DNA from: a virus
Direction: 5' to 3' (one strand)
IMG/VR virus record: IMGVR_UViG_3300032018_000001
Coordinates: 62,001-126,000 of that record
DNA: 64,000 nucleotides
The notes below the pieces were generated by a model that did not search any database, was not told the origin of the DNA, and was given only the letters and a program-made list of their open reading frames with translations. The position numbers and the translations under genes are program-made. The first letter of the stretch is position 1. Every line of letters starts with the position of its first letter. Below, in pieces: positions 1 through 64,000 of the stretch.

Positions 1-462
1 AATACAATAGTAAGACGTTTTTGGGCTAAAGTACAAGTCTGTGAAACTGATTCTTGCTGGAATTGGCTTGGTGCTTTAGATAAGGATGGTTATGGAAGAT
101 TTAGTTATAATAAAGATAAAAAATCTGAGAGTTCTAATAGGGTTGCTTTAGAGCTTAAATTAAAACGGCCTATTCTGGCAGGGTATAAGGCCTGTCATAC
201 TTGCGATAATACTTCTTGTGTAAACCCTAAGCATTTATACGAAGGGACAGTGCTCGATAACATTAAAGATAGAGTTTTGAGACATAGAAGTGCTTGTGGA
301 GAGCAGAGCGGTGTGGCAAAACTGTCCAATAAGGATGTTATTGAAATACGAAAATTAGGTTTACAAGAAAAGTCTACTACTAAAATAGGAAAAATATTCG
401 GTATTACGAGATTAACCGTATATAGGATAACTAGTAGGAAATTATGGAGACACATTGGATAG
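1..462 (+). CDS. HNH homing endonuclease, 5'-truncated by window edge
   Basis: The frame is open from base 1 and stops at TAG 460-462; the start lies outside the window. The visible part shows the HNH_3-type pattern: FWAKV, CWNWLGALDKDGYGRF, then CHTCDNTSCVNPKHL with its zinc/HNH cysteines and histidines. A C-terminal helix-turn-helix follows (DVIEIRKLG ... ITRLTVYRIT), typical of DNA recognition in phage homing endonucleases. The segment is AT-rich beside its neighbours, which suits a mobile gene inserted upstream of terminase. Family assignment is secure; target and activity are inferred. Confidence 0.85.
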   Translation, partial: NTIVRRFWAKVQVCETDSCWNWLGALDKDGYGRFSYNKDKKSESSNRVALELKLKRPILAGYKACHTCDNTSCVNPKHLYEGTVLDNIKDRVLRHRSACGEQSGVAKLSNKDVIEIRKLGLQEKSTTKIGKIFGITRLTVYRITSRKLWRHIG

Positions 463-937
463 CATACTGGCCAAGCTTTCTTACCTGCTACTGGAGAAGC
501 GGCCGTTCCTGCCTACTGAAATTCTGGCCTATGCAACTATGCCGATTAGGATTGAAGCCAAAAAATGTGTATCTTCTAATGTGGAGGCCTACGGCTACGA
601 TAAGCAGTCTCGGACATTGAAGGTTGTGTTCTCTGGGGGAGCGGAATACCGCTACCTCTGTGTGCCTGAGCAGCTGTATCAGGATTTGGATAAGACTGAC
701 TCCAAGGGCAGCTTTATTGCTATCGTGAAGAGGATGTGCAAGGCCATACGGATTGACGGGCGCTGGTATAGCATGGAAGAGGAGAAGGGCCCTAAGGCAG
801 CATCACCGTGCTACGACTGCAAAAGTAATAGCTGCGCTTACATAGCAGAATGCAAAGAACAGGATTTTTCTTTATTCAGAGATAAAAATGTCAAAGACAA
901 GCAGCCCGCTACAGAAAGACCTCCAGGAAACGCTTGA
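455..937 (+). CDS. KTSC-domain protein
   Basis: 160 aa from a TTG start that overlaps the end of the HNH gene and has GGAGA just upstream; ATG 539 is an alternative start. Residues about 38-95 (SSNVEAYGYD ... LKVVFSGGAEYRYLCVP) match the KTSC domain, a small fold also found at the C-terminus of some lysyl-tRNA synthetases and alone in phages, where its role is unknown. The tail carries a cysteine cluster (CYDCKSNSCAYIAEC) that may bind metal. The last 50 nt overlap the terminase gene. It occupies the usual small-terminase position but does not look like a TerS. Confidence 0.7.
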   Translation: MDSILAKLSYLLLEKRPFLPTEILAYATMPIRIEAKKCVSSNVEAYGYDKQSRTLKVVFSGGAEYRYLCVPEQLYQDLDKTDSKGSFIAIVKRMCKAIRIDGRWYSMEEEKGPKAASPCYDCKSNSCAYIAECKEQDFSLFRDKNVKDKQPATERPPGNA

Positions 938-3035
938 TGCTTTAGTAGCATCCGGGCGCTGCACGGCAGATGAGCTGGGGCAGTTTTCTGCAAAAGAGCA
1001 GGAGCTTTTAGCCAAGGCTACCCTGGAATACCTGGACAAGGGTGAATCTCTCACCATAAAAACCATAGAGTCAAGCGACTACCTTTTTGAAGTCCCTAAC
1101 ATTATTAAGTTTGTAGATGACCCCTACTACTTAGGCACGGAACTTGGCTTTGTCCGCGATGAGCATGGCCGCATAGCATCCAAGAACAGACAGATTTACG
1201 ATTACTGGCTGACACAGCTTAACGATATTTACAACAGCGCTGAGATTTACAATGAGGTACTGATTACTGGTGCTATCGGTATCGGCAAGACAACCTTCAT
1301 GAATATCATTCAGCTCTATGACCTGCTACACCTCATGGCACTTAAGAATCCTCAGCAGCATTATGGACTCATGCCAAGCACGGTTATTATTCAGGCCTTC
1401 TTTAACATCCTTATGGATTTGGCCGCGGACGTAGGCTATACTCAGTTCCAGCACATGATGGATTCTTCCGAATTTTTTCGTAAAATAATGCTCTACAACA
1501 CGAAGCTGAGAGAGGGCCTGCGATACACGCCGCCACCTAAAAAGAAAATCGCATTCCAGATAGGTTCCCGAATAGCGCACACTCTGGGCCGCGCCGTGTT
1601 CTCCGCTCAGATGGATGAGGCAAACTTTGGTATGGATACCCAGGATGACCGGCGAGCGGATGAGAAGAAGTCCCAGGTCTACGAAAACTATGTCAGCTTG
1701 CTGCGTAGAAGAGAAAGCCGCTTCCCTACAGCGCCCGGCCATTTCTGCATAGGCTCCTCCAAAAAATCCACAGCGGACTTCCTTGAAAAGCACATCGAAG
1801 ATTCAAAGGGTAAAAAGGGAGTCAAGGTTATTGATGCTGCTCAGTACATTGTGAAGGCAAACTGCTTAGACCCTATTTCAGGAAAGCCTCTCTACTCTGG
1901 AAAATTCTTTAGGGTGCTACTGGGAGACCTAACCCGCGAGCCTAAGGTGCTGGATGAGCAGGAGAAAGTAGCAGATGACCTGAAGGATAAAATCATCAAG
2001 GTTCCTGAGGAGCACAAAGTAGCCTACGACACAAACATCATTGATGCTCTCAGGGATATTTCCGGTATTGCAGCTATGCCTAAGCAGGCATTCTTTACTA
2101 ATAGAGATTTGATACGTGAGCTCATTAAGCCTGAACGTATCATTCCTTGGAAGTACACATCCATAGGAAAGACCATTCCGAATACCATTAACCTTTCCTT
2201 TTTTGGTAAAGACCAGATTCAAGATTTCCTGGTCACAGAAGGGTTATTCTGTGATAAAGGCAAGCTGCCATTCAGAAGGAATCCACGGTTTCTGTCTATT
2301 GATACCGGCTATTCCAGCAAAGGTGATGCTGCGGGTATAGCCATGACATGCCGGGCAGGTGTGCTAATCATGGAGAAGACTGGAGCAAACGGACAGCCCG
2401 AAAGATTTTACGTCCCTAAGTACTGGACGGATTTCTATATCAGAATAAAAGGAAAAAATAAAGAGGAGTTCCCTCTTTATAAGCTTACGGAATTCACAAA
2501 ATTCCTAATCCGGGAAAAGCAAATAGACATCAAAGGCTTTTCCGTTGACGGTTTCCAGTCTGTTCAAATGCAGCAGGACTTAAGAATAGCATTCCCGTCC
2601 CTGGATGTGCGCGAGTTATCTGTGGATAAGGATGACAGCCCGCACATCAACCTGAGAAATATTGTCAATGCGCGGGCTCTTGATGGCATGTACACGGATG
2701 CAAATCTCTTGACAGAGCTTTTCGACTTAGTACATATTTCTAAAACAGCCCGCGGTACGCGGGAGAATCTAAGGAAGATGATAGTAGACCACCCTACCAT
2801 AGCCTCAGATGGCTTTATTGGCAGAAAGGATGTCACGGATGCACTCACGGCGTCACTGTTCCTTTGCCGGGAGCTGGACACATCCATTTCAAATGAAGAG
2901 ATTGAAATGCAGATTGAGGATTTCAAAAAGGTAGACATCAACGACATAATTAAAAAAGCTGAAGACGAAGTGGATGCGGCAATAAAGGAAATTGACAGCT
3001 TTAAACTGGAAGACCTAAATTTTGGCGATAAGTAA
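888..3035 (+). CDS. Terminase large subunit (TerL)
   Basis: 715 aa DNA-packaging motor ATPase-nuclease. The N-terminal ATPase has a Walker A near residue 128 (GAIGIGKTT) and a Walker B-like VFSAQMDEANF near 245. The C-terminal RNase H-like nuclease shows its acidic residues in SIDTGYSSKGDAAG (about 471), SVDGF (about 552) and GRKDVTDALTASLF (about 650). The domain order and length fit T4 gp17-type large terminases. It would dock on the portal (gene at 3795) and cut and pump DNA into the prohead. The start overlaps the KTSC gene and has only a weak ribosome site, suggesting coupling. No intron interrupts it. Confidence 0.95.
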   Translation: MSKTSSPLQKDLQETLDALVASGRCTADELGQFSAKEQELLAKATLEYLDKGESLTIKTIESSDYLFEVPNIIKFVDDPYYLGTELGFVRDEHGRIASKNRQIYDYWLTQLNDIYNSAEIYNEVLITGAIGIGKTTFMNIIQLYDLLHLMALKNPQQHYGLMPSTVIIQAFFNILMDLAADVGYTQFQHMMDSSEFFRKIMLYNTKLREGLRYTPPPKKKIAFQIGSRIAHTLGRAVFSAQMDEANFGMDTQDDRRADEKKSQVYENYVSLLRRRESRFPTAPGHFCIGSSKKSTADFLEKHIEDSKGKKGVKVIDAAQYIVKANCLDPISGKPLYSGKFFRVLLGDLTREPKVLDEQEKVADDLKDKIIKVPEEHKVAYDTNIIDALRDISGIAAMPKQAFFTNRDLIRELIKPERIIPWKYTSIGKTIPNTINLSFFGKDQIQDFLVTEGLFCDKGKLPFRRNPRFLSIDTGYSSKGDAAGIAMTCRAGVLIMEKTGANGQPERFYVPKYWTDFYIRIKGKNKEEFPLYKLTEFTKFLIREKQIDIKGFSVDGFQSVQMQQDLRIAFPSLDVRELSVDKDDSPHINLRNIVNARALDGMYTDANLLTELFDLVHISKTARGTRENLRKMIVDHPTIASDGFIGRKDVTDALTASLFLCRELDTSISNEEIEMQIEDFKKVDINDIIKKAEDEVDAAIKEIDSFKLEDLNFGDK

Positions 3036-3039
3036 AGAA

Positions 3040-3210
3040 ATGGCAAAAATAATTGCCGGGCACATATTCGACAGGATAGTGTCCACCAATAAGGTAATGT
3101 TTGTGTGCGGGGATTTTGTTCAGATTAACTACTTGATAAAAAATAAACCAGAGCCGCGTACTGTAAATCTTAAAATTTTAGGTGTAGGAGGAGTCCATGA
3201 GCTGCATTAG
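3040..3210 (+). CDS. Hypothetical 56-aa protein
   Basis: Starts at ATG 3040, 4 nt after the terminase stop; an upstream in-frame TTG (3022) would overlap terminase. The product MAKIIAGHIFDRIVSTNKV... has no recognised domain. It ends 14 nt inside the next gene, an arrangement common for real genes in this genome. Function unknown. Confidence 0.5.
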   Translation: MAKIIAGHIFDRIVSTNKVMFVCGDFVQINYLIKNKPEPRTVNLKILGVGGVHELH

Positions 3211-3406
3211 CAAGGATAGCAACGGTAAGTGTGAGTTGGCCGGTGCAGAAGATAAGAAACTGTACAATGTTGATGCTGACGGAAAATGTTTGGCGGACGA
3301 TGAAGGCGACTGTGCATTTTTCACAAATGATAAAGACCTGGAGCAGGAGATGGATATAGAAGACGGAGACGATGAGGACGGTCGGGAACGGCTGATGGAT
3401 GATTAG
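3197..3406 (+). CDS. Small acidic cysteine-containing protein
   Basis: 69 aa, preceded by a strong AGGAGG. Two related Cys-containing segments (KDSNGKCELAG and DADGKCLADDEG) are followed by a very acidic tail (DIEDGDDEDGRE). No known family. It is one of several tiny cysteine-bearing proteins in this genome. It closes the terminase operon before the leader/terminator at 3494. Confidence 0.65.
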   Translation: MSCISKDSNGKCELAGAEDKKLYNVDADGKCLADDEGDCAFFTNDKDLEQEMDIEDGDDEDGRERLMDD

Positions 3407-3418
3407 CTACTAAAGGTG

Positions 3419-3447
3419 TTGCATTTGATTAAAATTCTTATTATATT
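3419..3447 (+). promoter_or_regulatory. Sigma70-like promoter before portal operon leader
   Basis: TTGCAT at 3419-3424, a 17-nt spacer, and TATATT at 3442-3447. The same two hexamers with the same spacing occur at 22864-22892, which supports it as a real promoter type. Transcription would start near 3454, just ahead of the SD and 9-codon leader ORF. Confidence 0.55.
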
Positions 3448-3473
3448 TATTAACAAGGAAGGAGGACGGTGCG

Positions 3474-3503
3474 ATGCGCTTAGTCCAACACGCGCCTTGG
3501 TAG
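3474..3503 (+). CDS. Putative 9-residue leader peptide
   Basis: A 9-codon ORF (MRLVQHAPW) preceded by AAGGAAGGAGG, one of the strongest SD sequences in the window. Its last codons and TAG lie inside the 5' arm of the terminator at 3494-3532, so a ribosome reaching the stop would cover that arm. This geometry suggests a translation-dependent attenuator controlling the portal operon. The peptide itself probably has no function. Inference only. Confidence 0.4.
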   Translation: MRLVQHAPW

Positions 3504-3532
3504 CCGAGTTGCTACCAAGGCTTTTTTGTTTT
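3494..3532 (+). terminator. Rho-independent terminator / attenuator
   Basis: Perfect 11-bp stem (GCCTTGGTAGC at 3494-3504 with GCTACCAAGGC at 3511-3521), 6-nt loop, then TTTTTTGTTTT. It separates the terminase and portal groups. Confidence 0.9.
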
Positions 3533-3612
3533 AAGGGTATTAGCAACCTACTACTATACTTGATTTTTATATTATTATCGGAAAAGGCAGGTCTGCACTT
3601 ACGGACGGAACG

Positions 3613-3795
3613 ATGAAAAAACTGAATAAGATTTTACAGGATTACGAGAGCACTTCGTCCTCTGACATGCCCGCGTTTCAGCATATCCCCCTCACAATTA
3701 ATAAAGATAAAAACAAAGATAAGCCGTTCCTGAGCAGGATGGATTTAAAAGACATTCTGGATAATTACGGTAAGCTAATAGGGAGAAAAGTATAA
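3613..3795 (+). CDS. Small protein upstream of portal, possible capsid-targeted protein
   Basis: 60 aa, MKKLNKILQDYEST..., with its stop overlapping the portal start (TAATG). The N-terminus has the short amphipathic KLxxIL pattern followed by an acidic residue that recurs in many small proteins of this phage. A TTTATATTATTA element lies at 3566-3577. No known domain. Confidence 0.65.
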   Translation: MKKLNKILQDYESTSSSDMPAFQHIPLTINKDKNKDKPFLSRMDLKDILDNYGKLIGRKV

Positions 3796-5615
3796 TGGCA
3801 TTGGATATTTTCAAAAATCTGAATCAGCAAGCACAGATGGCCATGATTAAGGTCTTTGGCCTTGACCGTGCTTTCAATGATGAGAAGGGCGGCGGCATAG
3901 GCGGAAAAGATGACCTTAACAAATCGCTATCAGCCGCGCTGGGGCAGTTCAACTACAACCCGGCCTTCGCCTCTATCTACACCAGTTACGTTAAATCTGA
4001 AATTGACCGCAAAAAGCAGTACAAAGAATACGATTCGATGGAAGATGAATCAGAAGTGATTGCTACTGCTTTGGACATGTACGCGGAAGATTCTACGGAC
4101 TTTGACAGCTTTGTGGGCGCTCGCGTATGGATTACCGGTGCAGACGAAGTTTCTATAGAAGCAAACAAACTTCTGAAGCGTCTGAAGATTGAAAAGAACA
4201 TGCCCCGCATAGCAAGGAACGTGGCCAAGTACGGTGATTTCTTTTTAGGCATTCAGACGGACAAGGACAAGGCTAAAGTTGTTGAAGAGGGAATTGCTCA
4301 CGTAGAGACCTCCTACTATCCTCGTGATGTTATGCCTATTGTTCGGGACTACAAGCTCCTGGGCTACTGGGTTATGGATGCTGAGAAGGTTATGAAGGTG
4401 GCGGAAGAAGGCCTGAAAGCTCCATGGGAATTCGTACACTTTGCTATTCCTGGTGACGCCAATTTTATCACTTACGATTCACCAATGGAATACGAGACTA
4501 AGCGCAGCGACTTGGTTGAGTATGGTCAGTCGATTCTGAAAGCTTCCCGTAAGCCTTACAAGCGTAGTAAGCTCATGCACGACATTTTAGCCATTGCCAG
4601 AATTACTCGGTCTCCTCTGAAGCGCGTTTTCAAATTCCACACGGATACTAACAACCCTATTGCTCAGATTACCGCGCTTGCTATGTTCAAGAAGACACTG
4701 GAAAAAATAGGCGGCGTGGATAAGTTCAATGATAACCTGTCCTACGATGAGCTCATGAATATCATGACTCAGGATATTTATATCCCTCTGGGCAAGGATA
4801 CAAAAGGCGATTACTCCTTTGACACGCTGGGCGGAGAAGTTGAAGTAAAAGCCATTTCTGACATTGAGCTTTTCGATAATCGGCTTTTCATGTCTCTTCG
4901 CATTCCCAAAGAATTTCTGAATTTCGATGAGGCCAAGGGTGATAAGCAGACGCTGCTCCTGAAAGACATCCGCTACTCAAAGCGAATTAAGAAGCTGCAA
5001 AATGCGCTCAGGAACGGAATCAAGGAATTGATTTTCATCCATTTTGCTCTTAAGGGCAAAGTGCTTTCAGAGGATGATTTTGTTGTCAACATGGCATCCA
5101 CGTCCATATCGGAAGACTTGGAGAGGCTTGATTACTATGGCAATGCCGTTCAGACAGCTGACTCTCTGCTCCGCATGCTGGAAGGTTTCATGGTCAAGGT
5201 AGAGCCCGATGTTGAAGGCAACCCGCAGGAAGAGCAGAAGTATGACCGTGACTACCTGGCCTACTACATTCTGAAATACATCGTCAAGCTTCCTTCTTTC
5301 GACATGGACAAATTCAATCCCAAAATGAAGAGCTTTGAAGATGAGCCCAAAAACAAAGGTAAAGTTGAAAAAACAAAAGCCTTTGTGGAAAGCAACCAGC
5401 ATCTGGTCAATAGCATGCTACAGAAGAGTATGGGCCAGCTCCGGGAAGCGGCGGAAGAAATAAACTCGCTTGTGGTTAAGGACTACCGGAAAGAAGCTAT
5501 TAAGATGGAGTCTTTTGACCATGCCAGTCTGAAGGCTTACTGTGAAGGTATTATTACCGCCAAGGATAAGCTGCTTGAGAAACAAAAAGAAAGCAAACAG
5601 GTAATCGAAGAATGA
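3795..5615 (+). CDS. Portal vertex protein
   Basis: 606 aa, T4 gp20-like. Signature stretches include RKKQYKEYDSMEDESEVIATALDMYAEDST near residue 70 and the region around YGDFFLGIQ, typical of the portal ring that replaces one capsid vertex, nucleates prohead assembly and is the docking site for terminase. The size agrees with T4-type portals (about 520-610 aa). It sits between terminase and the prohead genes, with start and stop overlapping both neighbours. Confidence 0.9.
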   Translation: MALDIFKNLNQQAQMAMIKVFGLDRAFNDEKGGGIGGKDDLNKSLSAALGQFNYNPAFASIYTSYVKSEIDRKKQYKEYDSMEDESEVIATALDMYAEDSTDFDSFVGARVWITGADEVSIEANKLLKRLKIEKNMPRIARNVAKYGDFFLGIQTDKDKAKVVEEGIAHVETSYYPRDVMPIVRDYKLLGYWVMDAEKVMKVAEEGLKAPWEFVHFAIPGDANFITYDSPMEYETKRSDLVEYGQSILKASRKPYKRSKLMHDILAIARITRSPLKRVFKFHTDTNNPIAQITALAMFKKTLEKIGGVDKFNDNLSYDELMNIMTQDIYIPLGKDTKGDYSFDTLGGEVEVKAISDIELFDNRLFMSLRIPKEFLNFDEAKGDKQTLLLKDIRYSKRIKKLQNALRNGIKELIFIHFALKGKVLSEDDFVVNMASTSISEDLERLDYYGNAVQTADSLLRMLEGFMVKVEPDVEGNPQEEQKYDRDYLAYYILKYIVKLPSFDMDKFNPKMKSFEDEPKNKGKVEKTKAFVESNQHLVNSMLQKSMGQLREAAEEINSLVVKDYRKEAIKMESFDHASLKAYCEGIITAKDKLLEKQKESKQVIEE

Positions 5616-6502
5616 TTAAAGAAAAATACAGCGATTACTATACAGCCAGCGGCAGCTACCGCAAGTATCTCATGAAGCAGGAATCCGCCAATACCGCGGA
5701 GATGTATGACTATTTTTCCCGGTTGGAGATTCGTTGTCGGCAGCTGCTTCGTTGCAGCGAGCTTTCTCAGGCATCAAACCCTAACATCAGCAGAATGACC
5801 GTAAAAATTGGAGAATTCATTTCTGATATGCGCGGTCTGGCGAAGAGCATCTTTGAAGAAACAGGTGACAGGCTTCACCGGCTATTTGCAGACCTGTATG
5901 ATGAGTCCGCTTCCGTTGTGGAAGGCTTTGAGCAGGAAGCAACGCAGTACCTGAGTAAGATGGAAATGCTCAGTGAGGATGCGCAGCTTATCCAAAGACG
6001 TACACACTGGAAAAAGAACCACGCTAAAAATGCGCAACGCTCTAATGCCGCTAAAATGTCGTGGCGTGCTAACCGCGAGAAGTTCAAAGTCGGCGTGAAA
6101 AAGTTCCATGCAAGCTCAGCTGGAAAACAATTTCACCGTAACCTATCGCGCTTCAGCAAACGTGCTACGGCAGAGAGTGCTAATTTCACACACGATGATT
6201 TACTGATGACGGCTAAGGGCCTTAGTAGCGCTTGCACGCACATTATCATCGAAGCTGAAAACATTCTGATTGACAACGCTGGCCGGGTGGATGAGAAGGT
6301 CATGGAAAGCGCCCTGACCATGCGGGAAGTATTTTATATTTTCAATGAAGCTCTGTGTTGCTTGGTAGATGCCGTATTTCAAGAAGACATGGAATCGGTT
6401 GCTAATGTTGTTGACATCATTAAGGACTACTATGACCTTGCTGGTGTTGGTGACGGTAATTGGCCTGACACAGACGGCGTAAGCGCTGAGTTTACGCCCT
6501 AA
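5612..6502 (+). CDS. Hypothetical 296-aa protein downstream of portal
   Basis: Starts inside the portal stop (ATGA overlap), so it is translationally coupled. The protein is largely helical, with a basic middle segment (RRTHWKKNHAKNAQRSNAAKMSWRANREK split here, about residues 130-165). No recognised domain. Position suggests a head-assembly role, but nothing in the sequence proves it. Confidence 0.7.
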   Translation: MIKEKYSDYYTASGSYRKYLMKQESANTAEMYDYFSRLEIRCRQLLRCSELSQASNPNISRMTVKIGEFISDMRGLAKSIFEETGDRLHRLFADLYDESASVVEGFEQEATQYLSKMEMLSEDAQLIQRRTHWKKNHAKNAQRSNAAKMSWRANREKFKVGVKKFHASSAGKQFHRNLSRFSKRATAESANFTHDDLLMTAKGLSSACTHIIIEAENILIDNAGRVDEKVMESALTMREVFYIFNEALCCLVDAVFQEDMESVANVVDIIKDYYDLAGVGDGNWPDTDGVSAEFTP

Positions 6503-6615
6503 TGGAATATTGTAATATGATAAAGGGTAAATGTTTTTGGGCGGACAGCGGTAAGTGCGTCTGTCCTGTTTCGTGTAACGAATACAGAAAAAAGCTAAAG
6601 GTAACAAAGGAGTAA
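6502..6615 (+). CDS. Cysteine-rich 37-aa miniprotein
   Basis: ATG 6502 overlaps the preceding stop (TAATG). MEYCNMIKGKCFWADSGKCV... has five cysteines (positions 4, 11, 19, 21, 25), suggesting metal binding or disulfides. A second in-frame ATG is at 6517. Resembles the 21-aa protein at 20577 in style. Function unknown. Confidence 0.5.
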   Translation: MEYCNMIKGKCFWADSGKCVCPVSCNEYRKKLKVTKE

Positions 6616-6618
6616 GGT

Positions 6619-6834
6619 ATGAACGGTGCATCTGTAAACGAAGGAATCAATGAGCAGTCTCCAGGAAGGCCGGTACTAGACAACATGAGAGTAATTCAGA
6701 AAATGAAACGGCCGGGCGAGCAGCAGATACAAGCGGACAAAGAAGCTCACGACTTTGAAGACAAATACAATACCATTTCTGGTAAATCTAAAGAGTCGCA
6801 GGCTTGGCACAACAAAAATAGAATTGACGGTTAA
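6619..6834 (+). CDS. Hypothetical 71-aa hydrophilic protein
   Basis: Start has AAAGGAG eight bases upstream. Polar and probably disordered; no recognised motif. Lies between the miniprotein and a possible structural protein in the same operon. Confidence 0.6.
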   Translation: MNGASVNEGINEQSPGRPVLDNMRVIQKMKRPGEQQIQADKEAHDFEDKYNTISGKSKESQAWHNKNRIDG

Positions 6835-6850
6835 TTAAAAAGGAGTAGTT

Positions 6851-7432
6851 ATGAGCATTCTTGGAGCTTATGCAGGAAAAGAACCGAAGAAATTTTTTCG
6901 TCTTCTGGATACGGTAGGTGATGGCAGCGGGGTTAAAAATGCGGCCGTTGACCATAGCGGTGCGGCGGTTGCTTACAAGATTAAGCCGCACACAAGCACT
7001 GACCCGAAAGTGCCGAGTGAGGTCTTTGATATTCAGAAATTGAATATTGAAATTGAAGACGCTGGTATCAAAGCAGACCTGTATGGCGGAGCAGCCGCTC
7101 TTTCCAACGGCATTCAGGTTTTAGTTTTGGATGCATCCGGAGTTAAGATTGACCTGACCAACGGCGTAACAATCAAAAAGAATTACGATTACGCCCGGCT
7201 CGGTGTGGTCAGGGAATCATCTTCCGGCGCTACAACCAATTTTGTCACCGTGAGCATTGACTTGTCAAAGCTCAATCAGTACAACTGCGGTGTGCGCTTG
7301 AACGGAGATAAAGGCGAATTCCTGGAAGTGCTCCTGCATGATGACTTCTCAGGCCTCACCAGTCATTTTTTCGTGGCACAAGGCGAAGTCGTTTCCGATG
7401 GGCCGTTCCTGGTTGATACTGTTAGCGCCTAA
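6851..7432 (+). CDS. Hypothetical 193-aa protein, possibly structural
   Basis: Strong SD (AAAAAGGAG). The sequence is rich in beta-prone segments (LVLDASGVKIDL, VTVSIDLSKLN, FLVDTVSA) and low in charge clusters, like small capsid-decoration or head proteins. I recognise no family; the structural assignment rests on position and composition only. Confidence 0.6.
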   Translation: MSILGAYAGKEPKKFFRLLDTVGDGSGVKNAAVDHSGAAVAYKIKPHTSTDPKVPSEVFDIQKLNIEIEDAGIKADLYGGAAALSNGIQVLVLDASGVKIDLTNGVTIKKNYDYARLGVVRESSSGATTNFVTVSIDLSKLNQYNCGVRLNGDKGEFLEVLLHDDFSGLTSHFFVAQGEVVSDGPFLVDTVSA

Positions 7433-7440
7433 GGAGCTGT

Positions 7441-8169
7441 ATGAATGCAACACGCCGGTTAGAAAGTATCCTTCTTGAAGCTGTGTACCAGCTCGGAGAA
7501 GGCGTCTATGACCCCGGAATATTTCGGGCAGTGTTCACCGCAGGAGGCCCCGCTTCTGGAAAATCCTTTGTTGCCAGTATGACTACTGGCGGTTTGGGTT
7601 TGAAAGTGCTGACCTCTGATGATTTGGTAACACTGCTCTGGAAACGTACCGGTAAGTCTTTTGACTTTGATACTTTCTCTCCGGAAGATAAAGCACACTT
7701 TAGCGCTACGCGGCAGGTAGCCAAGGATAAGACTGCAGAACGGCAAGCAAACTTTCTTGAAGGAAGACTCGGCCTTATCATTGATGGCACAGGCGCAGAT
7801 TATTCTGACATTGCAGATTTGAAAAACCAGCTAGAAGAGCTTGGCTACGATTGCTACATGGTGTTTGTTAATACAACACTGGAGGTAGCACAAGGTAGGA
7901 ACGCGGGACGTTTTGAAAGAAATCCTGGCCAAGGCAGGAAAGTTTTTGCAGATGTGCTGAATAAGAAGTGGCGGCAGGCTCAGGATAATATGTCGAAGTT
8001 TCGCGGATTGTTTGGACACAATTTTGTAGAAGTGGATAACAGCGCAGATGCTTCCATGAATGCGGAAGTTTACAGTACCGTCTGGAAGCAGATTATGAAA
8101 TTTGTTAAGCAGCCTATCAGGAATTCAACGGCATTACAGTGGATGCGGGATAAGGGAGCGCGAATATAA
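7441..8169 (+). CDS. P-loop kinase, zeta-toxin-like
   Basis: 242 aa. Walker A at residues 35-42 (GGPASGKS), then SDDL after the next strand and LIIDGTGADYSDI, as in the zeta-toxin/polynucleotide-kinase-like P-loop family that phosphorylates small molecules or nucleic acid ends. R-rich segment GRNAGRFERNPGQGRK resembles the lid. The N-terminus carries RRLESILLEA, matching the recurrent amphipathic tag of this phage, so it may enter the prohead. No antitoxin is seen beside it. Substrate unknown. Confidence 0.75.
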   Translation: MNATRRLESILLEAVYQLGEGVYDPGIFRAVFTAGGPASGKSFVASMTTGGLGLKVLTSDDLVTLLWKRTGKSFDFDTFSPEDKAHFSATRQVAKDKTAERQANFLEGRLGLIIDGTGADYSDIADLKNQLEELGYDCYMVFVNTTLEVAQGRNAGRFERNPGQGRKVFADVLNKKWRQAQDNMSKFRGLFGHNFVEVDNSADASMNAEVYSTVWKQIMKFVKQPIRNSTALQWMRDKGARI

Positions 8170-8708
8170 TGCAACGCTTGTCAGCCCTTGTGGAATTCAC
8201 ACGTAAAGAAATCATAGGTGGCACCGACCCTACATTTATCCATCATAAATTTTACACAAAAGACCTGCCTAACGCAGGAGGTTCGCACTATCAAGAAATT
8301 CACAAAGTACAGGTAGCAAACAACAAGCACTACGAAGTTGTTTTCCGTACTGACTCTCGGACGTTTCCGGGAGATGATTACCTTCAAAAAATAATTTTGA
8401 TGGATTTGAATGCGATGCTTAGAGATAAAAAATCCGACCTGACATTCAAAGATAAAGTAATGTACGCGATTAACTCTGGTGATTTATTAGTAGGATGCCA
8501 GTGCCCAGCATTTCTGTATTGGGGTTATGCTTACATTACTACACAGCTTGGCATTGTGCATCCGGAGTTCAAGGAGCCGCGCACTCCCAAAGTTAGAAAT
8601 CCTCAGATGCGCGGGATTATCTGCAAACACCTATCATTAGCACTTCAGGTGCTGCCCTTCAACGCCAGCAGCATAACCTCAGACCTGAAAGACCTATTAG
8701 ATGCTTAG
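8169..8708 (+). CDS. SWIM-type zinc-finger-like protein
   Basis: 179 aa. C110-x-C112 and C152-x-H154 give the CxC...CxH arrangement of SWIM zinc fingers, usually DNA- or protein-binding. Intervening PAFLYWGYAYI is aromatic-rich. The N-terminus MQRLSALVEFTRKE again looks like the amphipathic tag. Overlaps the kinase stop (TAATG). Role in the phage not known; the zinc site is a pattern call. Confidence 0.65.
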   Translation: MQRLSALVEFTRKEIIGGTDPTFIHHKFYTKDLPNAGGSHYQEIHKVQVANNKHYEVVFRTDSRTFPGDDYLQKIILMDLNAMLRDKKSDLTFKDKVMYAINSGDLLVGCQCPAFLYWGYAYITTQLGIVHPEFKEPRTPKVRNPQMRGIICKHLSLALQVLPFNASSITSDLKDLLDA

Positions 8709-8814
8709 TCTTCACTGCATTTTTGTTATAGGGCTTACTGTTATCGTAGCAGCTTTGCTACTTGCCTTACTGCTAGTGATTGATGAAACAGACCCGGTGA
8801 GCGGGGAGATCTGA
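8701..8814 (+). CDS. Single-pass membrane miniprotein, 37 aa
   Basis: ATG 8701 lies in the 3' end of the preceding gene and the stop overlaps the next ATG (ATGA). Residues about 7-26 form one hydrophobic helix (FVIGLTVIVAALLLALLLVI) with a short acidic C-terminus. Double overlap with neighbours supports it. Function unknown. Confidence 0.5.
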   Translation: MLSLHCIFVIGLTVIVAALLLALLLVIDETDPVSGEI

Positions 8815-9548
8815 TGCAAAAACTAAAAAATTTAGTGGATTATTCCACCTTTATGGCTGAGCTCCACAATGCGGCCACGGCCGCGGGATTCATTACTAAG
8901 GTGCTGGGGAAGGTAGACGGCGAACCGATACTGTGTCTTAGCAAGCTACAGAGCCCGGAAACGGCCTCAGGTAAGAGGAAAGTGCTCATTGCCGCAGGCT
9001 TCCATGGCAATGAGCCTGGAGGCCCGTGGGGCGTCGTAGAATGGCTTAAACAGTTCGGTAGCGTGCCCCTGGATGGTGTGGACGTTACTATCCTGCCTCT
9101 GGTAAACCCGGACGGTTTCAAAAACGACATTCGGGAAGACAATACTGACGATGACCCTAATCGCGGCTGGACAAAGAATCCTGAGCAGCATGCTTCCAAA
9201 GAGGGCATTGTTCTGCTGGGCCATATCCAGGAGCTCTATGACGCCTCTCTGGATGGATTTCTGACCCTGCATGAAAATACTGGCAGTACTTATTTTGTTA
9301 TAACAATTGATGAGAAGGGCCTGCTATCTGAAAAGCTTAAAGAGGCCGGTAGCTTGTTCTTCACTACTGAGCATACTGAAAAACCAAAAGACGATACCTT
9401 TGAAGTTTTTCTGAATAACATTGGCGTCCCTATTGTGGTTGTCTCTGAATCTCCTTCTCAGCAGCCCCTCGAAAAGCGTGCTGAGTGTAATGCTTTTGTA
9501 ATAAAAAAATTCATTGAGTACTACGATAAGATGGAATGGAATGTTTAA
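8814..9548 (+). CDS. M14-family zinc carboxypeptidase
   Basis: 244 aa. Zinc and catalytic residues of the M14 / succinylglutamate-desuccinylase fold can be read: H64-x-x-E67 in AGFHGNEPGG, NPDGF at 98-102, H153 in LTLHEN and a candidate catalytic E212 in VVSESPS. Family members trim C-terminal residues from peptides, including cell-wall peptides (MpaA-like). No signal peptide, so it would act in the cytoplasm, in the virion, or after lysis. Last gene before a strong terminator. Confidence 0.8.
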   Translation: MQKLKNLVDYSTFMAELHNAATAAGFITKVLGKVDGEPILCLSKLQSPETASGKRKVLIAAGFHGNEPGGPWGVVEWLKQFGSVPLDGVDVTILPLVNPDGFKNDIREDNTDDDPNRGWTKNPEQHASKEGIVLLGHIQELYDASLDGFLTLHENTGSTYFVITIDEKGLLSEKLKEAGSLFFTTEHTEKPKDDTFEVFLNNIGVPIVVVSESPSQQPLEKRAECNAFVIKKFIEYYDKMEWNV

Positions 9549-9574
9549 CTGAGCACTCTGCACATACTCCATAC

Positions 9575-9612
9575 AAAAGCACCAGCAATAACGCTGGTGC
9601 TTTTCTTTTTTA
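9575..9612 (+). terminator. Rho-independent terminator after M14 gene
   Basis: 12-bp perfect stem (AAAAGCACCAGC / GCTGGTGCTTTT), loop AATAAC, then CTTTTTT. Ends the portal-to-peptidase operon. Confidence 0.92.
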
Positions 9613-9839
9613 TCCTTAGTATGTGAGAAAAGGTTTTATCTCGTATTAATGTAAGTGAGGAAAGAAATTTTAGTTCTTTTCTTTTAAAGAGGAATACTAT
9701 AAGAAGGTAAGACTTTTATATAGTATTATGATTAGGAATTTTTATTTAATACACTCTTCGTGTATTCAGCTATAAAGAAGTTAAGTAAAAATAATACTTT
9801 TTTATTGACTTTACCAATAAAATAAACTATTTTGATAGT
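9613..9839 (+). promoter_or_regulatory. AT-rich promoter region with TTGACT/TATTTT
   Basis: A 227-base stretch without a gene, strongly AT-rich. It holds TTGACT at 9805-9810, a 17-nt spacer and TATTTT at 9828-9833. The predicted transcript start (about 9840) falls on the ATG of the next gene, so the message may be leaderless. An AATACAC/GTGTATT inverted repeat upstream could be an operator. Confidence 0.5.
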
Positions 9840-10100
9840 ATGCTAATCATCTCCAGTGCTAATACTCGCGGCGGCAAAGCTGGCAGAGGTAAAAATAAAA
9901 CCTCTACCGTGCGCGTGATGGAATTGGATATTAGTGGATTCGGCCGTATTGTGGCACAGTACCGCTATAAGGTTTCAGACCCTGCTACTTATGTTGTGGC
10001 ATTTAATAAGGCTCAAAGCTTTATCAGGAAAAATAAACCCAAGGGTGTCAAAGGATTCAACTACGGCTTATTCGGAAAGGAAAACAATGAGCAACCCTGA
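9840..10100 (+). CDS. Hypothetical basic 86-aa protein
   Basis: First gene after the promoter at 9805; its ATG coincides with the predicted transcription start and no SD is present. Basic (GGKAGRGKNK, IRKNKPKG), possibly nucleic-acid binding. No family recognised. Overlaps the next gene by 14 nt. Confidence 0.6.
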   Translation: MLIISSANTRGGKAGRGKNKTSTVRVMELDISGFGRIVAQYRYKVSDPATYVVAFNKAQSFIRKNKPKGVKGFNYGLFGKENNEQP

Positions 10101-10437
10101 ACAAGTAAACAGATTCATGCAGGAGAGAGCGTGGGAATACAAGCAGGCAATGGAAGATATAAATAAGGCTGTTGCTATCTATTCCAGCTACTACGCCGCT
10201 TTCCTTCGGGGTGTGTACGAGAATGACCCTGATGTTGATATTACCCCTAAGCTTAAGCTTGCTCTCATGGGAGCTTATCAGAATATTTTGACCAAAGTAA
10301 ATACTGAGGCTAAGATTATTTCGTGGGATACAGAAACGGACGTAATAATTTTGGAGATTGGTCGCTTCAGATTGAAGTGCTATCTCAGAGACCTTAATGA
10401 AAATGAACAGGAGGCAGTATGCGAATTGGAATTATGA
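10087..10437 (+). CDS. Hypothetical 116-aa protein
   Basis: Start chosen at ATG 10087, which has AAAGGAAA upstream; a longer frame open from 9934 would overlap the previous gene heavily. Mainly helical, acidic. Unknown function; overlaps the secreted-protein gene by 19 nt. Confidence 0.65.
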   Translation: MSNPEQVNRFMQERAWEYKQAMEDINKAVAIYSSYYAAFLRGVYENDPDVDITPKLKLALMGAYQNILTKVNTEAKIISWDTETDVIILEIGRFRLKCYLRDLNENEQEAVCELEL

Positions 10438-11114
10438 TTTTGCTTTTGCTGGCGGCGAGCCTTTTTTCTCAGGGTACAGATTACTTTACCAAGTGTGTAA
10501 AGCATGGCGGCATTTACGTGGCCATAGGTAGGAATAAAACCGGGACGTATGTGAATTACTATTTCCTAAAAACATCCAAGGATTCTGTTACGTGGGTTAC
10601 ACAGGATATGTCAATCGGAATTTCGGATGTGCGCTGGCTGGGTGATAGATTTGTTGTTCCATGCTTTTCTAAGGTTTTGTGTTCTATGGATGGTATTGTC
10701 TGGAGCGAAAGTTATGTTAGGGATTATGCTATCTGTGTTTGGGGTACTCAAGGTTACGGAAGGCCTGCTACAAATTTAGATGTGCGAATAATTGCATCAG
10801 CAGGCGGTAATAAGTACGTGATGCGTTTTCCCTATCAGTGGGTGGATGGTATTATTTGTAACATGACGGATGGATGGTACTACGGCTACTACTACTCTGA
10901 TGACAGTTGCCGGTATTGGAATCAGTATGACGGCGCGGACTGGAGCAGCGCAAATAACGCCGTAGAAAAAAGCGTGCTGCCCGCTAAGGCTGCTATGGCC
11001 AAGGCTACTGCGACTTATGACATCAGGGGAAGGCGCGTTTCAGGCATGACTCGGCCGGGAATTTATTTTGTTACAGACGGCATTATAACGAAAAAGGTTT
11101 TCAATCCGTATTAA
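10419..11114 (+). CDS. Secreted protein with T9SS type A-like C-terminal sorting domain
   Basis: 231 aa. An N-terminal signal peptide (MRIGIMILLLLAASLFSQG) is followed by a beta-rich body with two Asp-box-like motifs (SKDSVTW, SMDGIVW) found in propeller proteins. The last ~32 residues, TYDIRGRRVSGMTRPGIYF then VTDGIITKKVF, match the Por/type IX secretion C-terminal domain pattern (YD..GR.V ... PGIY.V..G...KKV). Such proteins cross the inner membrane by Sec, cross the outer membrane by T9SS, and are attached to the surface or released. This suggests the phage remodels the host surface and that the host has T9SS. The SD lies inside the preceding gene. Target unknown. Confidence 0.65.
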   Translation: MRIGIMILLLLAASLFSQGTDYFTKCVKHGGIYVAIGRNKTGTYVNYYFLKTSKDSVTWVTQDMSIGISDVRWLGDRFVVPCFSKVLCSMDGIVWSESYVRDYAICVWGTQGYGRPATNLDVRIIASAGGNKYVMRFPYQWVDGIICNMTDGWYYGYYYSDDSCRYWNQYDGADWSSANNAVEKSVLPAKAAMAKATATYDIRGRRVSGMTRPGIYFVTDGIITKKVFNPY

Positions 11115-11157
11115 TGTGTAAAGAGCAATAAAACAATCAAACTAAATGGAGGGTACT

Positions 11158-11427
11158 ATGGCTGTTATCGGTTCAAAAGCGGAATTACTCGCACTGCAAA
11201 AGAAGTTTGTCACGGATGCAGCAATCGGAATGCAATTCAGTATTACCCGGCAGGCCGTTCATCAGCTTCGCAATAAGTATGGTATCTCTTCTGTTGCGGA
11301 ACGCAACGCCCAGCGGAACAAGGATATTTGCGTGGCCTATAAGAAAGGCACGCCTGTTCCTGAAATTGTCCGCAAGGCCCATGTCAGCATCTCTCAGATT
11401 TACCGTATCATTAAACGGGGAAAGTAA
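11158..11427 (+). CDS. Small helix-turn-helix DNA-binding protein
   Basis: 89 aa from ATG 11158, which has GGAGGG upstream; ATG 11146 is in frame but contains the SD. Two HTH-like segments: AAIGMQFSITRQAVHQLRNK (about 20-40) and VPEIVRKAHVSISQIYRIIK (about 66-86). Likely a phage regulator, or derived from homing-endonuclease DNA-binding modules. Lies between the exported protein and the endolysin. Confidence 0.65.
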   Translation: MAVIGSKAELLALQKKFVTDAAIGMQFSITRQAVHQLRNKYGISSVAERNAQRNKDICVAYKKGTPVPEIVRKAHVSISQIYRIIKRGK

Positions 11428-11454
11428 CGCTGCCAGTTATCAAACGGAGGAGCG

Positions 11455-12366
11455 ATGACTAAGTTTTTCAAGTTTATCTGGGAGCGCATATCCTGGCTGT
11501 TTTCAAATGATTCGTGGCCTGAGCTTACCGCCACAAAGAAGACCAGTGCAGAGCATGATGCCGCATACCGTAAGGGCCTTACTGGGAGTGCTGTAGGCAT
11601 GACAGGCCCTGAAGCTTTAGGGCGCGGCCCCGAGGGCGTGACCGGCATTCAAGGTACTATTGGTATGGCCAGTATTCCTCCCGTAACTGCATATCCTGGT
11701 ACATCCGTGTTTCAGGGGATAAGAATAAGCGAAGCAGCTTTTAATGCCGGGCAGAGCATGGCACAGTCTGCAAGTCTTCCTGGAGACAGACCTGACCCTT
11801 CTTGGCTTAAGATTCAGATTACAGACTTGACAAATCTTCCGTGGAATAAAAACGGACAGCGGTGGAAGAAGGATGTGAATTATAAAAAGGACATTGACAC
11901 AATCATAGTCCATCAGTCTGCGTCCGGTAGCAAGGATGACCTGGATGGAATCAATCTGTACCAAATCACCGGCCCAAATCATTTAGGGCCTGAGGGAGCC
12001 CCGCACATCTGCTATGATTACGGAATCCGGAAGAACGGAGAAATCTGTCAGCTGAATGCGCCTGAGGATGTTCTCTGGAGTAATGTTGGTGGCAACATAA
12101 AGGGCATTGCTATTGTGGTAGTAGGAAATTTCACAGCGCACGACCACGAAGGCAAGCTTCTCTACCAGGGAACGGATGAGCCTACGCCTGAGCAAACCAA
12201 AAGCCTTAATCGGTTACTTTATTGGCTTTGTCACGAAAGTGAATTTCATAGCAACCTGAGTGCTTTTCGCGTGTATGGGCATACAGATTTCGGAAAGCCT
12301 ACGTGCCCAGGTGATGTGCTGAATGCCCTGGTTACGGATATAAGACGTGGAGGCTATATTTCATGA
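11455..12366 (+). CDS. N-acetylmuramoyl-L-alanine amidase (endolysin)
   Basis: 303 aa. Amidase_2 domain from about residue 120: zinc ligands H153 (TIIVHQSA), H276 and C284 (YGHTDFGKPTCPG), which cut the lactyl-alanine amide bond of peptidoglycan. The N-terminal ~115 residues are low-complexity, glycine/alanine-rich, and might anchor or delay release; there is no obvious signal peptide. The next gene is a two-helix membrane protein, giving an endolysin-holin pair. SD ACGGAGG precedes the ATG. Confidence 0.88.
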   Translation: MTKFFKFIWERISWLFSNDSWPELTATKKTSAEHDAAYRKGLTGSAVGMTGPEALGRGPEGVTGIQGTIGMASIPPVTAYPGTSVFQGIRISEAAFNAGQSMAQSASLPGDRPDPSWLKIQITDLTNLPWNKNGQRWKKDVNYKKDIDTIIVHQSASGSKDDLDGINLYQITGPNHLGPEGAPHICYDYGIRKNGEICQLNAPEDVLWSNVGGNIKGIAIVVVGNFTAHDHEGKLLYQGTDEPTPEQTKSLNRLLYWLCHESEFHSNLSAFRVYGHTDFGKPTCPGDVLNALVTDIRRGGYIS

Positions 12367-12635
12367 TGCACTTTATTCATGCACACTGGATTATCGCGTT
12401 TATCTGGCTTATCATCGGAATATTCATGGCCGGGTTTGAAATTCAGAAGTCAGAAATTCATGATAAAAATAAAAAGCAAAAAGGCGAGCCTACCAAAGAG
12501 TACACTGCGGGTGTTCGACTTTTGGCTTCAATGATTATTGCTTGTGCGGGCCCCATAACTTTGATTGCTAACTTTGGTGGCTGGTGTTACAGGAGATACA
12601 ACCGCGGCGGAAATAAAAGAAGAATGCTTTGCTGA
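12363..12635 (+). CDS. Holin candidate, two-TM protein
   Basis: 90 aa, overlapping the amidase stop (ATGATG). Hydrophobic helices at about residues 8-25 (WIIAFIWLIIGIFMAGF) and 51-70 (RLLASMIIACAGPITLIANF), with a basic C-terminus, the layout of class II-like holins. Position directly after the endolysin supports it. The extreme C-terminus may be altered by the adjoining cassette array. Confidence 0.6.
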   Translation: MMHFIHAHWIIAFIWLIIGIFMAGFEIQKSEIHDKNKKQKGEPTKEYTAGVRLLASMIIACAGPITLIANFGGWCYRRYNRGGNKRRMLC

Positions 12636-12702
12636 AAGACGTTCATACAATAAAGTTCGTAAAGAAGAAAAAGAGTGGTTTGACAAATACGAAACAATAT
12701 AA
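12577..12702 (+). CDS. Possible cassette ORF remnant
   Basis: An open frame (GTG start, 41 codons) overlaps the holin end in another frame and finishes 10 nt before the first attC-like site. Its hydrophilic end (EECFAERRSYNKVRKEEKEW) looks protein-like. It may be what remains of the gene belonging to the first site. No SD; low confidence. Confidence 0.25.
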   Translation: MAGVTGDTTAAEIKEECFAERRSYNKVRKEEKEWFDKYETI

Positions 12703-12712
12703 TGTGGGATTT

Positions 12713-12789
12713 GGCCAACAGGGGCGGCACGAATCCCGTGCCACCGCAAATTTGCGAGTACGCAAACTTCGGCAAGCAATTTGTTGTCT
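12713..12789 (+). repeat. attC-like site 1 (left end of array, apparently chimeric)
   Basis: R''-like GGCCAAC at 12713-12719 and R' GTTGTCT at 12783-12789, with a terminal stem TTTGCG-AGTA-CGCAAA followed by CTTCGGC, matching sites 2 and 4. The left and right arms do not pair with each other as they do in sites 2 and 4, and no GTTGGCC cassette start lies upstream. The site looks like a join of two halves. Confidence 0.6.
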
Positions 12790-12841
12790 AAAATAAACCG
12801 GCCAAGACAAGGCCGCCGCCGAAAGGCAGAAAGCGAGAAAA

Positions 12842-13096
12842 ATGGAAGACTGGAAAGAAGCTATCGTGATTATTATCGCCCTGCTTGTTGTTGGCACCTC
12901 TGCCATCAAAGGGTGCCAAACTGTTTATGAAACTGACGCGAAGGTATCTATTACCGCGATGGAAAAGGGCTACACTCATGCAACGGTTAATGGGTCGTCA
13001 ATGATTGTGTGGGTAAAAAAGACGGCGGCGGAAGAGGCCGGTTTACTTCAGACAACAAACGCAAGCCCGGCTCACTCAACCGCAAATGCTAAATAA
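12842..13096 (+). CDS. Cassette 1 gene: membrane-anchored 84-aa protein
   Basis: Sits between attC-like sites 1 and 2. One hydrophobic helix (residues about 7-22, AIVIIIALLVVGTSAI) then a polar domain. Its last ~15 codons (QTTNASPAHSTANAK) are read from attC-like site 2, as often seen in integron cassettes. Leader has AAAGCGAG but only a weak SD. No family recognised. Confidence 0.6.
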   Translation: MEDWKEAIVIIIALLVVGTSAIKGCQTVYETDAKVSITAMEKGYTHATVNGSSMIVWVKKTAAEEAGLLQTTNASPAHSTANAK

Positions 13097-13160
13097 TGGA
13101 TAGGCGGTTTCGTTCGCCCAAATGCGCTATGCGCACTTCGGGCTTGCGCATCCGTTGGGC
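13050..13160 (+). repeat. attC-like site 2
   Basis: R'' AGACAAC (13050-13056), exactly the reverse complement of the R' box of site 1; R' GTTGGGC (13154-13160), fitting the GTTRRRY consensus. Long inner arms CGCAAGCCCG (13060-13069) and CGGGCTTGCG (13139-13148) pair perfectly, and a terminal stem AAATGCGC/GCGCACTT closes the hairpin. Length 111 bp, in the VCR range. Confidence 0.75.
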
Positions 13161-13217
13161 AAAATAAAACTACGCGCAAGGCAAAGAAGCGCGGCTTTCA
13201 GCCTCGGAGGAAATAAA

Positions 13218-13310
13218 ATGGAACAAGAAAAATGCAAAAACACAATCTGTAAATACAATAACGATGGACACTTGATTGGAACTATGTTGCGAAAGAAAAA
13301 GAGCGCGTAG
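13218..13310 (+). CDS. Cassette 2 gene: 30-aa miniprotein
   Basis: SD CGGAGG and ATG 13218, between attC-like sites 2 and 3. MEQEKCKNTICKYNNDG... is short and basic with CxxxxC. The only plausible ORF in this cassette. Function unknown. Confidence 0.45.
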   Translation: MEQEKCKNTICKYNNDGHLIGTMLRKKKSA

Positions 13311-13319
13311 TTTTAAATC

Positions 13320-13377
13320 GCCCAACAACCGGCTTGGCGGCTCCGGTGGACAAGCCACCTACGACCCAACGTTGTGC
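13320..13377 (+). repeat. attC-like site 3 (short type)
   Basis: 58 bp. R'' GCCCAAC (13320-13326) is the exact reverse complement of the R' of site 2 and fits RYYYAAC. R' is GTTGTGC (13371-13377). Inner arms GGCTTG/CAAGCC pair. The length equals that of classic short attC sites (about 60 bp). Confidence 0.72.
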
Positions 13378-13425
13378 GCAAAATTGGCCGAAAGACATTA
13401 AAGGCATCGCGCCGGAAAGACAAAA

Positions 13426-13728
13426 ATGATAAAAACAAAGTTGGTGCAAAAGATAGGTGAATTTAATCTTGAGAAAAGAGTGGTAGTGAATCCCCCGTAC
13501 ACGGTTTACGGGCACAGCACATTATTGCCGTCATTTTCTATGTCTATGAAGGTTGGTGGGCTTCGGAAAATGTTGGTCGGGTTAGCTGACGAAGATTCTT
13601 TCGGAATAACTGTATCCGATAAAATGACAGAATACACCATTGTAAAGAAATTAAAGACCGGCGCGAAATCATCGGCCAATTCAGCGCACAACAAACCCCA
13701 TGCCGGTTCATTCGGCGGGAGAGAATAG
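13426..13728 (+). CDS. Cassette 3 gene: hypothetical 100-aa protein
   Basis: Between attC-like sites 3 and 4; its last ~14 codons lie within site 4. No strong SD (AGACAAAA before ATG), typical of cassettes. Beta-rich middle (TVYGHSTLLPSFSMSMKVGG split here), no recognised domain. Confidence 0.6.
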   Translation: MIKTKLVQKIGEFNLEKRVVVNPPYTVYGHSTLLPSFSMSMKVGGLRKMLVGLADEDSFGITVSDKMTEYTIVKKLKTGAKSSANSAHNKPHAGSFGGRE

Positions 13729-13799
13729 ATAATGGAAAACCCGCCTCATTCACCCAAATGCGCCAGGAGCGCACTTCGGCATGGGGCGGTCCGTTGTGT
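13686..13799 (+). repeat. attC-like site 4
   Basis: R'' GCACAAC (13686-13692) is the exact reverse complement of the R' of site 3; R' GTTGTGT (13793-13799). Inner arms CCCCATGCCG (13696-13705) and CGGCATGGGG (13777-13786) pair perfectly. The terminal stem AAATGCGC...GCGCACTTCGG is nearly identical to site 2. Length 114 bp. Confidence 0.75.
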
Positions 13800-13858
13800 T
13801 CAATTAAACCGTGCCAATACCAAAGGCACAACGCGGCCAAGGCCGCTGAAAGGATAAG

Positions 13859-14101
13859 ATGGAGCAAAAATCTTTTTGGATGATTGAAAAGCCTATCAAC
13901 GGTGTCGCTCATTGGTGGGTACGCAGAGAAGGGCAAAACGAATACTGGGATAACCCAGACCGATGGACAACTGATCCCAGTAAGGCACGGCATTACCTTT
14001 CCGTAGAAGAAGCTCTGCACGTTATGGGCCATGACATGATTGGTTGCATTGCAACTGAACATCTCTGGATGGACAAAGAAACAAAGGCAGGCACGGTTTA
14101 A
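13859..14101 (+). CDS. Cassette 4 gene: hypothetical 80-aa protein
   Basis: First gene after attC-like site 4. Aromatic-rich (SFWMIEKPINGVAHWWV, EYWDNPDRW), suggesting a small compact domain; contains HVMGHDMIGC. No family recognised. Leader GCGGCCAAGGCCGCTGAAAGG resembles the leader of cassette 1. Confidence 0.6.
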   Translation: MEQKSFWMIEKPINGVAHWWVRREGQNEYWDNPDRWTTDPSKARHYLSVEEALHVMGHDMIGCIATEHLWMDKETKAGTV

Positions 14102-14137
14102 CTAAACGCCGGTTACACCGGCTGAAAGGCGGAGCAG

Positions 14138-14410
14138 ATGAAAAATTATGAGATGTTTGAGCCAAAATTCAAGATGCATGACATCCTGAAAGATACCACA
14201 AACGGAATGAAAGGTAAGTGTCTCGGTGTCACATTTTATTCTACGGGATGTATTCATTATGGGCTTGCCCCTCTCAAGGCAAAGCCGGACGGAACGCAAC
14301 CGGACTGGTTCTGGCTTGATGAAACACGGGTTGGCTTGGTTCAGTCGGCAAAAATTCAGAAGTTGGAAAAACCACATTCCGGGCCGGATATGAATCCGAG
14401 AATGCAATAA
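14138..14410 (+). CDS. Hypothetical 90-aa protein
   Basis: AAAGGCGGAG precedes the ATG. Contains GMKGKCLGVTFYSTGCIHYG and PDWFWLDETRV, compatible with a small SH3-like beta-barrel, but I cannot name a family. It may be the second gene of cassette 4, since ACACAAC (the expected R'' partner of site 4) occurs at 14433. Confidence 0.6.
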   Translation: MKNYEMFEPKFKMHDILKDTTNGMKGKCLGVTFYSTGCIHYGLAPLKAKPDGTQPDWFWLDETRVGLVQSAKIQKLEKPHSGPDMNPRMQ

Positions 14411-14498
14411 AGGCAGCGCAACTTTTAACTAAACACAACAAACTAAAGGGCGGATCACATGCTCGCATGTTCGACCTACATGGTTTTAAAAATTGATT

Positions 14499-14636
14499 AT
14501 GGGAAAAACCACGTCGCCCTTAGGTTATGGCGACATCGCAGGCGGGGAATGTGTTGTCGGGTGCGACGCAGAGGCTAAGGTTGTATCAATCGAAATCCTT
14601 GAGGATGGAAAAGTCATAGACAGTTTCAAAGCTTAA
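14499..14636 (+). CDS. Hypothetical 45-aa protein
   Basis: ATG 14499 to TAA 14634. GYGDIAGGECVVGCDAEAK followed by a beta-hairpin-like VVSIEILEDGKVIDSF looks like a genuine small protein. A competing frame from ATG 14460 has the better SD (AAAGGGCGG) but encodes an Arg-rich, less convincing 38-aa peptide. Immediately precedes the structured RNA. Confidence 0.4.
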   Translation: MGKTTSPLGYGDIAGGECVVGCDAEAKVVSIEILEDGKVIDSFKA

Positions 14637-14640
14637 AAAG

Positions 14641-14810
14641 GCAGTCTGAGCCGTGGGTGCGCAATCGTGCCCCTGCGCAGCGCACATCTTGCCCGGCATC
14701 TTTTTTCGCGGCTGATGAGGTAGTAACGCCACCGAAACGCCTTAAAGGCGTACCGCGGAGTGGCCCACGCCGGGGAATAACTGGCCACCAGGGGGCACGG
14801 CTCAGGCTGC
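14641..14810 (+). ncRNA. Structured RNA domain enclosing a hammerhead ribozyme
   Basis: A 15-bp closing helix (14641-14655 with 14796-14810, one T-G pair) frames about 170 nt. Inside are GTGCGC/GCGCAC (14657/14680), CCCGGC/GCCGGG (14692/14769) and CTGG/CCAG (14781/14788). GTGGCC (14760) can pair with GGCCAC (14783), crossing the previous helix as a pseudoknot. The density of long GC helices is far above its surroundings and the segment has no convincing ORF. I do not recognise the outer fold as a known RNA class. Confidence 0.65.
14707..14757 (+). ncRNA. Hammerhead ribozyme (type I topology)
   Basis: All core elements are present in order. Stem I is CGCGG (14707-14711) with CCGCG (14753-14757). 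CTGATGA is at 14712-14718. Stem II is GGT/ACC with a 9-nt loop. GAA is at 14734-14736. Stem III is ACGCC/GGCGT with loop TTAAA, with A15.1-U16.1 as required. Cleavage is expected after A14752 (GUA, an allowed NUH triplet). The open end is at stem I. Self-cleavage would release a downstream RNA beginning CCGCGGAG, about 85 nt before the next gene. Confidence 0.85.
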
Positions 14811-14837
14811 TTAGTTTATACTTAAAAAGGAGTGTGT

Positions 14838-15161
14838 ATGGAAGAGAGAACAGAAGTTGATGTTAAGAAGATGAGCGCTGATGATTTTATCAGCAAACTT
14901 CGGGTGCCCCCTTGCCGCGGTCTCATGGGCAAGATTTTCGGTCACAATTTTGTGGAGGCCATTAACCAGGATACTGCCGGGCTTTCCCCGGAGCAGCTGG
15001 CTCACATTGTCGAAGCCTGCATTGACCCTACAATGGATATGGTCACGGTACGGCATCTCATTTCTACCACGGAGCCGGGTACTACACTTGTCAAGGCTAT
15101 CTACTGCACGCGCTGCGGGGAGGAGAAGAGCGTCAATGGAAATGGCAATTCGGGCAAGTAA
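14838..15161 (+). CDS. Hypothetical 107-aa protein with terminal CxxC
   Basis: Start at ATG 14838 with AAAAAGGAG upstream; GTG 14832 is in frame but lies in the spacer. Helical body and a C-terminal YCTRCGEEKS that may be half a zinc site. First gene downstream of the ribozyme RNA. No family recognised. Confidence 0.6.
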   Translation: MEERTEVDVKKMSADDFISKLRVPPCRGLMGKIFGHNFVEAINQDTAGLSPEQLAHIVEACIDPTMDMVTVRHLISTTEPGTTLVKAIYCTRCGEEKSVNGNGNSGK

Positions 15162-15411
15162 GCAGGAAATACTTGACAATTACGGTACGCTTGAGCTGAA
15201 TTTTGTTCGGGAGCGGCATGGGATATTCTGGTATGCAAATACCATACAGAAGTTTTTTCCTGTTGCAGAGCCTGCTCTTGAATTCACAGCCAGCATAGGC
15301 TACCCATTGACGCCGAAAGTTACCGTCCGGTATTTCATAGAAGAGGGGGAAAACATTTCCATCATCAAAAAAGACACCGGAGCATTTCTCTATGTTCAAA
15401 CACGGAGCTGA
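15136..15411 (+). CDS. Hypothetical 91-aa protein
   Basis: ATG 15136 with AGGAG 12-17 nt upstream; overlaps the previous gene by 26 nt. Although the frame is open further upstream, that part has no usable start. Beta-rich (GYPLTPKVTVRYFIEEG). Unknown. Confidence 0.6.
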   Translation: MEMAIRASKQEILDNYGTLELNFVRERHGIFWYANTIQKFFPVAEPALEFTASIGYPLTPKVTVRYFIEEGENISIIKKDTGAFLYVQTRS

Positions 15412-15413
15412 CT

Positions 15414-16079
15414 GTGAAAACAAGAGCGGAGCTTGCAGCTATTTGGGAGTTTGGTTTTCTTGTTTTATTTATTATACTGGCTGGCTGGCTGGCCTTAATG
15501 GTTAAAAAGCAGCAAGTCACCATTGATGCAGCAGAAAGGATTGCTCAGGTGTACAAAGCAGATTCGGTAGAGCTTCACGCTATCAAGGCCACACTCATGC
15601 TGGCCTATGACCTGTCAGACCCAGAGGCGGAATTTTTCGGGTACTGGTTTAACAAAAAATCCAAGCAGTTCAGTATTCCGTGGATGACCTTTGCTGCGGT
15701 TGCTAAGGTTGAATCAGGCTACAATCCCACTGCTACCTCTGAGGCCGGTGCCAAGGGGTACATGCAGATGCTTGATACCACACACCAAGAGCAGTGTCAA
15801 AAGCTGGGTATTCCATTTGTGAAGGGTAAGACTCCATGGATTGATGTAATCAATGTCGTGTGCGGTAGCAACTACTTGGCTGAATCAAAGGATACTACTT
15901 TTGAGGTCATGGTTAAACGCTATCTGGCACCGCTGCATGCTAAGATAAAAAAGCAAGCCAAGAAAGAGCCTGAGAATGTTCAGCTGCAAAAGAAGGCTGC
16001 TACGATTGAGCAGTACTACCATGACGTGCGCCGGGAATTTATGCTGCTGAGCGCTATCTATACCGGGATTAAAAAATGA
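15414..16079 (+). CDS. Membrane-anchored lytic transglycosylase
   Basis: 221 aa from GTG 15414 (GGAG upstream). A hydrophobic helix at residues 12-30 (EFGFLVLFIILAGWLALMV) anchors an SLT domain. The catalytic glutamate is E100 in AKVESGYNPTAT, followed by the family motif AGAKGYMQML. Such enzymes cleave the glycan strand of peptidoglycan, either for local wall opening during DNA entry or for lysis. Next to a two-TM protein (16610), so a second wall-degrading unit besides the amidase at 11455. Confidence 0.85.
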   Translation: MKTRAELAAIWEFGFLVLFIILAGWLALMVKKQQVTIDAAERIAQVYKADSVELHAIKATLMLAYDLSDPEAEFFGYWFNKKSKQFSIPWMTFAAVAKVESGYNPTATSEAGAKGYMQMLDTTHQEQCQKLGIPFVKGKTPWIDVINVVCGSNYLAESKDTTFEVMVKRYLAPLHAKIKKQAKKEPENVQLQKKAATIEQYYHDVRREFMLLSAIYTGIKK

Positions 16080-16249
16080 TGTGGCTGTGTAATTCTTGTG
16101 CTGTTGCCAGGATAAAGGCTGGCACGTTAAAGCCTCTTAACTACTACTGGCCACCTAATGAGGCCCCGTGGAAAGAGGGCAGCTGCGATGACTGCGGTAA
16201 AACGGAGCACGTATCTAACTGGCCGGTGCCCAAAAGCAATAAGCCATGA
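16076..16249 (+). CDS. Zinc-ribbon-like miniprotein, 57 aa
   Basis: ATG 16076 overlaps the transglycosylase stop and its own TGA overlaps the next ATG. MMWLCNSCAVARIKAG... with CNSC near the N-terminus and CDDC about 28 residues later is a classic four-cysteine zinc ribbon spacing. Role unknown; may be a transcription accessory factor. Confidence 0.65.
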   Translation: MMWLCNSCAVARIKAGTLKPLNYYWPPNEAPWKEGSCDDCGKTEHVSNWPVPKSNKP

Positions 16250-16608
16250 AAACAAAGCTTATCGTCATTGAGGACAAAATCCTCATTAAGTATGCAGCCA
16301 CGATTGAGAGCAAAACCCGCGGCGGGATTATTATTCCTGACAAAGAGGATAGGGAAATTATTTGCGGGTACGTCAAGGAACGTGGAGAAGGCACTCCGCA
16401 TTATGATTTTGATTCAGATAGCGCCGGTGTTCCTGGCACAAAGAAGAGCAAGATATTCTATATCCCTCTTAAGGTATCAATAGGTGACATGGTTTATTTT
16501 TTCAGTAGTCGTGCCGCTGACCTTATGGTAGACGGAGAGCGATTTTTTATAACGGAACAGAAAAACATCCTGTTGATTGTTCAGCAGGACATGATGGAAG
16601 GGGTGTAA
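16246..16608 (+). CDS. GroES-like co-chaperonin
   Basis: 120 aa. DKILIKYAATIESKTRGGIII carries the GroES beta-barrel start and a mobile-loop-like TRGGIIIPD. The C-terminal half (SIGDMVYF ... RFFITEQKNILLIVQ) matches the end of the Cpn10 barrel. By analogy with T4 gp31 it would replace host GroES on GroEL to fold the capsid protein. The insert between the halves (DFDSDSAGVPGTKKSK) is longer than in host GroES. Coupled to the preceding gene. Confidence 0.75.
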   Translation: MKTKLIVIEDKILIKYAATIESKTRGGIIIPDKEDREIICGYVKERGEGTPHYDFDSDSAGVPGTKKSKIFYIPLKVSIGDMVYFFSSRAADLMVDGERFFITEQKNILLIVQQDMMEGV

Positions 16609-16609
16609 C

Positions 16610-16861
16610 ATGCTACAGATGACCGTTGCTATTCTCATTTTCTTGCTCGGTGCTCCTTTGGGGTACGGCGCTATCAAACTGTTAAAGCTCCTGGGAGCAA
16701 ACATGGTGACACTGGGGGATGTGGCCAAGGCTTACTTTTTTAGCTTCGCCGTATCGCTTGCTGTGGCCTGCTTCATGTATGCTGTTGTCAATTACTATGT
16801 GGTAGAGGCCCGGAAGCGAAAAGAATGCTGCCAGCTCGGATTTGTACAACTGTCAATTTAA
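16610..16861 (+). CDS. Two-TM membrane protein, holin-like
   Basis: 83 aa. Hydrophobic helices at about 5-30 and 42-65 with a charged CC-containing tail. Close to the transglycosylase, so a second holin candidate; could also be another membrane protein. SD GGAAGGGG upstream. Confidence 0.5.
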   Translation: MLQMTVAILIFLLGAPLGYGAIKLLKLLGANMVTLGDVAKAYFFSFAVSLAVACFMYAVVNYYVVEARKRKECCQLGFVQLSI

Positions 16862-17073
16862 TATTGGAGAGCGCAATGAGCATTTTGTGGGCCGGGCGGA
16901 CGGTGCCGTAAAGAATGCTCGTTCCTATCTTCAACCGTACATAGTATAACATGCCAAAACTGACACCTTACTATCGGCGTGGAATCGGGAAAACCAGTTG
17001 GTTTCAAATTGGTGGCCGCGTGAGCATGCTTTCCGGGCTCGCTAGGGTGACGCGGTGTTTTTTAAAAGATTAA
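16862..17073 (+). ncRNA. Possible small RNA region with terminator
   Basis: About 290 bases lack a convincing gene. A GAGCATT/AATGCTC hairpin (16878-16920) is followed by TATAAC (16945-16950), an AAACC-AGTT-GGTTT hairpin, and a terminator (CCGCGT/ACGCGG with nested GAGC/GCTC, then TTTTTT near 17060). This could encode a ~110-nt RNA. A 40-codon ORF (16951-17073) without SD overlaps it and is less likely. Confidence 0.35.
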
Positions 17074-17089
17074 TATTTGTATTTTTATC

Positions 17090-17119
17090 TTGACTTGCTA
17101 ATGCTCATTTGCTTATATT
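17090..17119 (+). promoter_or_regulatory. Sigma70-like promoter TTGACT-18-TATATT
   Basis: TTGACT at 17090-17095 and TATATT at 17114-17119, spacer 18. Follows the T-run of the terminator above and leads into an SD and start at 17159. The TTGCTTATATTA core is shared with the promoter at 22864. Confidence 0.65.
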
Positions 17120-17158
17120 ACTACTAACGAAAAAATAATTTAACAGAAGGAGTGTGTG

Positions 17159-17341
17159 ATGAGTGTGAAGAACGGATGTCCTAACCCGAAGTGCGATGAC
17201 CCCGATTGCAAACTCGGAAAAATCATGCAGAGCGGCGGCCCGCTTACAGCGGAAGAGCGCAAGGCTCAGGATGCCATAACATCACCGGCGAAAGAGGTTG
17301 CTGCCAAATGCAAGATGAGGCCATCACGGGCAGCATCTTAA
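17159..17341 (+). CDS. Small Cys-motif protein, 60 aa
   Basis: ATG 17159 after AGAAGGAG. GCPNPKCDDPDC near the N-terminus could bind a metal. The same frame continues after the TAA with a protein-like, cysteine-bearing segment (to 17476), so the true gene may be longer or broken. Unknown function. Confidence 0.55.
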   Translation: MSVKNGCPNPKCDDPDCKLGKIMQSGGPLTAEERKAQDAITSPAKEVAAKCKMRPSRAAS

Positions 17342-17344
17342 ATT

Positions 17345-17476
17345 TTGCAAAAGCAGAAAACGCCCGGCAGCAGCTATCATGCTGGGAACTACGGAAAAGA
17401 TTTTAATCCTAGAACGCCTATCTGCGGTGATTGCGAATTGCGAGCGGATTGCCGAAAGACATTTTTGGAGTCATAA
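17345..17476 (+). CDS. Cys-containing ORF in frame with preceding gene
   Basis: From TTG 17345, immediately after the in-frame TAA, to TAA 17474. The end reads ICGDCELRADCRKTFLES, a CxxC...C pattern like the tail of the KTSC protein. No SD. Either a separate small gene, a readthrough extension, or part of a disrupted gene; an overlapping frame (17308-17406) is also open. Confidence 0.3.
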   Translation: MQKQKTPGSSYHAGNYGKDFNPRTPICGDCELRADCRKTFLES

Positions 17477-17683
17477 TGAGTTCAGAATTCAACATCAAAG
17501 TTACGCAGGATAAAAAAGACCCCAGCCTCCTGCACATCACCGGGGGGTATTCCTGCCAAGCTTTTGTTTGAACAGCTGCGTATTGCTACGAATAAGCGTG
17601 CTATTGTTAAGGAAGGCGAGAAAAACTTTCTGGTAATATACGAAGATGACGGATTTACACCTTGGCTAAAAAGGGAATTATGA
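17476..17683 (+). pseudogene. Small gene split by a G6 frameshift
   Basis: MSSEFNIKVTQDKKDPSLLH starts at 17476 (overlapping the previous stop) and runs into GGGGGG at 17542-17547. In frame it stops at once. Removing one G (or shifting +1) gives a continuous 68-aa protein ending DDGFTPWLKREL at 17683, overlapping the next gene. The downstream part is clearly protein-like. A homopolymer error, a recent mutation or a programmed shift are all possible. Confidence 0.5.
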
Positions 17684-18561
17684 TAACCGAAAAATCTGAA
17701 TTCTCAAAGCAGTGGATTATTCGTACCGGAATTCCTATTGTGGAATCCTATAATGGCAATATTACTCTGCGTGCGCTTCACTATCAGCTGGTTGCTAATG
17801 GGATGACAAACGATATTGCTCACTACAAGAAGGTAGTGAATGCCATGATTGAGGCCCGCTGGAAAGGGCTCGTGGCCTTCGATGCTTTCCTTGACCACGA
17901 AAGAGAGACGCTGGGCTCTACGGATTACGAAGAGACAAACGTGATAGATGCGTCTGACCGGGCCAAAGAACAAATCCGGGCGTGGGCTACCAGTTACCAC
18001 AAAAACCGCTGGGAGAATCAGCCGGTGTATCCGGAGGTCTTTATTGAGAAGAAGGCGCTGCAGGGCGTCTTTGAGGCACCGTGCAAGCACTGGGATGTGG
18101 CGCTGAATCCGTGCAAGGGTTATCCATCGTTGACATTTCAGTACGCATGCAAGAAGCGCTTTGATGAAGCGATTTCATTAGGCAAAGAGCCTATCATTCT
18201 TTACTTTGGCGATTATGATTGTTCCGGGGAAGACATACCGCGGAGCATTGGTGATACGTTTTCTCGCATGGGCACTCCTGTGGAGGTGAGGCGAATTGCA
18301 CTTATGAAAGATCAGGTGATAGCGTGGCGTCTTCCCCCGGCTCCTACAAAACAAGAAGATACGCGGAGCCGCAACTGGGATGGCCTGGGACAGGTAGAGC
18401 TGGACGCTGTAGAGCCCCGCAAGATTGTGAAGCTCTGCGAGAAAGCCATTCAGGATGTTTTCGATGACGGGCTCTGGGAAGAGCTGCAGGATGTACAGGA
18501 AGAAGAACAAGATAAATTCAAAAAGATTCTGAAGCGTGATTTCAAAACACTTCTTGACTAG
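17680..18561 (+). CDS. Toprim protein related to TopoVI-A/Spo11
   Basis: 293 aa from ATG 17680 (AAAAAGGG upstream). The N-terminal winged-helix-like part has LRALHYQLV with Y35 where TopoVI-A/Spo11 carry the DNA-cleaving tyrosine. The Toprim domain shows VFIEKKAL (E123) and LYFGDYDCSGEDI (D178, D180) as metal ligands. Related genes occur in many phages, and their role is not settled; DNA breakage or recombination is a reasonable guess. Leads a run with a nucleotidase gene. Confidence 0.65.
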   Translation: MITEKSEFSKQWIIRTGIPIVESYNGNITLRALHYQLVANGMTNDIAHYKKVVNAMIEARWKGLVAFDAFLDHERETLGSTDYEETNVIDASDRAKEQIRAWATSYHKNRWENQPVYPEVFIEKKALQGVFEAPCKHWDVALNPCKGYPSLTFQYACKKRFDEAISLGKEPIILYFGDYDCSGEDIPRSIGDTFSRMGTPVEVRRIALMKDQVIAWRLPPAPTKQEDTRSRNWDGLGQVELDAVEPRKIVKLCEKAIQDVFDDGLWEELQDVQEEEQDKFKKILKRDFKTLLD

Positions 18562-18569
18562 GAGATAGC

Positions 18570-19154
18570 ATGAACGGCATACGAAAAGAGAACGACAACG
18601 TGGCGCTGTTTGACCTTGACGGTACGCTGTGCGACTACGACAGCGCCATGCTGAAATCCATGAATGCTATCCGGGCACCCTCTGAGCCTGAGATTAAGCA
18701 TGTCCCTCAGGACGGGATACCTCCTTTCATGCAGGCCCGGATAGACCTGATATGCGCGGATGAGCTCTGGTGGGAAAACATGCCTCCGCTCGCGGCCGGG
18801 TTTGACATCCTTATGGTTGCAAGAGACCTGGGATACCGGCCTATGATTCTGACTCAGGGGCCTAAAAGAAATCCTTATGCATGGTCAGGAAAGAAACGAT
18901 GGGTAGACCGGAACATTGGAGTGAACGTGGACATAACCATTACACGGGACAAGGGGTTGGTTTACGGAAAGGTTATGGTTGACGATTACCCTAAGTACAT
19001 TTTGCGCTGGCTGCAGTGGCGAAAAAATGGGCTGGTCATCATGCCACCGAATGAGGGCAATAAGGATTTCAAACATCCTCAGGTCATCCGGTACGACTGC
19101 AGCGAGAAGCTTCCTGAGATTCATGAAGCAATGAAAAAGAGGTTGTCAAAATGA
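18570..19154 (+). CDS. HAD-family 5'(3')-deoxyribonucleotidase-like
   Basis: 194 aa. Motif I LFDLDGTLCDYD (nucleophile D15, D17), motif II LTQGP, and motif IV VMVDDYPKY give a HAD phosphatase. The length and FDLDGTLCD fit the NT5C type that removes phosphate from deoxynucleoside monophosphates. It would adjust nucleotide pools during infection. SD GGAG upstream; overlaps the next gene by 4 nt. Confidence 0.75.
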   Translation: MNGIRKENDNVALFDLDGTLCDYDSAMLKSMNAIRAPSEPEIKHVPQDGIPPFMQARIDLICADELWWENMPPLAAGFDILMVARDLGYRPMILTQGPKRNPYAWSGKKRWVDRNIGVNVDITITRDKGLVYGKVMVDDYPKYILRWLQWRKNGLVIMPPNEGNKDFKHPQVIRYDCSEKLPEIHEAMKKRLSK

Positions 19155-19375
19155 TACTACGCACCGTAAAGGATTTTCAGGACATGCTGCTTTATCGCTT
19201 TGGCCTCTTACCGGATAGCATGTTTATTGCTTCAAGCAGCCCCAGCGTTTTTGTCATCATGTACAAGCAGCGCCTCAGGACTCTGTGGTATCGTAAGAAA
19301 ATAATGGAGGCCATTGCCGAAAGTAAGTTTGTAGGCAACAGGGTGGGAGTATCAATAATCATAGGTATGGTGTAG
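19151..19375 (+). CDS. Hypothetical 74-aa protein
   Basis: Coupled to the nucleotidase (ATGA). Contains a hydrophobic stretch (MFIASSSPSVFVIMY) and ends VGVSIIIGMV. No family recognised. Confidence 0.6.
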   Translation: MILRTVKDFQDMLLYRFGLLPDSMFIASSSPSVFVIMYKQRLRTLWYRKKIMEAIAESKFVGNRVGVSIIIGMV

Positions 19376-19376
19376 T

Positions 19377-19517
19377 ATGCTAACTAAATTTGTAGTAGCA
19401 ACCAGCCCCCGGAGAGCAGCGCAAGCAGTCCGCGGTGTGCCTTGGGATGAGAAGTTTGACAGGAAACGCGCTGCTACAATTTTAAAAAGCAGAAACAATG
19501 AAACAACCAACACCTGA
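19377..19517 (+). CDS. Hypothetical basic 46-aa protein
   Basis: ATG 19377 follows the previous TAG by one base and the 3' end overlaps the next gene by 20 nt. Basic (SPRRAAQAVRGVP, DRKRAATILKSR). Unknown. Confidence 0.45.
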   Translation: MLTKFVVATSPRRAAQAVRGVPWDEKFDRKRAATILKSRNNETTNT

Positions 19518-19860
19518 CTTCGATAAGCCCCTTGACTTACTGGCTTTTATTTATAATAGTTTTGGTATCTGCGGATGCTCGCAGTTTGACGTTATTGTCA
19601 ATGAGCTTAAACGTTTTTTGACGTGGGCGGGCGCTCCTATGGAAAACAGAAGTCTGTACATTACGCTGTATCCGCGTGATGGAATTTTTTATCTGATAGC
19701 AGGAATGCTGGACAGGGCCAAGCTAATAGAGCACGGCACTGCTGTGCGTCATCCGTGGCTTACTGATACTGGTAAGGCTTTTCTTGCTGGGCTTAATAAG
19801 TACGCAGTGGAGCAGATTGACGAAGCTAAAGGTGATGCCTATGATGGTTGCACCTATTAA
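19498..19860 (+). CDS. Hypothetical 120-aa protein
   Basis: MKQPTPDFDKPLDLLAFIY..., with FGICGCS and a winged-helix-like end (LIEHGTAVRHPWLTDTGKAF), suggesting a small DNA-binding-type fold. No clear family. Confidence 0.6.
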   Translation: MKQPTPDFDKPLDLLAFIYNSFGICGCSQFDVIVNELKRFLTWAGAPMENRSLYITLYPRDGIFYLIAGMLDRAKLIEHGTAVRHPWLTDTGKAFLAGLNKYAVEQIDEAKGDAYDGCTY

Positions 19861-19881
19861 CACACATTAAAAGGAGACAAA

Positions 19882-20262
19882 ATGAGAATCCTACAAATCG
19901 GAACGCAGAAGTACACGCAGGTTATTTGCAAGGATGAGCCTAACAGTGTGAATGGTGGCGGAGCCTGTCATTCCTACGCGGTGCTCCCAACAGAGGCGGA
20001 TTTTAGCAAAGATGCAGCGGGAATACAGCTTGCTACTGTAAACTTTCAAAACGGCCCTATCAAAGAAGCGGGCGTGAACGGGTGCCACAACGAAGACCTG
20101 CTTGCAATCGTCATTGACCGGCTGGAGCATTTCCAGAAGGGCTCCTTTGCTTGCCGGGAGAACGCGCTGGCACTGACCAAGTTGGAAGAGGCGATGCACT
20201 GGCTGCGGCACCGCACAAGCGCCAGGGAGGCCCGCGGCGTAGAAGGCACCAGCCAGAAATAG
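19882..20262 (+). CDS. Tad1/Acb2-type hairpin-domain protein (candidate anti-defence signal sponge)
   Basis: 126 aa. The central VNFQNGPIKEAGVNGCHNED and the helical hairpin NALALTKLEEAMHWLRHRT with AREARGVEGT match the phage family carrying the Acb2/Tad1 hairpin domain. Characterised members bind cyclic nucleotide or ADP-ribose signals from Thoeris and CBASS defences and block immunity. Strong SD AAAGGAG. The family is recognised with good confidence; the ligand of this copy is not predictable here. Confidence 0.7.
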   Translation: MRILQIGTQKYTQVICKDEPNSVNGGGACHSYAVLPTEADFSKDAAGIQLATVNFQNGPIKEAGVNGCHNEDLLAIVIDRLEHFQKGSFACRENALALTKLEEAMHWLRHRTSAREARGVEGTSQK

Positions 20263-20270
20263 GAGATGTT

Positions 20271-20324
20271 ATGGAAATAACATACAGTCCTGCTCAGTTA
20301 CGGCAGTACATCGAGAAGCTGTGA
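20271..20324 (+). CDS. Micro-ORF, 17 aa
   Basis: MEITYSPAQLRQYIEKL with SD AGGAG; its TGA overlaps the ATG of the next gene, so it may serve to couple translation. Too short to assign. Confidence 0.35.
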   Translation: MEITYSPAQLRQYIEKL

Positions 20325-20587
20325 TGGAAATAAAAATCGGTAATGCAGTTATAGGAAAAATTGACTCCGTGAAAACGCGGGACAAAGAGCGAGTGCTGAG
20401 CATAGACCCGGCTGCGCTCGCTAAGGATTTTAGCACCTGGGCGTCTTACCTACCAGGGACGGGGATATTTACCGTGGAGCTGACAAGGCCTGCCAAGTGT
20501 CCAGTCTGTAGCAAGCTTGGTTGTAAAGAACATATTGCTGTAAAGCAGGATTGCTTGAAATTGAAGGAGGATGCTAATGGCTTGTGA
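20324..20587 (+). CDS. Hypothetical 87-aa protein with zinc-binding pattern
   Basis: ATG 20324 (TGATG overlap with the micro-ORF). Middle has CPVCSKLGCKEH, consistent with one metal site. Overlaps the following miniprotein. Unknown. Confidence 0.6.
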   Translation: MEIKIGNAVIGKIDSVKTRDKERVLSIDPAALAKDFSTWASYLPGTGIFTVELTRPAKCPVCSKLGCKEHIAVKQDCLKLKEDANGL

Positions 20588-20642
20588 TGGAAAATGTTTA
20601 TCCTGCAGTGCGTGGAAGACGTGTACTAATTTTAAACGATAG
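20577..20642 (+). CDS. Cysteine-rich 21-aa miniprotein
   Basis: SD GAAGGAGG seven bases before ATG 20577. MACDGKCLSCSAWKTCTNFK has four cysteines (C3, C7, C10, C16). The excellent SD supports translation despite the size. Could bind zinc. Confidence 0.5.
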   Translation: MACDGKCLSCSAWKTCTNFKR

Positions 20643-20650
20643 AGGTAACT

Positions 20651-20995
20651 ATGCACACTGTATTACCGTGGATACTTATTGCTCTGGCCATTGCAGCTTT
20701 TGTTTTGGCGCAGTACCTGAAATTTAAGAACGGCACCGTCATGCGCCTTAATGACAGGATTTTAAAATTGGTAAGTAAGAAGGGTACGTTTACCAAAGAA
20801 GAACTGTTTCAGCTTGCGGAAGACTATCAATCGCTGGAGCGCATTTACCTGGAGCGCAAGGAAACTGCCAAGGCAAAAGTCTGTCGTGCCTTTGCTGATG
20901 GGTTTATGGAAATGTCTGAGGGAGCAGACCGGCGCACTCCTCCTGCTCCCACAGGTGCGCCTGATGACCGTGTAGCCGGTAGCTTGCTATTATAA
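20651..20995 (+). CDS. N-terminally membrane-anchored 114-aa protein
   Basis: TM helix at residues 5-21 (LPWILIALAIAAFVLAQ), then a helical, charged domain and a proline-rich tail. GAGG precedes the ATG. Spanin-like shape but not next to lysis genes. Unknown. Confidence 0.6.
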   Translation: MHTVLPWILIALAIAAFVLAQYLKFKNGTVMRLNDRILKLVSKKGTFTKEELFQLAEDYQSLERIYLERKETAKAKVCRAFADGFMEMSEGADRRTPPAPTGAPDDRVAGSLLL

Positions 20996-21016
20996 ACCTG
21001 CGGCCTGAGCCGTAGT

Positions 21017-21057
21017 ACCTTGCTACTACTATCATGAGCGTAGCAGCAAGGTCTTTT
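21017..21057 (+). terminator. Terminator hairpin
   Basis: ACCTTGCT-A-CTAC pairs with GTAG-C-AGCAAGGT (one mismatch), followed by CTTTT. Ends the small-gene operon before the tmRNA. Confidence 0.65.
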
Positions 21058-21139
21058 AAATTCGCAGGGTAATAAGTGATAAACATCGGGGATGTAATGT
21101 GTAGCCCTTGTAAAGGGAGCGCGGAGAATAATTCCGGTG

Positions 21140-21169
21140 TTGCTTACGCCCTGCTACCATTTTTATATT
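21140..21169 (+). promoter_or_regulatory. Probable tmRNA promoter
   Basis: TTGCTT at 21140-21145, 18-nt spacer, TATATT at 21164-21169. It would give a 5' leader of about 20 nt for RNase P removal before the mature tmRNA end at 21199. The 21059-21139 segment contains no convincing gene (only a weak CxxC-bearing ORF from about 21097). Confidence 0.5.
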
Positions 21170-21198
21170 GTTTGCAGAGAATGCTCTTTCAAATTTTA

Positions 21199-21546
21199 GG
21201 GGGTGAACGGACTCGATTTGAGAATTTAAGTAGTAGGTGCATGCTGAGGACGCAGGTGGGCCTCATAAAAATCCTGCAACAAACAAACAACGAATCCAAT
21301 GTTGTTTCTCTGGCCACGCGCCAGAGCGCTGCCTTACAGCTCTCTTTCGTAGCTGCAAGGGCCAGTGTCGCAAACGAAGCGCTCCGTCTCGCAGCGTAAG
21401 CGAGATTGATTGCGGGCTAAGTCCCGTTGCTGGCGTGAAACTGGTGCTGGGTAACTGACACGTCATAAGATGAGACCCGGATAAGCATGTAGTACCTACG
21501 CGGACGTTTTCAAAGACCGGGCTATCATAGGCCCGCACCTCCACCA
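21199..21546 (+). ncRNA. ssrA: Transfer-messenger RNA (tmRNA)
   Basis: The 5' end GGGGGTGAACGGACTCGA pairs with the 3' end CACCTCC-A-CCA (21536-21546) as a tRNA-like acceptor with encoded CCA. TTAAGTAGTAGGTGCATG near the 5' end is typical of tmRNA. The tag frame begins at GCA 21370, in the conserved GTCGCAAACGA context, and reads ANEALRLAA then TAA (21397-21399). Together with SmpB it rescues stalled ribosomes and tags nascent chains for proteolysis. A T-arm-like CGGGC...GGCCCG lies before the 3' end. Length 348 nt fits. Confidence 0.92.
21370..21399 (+). other. tmRNA tag-peptide reading frame
   Basis: Resume codon GCA at 21370-21372; nine codons ANEALRLAA and TAA. With the charged alanine the tag is AANEALRLAA. 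It ends in the usual hydrophobic LAA degron recognised by ClpXP-type proteases. Confidence 0.85.
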
Positions 21547-21606
21547 TATTTTTTTTCGGAGCAGCAGTTACTTTTTTCCGGATAGCTGCTGCATCGTTTG
21601 TTGTGG

Positions 21607-21640
21607 GCCCTGCTACTCTAACCAGTAGCAGGGCTTTTTT
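21607..21640 (+). terminator. Terminator after tmRNA (repeat family)
   Basis: GCCCTGCTACT / AGTAGCAGGGC perfect stem, 6-nt loop, T6. Almost identical stems end the operons at 22789 and 25494. A second GCAGCAG/CTGCTGC hairpin sits just upstream (21561-21592). Confidence 0.92.
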
Positions 21641-21641
21641 A

Positions 21642-21671
21642 TTGTGTAAATTAGCAGGCTGGCCGTATTAA
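21642..21671 (+). promoter_or_regulatory. Weak promoter candidate before wHTH gene
   Basis: TTGTGT, 18-nt spacer, TATTAA. Directly follows the terminator and precedes a gene with SD AAAAGGGG. Confidence 0.35.
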
Positions 21672-21720
21672 TATGGTAAGAGGCTAAAGGGTACTACTAC
21701 TATAAAAAGGGGATAGACTT

Positions 21721-22314
21721 ATGTTATTAGATGCTAGAAAAATTATAGGTAAACTTTGCGGTAATAAAAAATATCATACACTTGATGTTCGGATTATTGC
21801 TGAGCTTGTTTATGATATAGCTACTATTGCTAATTCGGAATCTTCCGATGCTAATTCGGAATCTTCCGATAAAAAGAAACACCCTATTCAGTCACAAAGA
21901 ACAGGTTTTGTGGATATTGGAAGTTGCCAGCGGAGTATTTTGGATTTGTTGGCCGTGGGCAGCTCTGACCAAGCCAAGATTTGCACTTCTTTAGGTATTA
22001 AGAGCCCTACTGCTAATATAGCACTGAATAAACTTCATAAAAAGAAACTTATTTCTCGTAAGAAATCTGGCAAGTGTTTTATTTATCGAGTATATACAAA
22101 CGGAAAGAGACAGGAAACTTTTGATGTGCGTACCAATATGACTAAACGCGAGAGAAATTCTCTTATCTATGATAAATTTAAGCAGGGAGAAACCAAAGCA
22201 CAGCTTGCTGCTGCTTTTTTTCTTGATAATAATACTGTTGACCATATTATTAAGAAATGCAAAGAACAAAGTCAGGTGGTTAAGCCAGTTGCAGAATTAT
22301 CAGCAGTATCATAA
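21721..22314 (+). CDS. Winged-helix/HTH regulator-like protein
   Basis: 197 aa. A winged-helix segment at about 78-125 (SILDLLAVGSSDQAKICTSL ... ALNKLHKKKLISRKK) resembles MarR/replication-type wHTH. A C-terminal HTH (KAQLAAAFFLDNNTVDHIIK) follows. An in-frame duplication gives ANSESSDANSESSD as a flexible linker. The gene is markedly more AT-rich than neighbours, hinting at recent acquisition. Probable phage regulator; target unknown. Confidence 0.6.
   Translation: MLLDARKIIGKLCGNKKYHTLDVRIIAELVYDIATIANSESSDANSESSDKKKHPIQSQRTGFVDIGSCQRSILDLLAVGSSDQAKICTSLGIKSPTANIALNKLHKKKLISRKKSGKCFIYRVYTNGKRQETFDVRTNMTKRERNSLIYDKFKQGETKAQLAAAFFLDNNTVDHIIKKCKEQSQVVKPVAELSAVS
21829..21870 (+). repeat. Tandem 21-bp duplication
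   Basis: The unit GCTAATTCGGAATCTTCCGA(T) occurs twice, exactly, at 21829-21849 and 21850-21870, encoding ANSESSD twice. Perfect identity suggests a recent event. Confidence 0.9.
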
Positions 22315-22326
22315 AGGACGTAACGG

Positions 22327-22509
22327 ATGAATAAGCCCATGCGTAAGCTGGCCAAGAGGGTTGCTAAGGATTTGCGAAAGCAGATTGACAAAGAGTGCAA
22401 GGAAAAAGGAAAGCCTTTCGGTACGCTTTCTGACAAATATAAGGTTGTGGCGTTCCTGGGCTACAGGCCCAGAAACGATTTTCTTATTGCTGGTCTGGGG
22501 GGAATTTAA
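22327..22509 (+). CDS. Hypothetical basic 60-aa protein
   Basis: Strongly basic N-terminal half (MRKLAKRVAKDLRKQIDK). Stop overlaps the next start (TAATG). No family. Confidence 0.55.
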   Translation: MNKPMRKLAKRVAKDLRKQIDKECKEKGKPFGTLSDKYKVVAFLGYRPRNDFLIAGLGGI

Positions 22510-22745
22510 TGGCTAAGGTCATTGAGCGGTTATCTCCTAACGGCCAAGCTTACATGCGTGACAACGTGATGACCGGCTACGACTCTGATTTTGGCCGGTC
22601 AACTGTTTTTGTGGTATGCCCTTTTGTGCAGCAGGCTGATGCTTTGGGTTTCGGCCCTGTCAAAAGCTTAAGCCTGTTGCTTCTGCTCGCCAATTCCTGC
22701 ACTGGTCTGCACATCAATATTCGGGCTGTGAGGACGGGGATTTGA
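22509..22745 (+). CDS. Hypothetical 78-aa protein
   Basis: Coupled to the preceding gene. Hydrophobic middle (SLSLLLLLANSC). Ends before the terminator at 22789. Unknown. Confidence 0.5.
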   Translation: MAKVIERLSPNGQAYMRDNVMTGYDSDFGRSTVFVVCPFVQQADALGFGPVKSLSLLLLLANSCTGLHINIRAVRTGI

Positions 22746-22788
22746 CTACCCGTTCCCGTGAAGTCTGAACCTCAGCTGCAGGGAGAGG

Positions 22789-22820
22789 CCCTGCTACTCC
22801 AAGGGTAGCAGGGTTTTTTG
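22789..22820 (+). terminator. Terminator (repeat family)
   Basis: CCCTGCTAC / GTAGCAGGG stem followed by T6; second member of the near-identical terminator family (21607, 25494). Confidence 0.9.
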
Positions 22821-22863
22821 TCTTAGTAGGGTAAATTTAAAGATAAATACTTTCATTATTTGC

Positions 22864-22892
22864 TTGCATTCCTGATTGTAATTGCTTATATT
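22864..22892 (+). promoter_or_regulatory. Sigma70-like promoter TTGCAT-17-TATATT
   Basis: Same hexamers and spacing as the promoter at 3419. Follows the terminator and precedes the gene at 22907; AGGG lies 3 nt before the ATG, so the leader is very short. Confidence 0.6.
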
Positions 22893-22906
22893 AGTAGTGT
22901 AGGGAA

Positions 22907-23194
22907 ATGAGTATCACTGAGAAATCAAAAAAGCTCTTCATTGATTACGTGAAGGATGCTGGGAACTGGTCTGGATGCCCTGTAGTGGGCGGGAACGTGG
23001 GAGGAAGCAAGGAAGACCGCGGGAACCTTACTCACCTGAAGAAGCTCGGACTCGTAGTAGGCGTTGATGATGAGGAGACTCCTTACATCGTTTTTACCAA
23101 AAAAGGTTTTGATTATGCTTGCAAGCTTGGCCTTGCGGAATACCTGGAAGAGAGTGATTGTACGGCTCAGTCTGAAATAAAGGAGAACTCATGA
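22907..23194 (+). CDS. Winged-helix-like small protein
   Basis: 95 aa. Pattern RGNLTHLKKLGLVVGV ... YIVFTKKGFDYA is that of a minimal winged helix (recognition helix plus wing). First gene of an operon of small proteins, so may be its regulator. No named family. Confidence 0.6.
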   Translation: MSITEKSKKLFIDYVKDAGNWSGCPVVGGNVGGSKEDRGNLTHLKKLGLVVGVDDEETPYIVFTKKGFDYACKLGLAEYLEESDCTAQSEIKENS

Positions 23195-23331
23195 AGCCCC
23201 TATCAGAATTGGAAAAGCTCGTTCTCTCGGAAGAAAACAGGAAGCAGCAGGCGCGGAACCTGTACGTGAACATTTCACGGGAAGACCTTCGCAGGATGGT
23301 ACGCGCTTATCGCAGGAAGGAGAAAGCATGA
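23191..23331 (+). CDS. Hypothetical 46-aa charged protein
   Basis: SD AAAGGAG, ATG 23191 overlapping the previous stop; its TGA overlaps the next ATG. Highly charged helix (MKPLSELEKLVLSEENRKQQ...). Unknown. Confidence 0.55.
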   Translation: MKPLSELEKLVLSEENRKQQARNLYVNISREDLRRMVRAYRRKEKA

Positions 23332-23609
23332 GCCTTGAACTTGATATGGCGCTGACGCGAATAGACCTGGACAAAGAGAACGCGGACAGGAAAGAGCGGG
23401 CGCGTTACCAGGAACGGTTGCTAAGCATGATTAAGGCCCAGATACCCCACCGGTACGAAGACTGGAAAAAGGAAATCCTTTCAGGTACTATCCAAGACCC
23501 GCGCCTGAAAGTCTGGATAGGAAATGAGCGGTACAAGTCCGGGCGCGGAACGCTCTGGTCAAATTACGTTCAAAGCATCATCGACACATTTCCTGATACG
23601 ATAAAATAG
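23328..23609 (+). CDS. Hypothetical 93-aa protein
   Basis: Coupled to the preceding gene, SD AGGAAGGAG. Charged helix then WKKEILSGTIQDPRLKVWIG. Unknown. Confidence 0.6.
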   Translation: MSLELDMALTRIDLDKENADRKERARYQERLLSMIKAQIPHRYEDWKKEILSGTIQDPRLKVWIGNERYKSGRGTLWSNYVQSIIDTFPDTIK

Positions 23610-23617
23610 GAGGTACT

Positions 23618-23770
23618 ATGAGTCCTGAAGAAAAGGTAAAAAAGTTGAGCGGAGATTTGGTCAAGGCTCTTGCAGAGTTGCCAGCGTATCCTTACGATGT
23701 TGTTTCTGGGTTAGTAGCCTCTGCCCGGCAGCTGAAAGACAAAATCAATAAACACCTGGAGGGTAAATGA
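23618..23770 (+). CDS. Hypothetical 50-aa helical protein
   Basis: SD AGGAGG, ATG 23618, stop overlapping the next ATG. MSPEEKVKKLSGDLVKALAE... is predicted helical. Unknown. Confidence 0.55.
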   Translation: MSPEEKVKKLSGDLVKALAELPAYPYDVVSGLVASARQLKDKINKHLEGK

Positions 23771-24021
23771 TTAGTAACATAACCATTATTCCTAACCGGG
23801 TGAAGCATGGCCGGTCACTGACCCTTGCTAAGGGTGAAGCAACCTTTGAGAACGGACTGATAGTATCCTTCCGGTTATCGGAGAGTAGCAAGGGGATTCA
23901 ATGCCTCTGGAGGGGCGTGAAGTTTTCCAGCGATGAAATCAAGAAGCAGGCGTCCAATCGAGTATTAGCAACCTACGTGATTAATCACTGCATGGACGAT
24001 AAGAAGGAAGGGGTACTATGA
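23767..24021 (+). CDS. Hypothetical 84-aa protein, possibly SpoVG-like
   Basis: ISNITIIPN ... LAKGEATFENGLIVSFRLSE ... KGIQCLW resembles the beta-strand order of SpoVG-type nucleic-acid-binding proteins. The match is by eye and weak. Overlaps both neighbours. Confidence 0.5.
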   Translation: MISNITIIPNRVKHGRSLTLAKGEATFENGLIVSFRLSESSKGIQCLWRGVKFSSDEIKKQASNRVLATYVINHCMDDKKEGVL

Positions 24022-24092
24022 CATTTAATCAATGGTGGAAGAAATACTTCCCTACCTCAAAGAACACAACGGATGGCGGTGTACGGCTTTGA
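24018..24092 (+). CDS. Micro-ORF, 24 aa
   Basis: MTFNQWWKKYFPTSKNTTDG..., SD AAGGGG, ATG overlapping the previous stop. Followed by a Lys-rich 15-codon TTG frame and about 50 bases without a gene that hold a 19-bp repeat shared with 14422. Confidence 0.35.
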   Translation: MTFNQWWKKYFPTSKNTTDGGVRL

Positions 24093-24186
24093 AAAGAAAA
24101 GAGCTTAAGAAATTAAAAAAGAACGGCGGTTTTTAACTAAACACAACAACCTTATACGAACAGGTTTTTAAAGAAGGGAGCGTAGT

Positions 24187-24390
24187 ATGCTAAGATTCAG
24201 GAAAGTTTTAGAAAGGCCATCTTGTTTTGAAATGCTTCGCAATAATAATTCAGACCGTAGGGGAGTGCTTCGTAAGAGTAGGGTAGGATTTCTTTATAAG
24301 GCGAACAACGGTATTGTTATTGAGCAAGAGCTCACAATTCTTACCGCGGCAGAGATGAAACAGTGCCTGCGTAAACTTAAGGAGCTGTAG
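24187..24390 (+). CDS. Hypothetical 67-aa basic protein
   Basis: SD AGGGAG. RKSRVGFLYKANNGIVIEQE and a helical tail. AT-rich start. Unknown. Confidence 0.55.
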   Translation: MLRFRKVLERPSCFEMLRNNNSDRRGVLRKSRVGFLYKANNGIVIEQELTILTAAEMKQCLRKLKEL

Positions 24391-24391
24391 T

Positions 24392-24682
24392 ATGAAAGAG
24401 CTGACCCTGAAAGATGTTGACTGCCTTGTCACATGGCCCCCTGGAAGCGTGGGAGAGCTTTCAGACCGGACAATGTTGAATGCCTACCTGGAGCTGTGCA
24501 AACACCACGGGTACGGCCGCACGGGACAGATAGCAGAGTCCGTGGAGGACATCTGGAGGCATCCGGAGAAGACGGCCGATTATCAGGAACAGAAAACCAA
24601 GCACCTGCGGGAGATGGACGAACTTTTACTTAATGGTGTAGCAGGGTCTGTATTATTAACTCACTCTTGGTATTTTCTCTGA
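24392..24682 (+). CDS. Hypothetical 96-aa protein
   Basis: One base after the preceding stop, SD GGAGCTG. Contains LCKHHGYGRTGQIAESVEDIW. The C-terminus (AGSVLLTHSWYFL) is hydrophobic. Unknown. Confidence 0.55.
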   Translation: MKELTLKDVDCLVTWPPGSVGELSDRTMLNAYLELCKHHGYGRTGQIAESVEDIWRHPEKTADYQEQKTKHLREMDELLLNGVAGSVLLTHSWYFL

Positions 24683-24761
24683 AGTATTTATTTACTGTGC
24701 GGTAGAGCAGAGTCGAGTAATGCATCGTATCGTATAGGTTTTTTAACAAAAGGAGAGGCAG

Positions 24762-25355
24762 ATGAAATCATTCAGAATTGGAATTGAGGCGAATCCGGTT
24801 TTTCCCTATTACATGCAGCACCGTATGGATGACACTAAACTAGCTGACTGGGAAAAGAATCGCGGAAAGATTATGGAGCGTCCGGAGCTTAGCAAGGAAG
24901 ACAACCTGAGGGCGGAGTATCACGCTTACCGGGATGAGAGGGGTTACTACATACCAACGGAGCACATCCTTGGTGCAATCAAGATTGCCAGTAAGGAATT
25001 CAAATCCAAAACAGGCTCTGGAAGGAAGAGCATGAAGGATGAGGTAGCAGGAGGATTCTTTATTCAGGGAGATGAGAATCCGTAAAAACTGTACTTTGAA
25101 TTTTCAGATTTTCAAATTGATAAACGGTCAGCCGTGAATCAGAATAACAAGGCCCGCATAATTGTTATCCGTCCTAAGTTTAAAGGATGGAAGGCACAAT
25201 TCAATCTCATGGTGGATAACGAAACTGTGACCCCTGAGACCATCAGAGGTATTGTGGAGCACGCCGGGCAGTATGTGGGAATAGGAAGCTACAGGCCTCC
25301 TAAGGGCGGAGCGTTTGGGAGATTTAAGATTAGTACGTTTGCAAAAGCAGCGTAG
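24762..25355 (+). pseudogene. Conserved phage protein interrupted by an in-frame TAA
   Basis: SD AAAGGAGAGG and ATG 24762 open a frame that reads 107 codons to TAA 25083-25085. The same frame continues, without another stop, for 90 codons to 25355. The two parts look like one widespread phage protein: YYMQHRMDDTKLADWEKNRG and YIPTEHILGAIK in the first, IVIRPKFKGWKAQFNLMVD and AGQYVGIGSYRPP in the second. The second part has no SD (only GTG 25134). Either a nonsense mutation, readthrough, or two cooperating polypeptides. Function unknown. Confidence 0.6.
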
Positions 25356-25493
25356 CCTATTGCAGTGTACGTCATGTATTGTTTCGCTTTTATTTTTCTC
25401 GCATGGTAATGTATTGTAATGCACGGTAAGGTAAAGGTTTTTTAAATTGTATGCCGTGTCGTAATGTAATGTGTCGTTTGGTAACGTAGTGCA
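25356..25493 (+). repeat. Degenerate GTAATG-rich non-coding tract
   Basis: No gene. Short motifs GGTAATG, TGTAATG, GGTAAGG, CGTAATG, TGTAATG and GGTAACG recur across 25400-25490, with AGGTTTTTTAA in the middle. A similar tract (GAGTAATG...CGTATCGTATAGGTTTTTTAA) lies at about 24710-24745. Confidence 0.5.
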
Positions 25494-25527
25494 GCCCTGC
25501 TACTCTAACGGGTAGCAGGGCTTTTTT
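25494..25527 (+). terminator. Terminator (repeat family)
   Basis: GCCCTGCTAC / GTAGCAGGGC stem and T6; third copy of the family. Isolates the head operon downstream. Confidence 0.92.
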
Positions 25528-25570
25528 CCCCCTGCTATTAGTACCTTCCGTAGTAGCTACCTGCTACGCT

Positions 25571-25601
25571 TTCGACATCCCCTGCCACTAATCATTATAA
25601 T
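25571..25601 (+). promoter_or_regulatory. Promoter candidate for prohead operon
   Basis: A consensus TATAAT at 25596-25601, with TTCGAC 19 nt upstream as a weak -35. The 25528-25665 interval holds no gene, and the leader to ATG 25666 includes AAAAAGGA and a GGCTGGAG SD. Confidence 0.45.
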
Positions 25602-25665
25602 TGAATTTTATCTTATTTGTGAAAAAGGAATAAAGCTCACACATCCTCACCGGCTGGAGCAGTTA

Positions 25666-27225
25666 ATGGCACAGGTAGAGCTCAAAGAAGTTTTCTCCAA
25701 TCTAAAAATAATCCGCGAGCAGGACGGCGGCAAAAAAGCCGTCTACAAATTCTCTGGCCCCTTCCAGGAAATGAATGATGTCCGGGGCACCAAAAACAAA
25801 AACGGCCGTATCTATAATAAGAAACTCTGGGAGCGCGTGTTCGGTGACGCCGGTGTTCAGGAGCGTTTGAGTAGCAAGCGCATGCTTGGCGAGCTCGACC
25901 ATCCTACTGATGATGGACAGATTCGGCGCACAAGTCATATTATAACAGAAGCGCGTCCTGACTGGAATGATGGCGTCATTTACGGAACGCTGGAGCTTCT
26001 GAATCATGACCAGGGAGATGCTGCTCTTATTCGTGCTCTGGTTGACCAGGGCGTTCAGTTGTGTGTATCAAGCCGCGGGTTTGGTGAGTTTATGAAGGAC
26101 GGTTGCACTATCGACCCCGAAACTTACAAACTTGTCACATGGGATATTGTTCTCGACCCTTCCGTACCAATAGCAACCCTGAAGAAGGTTGCTGAATCGG
26201 TGAATCATAACTTACCGATTGAAAGCAGGGCCAGGGCTAATTTCATAGAAACCCTTGCGGGCGCAAATAAGGAAACCAAAGAAACAAAGTCCGAAACAAA
26301 AACCATACAGGAGGATTCGATGGATGAGAAAATTGTAAGTCTCATGGAAAAGAACGGCGAGCTTCAGGCCACCAACGCGAAGAACGAAGCGAACCTGAAC
26401 AACATGAAAGAACTGCTCACGAACAAGAACGAGCGGATTTCCGCGCTCGAAAACGCGAACAAGTCCCTCACGGAAAAATCCGCCAAGCTGGAAGAGACCA
26501 GCGCGGCCCTGACCAAAGCCAATGAAGCGACCACCAATCTTCAGAAGCAGCTCAAGGAATATGAGGAAATCGAAGACCGCGCCATCAAAGTCATCGAATC
26601 CCTCAAAGCCAAACTGGAGCACGCGGATACCCTCAGCGAAAAAGCCGCGGACACCATCGAAGAGCTCATGTCCAAAGTGAAAGAGCGCAAAACCAACGAA
26701 GCCGATGACGCCGACAAAGCGGACAAGGACGTTGACGTTAAGGGAACGCTCCGCAACTGGACACCTGACCCCAGCAAGGGCGATGAGCTTGAACAGCTCA
26801 AAGGCCTTGTGAAGACGATGGAAAAGAAACGCGAAGAGGGCAAGAAGAAAATGGAAGACGCCGATGCGGACGCGAAAGCTGCTGCTGACAAAGCCGCGGC
26901 TGACAAAAAGGAAAAGGCGAAGAAGGAAGACATCGCGGACATGCAGAAGGCGAAAGATGCCAAAGACGCGGCCGACAAAAAGGAAAAGGCGAAGAAGGAA
27001 GACGCCGACCACAAGGAACCGGATGCGGATGACAAGGCCAAGGACGAAGATGATGACGCCGACAAGGATGCGGACGGTAAGGCCAAGACCAACGAAAATG
27101 ATGACGAAGACGATGATGACAAGCCTTACGAGCCCACGGCCAAGGAAAAGAAAGAAGCCCGTATCAACATGCTGAAGAACCTGAGCGAGCAGACCGTGCG
27201 TGACGGCGCTCCCAAGAAACTGTAA
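25666..27225 (+). CDS. Prohead protease fused to scaffold/core domain
   Basis: 519 aa. Residues 1-200 are a herpes-assemblin-like prohead protease related to T4 gp21: catalytic His in LGELDHP (about 79) and Ser in VSSRGFG (about 133-134). After a linker, residues about 219-345 form a coiled coil (scaffold/core, gp22-like). A highly charged K/D/A-rich tail follows. The protease would mature the capsid and degrade the scaffold. An internal SD and ATG (26320) could make the scaffold alone. From about 26330 codon use shifts to high GC. Confidence 0.85.
   Translation: MAQVELKEVFSNLKIIREQDGGKKAVYKFSGPFQEMNDVRGTKNKNGRIYNKKLWERVFGDAGVQERLSSKRMLGELDHPTDDGQIRRTSHIITEARPDWNDGVIYGTLELLNHDQGDAALIRALVDQGVQLCVSSRGFGEFMKDGCTIDPETYKLVTWDIVLDPSVPIATLKKVAESVNHNLPIESRARANFIETLAGANKETKETKSETKTIQEDSMDEKIVSLMEKNGELQATNAKNEANLNNMKELLTNKNERISALENANKSLTEKSAKLEETSAALTKANEATTNLQKQLKEYEEIEDRAIKVIESLKAKLEHADTLSEKAADTIEELMSKVKERKTNEADDADKADKDVDVKGTLRNWTPDPSKGDELEQLKGLVKTMEKKREEGKKKMEDADADAKAAADKAAADKKEKAKKEDIADMQKAKDAKDAADKKEKAKKEDADHKEPDADDKAKDEDDDADKDADGKAKTNENDDEDDDDKPYEPTAKEKKEARINMLKNLSEQTVRDGAPKKL
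26320..27225 (+). CDS. Nested in-frame scaffold protein (internal start)
   Basis: AGGAGG at 26309-26314 and ATG 26320, in frame within the protease gene, would yield a 301-aa scaffold starting MDEKIVSLMEKNGELQ. Making scaffold from the 3' part of a protease gene is known from lambda C/Nu3. The SD is stronger than that of the full gene, giving excess scaffold over protease. Confidence 0.6.
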   Translation: MDEKIVSLMEKNGELQATNAKNEANLNNMKELLTNKNERISALENANKSLTEKSAKLEETSAALTKANEATTNLQKQLKEYEEIEDRAIKVIESLKAKLEHADTLSEKAADTIEELMSKVKERKTNEADDADKADKDVDVKGTLRNWTPDPSKGDELEQLKGLVKTMEKKREEGKKKMEDADADAKAAADKAAADKKEKAKKEDIADMQKAKDAKDAADKKEKAKKEDADHKEPDADDKAKDEDDDADKDADGKAKTNENDDEDDDDKPYEPTAKEKKEARINMLKNLSEQTVRDGAPKKL

Positions 27226-27244
27226 GAGGTTGCAGAAAGAAAAT

Positions 27245-27273
27245 GACCGCTCCCCTTAACCGGGGAGCGGTTT
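27245..27273 (+). terminator. Hairpin between scaffold and capsid genes
   Basis: ACCGCTCCCC / GGGGAGCGGT, loop TTAACC, followed by only four T. Likely a partial terminator or 3' stabiliser. Confidence 0.6.
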
Positions 27274-27353
27274 TGAAAACAAACGCCCAGACAAAAACGC
27301 ACTTCGTTTTCGGCAAGGGTTAAACACAGAAACCAAAACAAGGAGTTTTTTCA

Positions 27354-28781
27354 ATGAAAGAAAAAGACGTTTATTCCAATGACGTTATCGTTGAAGGTCT
27401 CCGTGCCTGCGAAAACAAGCGCAACAAATCTTTCGTGGAATCCTCAATCGGGATTTACGAGAAACTGCACGGCCGCAAACCTGACACGATGTTCATGTCC
27501 GCTCTCGGCACCGTTCTGGAGAATTTCCGCCAATGGCGGCACGCCAACTTGGTTGAAGCCACCAATCAGGCGTCCTTCCCGGCCCTGCGCGATTACGGCT
27601 TTGAGCTCATCACGGCTCTGTTCCCCGGCCTGATTGCGAATGAAATCTTCACCATCCAGCCCGCGAAGTTTAAAAACTTCAGTATCTTCTACCAGACCTT
27701 CAAGTATCAGACGGCCAAAGGAATCACACCGGCGAATACGCCCAACTTCGATGCTCTGAAATACTTCCCGATTGACCAGAATTACACTCTGGATTCGGAA
27801 GTCAACAAAGTCATCGGCACAGGCACCGGCGCGACTGCGGCCTTCTCGTACAACCCGGCACCCTTCCGTCCTCTCGTTCCGGGCACCGTTTCTGTTACCT
27901 CCATCAACACGGCCAACGCCGCAATGGCATTGGTTGACAACGGCACCGGCACGATGGTAGGCGATGGCACCGGCTCGGTGGACTATACCACCGGCGTAAT
28001 CGCTGTGACCTTCAACGCCAACGTGAAATCGGGCGCTCCCGTTCTCTCTTCTTACCAGTTTATCGGTGAAGGCTCCAAAGAAAATGCCGCGGAGCTCGGC
28101 CTGACAATCACCGAAATTCAGGGACAGGCGAAGGAACGCAGGCTGCGTTACAATTTCTCAATCGAATCGCAGTTCAGCTACAGGCAACAGTGGGGCCGTA
28201 GCATGGACGCCGACCTCCTGGCCGCGGCGATGGCTGAAATCCGTAAGGAAATCGACCAAGACCTCATCCAGCTCGGCAACACAACGGCACTCGACCCGGC
28301 TTCCGCGGGCAGCGTTGTGTGGAATCGTACACCGGACGTGGGCGTGCAGTACTTCTTCTGGCGTGAGCAGTTCATCGACACGCTGAACGCTGCAGGCAAC
28401 CTCATCGTTAAAGCCACCGGCTTTGGCGAAGGCAATATCGTGGTAGGCGGTCTGAATTTCAAGCAAATCGTTGAAATCATCGGGCCCCGTTTCACACCTT
28501 CCGGAGTCGCAGGCGTCAAAGGCTCGCGCTTCATCGGAACCATTGACGGCACGCGCCGTTGCTACTATGACCCCAGCCTGAGCGACAACCAGTTCTTCGT
28601 GACGTACAAATCCCCGAATCCTCTGGAGCCGGGAATTGTGTACAGTCCTTGGATGCCCTTATTCGCCAGTGACCCTCATATGTTAGCCGATGGCAGCTTA
28701 CACCGTTACCTCATTACCAGCACCGGTAAGACGGTAATCAACAAAAAGCTGTTCGCGGCCGGTACTATCGTTCAGTCTTAA
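27354..28781 (+). CDS. Major capsid protein
   Basis: 475 aa, T4 gp23-type HK97-fold. The N-terminus (to about residue 55) is helical and probably a cleaved delta-like domain. TNQASFPALRDYGFELITAL is followed by typical E-loop/A-domain stretches (FYQTFKYQTAKG, ESQFSYRQQWGRSMDADLLA, EGNIVVGG). SD ACAAGGAG. High-GC codon use and dense downstream terminator fit very high expression. Lies directly after protease/scaffold, as in T4 (21-22-23). Confidence 0.9.
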   Translation: MKEKDVYSNDVIVEGLRACENKRNKSFVESSIGIYEKLHGRKPDTMFMSALGTVLENFRQWRHANLVEATNQASFPALRDYGFELITALFPGLIANEIFTIQPAKFKNFSIFYQTFKYQTAKGITPANTPNFDALKYFPIDQNYTLDSEVNKVIGTGTGATAAFSYNPAPFRPLVPGTVSVTSINTANAAMALVDNGTGTMVGDGTGSVDYTTGVIAVTFNANVKSGAPVLSSYQFIGEGSKENAAELGLTITEIQGQAKERRLRYNFSIESQFSYRQQWGRSMDADLLAAAMAEIRKEIDQDLIQLGNTTALDPASAGSVVWNRTPDVGVQYFFWREQFIDTLNAAGNLIVKATGFGEGNIVVGGLNFKQIVEIIGPRFTPSGVAGVKGSRFIGTIDGTRRCYYDPSLSDNQFFVTYKSPNPLEPGIVYSPWMPLFASDPHMLADGSLHRYLITSTGKTVINKKLFAAGTIVQS

Positions 28782-28816
28782 CAGAGGCCGGCAGTAGTAT
28801 GAGGTGAGTAAAAAAC

Positions 28817-28852
28817 AAAGGGAGCAGGGTTGCATACCTGCTCCCTTTTTTG
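28817..28852 (+). terminator. Terminator after major capsid gene
   Basis: GGGAGCAGG / CCTGCTCCC stem with flanking A/T pairs and a T7 run. Confidence 0.92.
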
Positions 28853-28865
28853 TTAAATTACAAGC

Positions 28866-29501
28866 ATGAGTTTAAAAGACAAACAATATCACGAAGCGCA
28901 TAAAAATGACCCTGCTTATGTTGAACGCCGAAGACTGGCGAGCAAGCGCTTTAGAGAGAAACGCTTAGCAGGTCACAAACTTTATAGAGAGAAACACCGG
29001 GAAGAAATAAAGTGCAAAGAAAAAGAGTTCAGAGATGCCAACAAAAATAATCCTGAGTACAGAAAAAAGCGTGCTGCTTACAGCAGGAAATTTTTTAAGA
29101 ATCATCATGAGGACAGACTTGCTGACCATAGAGCTTACTACAAGAAGAATAAGCATAAAGTAAATGCACAGACGGCTGCTTATCGTAGCACTGGAAGAGG
29201 AAAAGCTTTGTCTATCAAAAATCACAGAAAATATCACCTGAGTAGCAGGTATGGAATTACGCCTGAGCAGTTTGAGCAAATGCGAATTGCTCAAGGTAGC
29301 AGGTGTGCTATTTGTAATGACAGCTTTAAGCATGTCGAAATAAAAACAGGAAACAAGTTCACCTGCACAATAGACCACGACCACGCTACAGGTAAGCTCA
29401 GGCAGTTGCTTTGTGACAGGTGTAACAAAGTTTTAGGTTTTGTTTCTGAGAATAGTATGCTACTCAAAAATATGATTGATTATTTAGGTAAGTGGAAATA
29501 A
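28866..29501 (+). CDS. Endonuclease VII-type HNH homing endonuclease
   Basis: 211 aa. Zinc cysteines C147/C150 (CAIC) and C183/C186 (CDRC) bracket the catalytic DHDHATGK at 170-177, as in recombination endonuclease VII-like (His-Me finger) nucleases. The first 120 residues are a basic repeat-like DNA-binding helix region. AT-rich, no SD, and inserted right after the capsid terminator: a free-standing mobile endonuclease. Confidence 0.85.
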   Translation: MSLKDKQYHEAHKNDPAYVERRRLASKRFREKRLAGHKLYREKHREEIKCKEKEFRDANKNNPEYRKKRAAYSRKFFKNHHEDRLADHRAYYKKNKHKVNAQTAAYRSTGRGKALSIKNHRKYHLSSRYGITPEQFEQMRIAQGSRCAICNDSFKHVEIKTGNKFTCTIDHDHATGKLRQLLCDRCNKVLGFVSENSMLLKNMIDYLGKWK

Positions 29502-29534
29502 AGGTAGACTGTCAATTTAAACAAGGAGTAAGAG

Positions 29535-30218
29535 ATGAATCAGCAAGGCGCAGAAGTAGTGAAAGGTTATGTTGTCATTCGTAACCTGTCGAAAGGCCCC
29601 AAGGGTTTTTCAGACCATAGAAACAGCCCGGTCACGCTGGACGCATTCGGCGGAGCAAACGACCAGATTAAAATCCTGCTGGAAGAAAGCAACCTGGATA
29701 AAGCGGTACGGCATTACGTTACGTATCGCAAGGCTGCAATGCAGGTCACGTTCTCAGAAGGTATCGTTGACAAGTTCCCGGAATTCAAAGACCATCTCAC
29801 CGTGCATTCGACTGCCGGTGTTGACCAGAGCCTTGCTGACCGCGTGGAATTCGTCCGCAAGTCACAGGCCGATAAGAAATCCCAAGAAGACAGTGCTGCG
29901 GTACGCCTGGTGCGTGCCCGCGCTCAGAATACTATCGCTGACAATAGCAAGGAACGCACTGCTATGTCCAGCTCAGATGCTCACCCTGGCAACTTTCAGG
30001 AACGCCATGTACCGGCTGCGGATAAGGCCGCGCCCGCCCGCGCTCCTATGGGAAACGAAGAGCAAGAAGGAGACGTACTGACTGTGGAAAACCTGAGTCA
30101 GAAAGAAGTGCCTGAGCTGATTGAGATTGCGTCCAAACTCGGCGTGAAACTCAAAGCAGACGTGGCCAAGGGTGCTGCTGTTAAGAGCATCCTGTTGTCG
30201 CTTAACAAGCAGGGCTAA
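29535..30218 (+). CDS. Hypothetical 227-aa head-region protein
   Basis: SD ACAAGGAG. N-terminal compact domain (VVKGYVVIRNLSKGPKGF ... LDAFGGANDQI), disordered Ala/Pro-rich middle, and a C-terminal SAP/LEM-like helix pair (LSQKEVPELIEIASKLGVKL) such as occurs in phage head and neck proteins. Function unknown. Confidence 0.6.
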   Translation: MNQQGAEVVKGYVVIRNLSKGPKGFSDHRNSPVTLDAFGGANDQIKILLEESNLDKAVRHYVTYRKAAMQVTFSEGIVDKFPEFKDHLTVHSTAGVDQSLADRVEFVRKSQADKKSQEDSAAVRLVRARAQNTIADNSKERTAMSSSDAHPGNFQERHVPAADKAAPARAPMGNEEQEGDVLTVENLSQKEVPELIEIASKLGVKLKADVAKGAAVKSILLSLNKQG

Positions 30219-30425
30219 TTGAAAGCGGTCAGAATCTGGATTAAGAATCTGTGGATTCTAGCCAACTTGAATTTTAGGGAACAAGACCTTCCGGGCTGGC
30301 TGTATAAGCTTCGCCCGGAAGACCTTGACAACTTCATGACCTACAGAGGCATTATCTATCTTAAAAACTTTTCACGGCAAATGATTATTGACATGATACT
30401 TCAATCTACAGGAAAGAAAAAATGA
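30219..30425 (+). CDS. Hypothetical 68-aa protein
   Basis: TTG start directly after the previous stop; ends in an ATGA overlap with the next gene. W/L-rich helical (IWIKNLWILANLNF). Unknown. Confidence 0.5.
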   Translation: MKAVRIWIKNLWILANLNFREQDLPGWLYKLRPEDLDNFMTYRGIIYLKNFSRQMIIDMILQSTGKKK

Positions 30426-30679
30426 AAATATACGCTGTCTTTATCATGCTATTGATAGCAACTGCTTTTACGGCAGCGGTTATCTCTCCTGCTGTCAAAC
30501 AGCAAGCAACCAAAACAGTAGTAGCTGATTCAACCAAGATTGCAGTAGTAGACACCCTGCTCATCATTAGGCATGACACGGTGAAGGTTACTAATGCTTT
30601 CAAAGATACCATCAAGCTTATCAAATCGGACACGGCGCACGGCCTGCGGTACGATACCCTCAGAATTAAAAGGAAGTAA
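30422..30679 (+). CDS. Signal-anchored 85-aa protein
   Basis: Hydrophobic N-terminus (residues 4-22) as TM or signal, then a beta-prone polar domain with repeated DT (DTLLIIRHDTVKV ... DTIKLIKSDTAHG). Shape like a small periplasmic or spanin-type protein. Overlaps both neighbours. Confidence 0.55.
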   Translation: MKIYAVFIMLLIATAFTAAVISPAVKQQATKTVVADSTKIAVVDTLLIIRHDTVKVTNAFKDTIKLIKSDTAHGLRYDTLRIKRK

Positions 30680-31491
30680 TGGGCTTTCAAGTACTACTCC
30701 GTAAGACGGATGACCCTGCTGCCGGGCTCTTCAGATGGAAGCGCGGGCATGTTATCGGCGTTACTACGCTGGAGGATTGCTTTGGTGGCGCTGACCCGGA
30801 GACTACTATTACTGTAGTAGTGTCTGATTCAGGTGCTACGGCTGATTTTAAATACTTGACTGAATCCTGGTACAGGAAGACAGCCTATGCTATTCTTGCA
30901 GCCGACTTGTCGCGGGACTGGTACAGCGTTAAGGTTTATACGTTGGCTGAGACGTTAGGTGCAAAGTCAGAAGGTAAGATTACCGCGGCGGATATGCAGG
31001 CCTTTTTGCAGCGCTGGGGTGCTCAGATAGACGAAGCAGCATCCACGGATAACGATGTGCGCTTCACCCTGGACGCAGTATCAGCCTTGAATGCTCAAGG
31101 CTTTATTGACTTTGGCACGGAAGAGGAGTTTGTCAATTTCACGGAAACGGCTTACGATGTGGAATCCGGCACGCACAGCATTAGCATGGACTACTCTTTG
31201 TCTTCTTTGAATTCTGACAGGCTGGAAAAGTTCATAACGGATAAAGGCCTTACTATAGTATCGCATGACAGAGAGCGTGCTATTCTGGTTTTTACCGTGA
31301 CACGCACTCAGCTTATTCAAGCGTTAGAAGCAGGTGTGGAAAGAGAATTCAATAAGCAGGTTGCTATGCGTAGATGGAAGATTGACCTGACTGGGATTGA
31401 GACATTCATAACAGACCCGAAGTTTCCCAGCACAGCGCACATAACGCTTTCTGATTTCCAAGCTAGAATCGTTGACCTGATAGAAGGATAA
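30679..31491 (+). CDS. Hypothetical 270-aa structural-region protein
   Basis: Coupled (TAATG) to the previous gene. Beta-strand-rich start (GHVIGVTTLEDCFGG ... TITVVVSDSG) and helical middle. Its place between the capsid and decoration genes suggests a virion or neck component. No family recognised. Confidence 0.6.
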   Translation: MGFQVLLRKTDDPAAGLFRWKRGHVIGVTTLEDCFGGADPETTITVVVSDSGATADFKYLTESWYRKTAYAILAADLSRDWYSVKVYTLAETLGAKSEGKITAADMQAFLQRWGAQIDEAASTDNDVRFTLDAVSALNAQGFIDFGTEEEFVNFTETAYDVESGTHSISMDYSLSSLNSDRLEKFITDKGLTIVSHDRERAILVFTVTRTQLIQALEAGVEREFNKQVAMRRWKIDLTGIETFITDPKFPSTAHITLSDFQARIVDLIEG

Positions 31492-33516
31492 ATGCCTACA
31501 TTATCACGCTCTGTATGCGTAGCAAATGTGCAGAAGACGGCGGGAACGCTGGCTATCAGCTCTGATGGCCTCACGGTAACGCTTTCAGGTGCTACGTTTG
31601 AAACGCGATGGGGAAAGGGTGATAAGATTGTTTGCGGCGGAGATACGGTATACGTACTGAGTAAAACCAGTAGCACTGTCATGACCGTGCAGGTAGCATT
31701 CTCCGTAGGCAACCGCAACACCTCAGGAAATTCTTACACGCTGAACAGAGCCTACTCTGGTGCTACTGCTATTGCTACGGCTTACGCGGCGTGTCCCTCC
31801 GACCTCCAAGCCATTACTTCTATTTACGAAATGGTACTGTACAAGGATGGCGGAAATTTTTTGGAGCAGATAAATTTTAACACTGCTATTACTACGGGTT
31901 ACGGCGTTGATACCGGGTACTATATTAAACTCACAGCGGCAACTAAAGACCGTCACACCGGAATCCGCGGCACAGGAGTTAGAATAAGACCAGCTCCCGG
32001 CTCACTGTCAGGTACGTGTCACTACTTTAACAATCCTACAAGAATAGAGTGGATTGAATGGGATGGCGCTGATGTAAGTACCGTATGGTCAGGCACATTT
32101 GATGGCACTGCAATAGCTTTGAATAGCAGTGCGGCTGATTATGGGCCCGCATACTTCCGGAATAATATTGTTTATGATTGGAGTAGAACATCCACGGGCG
32201 GCAGTGCTTACGGTGTTATTGTTTTAGCCATGGGTGCTCTTTACAGAGGTAATTACGCCTACAACAATAGATTTTTTGGAAATGGAAAATCCGGATATGC
32301 TACTGCTGTGCTGCACTTAGCTGTCTCAGGAACGCATGCTTACACAGGAAATTCTTTACTCCACAATAGCAGTCTTACTGGCACAAATCACAAAGGTATC
32401 ACCTATTCCACAATAATCTCTGAGGTTATCATTGCGTATAATAATGCTGTTTTAGATTTCAGTACCTGTCTTAGTTTGTATACAGGTTCCACAGAAGATT
32501 ACAACCTTGTCTCTGACACTTCAACAACCGGAGCTCACAGTTTAAACAGTAAGACATCTGCTAACCAGTTTGTCAATGTAACCAGCGGAACGGAAGACTT
32601 GAATTTGAAAGCTGGCGCGGATGCTATCGGTGTTGGCAGTAACATGGGTACTACCTATGAGAACCTTAACATTGATATTCTGAATAATACCCGTGGTAGC
32701 ACCTGGGACATCGGCGCGTCACAGAAAACCAAGATTGTTAAAGTGCATGTCCTGGACGGACAGCAGAGTATAGGAGGAAGTTTTTCTGCTACTACGGCTT
32801 CCTTCGCGCCTGCAGCAAACAAGCTGTATATAATTTCTGTGTGGACTACTACGAGTTACGGCTCTACCGGAGACCCGGTGCTCACTTCGTCTACTGGGCT
32901 CGCGCCTGTTCTCGTGGATAAGATTAATGGTACAAATACTTTTGATTTGCGACTGTGGACGTACCGGGCTATGAAACCTTCCGGCCTGAGCAGCGGCACG
33001 CTTACATTTACCTGGAGTGGCGTTCCTGTTGACCGCATACGCTGGAGCATCGAGGAGTTTGACGGAGTGGACACCAGCGGAAGTGATGGCTCAGGTGCTA
33101 TTGTTCAATTTGCACACAATACTGGCGCTGTGAGTGCAGGTAATGAATTCCTGCCCGTAACGCTTTCTGATTTTTCAAACTCAAATAATTTCGGCTATAT
33201 GAGCGAGGGTGCTTATGGTTATGACCAGCAAACAGTAACTGCTACTGGTTTCTGTCCTATGGCAAATCTCATAACAGAGGGCAGCACTGCTAATTCTTTC
33301 TCTACATGGATTAGAGATGGAAATCCCTCAGTCTCTGCTAATATCATACACCAGATAAATTCAAATTCCGCGGTGGCCCTGGCTATAGCTTTGGAAGTAA
33401 AAGCTCAGACTACTACAGCAATAAGCAAAGTGAACGGTGTGAGTTTTTCTGCTATCACAAAAATAAATGGCGTCAATAAATCAGCAATCAACAAACTTAA
33501 CGGCGTGCAAGCGTAA
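31492..33516 (+). CDS. Beta-helix virion/fibre protein with KxNGV repeats
   Basis: 674 aa. Residues about 100-410 read as a right-handed parallel beta-helix with stacked N/G-rich turns (FRNNIVYDW, GNYAYNNRF), ending in WDIGASQK, as in pectate-lyase-like phage proteins. A carbohydrate-binding-like sandwich follows. The C-terminus holds three repeats of the SKVNGV / TKINGV / NKLNGV kind common in phage fibres. Likely a capsid or tail decoration binding glycans. Starts right at the previous stop. Confidence 0.7.
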   Translation: MPTLSRSVCVANVQKTAGTLAISSDGLTVTLSGATFETRWGKGDKIVCGGDTVYVLSKTSSTVMTVQVAFSVGNRNTSGNSYTLNRAYSGATAIATAYAACPSDLQAITSIYEMVLYKDGGNFLEQINFNTAITTGYGVDTGYYIKLTAATKDRHTGIRGTGVRIRPAPGSLSGTCHYFNNPTRIEWIEWDGADVSTVWSGTFDGTAIALNSSAADYGPAYFRNNIVYDWSRTSTGGSAYGVIVLAMGALYRGNYAYNNRFFGNGKSGYATAVLHLAVSGTHAYTGNSLLHNSSLTGTNHKGITYSTIISEVIIAYNNAVLDFSTCLSLYTGSTEDYNLVSDTSTTGAHSLNSKTSANQFVNVTSGTEDLNLKAGADAIGVGSNMGTTYENLNIDILNNTRGSTWDIGASQKTKIVKVHVLDGQQSIGGSFSATTASFAPAANKLYIISVWTTTSYGSTGDPVLTSSTGLAPVLVDKINGTNTFDLRLWTYRAMKPSGLSSGTLTFTWSGVPVDRIRWSIEEFDGVDTSGSDGSGAIVQFAHNTGAVSAGNEFLPVTLSDFSNSNNFGYMSEGAYGYDQQTVTATGFCPMANLITEGSTANSFSTWIRDGNPSVSANIIHQINSNSAVALAIALEVKAQTTTAISKVNGVSFSAITKINGVNKSAINKLNGVQA

Positions 33517-33525
33517 GGAGCTATA

Positions 33526-33849
33526 ATGCGTAATGACCTTGTGAAGAAAGCAGTTGCTGACTTTTTTAAGGATTATCCTTTGAAGACAGCTGGAAAGGGA
33601 ACATCCTTTTCCGTTCCCGGATGGATTACACAGAATGCTCCTGAGCTGACCTCTGAAGAGCGCCGGGAAGTCAATGTGCTGGTTGACCGGCAAATCATGT
33701 CCAAGAAATCAGAAGGTGTGGCCCGGCTGGAGGAGACCCTGGAAAACATCGGCAACTTTGGCGGCAAGAAAGCTCCTCCGTTTAAGAAGAAAGAAAAAAG
33801 CCGTCTGGAAAGTCTACTCGGTGAAAAAGAAACCCCCACATCAAAATAA
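33526..33849 (+). CDS. Small neck/head-region protein, 107 aa
   Basis: SD AAGGAG. Two recurrent amphipathic motifs, ARLEETL and SRLESLLGEK (near the C-terminus). No domain known. A 15-codon ORF (33866-33913) follows without strong support. Confidence 0.6.
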   Translation: MRNDLVKKAVADFFKDYPLKTAGKGTSFSVPGWITQNAPELTSEERREVNVLVDRQIMSKKSEGVARLEETLENIGNFGGKKAPPFKKKEKSRLESLLGEKETPTSK

Positions 33850-33914
33850 CTTAGGCTCGGTGGGGATGCCGGGGCTGCAGCGCGACTGGGTAAAAACAAG
33901 TATTAAGGATTAAA

Positions 33915-34103
33915 ATGCGAAAGCTTGATAAACTTTTAACTGAGCGTTACGGCATGGAGCGTACCGGGTTTGCTCAGGGCCTGCGCGTGGACATAAACCA
34001 GTACGGTATCAAGGCTGTCATTCACGGACTGGTGGATGTGCTGAATACCAGCAATCCGGATGAGAAGCGGGTAAGCGATGCACTTAGCAAGGTACTACCA
34101 TGA
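33915..34103 (+). CDS. Small protein, 62 aa, with N-terminal KLDKLL tag
   Basis: MRKLDKLLTERYG... fits the recurrent N-terminal amphipathic motif. Overlaps the next gene by 4 nt. Unknown. Confidence 0.6.
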   Translation: MRKLDKLLTERYGMERTGFAQGLRVDINQYGIKAVIHGLVDVLNTSNPDEKRVSDALSKVLP

Positions 34104-34861
34104 GCAATAAAACATCCTTCAGAGATAACATTAAGCGGGCGCTAGGCTTTCCACTCCTTGACGTGGAGCTAGATGAGAAACTAAACATCAATGACAATAA
34201 CACCAAGGATGATTACGACTGGATTGAAGAGCAGGTACTACGGAAGATTCGCACGTACTTCCCCTGCGAGTACATCATCTCCCGGCCGGTGCCCGGCACG
34301 CAGGGAGATAATAAGGTATCTATCGGTGGCAACGGCTTTATTGACCTGTCCAACGAAGACATCCTGACCGTGAAGGAAGTTTACAGTATTAGGCCTAAGG
34401 TTGCTTCGGGTGACGTGCTACTCCCGTGGAGCCTTGTCAGAATCTGGGAAAAGATTTGGGTAGGGGCCAGCGAGTTTGTTGGCACTGACCTGCTACTGTA
34501 CAAAAATGAATTGAGCATGCTGGCCAAGGCCTCAGATAATGTATTCTGGTGGAAGTGGTATGAAGCTGAACGAAAGCTTTATATTTGCAACACGCCCAGC
34601 TGGGCTAACAGTATCGGTATTATGTGCCTGAAGGGCGTGGACAGGATTGACCACATTGATGAGCGCTCAATAGAATACGGACTGGCCCTGAAGCTTGCTA
34701 TCGGATGGGCCAAGGTTAAAATAGGCCAGACCTTCCGCAAGTATGAAGTGGATGGCATGAGAATGCCCGGCCAGAATTACACGGATGAGGGCAAAGACGA
34801 AATTGACAAGGCTGAAGAAAAAATTGAAGAGATGAGATACTACCCCGGAGGTTTATCATGA
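34100..34861 (+). CDS. Neck/head-completion protein, gp13-like by position
   Basis: 253 aa. DWIEEQVLRKIRTYFPCEYI and the later GLALKLAIGWAKVKIGQTFRKY segments look like the helical core of myovirus neck/connector proteins. It sits between capsid and tail genes, where T4 has gp13-gp14. The homology is inferred from context, not from a certain motif. Confidence 0.5.
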   Translation: MSNKTSFRDNIKRALGFPLLDVELDEKLNINDNNTKDDYDWIEEQVLRKIRTYFPCEYIISRPVPGTQGDNKVSIGGNGFIDLSNEDILTVKEVYSIRPKVASGDVLLPWSLVRIWEKIWVGASEFVGTDLLLYKNELSMLAKASDNVFWWKWYEAERKLYICNTPSWANSIGIMCLKGVDRIDHIDERSIEYGLALKLAIGWAKVKIGQTFRKYEVDGMRMPGQNYTDEGKDEIDKAEEKIEEMRYYPGGLS

Positions 34862-35184
34862 AGAAGCTCGCAAGTGTTGTCGAAAAAGCAAGTAACTGGA
34901 TTCAAAAGGCCTTTGGCAAAGAGGAAGAGGCCTATGAGGCTTGGCAAGAAAAGGCTGTGGCCAATCTCATGAAAGAACGCGGCATGAGTAAGGAGGAAGC
35001 TGAGAACTGGATTCAGAAGGCCATAAAGCACCCTGGCGCTCTTTCCAAAGAGTATCCGGGCATGGCCAAGGATAGCAAGGATGAATTCACAAACGCTCAG
35101 CTTGACAGAATTGCTGCTAAGGGTGGCATTGATGCGAAGCGTGCCAATTTGGCTAAGACGTTGAAAAAGTTTCACAAAGAATAG
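34858..35184 (+). CDS. Helical 108-aa protein with NWIQKA repeat
   Basis: Coupled to the previous gene. NWIQKA occurs twice (about residues 13 and 46), suggesting two copies of a short helical hairpin. N-terminal MKKLASVVEKA again resembles the shared tag. Unknown. Confidence 0.55.
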   Translation: MKKLASVVEKASNWIQKAFGKEEEAYEAWQEKAVANLMKERGMSKEEAENWIQKAIKHPGALSKEYPGMAKDSKDEFTNAQLDRIAAKGGIDAKRANLAKTLKKFHKE

Positions 35185-35220
35185 TGTATCTTAAACGTAT
35201 AACTTTTTAAGGAGGTTCAG

Positions 35221-35610
35221 ATGGCAGCAGGTTTTGTTTACATTACGGATGTGGTTGCGGTTGACGGCGCGGTCACGAAGACCATGAATGCAGACGGTGT
35301 TACTGTCAAAAGTGTCGAAGCAAACGGTTACGGAAAGCTGGTGACTGTTTCTGTTGCGGCCGAAACGGGCGAGCAGGAATACAAGCCGAAAGTTTCCGTG
35401 AATGGCGCTCTCTGCGCTAACCTCACCCGGCAGTCAAACGGTGACTGGACAGGCACCGTGGAAGTTTACATTGTGGGCGAGACACAGCTGGTTGCCAAGC
35501 ACGAAGACGGCGATGATTACGTGGTTCCGCTTATCACGGATGCCACGACAACCACGACCACGACCACAACGACAACGACAACCACGACAACGACCACAAG
35601 CGGCGTATAA
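35221..35610 (+). CDS. Ig-like decoration protein with poly-Thr C-terminus
   Basis: 129 aa, SD AAGGAGG. Residues 1-105 form a beta-sandwich-like domain (FVYITDVVAVDGAV ... KVSVNGA ... NGDWTGTVEV ... VAKHEDG), paralogous to segments in the genes at 37781, 39148 and 42447. It ends in about 18 consecutive threonines plus SGV, encoded by mixed ACN codons. Probably a capsid or tail surface protein; the Thr tract could be glycosylated (inference). Confidence 0.65.
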   Translation: MAAGFVYITDVVAVDGAVTKTMNADGVTVKSVEANGYGKLVTVSVAAETGEQEYKPKVSVNGALCANLTRQSNGDWTGTVEVYIVGETQLVAKHEDGDDYVVPLITDATTTTTTTTTTTTTTTTTTSGV

Positions 35611-35620
35611 CGAAAAAGGA

Positions 35621-35650
35621 TAGCAGGCTGGGATAAAACCCAGCCTGCTA
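35621..35650 (+). terminator. Perfect 12-bp hairpin without T-run
   Basis: TAGCAGGCTGGG / CCCAGCCTGCTA, loop ATAAAA, followed by CTACTAAT rather than T. May stop or process transcripts, or stabilise the upstream message. Confidence 0.55.
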
Positions 35651-35658
35651 CTACTAAT

Positions 35659-36153
35659 ATGAGCGAGAGATTAAAAAGCGTTTTGGAAAAGGCCCGCGGA
35701 ATCATCAAGGAGGATTCATCTACTATCCTTCCTGAGAATCTTCCTTTTGGTATTGATGAGCGGGTACTACGGTACTTCGTTCAGAATCCCATGCCTGCGG
35801 ACAAAGACTTCCACAAGTTTGCTGCAGGGATAAAGGTTGACCCCAGCAAGGCGGAAGAGAACGCTTACATCCTGGCTACTATCGGTGCGATGTTTGTAGC
35901 CGGTGGCCGGTCAAACGCTGAGGGCGTGGGCGAGAAGGATGTGGATGCGGAAGAGATGCGTAAAGGTATTATTGTGGAAGCTGAGCATACAGTAGCAGGC
36001 GATAACAAGGTTGCTGTGTTTATCCGGAAACGGATTATGCTCGACCATCCCGCGGAGCTTGGCAAGAAGTCTGCTAAGGATAGCAAGTACTACGCCCGGC
36101 TTGCCGAGCTTGAAAAAGCTGACAGAAAAGAGGCTGGCATTGAAAAAGCTTAA
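35659..36153 (+). CDS. DUF5661-like protein
   Basis: 164 aa. The core GIIVEAEHT ... KRIMLDHPAEL ... YYARLAELEKAD follows the DUF5661 pattern (E-HT ... DH-E ... YY-L--ME) seen in large phages. N-terminus MSERLKSVLEKARGII carries the recurrent amphipathic motif. Conserved but functionally unassigned; possibly an internal head protein. Confidence 0.6.
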   Translation: MSERLKSVLEKARGIIKEDSSTILPENLPFGIDERVLRYFVQNPMPADKDFHKFAAGIKVDPSKAEENAYILATIGAMFVAGGRSNAEGVGEKDVDAEEMRKGIIVEAEHTVAGDNKVAVFIRKRIMLDHPAELGKKSAKDSKYYARLAELEKADRKEAGIEKA

Positions 36154-36553
36154 TGAAGTAGTAGGCGCTCTTGAACGCCTGGAAAATGCTGGCTACACGC
36201 AAATCTCCAAAGGGGATTTTCGCTGTGGTCTATGCACGGCTATTCAGAAAGAAAACAACTGTAGAATTAACCATGCTACGGTTAATCCTGGCAAAGGTTG
36301 CTGCAACAAATTTTATCCTCAGGGCGGAGCGGAAGGAAAAGATGAATGGCCTGATGCTGTGACGGCTGAAGATGTTGTTGAAAAATTACGAAACATAAAG
36401 AAGCGCAAAGAGGGTGCGTGGTCACTTATGAGTGAGCCTGCGAGAGAAGCGCTTTTCAGAAAGACACCGGCTGACCGGTATGCTGCTGATACCCGTAGCA
36501 TGCTAAAGAAACAGCAGCACAAACTTCCTACTGATATTCCTGAAAGCAAATAG
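36140..36553 (+). CDS. Cys-cluster 137-aa protein
   Basis: TTG start at 36140 inside the previous gene (the open frame upstream has no sensible start). LKKLNEVVGALERLENAG is tag-like. CGLCTAIQKENNCRINHATV ... GKGCCNKFYP has five cysteines and a histidine that could bind zinc or an Fe-S cluster. Unknown. Confidence 0.55.
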   Translation: MKKLNEVVGALERLENAGYTQISKGDFRCGLCTAIQKENNCRINHATVNPGKGCCNKFYPQGGAEGKDEWPDAVTAEDVVEKLRNIKKRKEGAWSLMSEPAREALFRKTPADRYAADTRSMLKKQQHKLPTDIPESK

Positions 36554-36574
36554 AAACTTATTAAGGAGCACACC

Positions 36575-37579
36575 ATGCCAATCGAGAAAAAAGACGGGAC
36601 ATTCAAACTGGCCGAAATTCTGGAAGATAACGAATTAAAATATTTATACCATGTCAAGGAGAATTCCATGAAACTGAAAGAAATTCTGAAAGGCCACAAC
36701 GGCACCAAACTGTCTGAAGCGCTCGACAAGGCCGAAGACATGACCCCGGAAATCGGCAAGAAGATGGGACGCCCTGACCTTGGCGCTTACGGCCAGAAGA
36801 AAAAAGGCGAAGGCGCTCAGGCTGAAGACAAAGTGAAGGCCAAGAAAAAAGAAAGCGATGATGACCTTCAACGTGTGAACAAAGACGCGGATGTGGAAGG
36901 CCCTCTTCGCCGCTGGTCAGAGCCTACCAGAATCACGACCATCGTAAAGGAAGCGGAAGACTTCCTGAAAAAGGGCGATGATGACTGCGGAGATGACGAT
37001 GAGCGGGAAGACGTAGGCGCGGCTGGGTCAGATGACAAAGGCAAGAAAGAGCCTGCCAAAGATGAAAAGAAGAAGGGCGATGAGGACATGGGTACTATGG
37101 GTAATGAGCCCAAAATTGCAGAGGTATTACGGCAGGCCGAAGACATGACCCCGGAAGTCGGCAAGAAGATGAAACGTGATGACCTGGGTAAGTACGGCCG
37201 CAAGGGCTGGGAGAAGGAAGTTAAGACGGACGGCGAAGCGCCGAAAGTCTCCAAAGGCGAAGCACGGCTGCAGAGTGCTCTCCAGCGCTACACAGAGGCT
37301 GACCAATTCAAGTACACCGGGAACGCGGACAAGGATTTCACGGATGAGCACCCGCTGATTCCTGACCTTGCTATCGAGACGGCTGTGGAGAAGCACCGCG
37401 GCGTGGAGCCTGAAGATGTTGAAACGGTAGCCGACATCATGAAAAAGAAATTTAAGGATGTGTACAAAGCAAATTCCAGCTGGGGCAAACAGATTCTGAA
37501 TGGCCGGGGTAACACTGGCCGGGATATGCTTTACACGTTTGTAAATCACTGGGTTGACGCCTATCTTGCTAAGAGGTAG
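36575..37579 (+). CDS. Charged internal-repeat protein, possible core/head protein
   Basis: 334 aa, SD AAGGAG. Two internal repeats: AEDMTPEIGKKMGRPDLGAY (about 53-72) and AEDMTPEVGKKMKRDDLGKY (about 188-207), each preceded by LxEALxKA/IAEVLRQA. The middle is K/D/E-rich and disordered. The C-terminal ~90 residues look folded. A second SD and ATG at 36668 in frame give a product starting MKLKEILKGHNG. NKDADVEGPLRRW resembles DKDVDVKGTLRNW in the scaffold gene, hinting at a shared core function. Confidence 0.6.
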   Translation: MPIEKKDGTFKLAEILEDNELKYLYHVKENSMKLKEILKGHNGTKLSEALDKAEDMTPEIGKKMGRPDLGAYGQKKKGEGAQAEDKVKAKKKESDDDLQRVNKDADVEGPLRRWSEPTRITTIVKEAEDFLKKGDDDCGDDDEREDVGAAGSDDKGKKEPAKDEKKKGDEDMGTMGNEPKIAEVLRQAEDMTPEVGKKMKRDDLGKYGRKGWEKEVKTDGEAPKVSKGEARLQSALQRYTEADQFKYTGNADKDFTDEHPLIPDLAIETAVEKHRGVEPEDVETVADIMKKKFKDVYKANSSWGKQILNGRGNTGRDMLYTFVNHWVDAYLAKR

Positions 37580-37580
37580 T

Positions 37581-37784
37581 ATGCGGTGGTTACTATTGTT
37601 CTTTTTATTGCTGGCAGGTTGTGGCGTTCAGAAGACGCTCATTGTGTGTCCGGATGGCCGCAACATCCAGAAGTGCGCAGAGGAAACTCTGAAGAAGAAA
37701 ATCAGAATCTTGGATATTAATTCTGGGTCTGAAAAAGGAATTTTTGAAATTAAATATCAAATAGAAAAGGATAATAGCTTATGA
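37581..37784 (+). CDS. Small lipoprotein
   Basis: 67 aa from ATG 37581 (AAGAGG upstream). MRWLLLFFLLLAGC is a type II signal peptide with lipobox LAGC (Cys14). The mature part is about 53 aa, with two further cysteines. Possible roles in phages include outer spanin or superinfection exclusion; nothing decides between them. Confidence 0.7.
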   Translation: MRWLLLFFLLLAGCGVQKTLIVCPDGRNIQKCAEETLKKKIRILDINSGSEKGIFEIKYQIEKDNSL

Positions 37785-39139
37785 TTTTTAAAACACTGAA
37801 AGCTGGAGGAGATTACGCGACAGCTGCTGCTATGTGGGCGGATATTGGGGCCATGCTTCAGGCAGGCCTTACTGACCACATAGACGTAGAAGTTGACGGC
37901 GTGTTTGGTGACCCGGCTGTAACTTATACACATTCCACAGGAGCAGGACATAACTTTAATGCTTTCAATGTAACCATCCATTCTGCATCTACTCCTGCTA
38001 CCCTACTGGGTATTTTTGTTTTATCTCAGCCAGGAAGCCCCGCAGGCACTGGCAACTTGTATTTCAATCGTCTAATGATGGGGTCAAACAACTACTATGT
38101 TGTCAAAATGGCTACCAGCGCATCTAATAGAGCATTTTTTCAAGGATGCTTACTTGCCTTTCGCACTAACATTGCTGTTAGCGTTGCCGACTCTTCTGCT
38201 CAGGGAGCGGGAAGCATTAATAATTGTATCATCCTTATCTCAGGCACTGGTGGCTTAGCTATTTACACCGTAGGTACGTTCTATAATAACTTTGTGGGAT
38301 TTTTTAGCGATACTGAGTTGACTCTGCAAAATGGCGGAGGTCAGGCTAACTCTGATAACACTTTCTGGAATTACGGAAGTGGAGCATTCACTTTTGCTGG
38401 AACATGGAATGCAACAACAAGCGACACTGATCCTCTTCTTGTTGGTGGAAATGTTATTGCCAGTGCTACCGATAGTGTTGCTGATATGCTTGCCGCAAAT
38501 AGTCAATCTTCTGAACTTTCCTGTCTTGTGAATTCTGTAGGAGCAGGTGGACTTGCTTTCGTGTATTCTCCTGACCTGCTAGGTGTGGAGCGTCCACAGG
38601 GAGCGGCTTCTGACAGAGGGTGCTATGAGCTGGTAATTGCGACCACCACAACCACAACCACAACCACGACCACAACCACAACCACGACCTTGACAACTAC
38701 GACAACCACAACCACAACAACTCAGACGGAAACCACGACTACAACCACGTTGACAACTACGACAACCACGACAACAACACTGAATCCGTTTCCGGATACG
38801 CCGCCCGTGCCGGTAGTACCTACCCCCGGTGCAGCAGGCTCAGTCTTCATTCATGATGTGGCGGGCATTGACGGTCTGGTTGTCAAAAACTTCAACTCAG
38901 ACGGAACGGTGCGTTACATTGAAGCAATCGGCGGAAGCAAGATTCAGGTGTCAGTATCGGCCCGCGTAGGTACACATAACTACAGGCCGGTAGTGACGGT
39001 GAACGGTGCCGTGGTTGATACCTTTACACGGCAAGCAAATGGTGACTGGCTAGGCACAGTGCTGGTGGCTTTGGATGATGAGCTGCATGTCCGCCATGAA
39101 GATAACGGGCACTCAGCAATTCCTGTTGTACGAACATAA
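37781..39139 (+). CDS. Beta-helix + poly-Thr + Ig-like decoration protein
   Basis: 452 aa. Residues 1-285 form a beta-helix ending GVERPQGAASDRGCYEL, a closing motif of right-handed parallel beta-helices. Then about 50 residues are mostly threonine in three tracts. The C-terminal ~100 residues (AGSVFIHDVAGIDG ... HVRHEDNG) are the shared Ig-like module. Overlaps the lipoprotein gene by 4 nt. Likely a virion surface fibre; glycan binding is inferred. Confidence 0.65.
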   Translation: MIFKTLKAGGDYATAAAMWADIGAMLQAGLTDHIDVEVDGVFGDPAVTYTHSTGAGHNFNAFNVTIHSASTPATLLGIFVLSQPGSPAGTGNLYFNRLMMGSNNYYVVKMATSASNRAFFQGCLLAFRTNIAVSVADSSAQGAGSINNCIILISGTGGLAIYTVGTFYNNFVGFFSDTELTLQNGGGQANSDNTFWNYGSGAFTFAGTWNATTSDTDPLLVGGNVIASATDSVADMLAANSQSSELSCLVNSVGAGGLAFVYSPDLLGVERPQGAASDRGCYELVIATTTTTTTTTTTTTTTTLTTTTTTTTTTQTETTTTTTLTTTTTTTTTLNPFPDTPPVPVVPTPGAAGSVFIHDVAGIDGLVVKNFNSDGTVRYIEAIGGSKIQVSVSARVGTHNYRPVVTVNGAVVDTFTRQANGDWLGTVLVALDDELHVRHEDNGHSAIPVVRT

Positions 39140-39147
39140 GGGGAAAT

Positions 39148-41124
39148 ATGTCTGAACAAGAACGCACAGTCAGTGACCTGCTTGCTATCTTTCACGATAA
39201 CAATAGCAAGGACATCTCTGCCGGTAGTAGTAGAGACTTTATCTATTCTTCTTATGGTAAGCTGCACGGTAAGCAGCTTACCGCAGCAGACTCTACGTAC
39301 ACGATGACGGCGGATGACTTTGCTTTGTATTGTGACACTGCGCAAGGCAATATCAATGTTATCCTGCTGGAAGGTGTGGATTCTAACAGCAGGTTTGTTC
39401 TTATTGTCAATGTTGGCAGTAACGCTGTCGTGTTGACGGCTAACGGAGCTGACACCTTTTTTCGCGGCGGCGAGAGCTTAACCATTAAAGGTATGACATC
39501 TGCCCTACTTTATAAAATAGGGACAGTGTGGTCTGCTATTAACGGTTCAGGCAATGCTGGCGTTTTTATTACTGATGCTAATCCTACAGCAGGAGGCACA
39601 GTAAGCGGCAAAACTTATGCGGATGGTATAGTACTCACATCCTTTGATTCAGACACGCGAAGCCTTACCATTTCAGTTACGGCGCTCACCGGTACTACAC
39701 ACTGGAAACCTGTAGTAAGCGTCAACGGATTTTCTGTGACCAACTTTACACAGCAAGCTGATGGACGCTGGACAGGCACCGTTGATATTGTTCTGCCGGG
39801 CAGTGATGCTTCCTATCCGATTGTGGCGTTGCATGAAGATGGCGGAGCAGGAGTATCCTTGCTAAGCATAGCAGCAGGGCCGGTACTTACTGACCTGCGC
39901 CTCACCGGAGGCTATCCTGTAAGCCAGTCAGAGCTTAAGCAGAATGATTCTTTTTCAATCACATTTACCGCGGACAGTCCGTGTGCCCAAATTGAGATTG
40001 AAGATTTTGAAGCTGCACAGGCAGGACTGCTTACTGTTTCAGGAACAGGCCCTACTGTTGTTAGCGTTGCTATTGCTAATCGCGGAGCTGGTACTATAGC
40101 AAACCAGCGCGTTAAGGTGCGCTGCAAAGGTGCTAATGGTATTTGGGGCGGTTACTTTATGACTGATGCCTTTGGTGTAGGAGATGGTTCAGCCTATGTG
40201 CAGCTCAATAATGATGTTCCGGTTATAAGTGCTATTGCTCAGGTCAACATTGATTACCCTGCTACACAGGCTGCGTTAAAGAACGCAGAACAGGCTATCG
40301 TCCACCATACCGTAACTTTTCCCACCGGAACGGGCTCTGCAGCGTACACGAGCCCTAACGGCGACTTAACGGTTGCTAATCCTTCTACGTATGAAACTGC
40401 CAAGGTTGTTACGCGAGCAGGCGGAAGCTACAACGTGGGTACTACTAACCTTACTATCGTAGCAACCAAAACCAGCAATCAAGCTCAGGTCACAAGAAAC
40501 GCGGTTGTGTGCATTGCTAATGTTGCCTGCACGCTATCGGTTGCTACACCTTATGCACGACTCAGAAGCGGCGGCAGCATGGGAACCAGCGCTCAGAATT
40601 ACAGTATCACGCTTACTGCAAACCAGCAGCTCTACGCTGCTCCTACGCTTGCAGCGCCGGTAGGCAACTGGCAAGGCGGTGGCTTTGCGGGCGGGCCTTC
40701 CGTATGGACGCGCACACTTCAGATTGATGATACCATGGCCAAGGGCACACAAAGCTGGGGTGCTGTATCAGGTACTAATCTTGCAGGCATTGTTACCAGT
40801 GCTATTACAGGAACGTCAACGTACGTTCTAGGCGGTTTTGTTTCCAGGAATCTTGTGATGACACCCGCATGGCCTAACAGAGAAACGAGCATAGGTACGC
40901 AAGTATCTGACACGAGCAAATTAACCTGTCTTAATAACAGCAAAGGTTCCGGATACAGCATTACCTTTCAAACTTCAACCACAAACGCTGTTGACAAGTT
41001 TACGGTTACGCAGCCTACTACAGTGTACAATCCTGCAGGCAACCTGCTGTACAACTGTGACCAGGCCAACGCAGTAAATAACACTCTGGGAACGGATGTC
41101 TTCGTACTGGAAGAGGTGGTATAA
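39148..41124 (+). CDS. Multi-domain beta-rich virion protein
   Basis: 658 aa. An N-terminal phage-common beta-domain (TMTADDFALYCDTAQGNINV ... GESLTIKG) is followed by the shared Ig-like module (about 135-240: VFITDANPTAG ... VSVNGFSVTNF ... GRWTGTVDI). Further beta-sandwich domains end in a C-terminal domain. TVSDLLAIFHDN at the start is tag-like. Probably a fibre or head-surface protein. SD GGGG. Confidence 0.6.
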   Translation: MSEQERTVSDLLAIFHDNNSKDISAGSSRDFIYSSYGKLHGKQLTAADSTYTMTADDFALYCDTAQGNINVILLEGVDSNSRFVLIVNVGSNAVVLTANGADTFFRGGESLTIKGMTSALLYKIGTVWSAINGSGNAGVFITDANPTAGGTVSGKTYADGIVLTSFDSDTRSLTISVTALTGTTHWKPVVSVNGFSVTNFTQQADGRWTGTVDIVLPGSDASYPIVALHEDGGAGVSLLSIAAGPVLTDLRLTGGYPVSQSELKQNDSFSITFTADSPCAQIEIEDFEAAQAGLLTVSGTGPTVVSVAIANRGAGTIANQRVKVRCKGANGIWGGYFMTDAFGVGDGSAYVQLNNDVPVISAIAQVNIDYPATQAALKNAEQAIVHHTVTFPTGTGSAAYTSPNGDLTVANPSTYETAKVVTRAGGSYNVGTTNLTIVATKTSNQAQVTRNAVVCIANVACTLSVATPYARLRSGGSMGTSAQNYSITLTANQQLYAAPTLAAPVGNWQGGGFAGGPSVWTRTLQIDDTMAKGTQSWGAVSGTNLAGIVTSAITGTSTYVLGGFVSRNLVMTPAWPNRETSIGTQVSDTSKLTCLNNSKGSGYSITFQTSTTNAVDKFTVTQPTTVYNPAGNLLYNCDQANAVNNTLGTDVFVLEEVV

Positions 41125-42437
41125 TGGGAACAGATTATGAAAATGGCGTAAATGCAAAACTGCCTACTAAGCTTGGCATAGATGTCATGCCTGTTAGCGG
41201 AAATGCTACAGCCGGATATTTCTTTCAATTCAACGGCGTAGGCTTAACCGGCTCGCAGGTTCCCGCTATTTCATTGGCACAGACCGTTGTGGTTGCTAAA
41301 GCTGGTGGACAATTTACAACTATCCAAGCTGCTATTGATTCTATCACGGATGCTACGATTACCAAGCCTTACGTAGTTCTTATTTACCCAGGCACGTACG
41401 CAGAAAATCTTACGTTAAAAAATTGGGTTCACTTACAAGGGTTTGGTGGTCAAGGAAATAGCACAATACCCTCTGTTAATATTATTCCAGCATCAGGTAT
41501 TGTTTTTAATATACCTTCTCAGGCTACCCAAAGTAATATTCAGATTCTTGATATTGCGGTGAATGTATCAAATCCTACTACTGCTATAGATTACACTGTT
41601 TTTTACTTTCAGGGTGGCGGAGGCAGTCTTATTAATAATGTTTCTGTTTATAACTGTTACATTAGTGTAGCTACCAAAGGAAACCTTAAAGCAATTGACA
41701 TGGCAGCGGATGCTGCGGCAACTTTTTATGCTACCGGGTCAAGTTTTATATTTGCCTCTATCGTTCCTGGTGGCCCTTCAGTACAGACCTTGTTTAACCT
41801 AAATAATGTTAGCGGTGCTAAAATTGTATTTAGCACACTATCAATTAATAACAACGTGGCAAATTCTACCACTACGCTATTTTATGATAATACGGCTGGC
41901 AGTTTAGGTTTTGATGTTGAATACTGTAATCTTACTATGGTTGCTACGTCAGCGGCCGGAACAAAGATTTTTGCTAAAGCCGCAGGTTCGGCAGCAAGCT
42001 GGAAATTTATCAATAACACTATTATTACAGGTAAGACATCAGGCTCCACAACGATGACGGTTAATGTTTTTGATTTGAGCGTTCCCACTTCAGGAATTAC
42101 AACTCTTCAGGCTAATACTGTAGTATATGCGGCCGTTACCCCTGCCACAAAAAACTACTGCATAACAGGAACAGGTGTTGTTGTAAATTCTACCTTGGAT
42201 GTGATTGCCGGTATGGCAGTATCTGGAACAGGCACGTTCAATAAATCTACATTTTCCCCTAGTGCTGGGCAGCTTCAACTAGGAGCAGGCCCGGCAGTGA
42301 GTGATTTATCACTCATGCCTTATACTGCGGCAGTATCGGGTAATTGGCTAACGTCTGCGCCTACTAATCTGAAAGATGCTGTTGACAGAATAGCTGCATT
42401 GGCTGTAACATTGAATAGCGGAAATCCTATTCCCTAA
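41124..42437 (+). CDS. Pectin-lyase-like beta-helix protein
   Basis: 437 aa, TAATG overlap. GGQFTTIQAAIDSITDAT followed by YVVLIYPGTYAENLTLKNWV is the classic entry of pectinesterase/pectate-lyase-like beta-helices in phage fibres, continuing with N-rich turns to about residue 400. No catalytic Asp pair is evident to me, so binding rather than cleavage is more likely. Confidence 0.7.
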   Translation: MGTDYENGVNAKLPTKLGIDVMPVSGNATAGYFFQFNGVGLTGSQVPAISLAQTVVVAKAGGQFTTIQAAIDSITDATITKPYVVLIYPGTYAENLTLKNWVHLQGFGGQGNSTIPSVNIIPASGIVFNIPSQATQSNIQILDIAVNVSNPTTAIDYTVFYFQGGGGSLINNVSVYNCYISVATKGNLKAIDMAADAAATFYATGSSFIFASIVPGGPSVQTLFNLNNVSGAKIVFSTLSINNNVANSTTTLFYDNTAGSLGFDVEYCNLTMVATSAAGTKIFAKAAGSAASWKFINNTIITGKTSGSTTMTVNVFDLSVPTSGITTLQANTVVYAAVTPATKNYCITGTGVVVNSTLDVIAGMAVSGTGTFNKSTFSPSAGQLQLGAGPAVSDLSLMPYTAAVSGNWLTSAPTNLKDAVDRIAALAVTLNSGNPIP

Positions 42438-42446
42438 AGGTAAACG

Positions 42447-42962
42447 ATGGCCGGTGCTTACACTGATGCATACTCTGATGCTTACGATAATGGAGAGCTT
42501 GTGACAACCACAACGACTACGACAACTACAACAACGACCACAACTACTACCCTAACGTCAACTACTACCACGACCACAACTACTGTTACAACGACCACGA
42601 CCACTCTTGCTCCTCCTCCTAAGTTACCGGACTTGCCGGTTATAGAAGGGGCGGCAGGGTCTGTCTTTATTCATGACGTGGGAGCGGTGGATGGCACAGT
42701 TGTAAAGAACTTTAACAGCGATGGAACGGTTAAGTATATTGAAGCCATCGGCGGAAGTCAGGTTGATGTTTCTGTTTCGGCGCGGGTAGGCACACAGCAT
42801 TACATGCCAACCGTTACTGTGAACGGAGCAGTGGTTACTAATCTTGTCAGGCAGCCAAATGGAGACTGGTTAGGAACGGTACTTGTCGCACTGGATGATG
42901 TACTGCATGTCAGACACGAAGATGAAGGACAGTCCGCTGTCCCGGTAGTGAGGATAGAATGA
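42447..42962 (+). CDS. Poly-Thr + Ig-like protein
   Basis: 171 aa. MAGAYTDAYSDAYDNGELV is followed by about 35 residues rich in threonine, then PPPKLPDLP and the shared Ig-like module (AGSVFIHDVGAVDG ... VRHEDEG), nearly identical to the C-terminus of the 37781 protein. Recent domain duplication is likely. Confidence 0.65.
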   Translation: MAGAYTDAYSDAYDNGELVTTTTTTTTTTTTTTTTLTSTTTTTTTTVTTTTTTLAPPPKLPDLPVIEGAAGSVFIHDVGAVDGTVVKNFNSDGTVKYIEAIGGSQVDVSVSARVGTQHYMPTVTVNGAVVTNLVRQPNGDWLGTVLVALDDVLHVRHEDEGQSAVPVVRIE

Positions 42963-43168
42963 TAAAGCTTCCGATTGAAGTAGGGGATACTATTCTGACC
43001 GGCAAGTTTCGTAATCACCGTACAACGGTGGAGACGATTGAGACGGATGAGTGGGGGCACCCTACTATCAACGGAAAGCCAATTCTGAAAGTCAGGATTG
43101 AAAAGCTCATGACTGCAAAGAAGGAAAGCGGCCGGGCGCGTCTTGAACGTCTGATAAAGGGTTGCTAA
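42959..43168 (+). CDS. Conserved small protein, 69 aa
   Basis: IEVGDTILTGKFRNHRTTVE ... GHPTINGKPILKVRI follows a short beta-barrel-like pattern seen in myoviruses. The C-terminus GRARLERLIKG is the recurrent amphipathic motif. Overlaps both neighbours. Function unknown. Confidence 0.65.
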   Translation: MIKLPIEVGDTILTGKFRNHRTTVETIETDEWGHPTINGKPILKVRIEKLMTAKKESGRARLERLIKGC

Positions 43169-43731
43169 TGTCCACGACTACTACGACAACCACGACTACT
43201 ACAACAACGACAACTACGCTTTGTCCGTTCACGCCGCGCATTAATTTGATGCCCAGCAGGAAAGAATCGGCGTTCTACCGGAGAAAGAACGATGAGCGCG
43301 TGGAGCTGCGTGGCGCTGGCTGCAGGCTGTTCAGGTCACAGGACGGCCCCGGCAAAATCATTGACAAGTTTGACAATGTAGTAGTAGCACCTGGAGCTGA
43401 GCCGGTTGCTATTCAGACGCGGGTAATTATCGAGCCGTATCAGGTGGCCAGAAACAAAATAGGGGATGACCATTCCACGGAATACACGGACTTCCCTTTC
43501 ACGGCTACGCTGCGGTTTTGCGATGATGCACGCCGCCTGGACTTGATAGAGATTGCTTATGAGTATGCGCGTGCGGCCGGGCTCACACGCTTTGCTTCAG
43601 GACAGCCGCGGGACATTACGCATATTTTCTATACTCGTTTCAAACTGGTCAACCGGGTTACGAGCGGAATCAATGCTGACCTTGTGAACAAATTCTTTAT
43701 CAGCCCTACGGAGGAATCATGGAACGCTTAG
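43168..43731 (+). CDS. Neck protein with N-terminal poly-Thr
   Basis: 187 aa; ATG 43168 overlaps the previous stop. Codons 3-17 are all Thr, then LCPFTPRIN and a folded domain (FPFTATLRFCDDARRLDLIE ... FYTRFKLVNRV). By position it could be a gp14-like neck or tail-completion protein. Poly-Thr at the extreme N-terminus is unusual. Confidence 0.55.
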   Translation: MSTTTTTTTTTTTTTTTLCPFTPRINLMPSRKESAFYRRKNDERVELRGAGCRLFRSQDGPGKIIDKFDNVVVAPGAEPVAIQTRVIIEPYQVARNKIGDDHSTEYTDFPFTATLRFCDDARRLDLIEIAYEYARAAGLTRFASGQPRDITHIFYTRFKLVNRVTSGINADLVNKFFISPTEESWNA

Positions 43732-43976
43732 AACGACTTCTGGAAAGTTACCCGAAGAGCCCCAAGGGTACTAAGGTTTTCAAGAAGCAGATTAAAGAAG
43801 GCTGGCTGGCCGGTAATTTGGAAGGCGCAGGCAAGGCCTTTGTGGGCAAGGTATCCGCCGCTCTGGAGTACGGCGTAGAAGATGCACGGGCATTCTGTGT
43901 GGCGCTGCTGGAGGATGTGAATGACCATAAGGGCGCTGAGGCTGTGAACAACCTTCTTTCCAAGATGAGTGTATGA
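43719..43976 (+). CDS. Small tagged protein, 85 aa
   Basis: MERLERLLESYPKS shows the recurrent motif most clearly, followed by a small helical domain. SD GGAGG inside the preceding gene. Unknown; candidate capsid-internal protein. Confidence 0.6.
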   Translation: MERLERLLESYPKSPKGTKVFKKQIKEGWLAGNLEGAGKAFVGKVSAALEYGVEDARAFCVALLEDVNDHKGAEAVNNLLSKMSV

Positions 43977-44269
43977 AAAAGCTCGATGAGCTCACACGAA
44001 AAATAGCCAGACGGGAAACTGTCTGGGAGAATCCGGATGGGACAAAAACCAAACAGACGGATGAGGGTATTGAAGAAATATCTGAATCCAAGAAGCGCGA
44101 GTGGGATATGTGGGACGGACTCAGCCCTATGTGTAGTGTATCGGCCCGCCGCAAGCGCCTGGAGAAAGTAATCAGGAAAGCTGAGGATGATGACACCATA
44201 GGAAATTTTGCTTACAGCAAAAGACCTATCGCCAAACTTTACCGCGATGAAATGGAAGGTGACATTTGA
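43973..44269 (+). CDS. Small charged protein, 98 aa
   Basis: Coupled (ATGA). MKKLDELTRKIARRE at the N-terminus and RKRLEKVIRKAEDD in the middle are two copies of the motif. Polar. Unknown. Confidence 0.55.
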   Translation: MKKLDELTRKIARRETVWENPDGTKTKQTDEGIEEISESKKREWDMWDGLSPMCSVSARRKRLEKVIRKAEDDDTIGNFAYSKRPIAKLYRDEMEGDI

Positions 44270-44775
44270 GAAAGCTGCTATCCTTGCTTCTTGAATACAA
44301 TATGATTCCTGAGCTCACGCCTACTAAGGGTACGCTGGGTATTCCCCGCGCACTCATGCCTCAGATAAGCAAAGACCATCAGCAGTCTTTCTTCGACCAG
44401 CTCAAAGAAGAGGGTATCAAGATTCACAAGATTAGCATGCGGGCCAAAGACATCTCACCGTCCCAGAATGAAATCAATTCCGATAAGGTTGACACATGGG
44501 TTATTGGAAAAAAGCCTATGGTCATTTCATCGGACAATTATATCCTGGACGGGCATCACCAGTGGGCTAAAGCAATGGTGGAAGATGAGGACATGAAGCT
44601 GGACTGCTACAAGATAGAGCTTCCTATCCGCAAGCTTTTGGATTACGCTCGCAATTTTGAACACACCGGCTATAAGGATTTTCACGATGCACTTATCAAG
44701 GAGCATGCTATGCAACAGCAACAGCGATTAGAGAAGGTTTTGAAAGAAGCAGGAACAATGGCAGGTGCCCTGTGA
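44266..44775 (+). CDS. ParB/sulfiredoxin-fold protein
   Basis: 169 aa from TTG 44266 within the previous stop region. DISPSQNEIN ... PMVISSDNYILDGHHQWAKA is the ParB-like nuclease/sulfiredoxin core, with the nucleotide-binding DGHHQW. N-terminal MRKLLSLLLEYN and C-terminal QRLEKVLKEAG are tag motifs. Ends TMAGAL, encoded in the 122-bp repeat. Activity (nucleotide binding, nuclease) unproven. Confidence 0.65.
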   Translation: MRKLLSLLLEYNMIPELTPTKGTLGIPRALMPQISKDHQQSFFDQLKEEGIKIHKISMRAKDISPSQNEINSDKVDTWVIGKKPMVISSDNYILDGHHQWAKAMVEDEDMKLDCYKIELPIRKLLDYARNFEHTGYKDFHDALIKEHAMQQQQRLEKVLKEAGTMAGAL

Positions 44776-44875
44776 ATCTGTATCATAATACCGTCTTTAT
44801 TTGCTTTGTGTTTTTTCTTGCCGGATGGGGCCTTAACGAATTACTCAGCAGATTAAAAAGGTGGCTATGAAAAAG
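44754..44875 (+). repeat. 122-bp direct repeat, copy 1
   Basis: Nearly identical to 45573-45694 (offset 819). Covers the end of the upstream gene (TMAGAL), a complete 32-aa membrane ORF, and the first codons (MKK) of the downstream gene. Confidence 0.9.
44772..44870 (+). CDS. Membrane miniprotein, 32 aa (copy 1)
   Basis: GTG start overlapping the previous stop; its TGA overlaps the next ATG. VNLYHNTVFICFVFFLAGWG ... is one TM helix with a basic tail (RLKRWL). Conserved in both repeat copies with mostly conservative changes, which supports coding. Confidence 0.5.
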   Translation: MNLYHNTVFICFVFFLAGWGLNELLSRLKRWL

Positions 44876-45001
44876 GTCAAAGAGCAGAAAAGGTTTTTTG
44901 ACGCCATTGAGGCGAGCGGAGCGGATTCTGTTTTACGCAACATAGCAAAAACAAAAATTGATAAAGCGCTTGAACCTGTGTTTCAGGAGTTGGTAGCGTA
45001 G
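44867..45001 (+). CDS. Hypothetical 44-aa protein
   Basis: ATG 44867 in the end of repeat copy 1. MKKVKEQKRFFDAIEASGAD..., helical. Likely the counterpart of the gene at 45686 only in its first codons. Unknown. Confidence 0.45.
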   Translation: MKKVKEQKRFFDAIEASGADSVLRNIAKTKIDKALEPVFQELVA

Positions 45002-45003
45002 CA

Positions 45004-45594
45004 ATGGACTTAATCCTTCAGGTAGAGGACAATAAGCTGTGGAGCCCCGGCAAACGAAAGATAATGAATCTGGAGCAGACGCCAATAGTATTCCGGGAGG
45101 AGCTGCTACGGCACTTCACAAAGTACATGGCGGGAGTGTACGCGGACGAATTGGAGAGGGCGATAACGGAGCAGCGTTACAGCGATGTGTGGACGCCTCT
45201 GTCTCCGCACTACTTGCTACTGAAAGAGAAGATGGGATGGAGCAGCAATATCTGGGAAGCAACCAGCAAGCTCAAAGCATCAATCGACTGGTGGCGGTCT
45301 CCTGACCGGAAAGGTTACGTTGTGGGAGTCAGTCCTAAAAAATATTACCGCGCTGCTAATGGTGAGCACATCCTTGTCCGGGACGTTGCGCTCTGGATGG
45401 AATACGGCACCGGCGAGCAGGCGGAAGGTGGCAAAGGAAAGACAGGCTGGCACGGCATGCCTGCCCGGCCGCTGTTCAGGCCCCTGCGGGATTACCTTAG
45501 CAAGCACATTGATGACTTCTACAAAAAGTTCCTGGATGCATACGAAGATGACATTGACGATTTGCTGGTCATAACAATGGCAGGTGCCCTGTGA
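45004..45594 (+). CDS. HK97-gp10-like / tail completion protein
   Basis: 196 aa. WTPLSPHYLLLKEKMGW, then ASIDWW ... GYVVGVSP ... LWMEYGTGEQ ... MPARPLFRPL follow the HK97 gp10 / phage virion morphogenesis pattern of head-tail joining proteins. It lies between the two 122-bp repeats and also ends TMAGAL. Confidence 0.65.
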   Translation: MDLILQVEDNKLWSPGKRKIMNLEQTPIVFREELLRHFTKYMAGVYADELERAITEQRYSDVWTPLSPHYLLLKEKMGWSSNIWEATSKLKASIDWWRSPDRKGYVVGVSPKKYYRAANGEHILVRDVALWMEYGTGEQAEGGKGKTGWHGMPARPLFRPLRDYLSKHIDDFYKKFLDAYEDDIDDLLVITMAGAL

Positions 45595-45694
45595 GCCTAT
45601 ATCATAATACCGTCTTTATTTGCATTGTGTTTTTTCTTGCCGGGTGGGGCCTTAACGAATTACTCAGCAGATTAAAAAGGTGGCTATGAAAAAG
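45573..45694 (+). repeat. 122-bp direct repeat, copy 2
   Basis: Second copy of 44754-44875; only a few substitutions (for example ATCTG/GCCTA after the GTG). The two copies flank the genes at 44867 and 45004. Confidence 0.9.
45591..45689 (+). CDS. Membrane miniprotein, 32 aa (copy 2)
   Basis: Paralogue of 44772: VSLYHNTVFICIVFFLAGWG.... Same GTG start, same double overlap. Confidence 0.5.
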   Translation: MSLYHNTVFICIVFFLAGWGLNELLSRLKRWL

Positions 45695-45985
45695 CTTTTA
45701 GAAAAAGTCGCTGAGGTGGAAGAGCTCCTGGAAAAGAAAACTCATTTTGAGATTCTTAAAAAGAACAAGGTGAAGCTGACTGATGAGGAGCGCGATACCG
45801 TGATGAATGGAAAAGCGGTTTGGCATCACGGCCCAAACGGTGAAGAGTCACCGGCCGTGTGGAAGAGCAAGAACAGTGCAGGAGAGGATGTTTTCGTAGC
45901 TAATACACACCGTTGCTATAAGACAGCGAGCACGGTTAAGGGTGCTATTCATCACTATCACAACGGAGTGAAACAAAGTGCGTAA
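45686..45985 (+). CDS. Hypothetical 99-aa protein
   Basis: ATG 45686 (GTG 45680 in frame lies in the repeat). MKKLLEKVAEVEELLEKK tag-like helix, then a compact domain with WHHGPNGEESPAVWKSK and VKGAIHHYHNG. Unknown. Confidence 0.6.
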   Translation: MKKLLEKVAEVEELLEKKTHFEILKKNKVKLTDEERDTVMNGKAVWHHGPNGEESPAVWKSKNSAGEDVFVANTHRCYKTASTVKGAIHHYHNGVKQSA

Positions 45986-46463
45986 CATACTAATCATCCT
46001 GATTCTGTTTTGCGCTGTGGTCATGGGTACTAATCTGAAAGAGCGCCTGGACAAACTCCAGAGTCATAACGTGCAGCTGCTTACTAAGCAGAAGATGGAT
46101 ACTATCCCTATTCAGTCTGTAGCGGATGCACCTGCTACTGTTCCCGCTCCTATGCGTAGGAGCCTGTCCCGCGGCCTCACGCGGGTAGAAATAAAGCAGG
46201 AGTACATGGACGATGACATCAAGCTTCTGAAAACTCAGATGCTTGAGACCAAAGACCTCCTGAACAAAATGGTCACGACTATGGAAGTTCAGACCGCGTT
46301 GGCGGAGACTACTACGAATAAGGGCGGCAGGAACGAATTGATACTGGAGATTGTCCTGGGCATCCTGGGATTTTTCATCACAGGCGGCACCGGCTATTTT
46401 GGATGGAAGAACAAGCACATCGTACTCAATAGGTTCAAAGGCAAGGATGCTACTGATGAATGA
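45978..46463 (+). CDS. Membrane protein with coiled coil, 161 aa
   Basis: GTG start. An N-terminal hydrophobic helix (NILIILILFCAVVMG) may be a signal; then KERLDKLQ, a coiled coil (about 78-112), and a second TM near 120-142 (LEIVLGILGFFITGGTGYFG). Unknown role in the virion or host membrane. Confidence 0.6.
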   Translation: MRNILIILILFCAVVMGTNLKERLDKLQSHNVQLLTKQKMDTIPIQSVADAPATVPAPMRRSLSRGLTRVEIKQEYMDDDIKLLKTQMLETKDLLNKMVTTMEVQTALAETTTNKGGRNELILEIVLGILGFFITGGTGYFGWKNKHIVLNRFKGKDATDE

Positions 46464-46530
46464 GCTTAAATCATTTTTGAAATACATTCTTTCGCCGGGC
46501 GGCAAGCACGGTAAGAAAAGGAGATACGAG

Positions 46531-47169
46531 ATGAGTGGCATATCACGGCTTCAGAAAGCTCTGGGAGAATCAACTTACGATGAAACGAAGAAGGCCGTTG
46601 TTGCCTTAGCAAGGGCCATTGACTCAGGAAAAAACTGGGAAAGCGAGATTGACAAAATTGCAAAGCAGTATAAGGTGGATGTCGCTGACCTGCGTGCTGA
46701 CTTTGAAGAGGAGTACGGAGACATTCAGAAGTACTCTGACAAAGCGGACAGTAAGGGAGAAGGCACCAAGTTGACAGGCACGGCCCGCCTGGAAAAAGAG
46801 ATGATGATTTTCACGGGCAATGAAGAGAGTCCTGCCTCCTTCGCGTTCAAGGTTCACCCGGCTGACCAAATCAGGGCGGAGAAATTCCTGAAGGCGAAAC
46901 AGTGGGAGTACACCATTAGCAAGGAAGAGCTTGTTAATGGGTACGTGACTGTGACCGTGCCGAATGATTACGTCTTCATGGATAAGAAAATGGGCTACGG
47001 TGATATGGCCCGGATGATGAGCGAGTACGGTATCAGGGTTTTGAAAGACCGTACTAAGGATAACGGCCATGAAGTGCGGACGGTGGCGGAGAAGAAAAGG
47101 AAGCACGGCTGGCACGGCCTGCGCTCTTCCGGGAAGTTTTCAAAGGATGAGTACGATTACTATTGGTGA
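46531..47169 (+). CDS. Hypothetical 212-aa protein
   Basis: Start at ATG 46531 with AAAGGAG; ATG 46456 (adding 25 residues) also possible and would overlap the previous gene. MSGISRLQKALGEST and ARLEKEMMIF carry the amphipathic motif. The middle holds a ferredoxin-like beta-alpha pattern; the C-terminus is basic (RKHGWHGLRSSGKF). Confidence 0.6.
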   Translation: MSGISRLQKALGESTYDETKKAVVALARAIDSGKNWESEIDKIAKQYKVDVADLRADFEEEYGDIQKYSDKADSKGEGTKLTGTARLEKEMMIFTGNEESPASFAFKVHPADQIRAEKFLKAKQWEYTISKEELVNGYVTVTVPNDYVFMDKKMGYGDMARMMSEYGIRVLKDRTKDNGHEVRTVAEKKRKHGWHGLRSSGKFSKDEYDYYW

Positions 47170-47184
47170 TGAAAGGAAAATTTT

Positions 47185-47397
47185 ATGAGACCTGAGACCT
47201 GTCAAAATAAAGATTGCAAACCCGTAAATAACGCCTGCGGAGCCTGCATAAACAGGAGTGCTATTGCTAAGGAAGGCTACGCGCTCATTCAGGCTATTGA
47301 GGCATGCGGTGCATCTACCGCTTTGACTGCGGCTGTAAACAAGGCAGAAGCTTTTATCAAGCTTGCAGAAGAGGAATCACTGAAGGGACGCGAATAG
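47185..47397 (+). CDS. Cys-rich 70-aa protein
   Basis: CQNKDCKPVNNACGAC at the N-terminus (four cysteines) and a helical hairpin (YALIQAIEACGASTALTAAV). SD AAAGGAAA. Ends 1 nt before the next gene. Unknown. Confidence 0.6.
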   Translation: MRPETCQNKDCKPVNNACGACINRSAIAKEGYALIQAIEACGASTALTAAVNKAEAFIKLAEEESLKGRE

Positions 47398-47398
47398 C

Positions 47399-48193
47399 AT
47401 GCCCATAACTGATTTGACTTACTACCGGCAGATTGAGGACTACATAGACGCCCTCAGGGCCTATCTGGCAGTCGCTACAGGCCTGCCACCGGAAAGGATA
47501 GTGTTCGGGCCTCCTGACATCGCCAAACGCAAGCTGAAGGAGCGTCTGGCCGTTCAGAATGGGTATCCTACGGACGGGAAGACCCTGGAGCTGGACAAGT
47601 TCCTGAGCTTCCATTTCCCCCTTACTACTCCAAACATCGCCTTTAACCGGCAGTCTCCCATGACTGTATTTTCCGGGAGCCTTGCGGGAGCGAGTGGCTA
47701 CCGCGGCTTTCAAGACCAGTACGACCTGCCTGTGCAGGTAGACATCTGGGGCGGGCCTGCTCAGGATAGCAACTCCTTTGTTTTTGAGACGAAGACCAAG
47801 CTACAATTCTGGCTGGAGCGGCACCAGAGGATTCAGGTGCAGTTCAGGGACTTGATTACGAAAGACCCCACACATCCGTTTGACCCTTATGATGTTTCCT
47901 GCTGGTATGAGATTCTGCGGTGGACTGCTAATGATAATTCCAGGATTGAAAACTTGTTCACGGAAGGCACCGTTTACAGGGTGACATTTGAATTCAACTG
48001 GATGATAAGCCTTTACCGCTTCTTTATCAACGATAATGAGAAGGTGCATTCCATCGGGCATATCATACTAATGATGCTTAATGATGAGACCAAACAGTAT
48101 GACCAGGAATGGGATACTAATGATTACACGACTACTACGACAAGCACTACTACGACAACGACCACAACCACGACTACTACAAGCGGCATATAG
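47399..48193 (+). CDS. Tail terminator/neck protein with poly-Thr C-terminus
   Basis: 264 aa. DLPVQVDIWGGPAQDSNSF ... FEFNWMISLYRFF and its place immediately before the sheath gene suggest a T4 gp15/gp3-like tail terminator or neck protein. It ends DYTTTTTSTTTTTT... with about 18 Thr and SGI, parallel to the 35221 protein. The assignment by position is inference. Confidence 0.55.
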   Translation: MPITDLTYYRQIEDYIDALRAYLAVATGLPPERIVFGPPDIAKRKLKERLAVQNGYPTDGKTLELDKFLSFHFPLTTPNIAFNRQSPMTVFSGSLAGASGYRGFQDQYDLPVQVDIWGGPAQDSNSFVFETKTKLQFWLERHQRIQVQFRDLITKDPTHPFDPYDVSCWYEILRWTANDNSRIENLFTEGTVYRVTFEFNWMISLYRFFINDNEKVHSIGHIILMMLNDETKQYDQEWDTNDYTTTTTSTTTTTTTTTTTTSGI

Positions 48194-48196
48194 GAA

Positions 48197-48208
48197 TTTT
48201 ATATTATT
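48197..48208 (+). promoter_or_regulatory. Late-type promoter candidate TTTATATTATTA
   Basis: The same 12-mer occurs at 3566-3577 (before portal) and 56562-56573 (before the spike gene). Here there is no -35 match, as for T4-type late promoters. Followed by AAAAGGAG and the sheath ATG. Confidence 0.4.
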
Positions 48209-48228
48209 AACGAGAAAAGGAGATTAAC

Positions 48229-50115
48229 ATGGCCCAGCACTTAGGCGTTACCTTCAATGAGCGCGACCTTTCCAAGTCCACATCTGCTCTTCCTGTTCCG
48301 GGCGGAGCAATGGGAATTTATTCTGTGAAAGGCCCTACTGACAAAGCATACCTTTGTCAGAGTGAGGATGACATTCGCAGGATTTTCGGACAGCCTCTTG
48401 CCAGCATGGGAGATGATGGAAGCTTCTTTGATTACAACCGCGGCCTGCAAAACGCTTTTCGTTTTGTACGCGCTGGTCTTCCCATGTTCCTCATGCGTGC
48501 TATTCCCAGCGGCACTCCTCCGGACGTTGCCTCTATTCTTTTTCAGAGAGAATTAGTAGGCTCCACAGATGCTGATTCCATCAAAGCAGTTGCTAAAGGT
48601 CATGGCACGTTCTATAACGGCCTGAGCGTTTACATCAAAGGCATTGCTTCTGTCACAACCAGAATCAATCCTGTGCAGGATGTTCCGTTCTCACTGGGCG
48701 ATAACGTGCTGCCCGGCTCACTGCAGATTCACAGCGCTGCCAACGTCAACGATGTTGACGATGATTTGAGTATCAGCTATGCGGAACGCAACTCCGGTGT
48801 TAAGGTTCTTACCACGACACTCACTGGAAACGTCACGGTTGCTTATGAAGATAACACCGTGAGCGGATTCACCAGCTTGACTGTTGACAACACGGTTGCA
48901 CTTCCGGACGGTCTGGTTGTATCTTATGAGCAGACCACGCAGCAGCGTGTTGTGCGTCTCTTCATTGTCAATGATGGTGAGACTGACCCGGTGACAAACA
49001 ACCTTGAGAATTATCTTGTCAGTTATAAAGCCGATGGTGTTGACCAAGCTGGCAACGGAATTTTCATCGAAGACGTCATTAACGGTGTTTCAGAAATCAT
49101 TGATGTGCATGTGGGCGGCACGTATGATGATACAACGCTGCCTGTGCATTATCTTGCGAGTATAGCAAATAATGCTATCGCAGGAGGAACAGACGGCGTG
49201 TACGCGAGTGCGGATTCGGACATCTTCACCGCGCTTCTGGAATTCGACCCTGACCAGAAAAATGGACGGCATTACGACATCCTGTATTTCTTCGATGCGG
49301 GATACAACGATAATGTCAAGAAGCAGATGGGCGCGATTGCGGCCAAGAAGCTTTTCCCGCATGTGTACCTTGACCCTGACCAGAGCCTCTTTATCGAGAA
49401 CGGTAACAAGCTCAAATCCGGTCTGGTTGCAAGCACGCTGGTGCAGCAGCTGGTGGGCTGGCGGCAGGGCCTGGGCAACATGGAATTTGCGTCCCTCTCA
49501 GGTTCCGCGTGGGGCCAGATTACGGACACGTTCAACGGCGGCAGGATGCTATGGGTAGGGCCGACTTACGAAGTAGGTGCGGCTGCTATCATCGTTGACA
49601 ACACGCTGGGCTCCTGGAATAGCGTTATGGGCCCACGGCGCGGTGTCACGCAGTTCAACAAACTGGCAATCAACCTTTACGATTACCGGGACACTTTGAA
49701 TGCCAAGCAGGTCAACCCTATCGTGGTTGATGAGCGCGGTGTGCAGATGTACTACGGCAATAAGACGCTGAAGGTTGTGGCGTCCGCCATGCAGCAGACA
49801 CACGCACGCAAGACCCGCGGCCGTATCTCCCGCGAATTTCTGTACTCCGCCTTGGACTACGTTGCGGAAAACCTTGTGCAGTCCACCTTCAACGGTCTTC
49901 AGGGTGAATTTGAAGTTATCCTGAACGACCATTACGGCGCGGCACTGGAAAGCTTCTCAGTGGTTGTAGGCCCCCCTGCTACTACGCAGGATGACATCAA
50001 CAACCAGCTTCTGCGGATTAAGGTAGGTTTGATTTTCAATCAGATTGCGGAGGAAATCAATATCACAACAACCGTGTTCCGCAATGGTACGGACTTGTCC
50101 GTGAACGTAGCGTAA
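48229..50115 (+). CDS. Contractile tail sheath protein
   Basis: 628 aa, T4 gp18-like. The N-terminus (FNERDLSKSTSALPVPGGAM, IYSVKGPTDKAYL) and the conserved C-terminal sheath core (VNPIVVDERGVQMYYGNKTL, RKTRGRISREFLYSALDY, NGLQGEFEVILND) are characteristic. It forms the contractile outer tail. SD AAAGGAG. The core strand-exchange region is at the C-terminus. Confidence 0.9.
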   Translation: MAQHLGVTFNERDLSKSTSALPVPGGAMGIYSVKGPTDKAYLCQSEDDIRRIFGQPLASMGDDGSFFDYNRGLQNAFRFVRAGLPMFLMRAIPSGTPPDVASILFQRELVGSTDADSIKAVAKGHGTFYNGLSVYIKGIASVTTRINPVQDVPFSLGDNVLPGSLQIHSAANVNDVDDDLSISYAERNSGVKVLTTTLTGNVTVAYEDNTVSGFTSLTVDNTVALPDGLVVSYEQTTQQRVVRLFIVNDGETDPVTNNLENYLVSYKADGVDQAGNGIFIEDVINGVSEIIDVHVGGTYDDTTLPVHYLASIANNAIAGGTDGVYASADSDIFTALLEFDPDQKNGRHYDILYFFDAGYNDNVKKQMGAIAAKKLFPHVYLDPDQSLFIENGNKLKSGLVASTLVQQLVGWRQGLGNMEFASLSGSAWGQITDTFNGGRMLWVGPTYEVGAAAIIVDNTLGSWNSVMGPRRGVTQFNKLAINLYDYRDTLNAKQVNPIVVDERGVQMYYGNKTLKVVASAMQQTHARKTRGRISREFLYSALDYVAENLVQSTFNGLQGEFEVILNDHYGAALESFSVVVGPPATTQDDINNQLLRIKVGLIFNQIAEEINITTTVFRNGTDLSVNVA

Positions 50116-50149
50116 AGGTAAGGACAAACAAAACAAGGAGATTTACATT

Positions 50150-50767
50150 ATGGCAAAGCCTTCATTTGCAAGCGTAAGTGGCGCGGCGGCGTGGGGAGAC
50201 TTGGCTGAGATTTCTGAGCCCATGCTTGGAAACCTCTTCGCAGTTTCCATCGCGCTTCCTACAGCGCTGAGAACACTGTATCCCACGGGCGGGCCGATTG
50301 TGTCCATGCTGGCCGTAAAGGCTGAGCTTCCGGATGAGGCCCTGAGGATTGCGGCCGTTGAAACCAAGCTGTCAAACTACGATGTGGTCATTGGCAAAGA
50401 CCGCGGAGACCTGAGCTTCACGTTCCGTGACCAAGTGGGCGCTCCCGTAGCAGCCCTGTTTGATGCATGGCACCGGCTGGCTTGCGACTCCAGAGGCGCA
50501 GGTATCGGCTTTCCTGCTGCGTACAAAACCGAAGTCTGGGTAGCAGCCCTGACCGGTGACGGCGTGCCTTACTACTGGTGGGGCTTCAGTCGCTGCTTCC
50601 CGAAAAACCGCGGCAAGTATGATTTCGGCAACGAAGACAACTCTCCGCGGGATGTGGTTGTGCCCTTCTCTTATCTGCAGCTTCTTGACGTTGCGGATAA
50701 GCTGAGCGGTGAAGGCGGGAAGATGGTCACGAACATCGCAAGTGCAGCGGCTCTCATAGGCGTATAA
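50150..50767 (+). CDS. Tail tube protein
   Basis: 205 aa, directly after sheath, as in T4 gp18-gp19. Beta-rich sequence with LSFTFRDQVGAPVAALFDAW and YYWWGFSRCFPKNRGKYDFG, typical of tube subunits (YPxxI/xxY near the C-terminus). SD ACAAGGAG. Confidence 0.85.
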   Translation: MAKPSFASVSGAAAWGDLAEISEPMLGNLFAVSIALPTALRTLYPTGGPIVSMLAVKAELPDEALRIAAVETKLSNYDVVIGKDRGDLSFTFRDQVGAPVAALFDAWHRLACDSRGAGIGFPAAYKTEVWVAALTGDGVPYYWWGFSRCFPKNRGKYDFGNEDNSPRDVVVPFSYLQLLDVADKLSGEGGKMVTNIASAAALIGV

Positions 50768-50782
50768 TAAAAAGATAACTGG

Positions 50783-50813
50783 AAAGGGTGCCCGAAGTTC
50801 GGGCACCCTTTAC
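50783..50813 (+). terminator. Terminator after tail tube gene
   Basis: Perfect 14-bp palindrome AAAGGGTGCCCGAA / TTCGGGCACCCTTT around a single G; bidirectional-type. T-run short. Confidence 0.75.
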
Positions 50814-50858
50814 CGATAAGTCCGAAATTTCCGCTAGGTAAAAAAGGAGGAACAGGTA

Positions 50859-51722
50859 ATGGAAATTACTCTGCAAGGTAAGTCTATTTACGGAATCACA
50901 GGCTGGGATGGCAAGGTAGACATCGAAGGCCTGAAATTTTTCCAAACAAAACGTCTGGCAGGCTCCCGCAACAACGCTTCCCTATTCCGCAAGCTGGTTA
51001 AGATTTTCAAAAGCGACTACACTCCCATTAAGCTTCCGAAAGAGCTGTCTCCGGAAGACCTGGACATGGGAGACTTCACGCAACTAATGATAGGCATTGC
51101 TGCCATGTCAAAGGGGCGCTCAGTACGAAAAATATACGAGTGCCCTCACTGCAAGAAAGAGCAGCCGCGTGTCATTGACATTCTGAAAGTTTTCATTCCA
51201 AAGAAACCTGAGATTGAAGGCGGAATGGCAGACGTGGAAATAGAAGCTGCAGCGGCCAGCAAGCAGGCTGAAATAGTAACCTGCAAATATTTGCGGGTTA
51301 AGGATTACATTAAAATCAACGACATGGTTGATAGCATCAAGGATTCCCTTTACAAAACCATCAACAACAAACAGGTGCTCGACCTTACTACGGTAAAAGA
51401 AACCTACGGCATGCTGTGTGACTTCTCAGACCTGGAAGACGTTCAGGATTTTTGCGAGCAACTGACAGATGTGGGACTGGTTGCTATGCGTGTTAATAAT
51501 CCAAAGATTGCAGATGAAAACCGTTTCATGGCTACTGTGAAGTGGCTGTTTCATCTACAGGGAGAACAGGTGGAGATTTATTCAAAAATCTCCTCTACCA
51601 TTATGAAGCTGTCTGCGGACATTAGCAACACGTATGAATCAGTGTGCAATGACTGTAAGAAGAAATTCACAGCAGACCTGGAGCCTACCGAATATTTTTT
51701 CGGTTTACAGTTTCCTTCCTGA
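50859..51722 (+). CDS. Tail assembly chaperone / gp26-like, frameshift donor
   Basis: 287 aa, SD AAAAGGAGG. Two CxxC pairs (YECPHCKKEQ about 90-99; VCNDCKKKF about 264-272) can form a zinc site, resembling the T4 gp26-type baseplate/chaperone family. Near the 3' end the slippery heptamer T TTT TTC (51695-51701, in the correct phase) precedes the stop by 18 nt. A -1 shift fuses it to the downstream frame ending at 51883. This is the usual tail-chaperone arrangement before a tape measure gene. Confidence 0.7.
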   Translation: MEITLQGKSIYGITGWDGKVDIEGLKFFQTKRLAGSRNNASLFRKLVKIFKSDYTPIKLPKELSPEDLDMGDFTQLMIGIAAMSKGRSVRKIYECPHCKKEQPRVIDILKVFIPKKPEIEGGMADVEIEAAAASKQAEIVTCKYLRVKDYIKINDMVDSIKDSLYKTINNKQVLDLTTVKETYGMLCDFSDLEDVQDFCEQLTDVGLVAMRVNNPKIADENRFMATVKWLFHLQGEQVEIYSKISSTIMKLSADISNTYESVCNDCKKKFTADLEPTEYFFGLQFPS

Positions 51723-51883
51723 CAGACCTTGAGGTTGCAGTCCTGAGTTACTTCAACACTCAGCTGCGGGAGGACACTGACATGCGGTTTGTGTTGGAGT
51801 GCTACGAAATAATTGAGGATGCTACTGCAAAGAAGGCAATGCAAAAGGGACACGGAAAATCAAAAAGCAGAGGTAAACGGTAA
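51701..51883 (+). CDS. -1 frameshift extension of tail chaperone (gp51-like position)
   Basis: Open in the -1 frame from the slip site to TAA 51881, which overlaps the tape measure ATG. FLTDLEVAVLSYFNTQLRED ... FVLECYEIIEDATAKKAMQK is clearly protein-like, but the segment has no good own start or SD, so translation by frameshifting is the simplest reading. In T4 gene 51 follows gene 26. Confidence 0.6.
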   Translation, partial: RFTVSFLTDLEVAVLSYFNTQLREDTDMRFVLECYEIIEDATAKKAMQKGHGKSKSRGKR

Positions 51884-53514
51884 TGGCTGCAAAGAGTGAT
51901 GTAAAAGCTTTTGTGGAAGGCCTTTCAAAACCATTCGCGGATATGCGGATGCGTAAGACCGCTTTATTTTCTAAGTTCCTTTCCGTTATCAGCGCCATTG
52001 AGGATGTTCAGAAGTCCGGTCTGAAAACTCTGGCTGCAGGAATCACCAAAATATTTAAGAGTAGCAGCTCAGCCAAGGAAGCGGTAGCAGGCGTAGCCAG
52101 GGATGTTACCAAGGGTAAATCTGGAGGAGGCTCGGCTGTAAGCAAAGAGGCCAAGAAAGCTACTTCAGCAAAACCAAAAGCGGAAGAAAAACCAGAAGAA
52201 ACACCAGCCGCGAAAGCTAAAAAAGAAAGGGCCCTGGATAAAGCCAAGCACCTAAAAGTTTCTAGTCTTACTGCGGGAAAGACAGTTGTTGACAAGCTGG
52301 TTGTCGATACGCTGGTTACTAAGGATGAATCTCGCAGGATAGCAAAAGCGGAGAAGGATAAGAGTGAGGCGGAAAAGTTACTGGAAGCAAAGGAATTACA
52401 AACAGACCTACAAGACCGGACGCTGAAGCTTCAGGAGGCCTCAGTAGACTTTGAAGACCGGCAGGCCGCGCTCGCAGACCGGCGCTGGGATAAATCTCTA
52501 CCAGGATTGCTCACAGAGCATGCAACTGAAATAAGCGAAGACTTCAAGGAGAACCTTGGTGGCGTTGCTGGCGAGCTTCTGGGGCCTTTGCATGAGACGG
52601 CCAAGAAGGTAGGCAACCTTGCTATTGCTACGGTTAAGCATTTTAAATTTGACATAAAGGATAAGCTCAAAAATAAAGCGCTTGCTGCTAAGCAGTGGTT
52701 TACAGACAGTAAAGAAAAAATTAAACAGTCGAAAGTTCTTAAAGCCATAGAGAAGCACACGCTGGGCTCTTTGGTATTCCAAAAAGGGCAAGCTGCGCTG
52801 CAGTCAATGTTTCAGGTATTCAGTAGTATAATTCAGACACTTATGGGCGGGATACTATCCGTACTGGGTACTATTGCTCAGGCATTGATAGCAGCGGAGC
52901 TTGTGAATATTGTGGCTGGCGCTTTAGGACAATTCTTTGATGCTAAGATACTACCGCTACTTCCTGACTGGATGAAAAAGAGCTTTACTGCGGCTCCTGA
53001 CCTTCCTAAAGGAGAGACGGGCGGATTTCTGCATGCGCTCAGACATCCCATTGATGAAATATCTACAGCAATGGATGTCATTGATGCAAAGCTGGGTAAT
53101 GTCGAGCAGCGCGAGAAGGCTTTAAAGAATCTTGGTTATGATGATAAATACATCAATGCCACAGCAGCAGAAAAAGGTGAACGCTCTGCGGGCGCAGAAG
53201 GAAAAATAACCGCCAAAGAAAAAGCAGAAGCTAAAAAAGTTCAAATGCAAATGGCCGCTGAGGGAAAGGCATTCAGTCACGAATTACCCATGAAGATTAG
53301 CAACCGGCTGTTCAGTGATGTGCTGCCTGAAAAATTTGATGAGCTTGGTGCTAAGGTGGACAATTTGAATAGCAACATGATGAATGCTGCTAAGCCCAGC
53401 ATGCCTTCTGTTATTTCAGCTCCTGCGAGCTCCGTAGTTAATAACGCGGTTAGCGGCGGAGGAGACAGTGGCCGCGGAGATTACACGCTGGAGATGCTTA
53501 GCCCGGCGAGATAA
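51883..53514 (+). CDS. Tail tape measure protein candidate
   Basis: 543 aa. Lys/Ala-rich helical N-terminal third, a coiled coil at about 145-205, and a hydrophobic segment near 305-340 (SIIQTLMGGILSVLGTIAQA ...) like the membrane-interacting segments of tape measures. Located after the chaperone pair and before the tube-cap/hub genes. Length suggests a tail of roughly 80 nm if fully helical (rule of thumb). Confidence 0.65.
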   Translation: MAAKSDVKAFVEGLSKPFADMRMRKTALFSKFLSVISAIEDVQKSGLKTLAAGITKIFKSSSSAKEAVAGVARDVTKGKSGGGSAVSKEAKKATSAKPKAEEKPEETPAAKAKKERALDKAKHLKVSSLTAGKTVVDKLVVDTLVTKDESRRIAKAEKDKSEAEKLLEAKELQTDLQDRTLKLQEASVDFEDRQAALADRRWDKSLPGLLTEHATEISEDFKENLGGVAGELLGPLHETAKKVGNLAIATVKHFKFDIKDKLKNKALAAKQWFTDSKEKIKQSKVLKAIEKHTLGSLVFQKGQAALQSMFQVFSSIIQTLMGGILSVLGTIAQALIAAELVNIVAGALGQFFDAKILPLLPDWMKKSFTAAPDLPKGETGGFLHALRHPIDEISTAMDVIDAKLGNVEQREKALKNLGYDDKYINATAAEKGERSAGAEGKITAKEKAEAKKVQMQMAAEGKAFSHELPMKISNRLFSDVLPEKFDELGAKVDNLNSNMMNAAKPSMPSVISAPASSVVNNAVSGGGDSGRGDYTLEMLSPAR

Positions 53515-53527
53515 AGGTAGGGTACTA

Positions 53528-54865
53528 ATGCCTCTTGCTACTGACAGAGAAGACCTCAGACTGAACAGAATCTGGCTTAGGATTGAGCCCAGGTTTGATT
53601 TTGATACCATCATCGACCGATTTTCTTTTCCTGGTGATTACGTGGATTTGATTCACGGTGTTAGCAGAAACCCTGACTTCGACAATGCTTTCTATTTTCC
53701 AATATCCGGTGACATTCCCGCTTACTTATTTACCGGCTCGTACAGTAAGCAAACTCCTGAGTGGAGCGGCGTTGGTAAATCAATGGCTGACATTATGGGA
53801 GGCCTAGCAAAATCAGCCGGTAACATTCTTAACAAAATAGGAAATCTTGAGGCTGTTAAGATTGGCGGAAAGTCAATGCTAGGAAGATTAGGCGGACTGG
53901 CTACCGGAGCTGGAGAATTTCTGCACCTATTCACCGGTGACATTGACTCTCCTAAAATCTGGGACAGGTCTGAAGTAGCACCTGTCACGCTGGAGAGCAC
54001 CGTTGCTTTTGAAAACGAATATGAGCAGAAGTATTACAAGGCTGCGGAGATACTGCTTACTCTTATGACCATGCCGGTAACAACCGGAGAATTTGATAAC
54101 GTGGCCAGAATAGGAAAACTGCTTAACACATCATCGGAAGGCCCTATTCGCAAATACAAAATATTTACGATGGGCGAGCCTCTTTCAGACTGCGATATTG
54201 ACATTGTAGTAGGCAAGCAGCAGCGCGACCTAAAAGCATTGTATGATGTGGTTACAGTTGATGCAAGTGCTACTTCCGGTAGCCTTAATCTGTTTGCTAT
54301 GCGGGAATGCTTCCTGGCAGCGTTCAGCCTTTCCTACGGAGCGGATAGTGCGGCCGGTTTTGATGAGCGCGGAATACCGCGTTTACTTAAGTACAGCTTT
54401 ACGCTTGACCCTAAATCACTGCAGTCCATCATTGACGGGTACGCTGATATTCTTAATTTCAATAAGCACACTCAGCTATCAGACGTTCCCATAGGCGTGC
54501 TTCCTGGATATGCCATGCCTGCTACGGTTGATGACATTCCTGAGGGCCCTTTCAACGGTATGATGCTGGCTTATGCTGGGCGGCAGGTACGTTTCGCGGC
54601 AGGCATGACAATCCGTAGTATCCTTAATAACATTCTTTTTGGTAGCGTATCCGCGGCTGCAGCGGCCTACGTGGGCCAGCGCGTAATCAATTCCGTAACG
54701 CCGGTTAGAGTGCTTGTAGGCGCTGGAGGCAACAGCACTCTGCTACCGGCCGGGTACGCAGGGTACATCAAAGAGGCAGGGCATAACATAGCCAAGACTT
54801 CCCAGAGCAGCCCCTTGGCGGTTACTACCGGCGCTGCAGCTATCGCAGCAGGAGCATTACTATAA
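53528..54865 (+). CDS. Baseplate tube-cap protein, gp48/gp54-like
   Basis: 445 aa from ATG 53528 (GGTAGGG upstream); upstream in-frame codons overlap the tape measure gene. N-terminus LNRIWLRIEPRF ... FPISGDIPAYL is tube-like. Glycine-rich linker and hydrophobic C-terminal region (YVGQRVINSVTPVRVLVGAG). Position between tape measure and wedge genes suggests a tube initiator. Confidence 0.5.
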   Translation: MPLATDREDLRLNRIWLRIEPRFDFDTIIDRFSFPGDYVDLIHGVSRNPDFDNAFYFPISGDIPAYLFTGSYSKQTPEWSGVGKSMADIMGGLAKSAGNILNKIGNLEAVKIGGKSMLGRLGGLATGAGEFLHLFTGDIDSPKIWDRSEVAPVTLESTVAFENEYEQKYYKAAEILLTLMTMPVTTGEFDNVARIGKLLNTSSEGPIRKYKIFTMGEPLSDCDIDIVVGKQQRDLKALYDVVTVDASATSGSLNLFAMRECFLAAFSLSYGADSAAGFDERGIPRLLKYSFTLDPKSLQSIIDGYADILNFNKHTQLSDVPIGVLPGYAMPATVDDIPEGPFNGMMLAYAGRQVRFAAGMTIRSILNNILFGSVSAAAAAYVGQRVINSVTPVRVLVGAGGNSTLLPAGYAGYIKEAGHNIAKTSQSSPLAVTTGAAAIAAGALL

Positions 54866-55507
54866 ATGGCATACGAATCAGTTTTCGATGAGGCCACCAG
54901 AAAGTTAGAGTCTGACTGGGCTGTTTTTCAGTACCTGCAAGACCCGGTAAAATGGGATGCCTTGGTAGCTCAGATTATCAAACTGAAACCGGCCGGTGTT
55001 CATTCCATGCAGAAGGACGGAAGACTGGACATAGCAAGTTATCAGATTTATGACAATCCGCAGCTGGACTGGGTACTATTAGTTTACAACGGAATAAAGC
55101 ATGTGGGGTCTGATGTGCCTACTCAAAACACAAAGGCAATCAACCTAACACTGGACGGCGGAGAGAGCAATCTTTTTGATGTACCACTACTTGCTGCAGA
55201 TATGATTTTTGTTTGGAATGGCACGGCACAGCCCATCTTCAATAATCAGATAGGGTACTACGTTATTCTGGACGGCGGAACAGACCCGGAGATTTACATC
55301 ATCTTCAATAGCAACGGGACAGTTACTATACGCAATGTATCAACTAACCGGTACACATTCAGTGTCTCATACATTGAGCGCGTGAATGATGATTACTTGA
55401 TGACAGGACAGCAGATTTTGTTTCCTGATTACAGGGCCACACTGAAGCTCGTTCAACAAATTAATGCGGAATCGGAACGCGCAGTTTCCGGATTTGCCAG
55501 ACTATAA
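54866..55507 (+). CDS. Baseplate wedge protein, gp53-like
   Basis: 213 aa, starts at the base after the previous stop. RLDIASYQIYDNPQLDWVLL with VYNGIKH is the conserved NPxLdWvlLlvNgi motif of T4 gp53-type wedge proteins (LysM-like region). The C-terminus LLFPDYR-like stretch (QQILFPDYRATLKLVQQ) also fits. Confidence 0.75.
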   Translation: MAYESVFDEATRKLESDWAVFQYLQDPVKWDALVAQIIKLKPAGVHSMQKDGRLDIASYQIYDNPQLDWVLLVYNGIKHVGSDVPTQNTKAINLTLDGGESNLFDVPLLAADMIFVWNGTAQPIFNNQIGYYVILDGGTDPEIYIIFNSNGTVTIRNVSTNRYTFSVSYIERVNDDYLMTGQQILFPDYRATLKLVQQINAESERAVSGFARL

Positions 55508-56560
55508 ATGAAAACACAGCAGGTAAACATTACGCTGAAAAGCGGACAGAAGTTCACTAAGCATGAGCCTGCTACGCTTTCGTATTATATGGCATTTGCA
55601 AGCAAGGCTGACTTTCTATTTTACGATGTTGGTCTTTACGAGCCTTTGGCTTTATCTCCCTACGATGAGGTGACGTTTGATATTATTCCATCTGTGGGAG
55701 ATTCTATAAAATTCGTGGGCTACCTTTACAATAAGAAAAATCTTGGCAAAGCAAATACTGTCAGGCTGCATTTTGTCAGTAAGTATTTTAAAGGCATGCT
55801 GTCGATGGAGCCTTTGTATGGTAAAGGAAAGCTGAGCGATATAGCATCCGCGTTCTACACAAAGGCTGGAGTTCTCAGCGTAGTAGCAGACCCTTCAGAC
55901 ATTACCGTGGATAGCATTCTGTTCCCGCGGACGGCACGCATTGATGATGCTATCAGCTACTTGATTAATCGCGCCACCGCTCCCACGGATAGCTATTTGG
56001 TGAGCACCATCATCGGTGACACAGCGTATATCCGAAATATCAAGAAGGGAAAAGAAGACATAAAAGCAACCGCGCAAACAGAAGAGGCCCGGACTTCTGG
56101 TGGAGGTTCAGTAAAGGCTGGCGGACTGTATTACATACCTACGCAGGTAAAGGATGATAGGTTCCGTGTGGATGCTATGGGAGGGTTAAAGCTTTCTGTT
56201 TTTTCTGATGCTGCTAATGTTGACCCTCAGAGCTTTTCCTCCAAGGGTACTAATGAAGTAACAAATAATTTGTTTTACGGATTGACAGATAAGCTACTTG
56301 TCAAGGCTAAAGGCCGCGTGGCACAATTAACATCCTACTATACATCATACACAGCGCTGCTGAGCGTGCTGGGTAGCGTTCCGCTTTTAGGTTCAAACCT
56401 GATTGTGGATAAGAATGATATTACGTCAAGCAGCACTTGGTTTAAAACTCTGGATGAGGGAAAGTACTTTATTAATTCTCAGGCAATCTTCATTGATTTT
56501 AAAGAGAGCTATCCTAAGACGCAAATTGGCGTGCAGATGGTTGATGACCAGCTTGTTTAA
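55508..56560 (+). CDS. Baseplate hub protein, gp27-like
   Basis: 350 aa. Immediately follows gp53-like and precedes the spike gene. Beta-barrel-like halves (NITLKSGQKFTKHEPATLSY ... DEVTFDIIPSVGDSIKFVGY) fit hub domains I and III of gp27/gpD-type proteins. It would form the trimer that holds the spike. Confidence 0.65.
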   Translation: MKTQQVNITLKSGQKFTKHEPATLSYYMAFASKADFLFYDVGLYEPLALSPYDEVTFDIIPSVGDSIKFVGYLYNKKNLGKANTVRLHFVSKYFKGMLSMEPLYGKGKLSDIASAFYTKAGVLSVVADPSDITVDSILFPRTARIDDAISYLINRATAPTDSYLVSTIIGDTAYIRNIKKGKEDIKATAQTEEARTSGGGSVKAGGLYYIPTQVKDDRFRVDAMGGLKLSVFSDAANVDPQSFSSKGTNEVTNNLFYGLTDKLLVKAKGRVAQLTSYYTSYTALLSVLGSVPLLGSNLIVDKNDITSSSTWFKTLDEGKYFINSQAIFIDFKESYPKTQIGVQMVDDQLV

Positions 56561-56569
56561 CTTTATATT
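56541..56569 (+). promoter_or_regulatory. Promoter candidate TTGATG-17-TATATT within hub gene end
   Basis: -35 TTGATG at 56541-56546 and -10 TATATT at 56564-56569 with ideal spacing. The predicted transcript start (about 56576) coincides with the second ATG of the spike gene, so the message may be leaderless. Confidence 0.45.
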
Positions 56570-56572
56570 ATT

Positions 56573-57091
56573 ATGATGGAATACAGGGACGAATACAAAG
56601 GTACTATCGTAGACGTGAACGACCCGCAGAATCTGGGCCGGGCGCGGGTACGGGTTAAAGGCCTCTTCGATGAGATTCCTAATGAATTTCTTCCGTGGGC
56701 TTATCCCAAATCCCACGAGACCAGCGCCAAGGGCGGCAGCTCTGAGATTCTGGTGAAGGGACAGAAGACGTGGGTACGCTTCCTAGAAGGTGACGTGAAT
56801 TTCCCTGTCTTCCACGGCGGCGTTATTGAGACCAAAGATGACCTGCCAAAGAACAACGATGCTAAGCGGGCAATCATTTACGAGTCTCCAAATAAGGACA
56901 TTGTGATAGCAGTCAACGAAGACCTAGAGGACATCGAAATTAAGACTAAATCATATAATACAACTTTGGGAACTATCATTGACCTGCTACTGAGTCATAC
57001 ACACATGACACCTACAGGAGTTAGCGGAAATGCGGGCAGCGGCATTCCACCAGTGCTCTCCGCGAATCTTAATACCGGAAAGCTGAAATAG
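56573..57091 (+). CDS. Central spike OB-fold protein, gp5/VgrG-like
   Basis: 172 aa. YKGTIVDVNDPQNLGRARVR followed by VKGLFDEIPNEFLPWAYP is the gp5/VgrG OB-fold signature. The short C-terminal part (SHTHMTPTGVSGNAGSG) resembles a spike tip connection rather than a long beta-helix; there is no lysozyme domain. Two ATGs (56573, 56576) and no SD. Confidence 0.8.
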   Translation: MMEYRDEYKGTIVDVNDPQNLGRARVRVKGLFDEIPNEFLPWAYPKSHETSAKGGSSEILVKGQKTWVRFLEGDVNFPVFHGGVIETKDDLPKNNDAKRAIIYESPNKDIVIAVNEDLEDIEIKTKSYNTTLGTIIDLLLSHTHMTPTGVSGNAGSGIPPVLSANLNTGKLK

Positions 57092-57092
57092 T

Positions 57093-57500
57093 ATGGCACT
57101 CGTCAACGACACACAACTTCAGACGCTTGCTACGGATTTAATCAATGACGTTTCATACGTTGGTAGTGGCGGCGTGGTGAGTGAGAAGTACGCAGTGACG
57201 CAGGAAGGGCACGACAAATCAGTGGCTAAGATGAAAGATTTTTTAAAGCGTGCTTTTGGTTACGTGTCTGGCGGAGGCCCTGGCGCATATAATAGCAACA
57301 AAGGCTGGCTGGAAGTTAAAGGGGTTACGGCCGCACTCGATACAGGCGTAGGCCGTGTCATTGAAACGTATGTGGGAGGCTCAGGAGACCACGGCGGAGC
57401 CCTTGCTTCCGCAACGGGAGGGCCGGTATCAGGAACGGTTGTGGATGCTAAGGAAGACACAACCGCGCAGACCAATAACGGAACAGGACTGGTGAGCTAA
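57093..57500 (+). CDS. Hypothetical baseplate-region protein, 135 aa
   Basis: One base after the spike stop. Helical first half, then a Gly/Thr-rich flexible tail (GGSGDHGGALASATGGPV). Perhaps a spike-associated protein. Unknown. Confidence 0.55.
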   Translation: MALVNDTQLQTLATDLINDVSYVGSGGVVSEKYAVTQEGHDKSVAKMKDFLKRAFGYVSGGGPGAYNSNKGWLEVKGVTAALDTGVGRVIETYVGGSGDHGGALASATGGPVSGTVVDAKEDTTAQTNNGTGLVS

Positions 57501-57877
57501 TGGCTTCAACACAATCCATTTTGAATATCGCGGGAGTTCCCAGTGATGAGTTTATTGAGGAAGTCACGGATTCAAAGACCATAAAGAAGAATGAAATATT
57601 CTTCGCCATGCTGGTAGACGGTCTGCCCGGAGACCCGGCATTTGGCCTGGGGATAAGTGATTTGGTAGGGAGTCTGAACACCAATAAGCTGAAGGGCGAC
57701 CTGAATAGAAAAGCCGCAAAGCAACTTCCTGATTTGGTTAGTGGAATACGCTATGAAGGTCTGGCTGTGGCACAGGATGTCAGCAATCAGCATATTGCAG
57801 CTGACTTTCATTTCGTGGACTTGGATGCCAATGCTCCTATCCTCATTCCTTTAGCATTCCCGAAAGCGGTACAATGA
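57500..57877 (+). CDS. Baseplate wedge protein, gp25-like
   Basis: 125 aa, TAATG overlap. GDLNRKAAKQLPDLVSGI ... ADFHFVDLDANAPILIPLAF follows the gp25/GPW strand-helix pattern, although the conserved EPR motif is not obvious. Position beside spike and gp6-like genes supports it. Confidence 0.5.
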   Translation: MASTQSILNIAGVPSDEFIEEVTDSKTIKKNEIFFAMLVDGLPGDPAFGLGISDLVGSLNTNKLKGDLNRKAAKQLPDLVSGIRYEGLAVAQDVSNQHIAADFHFVDLDANAPILIPLAFPKAVQ

Positions 57878-58227
57878 ATCAGGTCAACGCTATGGACTTA
57901 CTTAGGCTGTTTGATTTTGACCTTAGGACTTTTCTTTCCGGTAAACATCCTACTTGTCAAGAAGACTTGAATGTTCTAACAGCAGAAGCAAAGGCGGAAA
58001 TAAAAGTTAGGTTTCATGCGCTGGCATTACAGCATCATCCGGATAAGGCCGGGGATGCAGAACGCTTTAAGGAATTGAGTAATGCATATAAACTGATTCA
58101 GGACAATTTACGTTTGGTTGTTCAACGGCCGCAGCAGCCCATTATTCAGATTATTTATTATAGCAATTATGGTGGGTATAGCAATCAAGGTTTTACTTCA
58201 ACAACGTCAGCGACATATTCCTGGTAA
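57874..58227 (+). CDS. J-domain (DnaJ-like) protein
   Basis: 117 aa. EIKVRFHALALQHHPDKAGD with the HPD tripeptide at 55-57 and AERFKELSNAYKLI are a J-domain helix II-loop-III. J-domains stimulate host DnaK ATPase. Its place inside the baseplate operon, coupled to gp25-like, suggests a role in baseplate assembly or DnaK recruitment. C-terminal ~35 residues are Tyr/Ser/Thr-rich. Confidence 0.75.
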   Translation: MNQVNAMDLLRLFDFDLRTFLSGKHPTCQEDLNVLTAEAKAEIKVRFHALALQHHPDKAGDAERFKELSNAYKLIQDNLRLVVQRPQQPIIQIIYYSNYGGYSNQGFTSTTSATYSW

Positions 58228-58239
58228 GGAGAAAAAATA

Positions 58240-60954
58240 ATGGCTACTGATAACGCACTTCAGCAGGTTGCTTTGGGCTTAGACCAAGCCAAGCAGACCA
58301 TTTACAGAATAATGAAGCAGTATTATCCTAAGATTGAGGATAGCAAGTCTTCCCTGGTGAATGCAATAGTATCCGGTATTGCTTACATCTATTCCACCTT
58401 TCAGGTATTCGCCAAGCTCCTGCAATCAGAGCTTTACGTTTCCACGGCGCGGGAGCTGGAGAGTCTGTACAAACTGATTCCCTTCGTGGGAATTACCCTT
58501 GACCAGCCTACGCCCATGCTGATAACAGCCACGACACAGCCCCAAGATGACAGCATTACGGATAGCACGGTGCCTCCGCTTTACATTCAGTTCCCTGACC
58601 CGTTCCTGGATTCTGCCAGCTTCAATTTCCATCAGACGTATAAGCAGTATCTCCGGAAGGTAGTCTTCGACTTCACCATTAGGTTTAATTCTAATAGTCT
58701 GAGTCCTTTAAATTTCTTTGTGAGCGGAAACAGTCTTACTGTTTCTTTGGGAAAGCAATTAGGTGATAATTTTATTCCTCCTGCTATGGCTGCTACTAAT
58801 GGAGACTACTTATCCGTGGAATTTCCTTACGTGGTAGGAGCAGTTATTCGTAAGGGAAGAATAAAGTTCACCGCTTCTTTACAGAATGTCGGCGTGCTGA
58901 CTGGAGCCAGCGTAACGAATGACGGTAGTGACGTACCGGCCGATATTTTATTGTCACAGTGCTCTCTGGATGTAGGAACAGGAAAGTTGTGCTTGACTGT
59001 TCAAGTGTATGCTTCTTTTGCTGGAAATCTTATTGTAGGACTGCCGGTTAATGTTACATACAATGTACGGGCTACTTACCTTAAACCAGCAGTAGTAACT
59101 GGAGCCTTGCTTCCAGCCTCAGGAAGTGACTTTGCTGCTTACGGAGATGTGACTCCCGGATTTTTTGACAGGTCTATCCTTTTCAGCTTTCGTCATAACA
59201 CAGTAACACCTGAATCCCCACTGACTGATTTAGTAATTACAAATTCTGCCGGTAACACCACTTTGGTGTTTTTTGCCTACAGCGGAACTGATGACAATGG
59301 AAAATTGCGAAGGGTTGCTATTGATCCGTTTACTGTTAAAATAACAGGCTTGTTAGATAGTACTATTATTTTTGATTTTGCAAAGGCTGAAGTTTTACGC
59401 GACCCATATTTCGGTACGATATATCGTGTTAAGTTTTCCTACCCTGTGAACGGTTTTGACTTTTATGCTTACGTACTGGATGAGTACGCTGGTGTTATCT
59501 ACGTTGAAAACCCACAGATGGTTTCTGTCAACCAGGCTACCTTCAAGTTTGATTACACGACTAAGCCGTCAAATAAAGTCTTTTTGCAGCAGTTCGATAC
59601 TAAGGTAAAGTCTGTTAGCCCCCCAGCGGATTTTAATACGGACAACAACACGTTTGTGTTGGAAGATGATGACCCTATTATGTTCAACAATTTTAAAATT
59701 CAAATAACGGATGCTGGGTACAGCACTTTGCAATTTAAGCAGGTGACAAGCCTTGTGACTGTTAGTGGAAATTCAATACTGGCTTACTTTGAAGTTCGTG
59801 TCTTGGCTCCTACTAAGGTGGAGCTTAAGTTCGGCCGCTCGATTGACTATACTACTATTCAGAACATGCTTATCAACTACCAGACAGTCAAGGATATTTC
59901 CTTATATAAAAGCGGTGAGGTGCTGACAGGTGTCGTTCAATTGTATTACGGAACAAATGGTTCATTGTACAGCCTATCTGGTAAAACCGATTTTCCATTT
60001 TCTGCTGTTAATGTTTCCAGTTTAGCCGGTGCTTCTGGGATTCCTACGCTGGAAGGCCTACGGGACGCTTTGACAAAAGCAGCATACACGCTTAATATAA
60101 ACGTAACCAGAATCAATTACGAAAGTGCTATTGAGAGCTACTTCTTGGGTCTGGGATACGATTCGAGAATAAAGGTTTTCGATTACTCGGATTTCGGAAA
60201 CCCCAGCGTGCTATTGAATTCCGTTAATGGAAATATCGTCTACTTTATCGGACTGGTTAATCACTATCCTAATTCTGACTTTGTGGTAGTAGTACCCACG
60301 GAATTGAATAGCACACCTTATGTTGAAGGGACGGCTCAGTATAGCAGGTTGGAGTTTTCTGGCCAGGTTCCTGCAGCGCTTACGGACATCGGCCTGGACA
60401 TGATTGTACCGGTGGGTAAATCTTCTAATGACCTTGACATACTACAGAATAGTATTCGAGATGATTCTGCTCTGACCAACATCATTTTCACGGAAGGTTC
60501 CAACAATGTGACGCTGGGCATCACTCCCTTCAGCGTTATGTACGCAATCTATTTTAAAGCGCTACTTAATCCTGCGGACGGCTTCACGTACACACAGGCC
60601 AAGGTGGATGTGAGCAATTATTTGGCATCCCTGTTTAAATGGAGCACGCTAAATTTCATTCGGGACATCAACGTGTCTGATGTTTACCGTGCTATTGATA
60701 GCCTGCCCTCAGTGGATAAAATATTGTTCAGCAACCTCAGCCATTTCAGGAATAATGGCGTGGACGGCTCTTTGGTTGTTCACGACATCACATACAAGAA
60801 ATTTTTCGGGCCTTATCCCACCGTTCCTTTACCCGCGGATATTATGGCTAATCCTTTGTGGGATTTTTCAAATGTGAATACTACAGGAAGAGGAATAAAG
60901 ATTCATATCCTGGGCCTGGGCGGCATAGAATTATCACCTTACCCTAACGTATAG
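58240..60954 (+). CDS. Baseplate wedge protein, gp6-like
   Basis: 904 aa, SD AAGGAG. The C-terminal third (ALTDIGLDMIVPVGKSSNDL ... VDVSNYLASLFKWSTLNFIR ... DINVSDVYRAIDSLPSVDKI) is the conserved gp6/baseplate-J region that forms the ring around the hub. The N-terminal helix bundle and long beta-rich middle are phage-specific. Confidence 0.75.
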   Translation: MATDNALQQVALGLDQAKQTIYRIMKQYYPKIEDSKSSLVNAIVSGIAYIYSTFQVFAKLLQSELYVSTARELESLYKLIPFVGITLDQPTPMLITATTQPQDDSITDSTVPPLYIQFPDPFLDSASFNFHQTYKQYLRKVVFDFTIRFNSNSLSPLNFFVSGNSLTVSLGKQLGDNFIPPAMAATNGDYLSVEFPYVVGAVIRKGRIKFTASLQNVGVLTGASVTNDGSDVPADILLSQCSLDVGTGKLCLTVQVYASFAGNLIVGLPVNVTYNVRATYLKPAVVTGALLPASGSDFAAYGDVTPGFFDRSILFSFRHNTVTPESPLTDLVITNSAGNTTLVFFAYSGTDDNGKLRRVAIDPFTVKITGLLDSTIIFDFAKAEVLRDPYFGTIYRVKFSYPVNGFDFYAYVLDEYAGVIYVENPQMVSVNQATFKFDYTTKPSNKVFLQQFDTKVKSVSPPADFNTDNNTFVLEDDDPIMFNNFKIQITDAGYSTLQFKQVTSLVTVSGNSILAYFEVRVLAPTKVELKFGRSIDYTTIQNMLINYQTVKDISLYKSGEVLTGVVQLYYGTNGSLYSLSGKTDFPFSAVNVSSLAGASGIPTLEGLRDALTKAAYTLNINVTRINYESAIESYFLGLGYDSRIKVFDYSDFGNPSVLLNSVNGNIVYFIGLVNHYPNSDFVVVVPTELNSTPYVEGTAQYSRLEFSGQVPAALTDIGLDMIVPVGKSSNDLDILQNSIRDDSALTNIIFTEGSNNVTLGITPFSVMYAIYFKALLNPADGFTYTQAKVDVSNYLASLFKWSTLNFIRDINVSDVYRAIDSLPSVDKILFSNLSHFRNNGVDGSLVVHDITYKKFFGPYPTVPLPADIMANPLWDFSNVNTTGRGIKIHILGLGGIELSPYPNV

Positions 60955-60961
60955 TACTACT

Positions 60962-63900
60962 ATGTCATTAGCAAAAACACTGTTACCGCGTAGCCTCCTG
61001 ATAGGAGAGACTTTCAATAAGCTCTCTGGCATTCAGCAGGATATTCAAAACGATTGGCAGACCTCTGTGGGTGAGGTTGCTAACTCTTATGATATTGACA
61101 AGCTTAATGAGGATGATTTGAGGAGCTTGTTGGCTTCCTTTGACCTGCTGGATTTGTACAGCTCGCTGCCTCCTTACTATTTAGGCTCTTTGGTAAATGC
61201 AGAAGAAACTCAGTATACTACTCCTATTGCGGGTGGACGTATGCCTTTCATGCGTAATTTTGCCAGAGAGATGCTACGCATGCGGGCTCAGACTGGTATC
61301 GTTAAAATATTTGATTCTATTATGGGACTGCTCGGCGTTCCGGTAGGTCAATTTACCGTGCTCCAAAATTTCCGATACGGAAACAGTCTTGATGTTAATC
61401 CTACGCACTACCAAGGAGCACCTGATTCCGGAGCGCACCCTGAATGGGATGTTATTTTGGAACGTGTCATTTATTCATCTGTACATATTAATGGCGTGTA
61501 CGAGCCCGCTCCCTGCTACCGCAAATATGGGCCTTTGGTTTACAATACTATTACGAATCCTATTCCTGGAAAAATAGACGATGCTCCTAATACCCCTGAC
61601 CCCATACCATTGACACATCAAGCATTTTTTATTGACATTTCTGGTAAGCGTATGACGCCCACACAGACTGTTACCATTGATGTTTTGTCGCCTATAGCAT
61701 TTGGGATAGAAGCTGAGTTTATTGCAGCAGTACGGCTCCTGACAAACTTTTTAAAGCCCACATTCGTTGTATTTAAAGACATCATTCCTTCCGTGTACTT
61801 GTTCATGGACTTTTTCTATCAGGTTCCCATGAGCCTCAAAGGAAGCTTTGTAAATCCTCAGCCAGGCGCTCCCGATTACCGCATTGATTTGTATACTGCC
61901 GCATCTGCGGATGCTGGCACAAACAGGTTCAACTTTACTTCAGCTAATCCGGTAGCGGCTGGAATGCGACCGGGAATGCTTTTAACTGTTACTGGATTTT
62001 TGGCTAATCCCGTTATTAACGCTCAGATAGTAGCTATCGGAAATACTTACGTTCAATTGAGCACAGCGGATGTTACCCTAGTAACCGGCCCCGGAGTAGG
62101 AAATTTCCACGCTGACTACGACCACTCATTTCAGGATGTACTTGTGGAGATTCCTGGCCTGGACGTAACCATGACCGGCGTTTTTTCTGTGTCTGCAATT
62201 AACAAGATTTCCCGCAATGACGCCGTGCCCGGAGTGACAGGCTTTGATATTGATGGCTTTAGCAAGGATAAGCTGCTACTGTTGTCAGGCTTTACCAATG
62301 ATGCAAACAATATCCGTGAGGTCAAACATGCTATCATCACACAGGTTGCTAATGACTACCTGCTGATAAGCTATATCGGACTTGTCGTGGAAGCAGCAGC
62401 AGCGCAGACAGTCAAGGTTGAAATGGTGGAAGCTTTTGATATGGCGGAGCCTGATATTATTTCTCCGTACCGTAAGAAGGTGCACAAGCCTTTTATCGAA
62501 GACAGTAGCAATACGATGCATCCTGTTATCCACCAGCCCGGCCCGGTGCCCACGCTGGACACGCGGGGCTCATATAACAGACAGAGTGCTACGGAAAGAC
62601 TTGATACTTTGGATGGAATGCACTTTAACAATTTGGGTGCACGCATAGGGGGCGCTATTGAGTTTGACGAATCTCCTGAGCCATTGACGCTTGACCGTTT
62701 TTGGCGCGGGGCAGGTAACTGGAGCGATTCTGCTAAGTGGTCTTTCTACTCTGATTCTTTCGTACAAGCTCCCGTGCCTACTAATGAAGATACTGTTTAT
62801 TTTGACGAAGTGTCTTCCAGTTGCATTGTTGACATCAATGCTCACTGTAAAAGTTTGAACATGCTGAACTACATAAACACCCTGGATATGAGCGGTGCCG
62901 CTAATATGACTGTGGAAGGAACCGCAAATCTTAAAGGTAATGTTATCTTAGGCAGCGGAATATTAACGCTGCATAATTCTTTAGGAGGAGAAAGTTCAAT
63001 CACCAACGTAAACTTGACGCTGGGCTCTGGTTCTATTCGCATAAATAGAACATCCACTATTGGTACTGGCGGCGATACTATACCGTTGCCTACAGTAGCA
63101 GCAGCACTTCCAGGGGAGACAGTAACTTTTGCAAATGGTTGCTACGCTGCGGCGAGTTTGTCTGTCCTTGGCGGTAACATAAAAGTTTATACGATAGCTT
63201 TCACTGGCGCAGGAAACATAAACCTTGCAACTGGTAGTTCTATTAGCAGGACATATTCCGATGAACCTTTGTTTAGCTTTTTTGGCGCTGGGCTTTTTAC
63301 ACTGTCTGGCGATTGGTCGAGCACGGACGGATTAGGCGTGCGTTTACAGACTGCAGCAGACTTTACCATGCAGCAGCAAGCTGATGTTACTGTGGGCTGG
63401 GTACAAGTATCCGGCTCTGGTATTTGCCGCTGGACAGGTAACGGTCATGGCTTGACCTTAACCTCTAAAGGTAATTTGGGAATTGCAGCACTTGCTCTAG
63501 GTGGCATATTTGATAATGTCGGCGGCTTCCTTTCAGTAACCGGGTCTGTTTTTGGACAGTATGGAATTTTAGACTTGACAGATTGTACTGCTACTATTTC
63601 TGATGACTTATTAGTGGGACAGTTTACAGGCTCAAATAATTCACTGTCAGTAGGAAATAATTTTGAGATGCGAGGAACTGCCTTCTTAGCTGGCGGCACA
63701 ATAAGCTGCAGGCAGTTTACTATCACCGATTTGGGCGTTGTTACGCAAGGTTCCGGGGTTATAACTGTCGAGGTCAGTGCATTTTTTGCCTCTGGTTGCT
63801 CATGGACTAAGAATGCTGCCGGTCTTTTGCGCTTAGCTCCTACTGGTACTTATGCTCTTATTACTGACCCGGATGTTCACGCTTTGGGTAACATTGAGGC

Positions 63901-64000
63901 AGCAGGCTCCAATGTAACTAAGTTTGCTGGCGCAGTTAATTGCGATAACTTTACCTTGAGTTCAGCAGGCTCGGTAAACACGCAGAGTAATGCCTGGACT
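60962..64000 (+). CDS. Baseplate wedge/adhesin protein, 3'-truncated by window edge
   Basis: Open for 1013 codons from ATG 60962 to the end of the window. Residues 1-570 look like a wedge component (gp7-like position after gp6). At about 578 RFWRGAGNWSDSAKWSFYSD begins a WxGxGNWSDxxxWS-type module followed by repetitive beta-helix-like sequence, as in phage adhesins and decoration proteins. It may link baseplate and receptor binding. The stop lies outside. Confidence 0.65.
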   Translation, partial: MSLAKTLLPRSLLIGETFNKLSGIQQDIQNDWQTSVGEVANSYDIDKLNEDDLRSLLASFDLLDLYSSLPPYYLGSLVNAEETQYTTPIAGGRMPFMRNFAREMLRMRAQTGIVKIFDSIMGLLGVPVGQFTVLQNFRYGNSLDVNPTHYQGAPDSGAHPEWDVILERVIYSSVHINGVYEPAPCYRKYGPLVYNTITNPIPGKIDDAPNTPDPIPLTHQAFFIDISGKRMTPTQTVTIDVLSPIAFGIEAEFIAAVRLLTNFLKPTFVVFKDIIPSVYLFMDFFYQVPMSLKGSFVNPQPGAPDYRIDLYTAASADAGTNRFNFTSANPVAAGMRPGMLLTVTGFLANPVINAQIVAIGNTYVQLSTADVTLVTGPGVGNFHADYDHSFQDVLVEIPGLDVTMTGVFSVSAINKISRNDAVPGVTGFDIDGFSKDKLLLLSGFTNDANNIREVKHAIITQVANDYLLISYIGLVVEAAAAQTVKVEMVEAFDMAEPDIISPYRKKVHKPFIEDSSNTMHPVIHQPGPVPTLDTRGSYNRQSATERLDTLDGMHFNNLGARIGGAIEFDESPEPLTLDRFWRGAGNWSDSAKWSFYSDSFVQAPVPTNEDTVYFDEVSSSCIVDINAHCKSLNMLNYINTLDMSGAANMTVEGTANLKGNVILGSGILTLHNSLGGESSITNVNLTLGSGSIRINRTSTIGTGGDTIPLPTVAAALPGETVTFANGCYAAASLSVLGGNIKVYTIAFTGAGNINLATGSSISRTYSDEPLFSFFGAGLFTLSGDWSSTDGLGVRLQTAADFTMQQQADVTVGWVQVSGSGICRWTGNGHGLTLTSKGNLGIAALALGGIFDNVGGFLSVTGSVFGQYGILDLTDCTATISDDLLVGQFTGSNNSLSVGNNFEMRGTAFLAGGTISCRQFTITDLGVVTQGSGVITVEVSAFFASGCSWTKNAAGLLRLAPTGTYALITDPDVHALGNIEAAGSNVTKFAGAVNCDNFTLSSAGSVNTQSNAWT

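Follow-up and report, generated by a model that had tools for sequence, protein, structure and literature searches.

A chain of cassette-like units with a unit-specific outer helix in the lysis region of a virulent phage

Four cassette-like units form a chain between positions 12783 and 14439 of the 64,000-nt window analysed here, part of IMG/VR virus record IMGVR_UViG_3300032018_000001. Each of the units opens with a GTTNNNN box and closes with the exact complement of that box. Beyond this 7-bp R box, repeat finding revealed that every unit has a 4 × 4 internal loop followed by another helix, specific to the unit and 10, 13, 10 and 12 bp long in units 1–4, respectively, which we refer to here as the outer helix (O). 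The outer helix is a new and unusual part of the array, and was overlooked in the original prediction. The array is probably a CALIN, a cassette array lacking an integrase, that is built from an unusual variant of attC and carried by a virulent phage.

The phage and its chain of units

The virus record comprises 141,806 bases and belongs to a myovirus infecting bacteria. Its first bases are repeated ~127 bp before the record end, and owing to this terminal overlap the genome looks complete. Encoded in it are a family A DNA polymerase, RecA, a DnaB-type helicase, an NAD-dependent ligase and a contractile tail, the sheath of which is 38–44% identical to the sheaths of PhiPA3 and phiKZ relatives. 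Both DNA polymerase A and RecA contain LAGLIDADG inteins (L002, 71–4198 and 6235–8625). At L002 8860–12030 is a 1056-aa protein in which a metallophosphoesterase and an SMC/SbcC-type ATPase are joined, like a fused SbcD and SbcC; hairpins are cut by SbcCD. A 1355-aa protein with collagen-like repeats is located at L003 7187–11254, with several glycosyltransferases close by.

Flanking the array are an endolysin/amidase (11455–12366) on one side and a transglycosylase-type protein (15414–16079) on the other, in agreement with its predicted location within a phage lysis region. Also as predicted, no integron integrase was found: neither TIGR02249 nor PF00589 matched anywhere in the 141.8-kb record, whose ends overlap by ~127 bp, which covers tyrosine recombinases as well. 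An Rfam scan gave no meaningful match in the array. Searches of viral contigs and phage records with the amidase, the transglycosylase, the tail sheath and a cassette protein yielded no close relative and none sharing the array flanks; the nearest tail sheath is 48% identical, and the record that carries it has no amidase match. Downstream of the array, at 14707–14757, is a hammerhead-ribozyme-like core (CTGATGA ... GAAA ... TA, closing stem CGCGG/CCGCG) with a weak match to Rfam HH9 (13.6 bits). The segment 14733–14794 resembles unannotated DNA of Enterobacter phage EhYP, mycobacteriophage Gaia and Arthrobacter phage Constance, and part of it is also matched by Acinetobacter plasmids.

A search for chained attC-like sites returned five consecutive boundaries, at 12713, 13050, 13320, 13686 and 14433, and hence four cassette-like units rather than three. 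The three exact 7-base R'/R'' pairs described originally were recovered with all six boxes in place and their complementarity exact: GTTGTCT (12783) with AGACAAC (13050), GTTGGGC (13154) with GCCCAAC (13320), and GTTGTGC (13371) with GCACAAC (13686). GTTGTGT (13793) and ACACAAC (14433) add a fourth pair, likewise exact. The same-circle rule, by which the R' at the start of a cassette complements the R'' at its end, is therefore seen four times, the fourth R'' being displaced by an insertion.

Each unit contains a short ORF on the plus strand. The ORF of cassette 1 (12842–13096; 84 aa, with a hydrophobic N-terminal segment and no Pfam or PHROG match) extends into site 2, and that of cassette 3 (13426–13728; 100 aa, no family match) extends into site 4, so that the two ORFs said to enter the following site do so. 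The ORFs of cassette 2 (13218–13310; 30 aa) and cassette 4 (13859–14101; 80 aa) both have their stop codon within the right outer helix. None of the cassette proteins matched a Pfam family, and two of them, searched in annotated phages, had no relative there. The 5' leaders of cassettes 1–4 (12790–12841, 13161–13217, 13378–13425 and 13800–13858) look related, each having an O arm followed by an A-rich loop (AAGACAA-like) and a short stretch complementing the O arm locally.

A 327-bp insertion (14108–14434, plus strand), which contains an ORF (14138–14410; PHROG 16275, unknown function), interrupts cassette 4 at its right end. Bordering the insertion is an 11-bp direct repeat, TTTAACTAAAC, with one copy at 14097–14107 and the second at 14424–14434, where the insertion ends. 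On the left of the split is the right O region of the cassette (14090–14107, plus strand), composed of GGCACGGTTTAA (14090–14101) and the first repeat copy; on the right, at 14433–14535 on the plus strand, are the displaced R'' (ACACAAC, 14433–14439) and site 5. Cassette 4 is whole only when the inserted stretch is discounted. Site 5 preserves the fold of sites 2 and 4 in decayed form: a model of that fold matches it with 13.9 bits (E 0.0066 in 2.5 kb), and its fold z-score is −2.8.

The attC-like sites

The reference for the sites was drawn from the loci of integron integrases in 80 bacterial genomes and 80 viral contigs: attC sites chained beside the integrases were collected, and 54 were used. 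A profile of the 10 bases at each site end, built from these 54 independent attCs, was applied to 3,015 candidate pairs per strand. Among the plus-strand pairs, site 3 ranked 1st, site 4 4th and site 2 14th, with plus/minus scores of 21.2/12.4, 19.0/9.7 and 13.6/4.4, respectively, or ~9 bits better on the plus strand. The end signals of the array sites, AAC-AA after R'' and C before GTT, are both common in the reference attCs, and boxes of the RYYYAAC/GTTRRRY type, in relaxed form, occur in sites 2, 3 and 4 and are lacking in site 1. Of the four attC-like sites originally proposed, three are thus upheld by the profile. Site 1 (12713–12789, plus strand) forms the left boundary of the chain together with the cassette 1 R' (12783–12789), contains two hairpins and no L''/L' match, and scores 2.7, the background level; it is not convincingly an attC.

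Sites 2 (13050–13160) and 4 (13686–13799), both on the plus strand, have the perfect 10-bp inner arms that had been noted, and the stem AAATGCGC/GCGCACTT is common to both. Their bottom strands fold into the same Y, consisting of the 10-bp L stem, a stem with TCCATTAT in its loop and a GCGC hairpin, with z-scores of −3.4 (site 2) and −4.4 (site 4); both folds are better than 200 of 200 shuffles. Site 4 retains the fold of site 2 through compensatory changes, 10 of the 34 pairs common to the two sites differing on both sides with pairing kept. The L'' of these 10-bp stems has no extrahelical bases, whereas bulges in L'', which confer strand choice, are usual though not essential in integron attCs; what asymmetry sites 2 and 4 have comes from their unequal spacers (3 nt versus 5–6 nt). 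The exact pattern of the common stem was sought in viral contigs and not found, and as a lead to the host, a model of sites 2 and 4 (R2) was run against ~700 genomes from the phyla of L014 and L047, with no match.

Site 3 (13320–13377, plus strand) is attC-like and of the short type, as had been stated. Unlike sites 2 and 4, its bottom strand folds no better than shuffles, so that the bottom-strand folding expected of the sites is borne out for two of them. Site 3 is the only match of a general covariance model, R1, built from the arms of the 54 reference attCs and distinct from the IntegronFinder and HattCI models. The match is weak (14.3 bits on the plus strand, 8.0 on the minus strand); sites 1, 2, 4 and 5 are missed, and in a scan of the whole record nothing passes E 10. 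The same model finds three sites of phage TJE1 (15.5–23.2 bits) and none in PH101 (first 50 kb) or P12002L at E 10, and R1 is therefore insensitive to long sites.

The outer helix and its distribution

The layout of the ends is the same in all units, and all lie on the plus strand. At the left end of cassette 1 (12783–12803), the R' GTTGTCT is followed by the loop AAAA and the O arm TAAACCGGCC (12794–12803), and at its right end (13036–13056) the O arm GGCCGGTTTA (13036–13045) precedes a 4-nt loop, CTTC, and the R'' AGACAAC. Cassette 2 begins (13154–13177) with GTTGGGC, the loop AAAA and TAAAACTACGCGC (13165–13177), and ends (13303–13326) with the other O arm (13303–13315), a loop and GCCCAAC. 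In cassette 3 the left end (13371–13391) consists of GTTGTGC, the loop GCAA and AATTGGCCGA (13382–13391), and the right end (13672–13692) of TCGGCCAATT (13672–13681), the loop CAGC and GCACAAC. The left end of cassette 4 (13793–13815) has GTTGTGT, the loop TCAA and TTAAACCGTGCC (13804–13815).

The O sequence varies among the units and matches within each of them. When the joined ends are aligned in four rows, with the right end of cassette 4 joined across the 327-bp insertion, all 10 of the compared O pairs change on both sides and 100% of cells are paired, a result equalled in 0 of 500 shuffles. Without joining across the insertion, the O arms of cassette 4 (13804–13815 and 14090–14101) still match over 12 bp. 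When shuffled sequence totalling 2.29 Mb was searched for a box plus a second helix, a single match (at least 8 bp) was obtained, as against three (at least 10 bp) inside 0.9 kb of the array, and an O run of at least 10 at a random place has a frequency of about 1e-4.

At the O position of 87 reference cassettes the longest run is 5 bp, compared with 8–18 bp in phage examples. Searches of IntI loci (80 bacterial, 80 viral and 60 more drawn from two phyla) and of 0.79 Mb from other large phages gave matches to the helix at chance level only. Two candidate matches were rejected, one in L359, which falls within a coding region, and one in Virus Rctr41k, which does not use the attC boxes of that virus. 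In the open-access literature, as far as its text could be consulted, we found no description of an outer helix.

The attCs of chromosomal and mobile integrons (Vibrio-type, class 1-type, Pseudoalteromonas and others) resemble the array sites in their R boxes, AACAA...CGTT signals, same-circle complementarity and bottom-strand fold; they differ in having 5 bp or less at the O position in the 87 reference cassettes. Integron integrases are also found among viruses and bacteria: relatives are encoded by 313 IMG/VR stretches in a scan of viral contigs and occur in 105 of 394 genomes of the phylum of L041, and in Virus Rctr41k (L010, 4683–10100) an integron integrase gene precedes an array of short genes and attC-like sites; this phage record apparently contains a full integron.

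CALINs in phages have been published before, in TJE1, PH101, P12002L and MW202573 (Qi et al. 2023, PMC9892861). As described there, they are like the present array in being integrase-less attC-type sites in virulent phages, with small unknown ORFs or methyltransferases, and some are recombined by IntI1; the cassettes of TJE1 and PH101 differ from it in having no O helix (runs of 3–4). For P12002L, two attC sites were assayed in that study and IntI1 recombined one of them, although the tested sites may differ from the cassettes with an O helix.

Two neighbouring cassettes of Polaribacter phage P12002L, containing a Mom-like gene and a DNA methyltransferase, carry O helices of 12 and 18 bp. They share the R box, 4 × 4 loop and O layout of the array, of which the consulted part of PMC9892861 makes no mention that we found, and differ from it in that the genes lie on the strand opposite to the site orientation. 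The P12002L methyltransferase led to two IMG/VR contigs (L403 and L406) with a 9-bp R, a 4 × 4 loop and O helices of 10 and 8 bp, and to three others (L397, L400 and L401) in which genes of this methyltransferase family are bounded by matching attC-type ends that lack O. A relative of the methyltransferase gene in Cellulophaga phage phi12:1 stands in an ordinary gene row. The methyltransferase is thus in cassette form in several phages, with differing ends (P12002L; IMG/VR 3300029787_000018, 3300028029_000168, 3300024180_000004 and 3300031657_000209). Like the array units, these are single genes between matching attC-type ends, some with R, a 4-nt loop and O; unlike them, O ranges from 18 bp to absent around one gene family. 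One DNA methyltransferase family lies between attC-type ends in L397, L400, L401, L403, L406 and L013, in some with the 5' leader TGACGATAGGAAGGCAAAT, and a second methyltransferase-like gene of L406 has the same leader.

Proposed mechanism and alternative readings

Folding energies were calculated for the bottom strands of cassettes 1–3 with DNA parameters, each site being taken with 20-nt flanks. The array arrangement gives −23.3, −13.2 and −26.1 kcal/mol and the excised circle −37.7, −26.2 and −42.9 kcal/mol, a gain of 13–17 kcal/mol. With one outer arm shuffled, the circle values become −28.7, −13.9 and −28.9 kcal/mol.

Each cassette is one short gene between ends formed by an R box, a 4 × 4 internal loop and an O arm of 10–13 bp. 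In the proposed mechanism, a host integron integrase, the phage having none, would cut the folded bottom strand at G|TT. In the excised circle the two ends would lie side by side, allowing O, R and L to stack as one long hairpin, whereas in the array as much as hundreds of bases, the gene included, separate the two O arms of a cassette, and the arms of adjacent cassettes do not match. Good folding in the circle and poor folding in the array would tip the reaction toward integration and away from excision, and cassettes already integrated would remain stable. It is established for integrons that attC sites recombine as folded single strands, and O should therefore aid integration of a free cassette and give no aid to excision. 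From the energies alone, the outcome would be a bias toward integration over excision.

The reading of the array as a CALIN, which was also the original one, draws on the four exact R'/R'' pairs, the ranks and single orientation of the attC profile, the folds of sites 2 and 4, the covariation of O, the circle energies, the lack of IntI or another tyrosine recombinase, and the O helix on two cassettes of P12002L, a phage with an attC site recombined by IntI1. Weighing against it are the weak covariance score, the L'' without bulges, the fold of site 3, the split in cassette 4, the missing integrase and the lack of a relative with cassette gain or loss. We advance more tentatively a specific form of it, in which the outer helix marks a phage-adapted class of cassettes with a site that would be complete in the excised circle alone, as a built-in switch toward capture and away from loss. 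The pairing of the ends is perhaps also a footprint of cassette birth.

Chance, or hairpins of an ordinary kind that lie between small phage genes and are mistaken for attC sites, might account for site 1, which scores at background, and for the fact that no site reaches 20 bits with the 54-attC model, 20 bits being the attC covariance cut-off, for a different model, in PMC9892861. Four exact box pairs with four covarying O helices at equal offset, however, together with the single comparable match in shuffled sequence and the result of the column shuffles, render such an account highly improbable, and for the pairing itself chance is excluded. The pairing could instead act in the transcript, joining the 5' and 3' ends of the mRNA and controlling its stability or translation with no recombination, the Y elements being RNA structures. 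The ends are equally complementary in RNA and DNA, all genes lie on one strand, every 5' leader can form a local hairpin with part of its O arm, and the hammerhead-ribozyme-like core is directly downstream. This account is nevertheless unlikely, as it leaves unexplained the attC end-box consensus with its one preferred orientation, the reversed gene orientation relative to the site in P12002L, and the presence in several phages of one methyltransferase gene between attC-type ends with or without O.

Movement by another recombinase, from the host or a helper, that reads R and O in place of R and L would make the likeness to attC convergent or ancestral. It would fit the observations that the pairing of O together with R is longer and more regular than any other, that the L stems are atypical, with no clear one in site 3, and that the genome lacks IntI. 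No such recombinase was found in the genome, however, and we know of none that reads R and O; the boxes beside the expected cut, moreover, match the attC consensus, and we regard this possibility as distinctly unlikely.

Among the open questions about cassettes are their origin and the factors that decide how integration is balanced against excision. A third covarying helix that would form only in the circle makes this balance directly testable. The combination of an R box, a 4-nt loop and an O helix would also be a strong and cheap annotation signal for cassettes missed by attC models. The array suggests that lytic phages hold a distinct form of cassette, beyond passive carriage.
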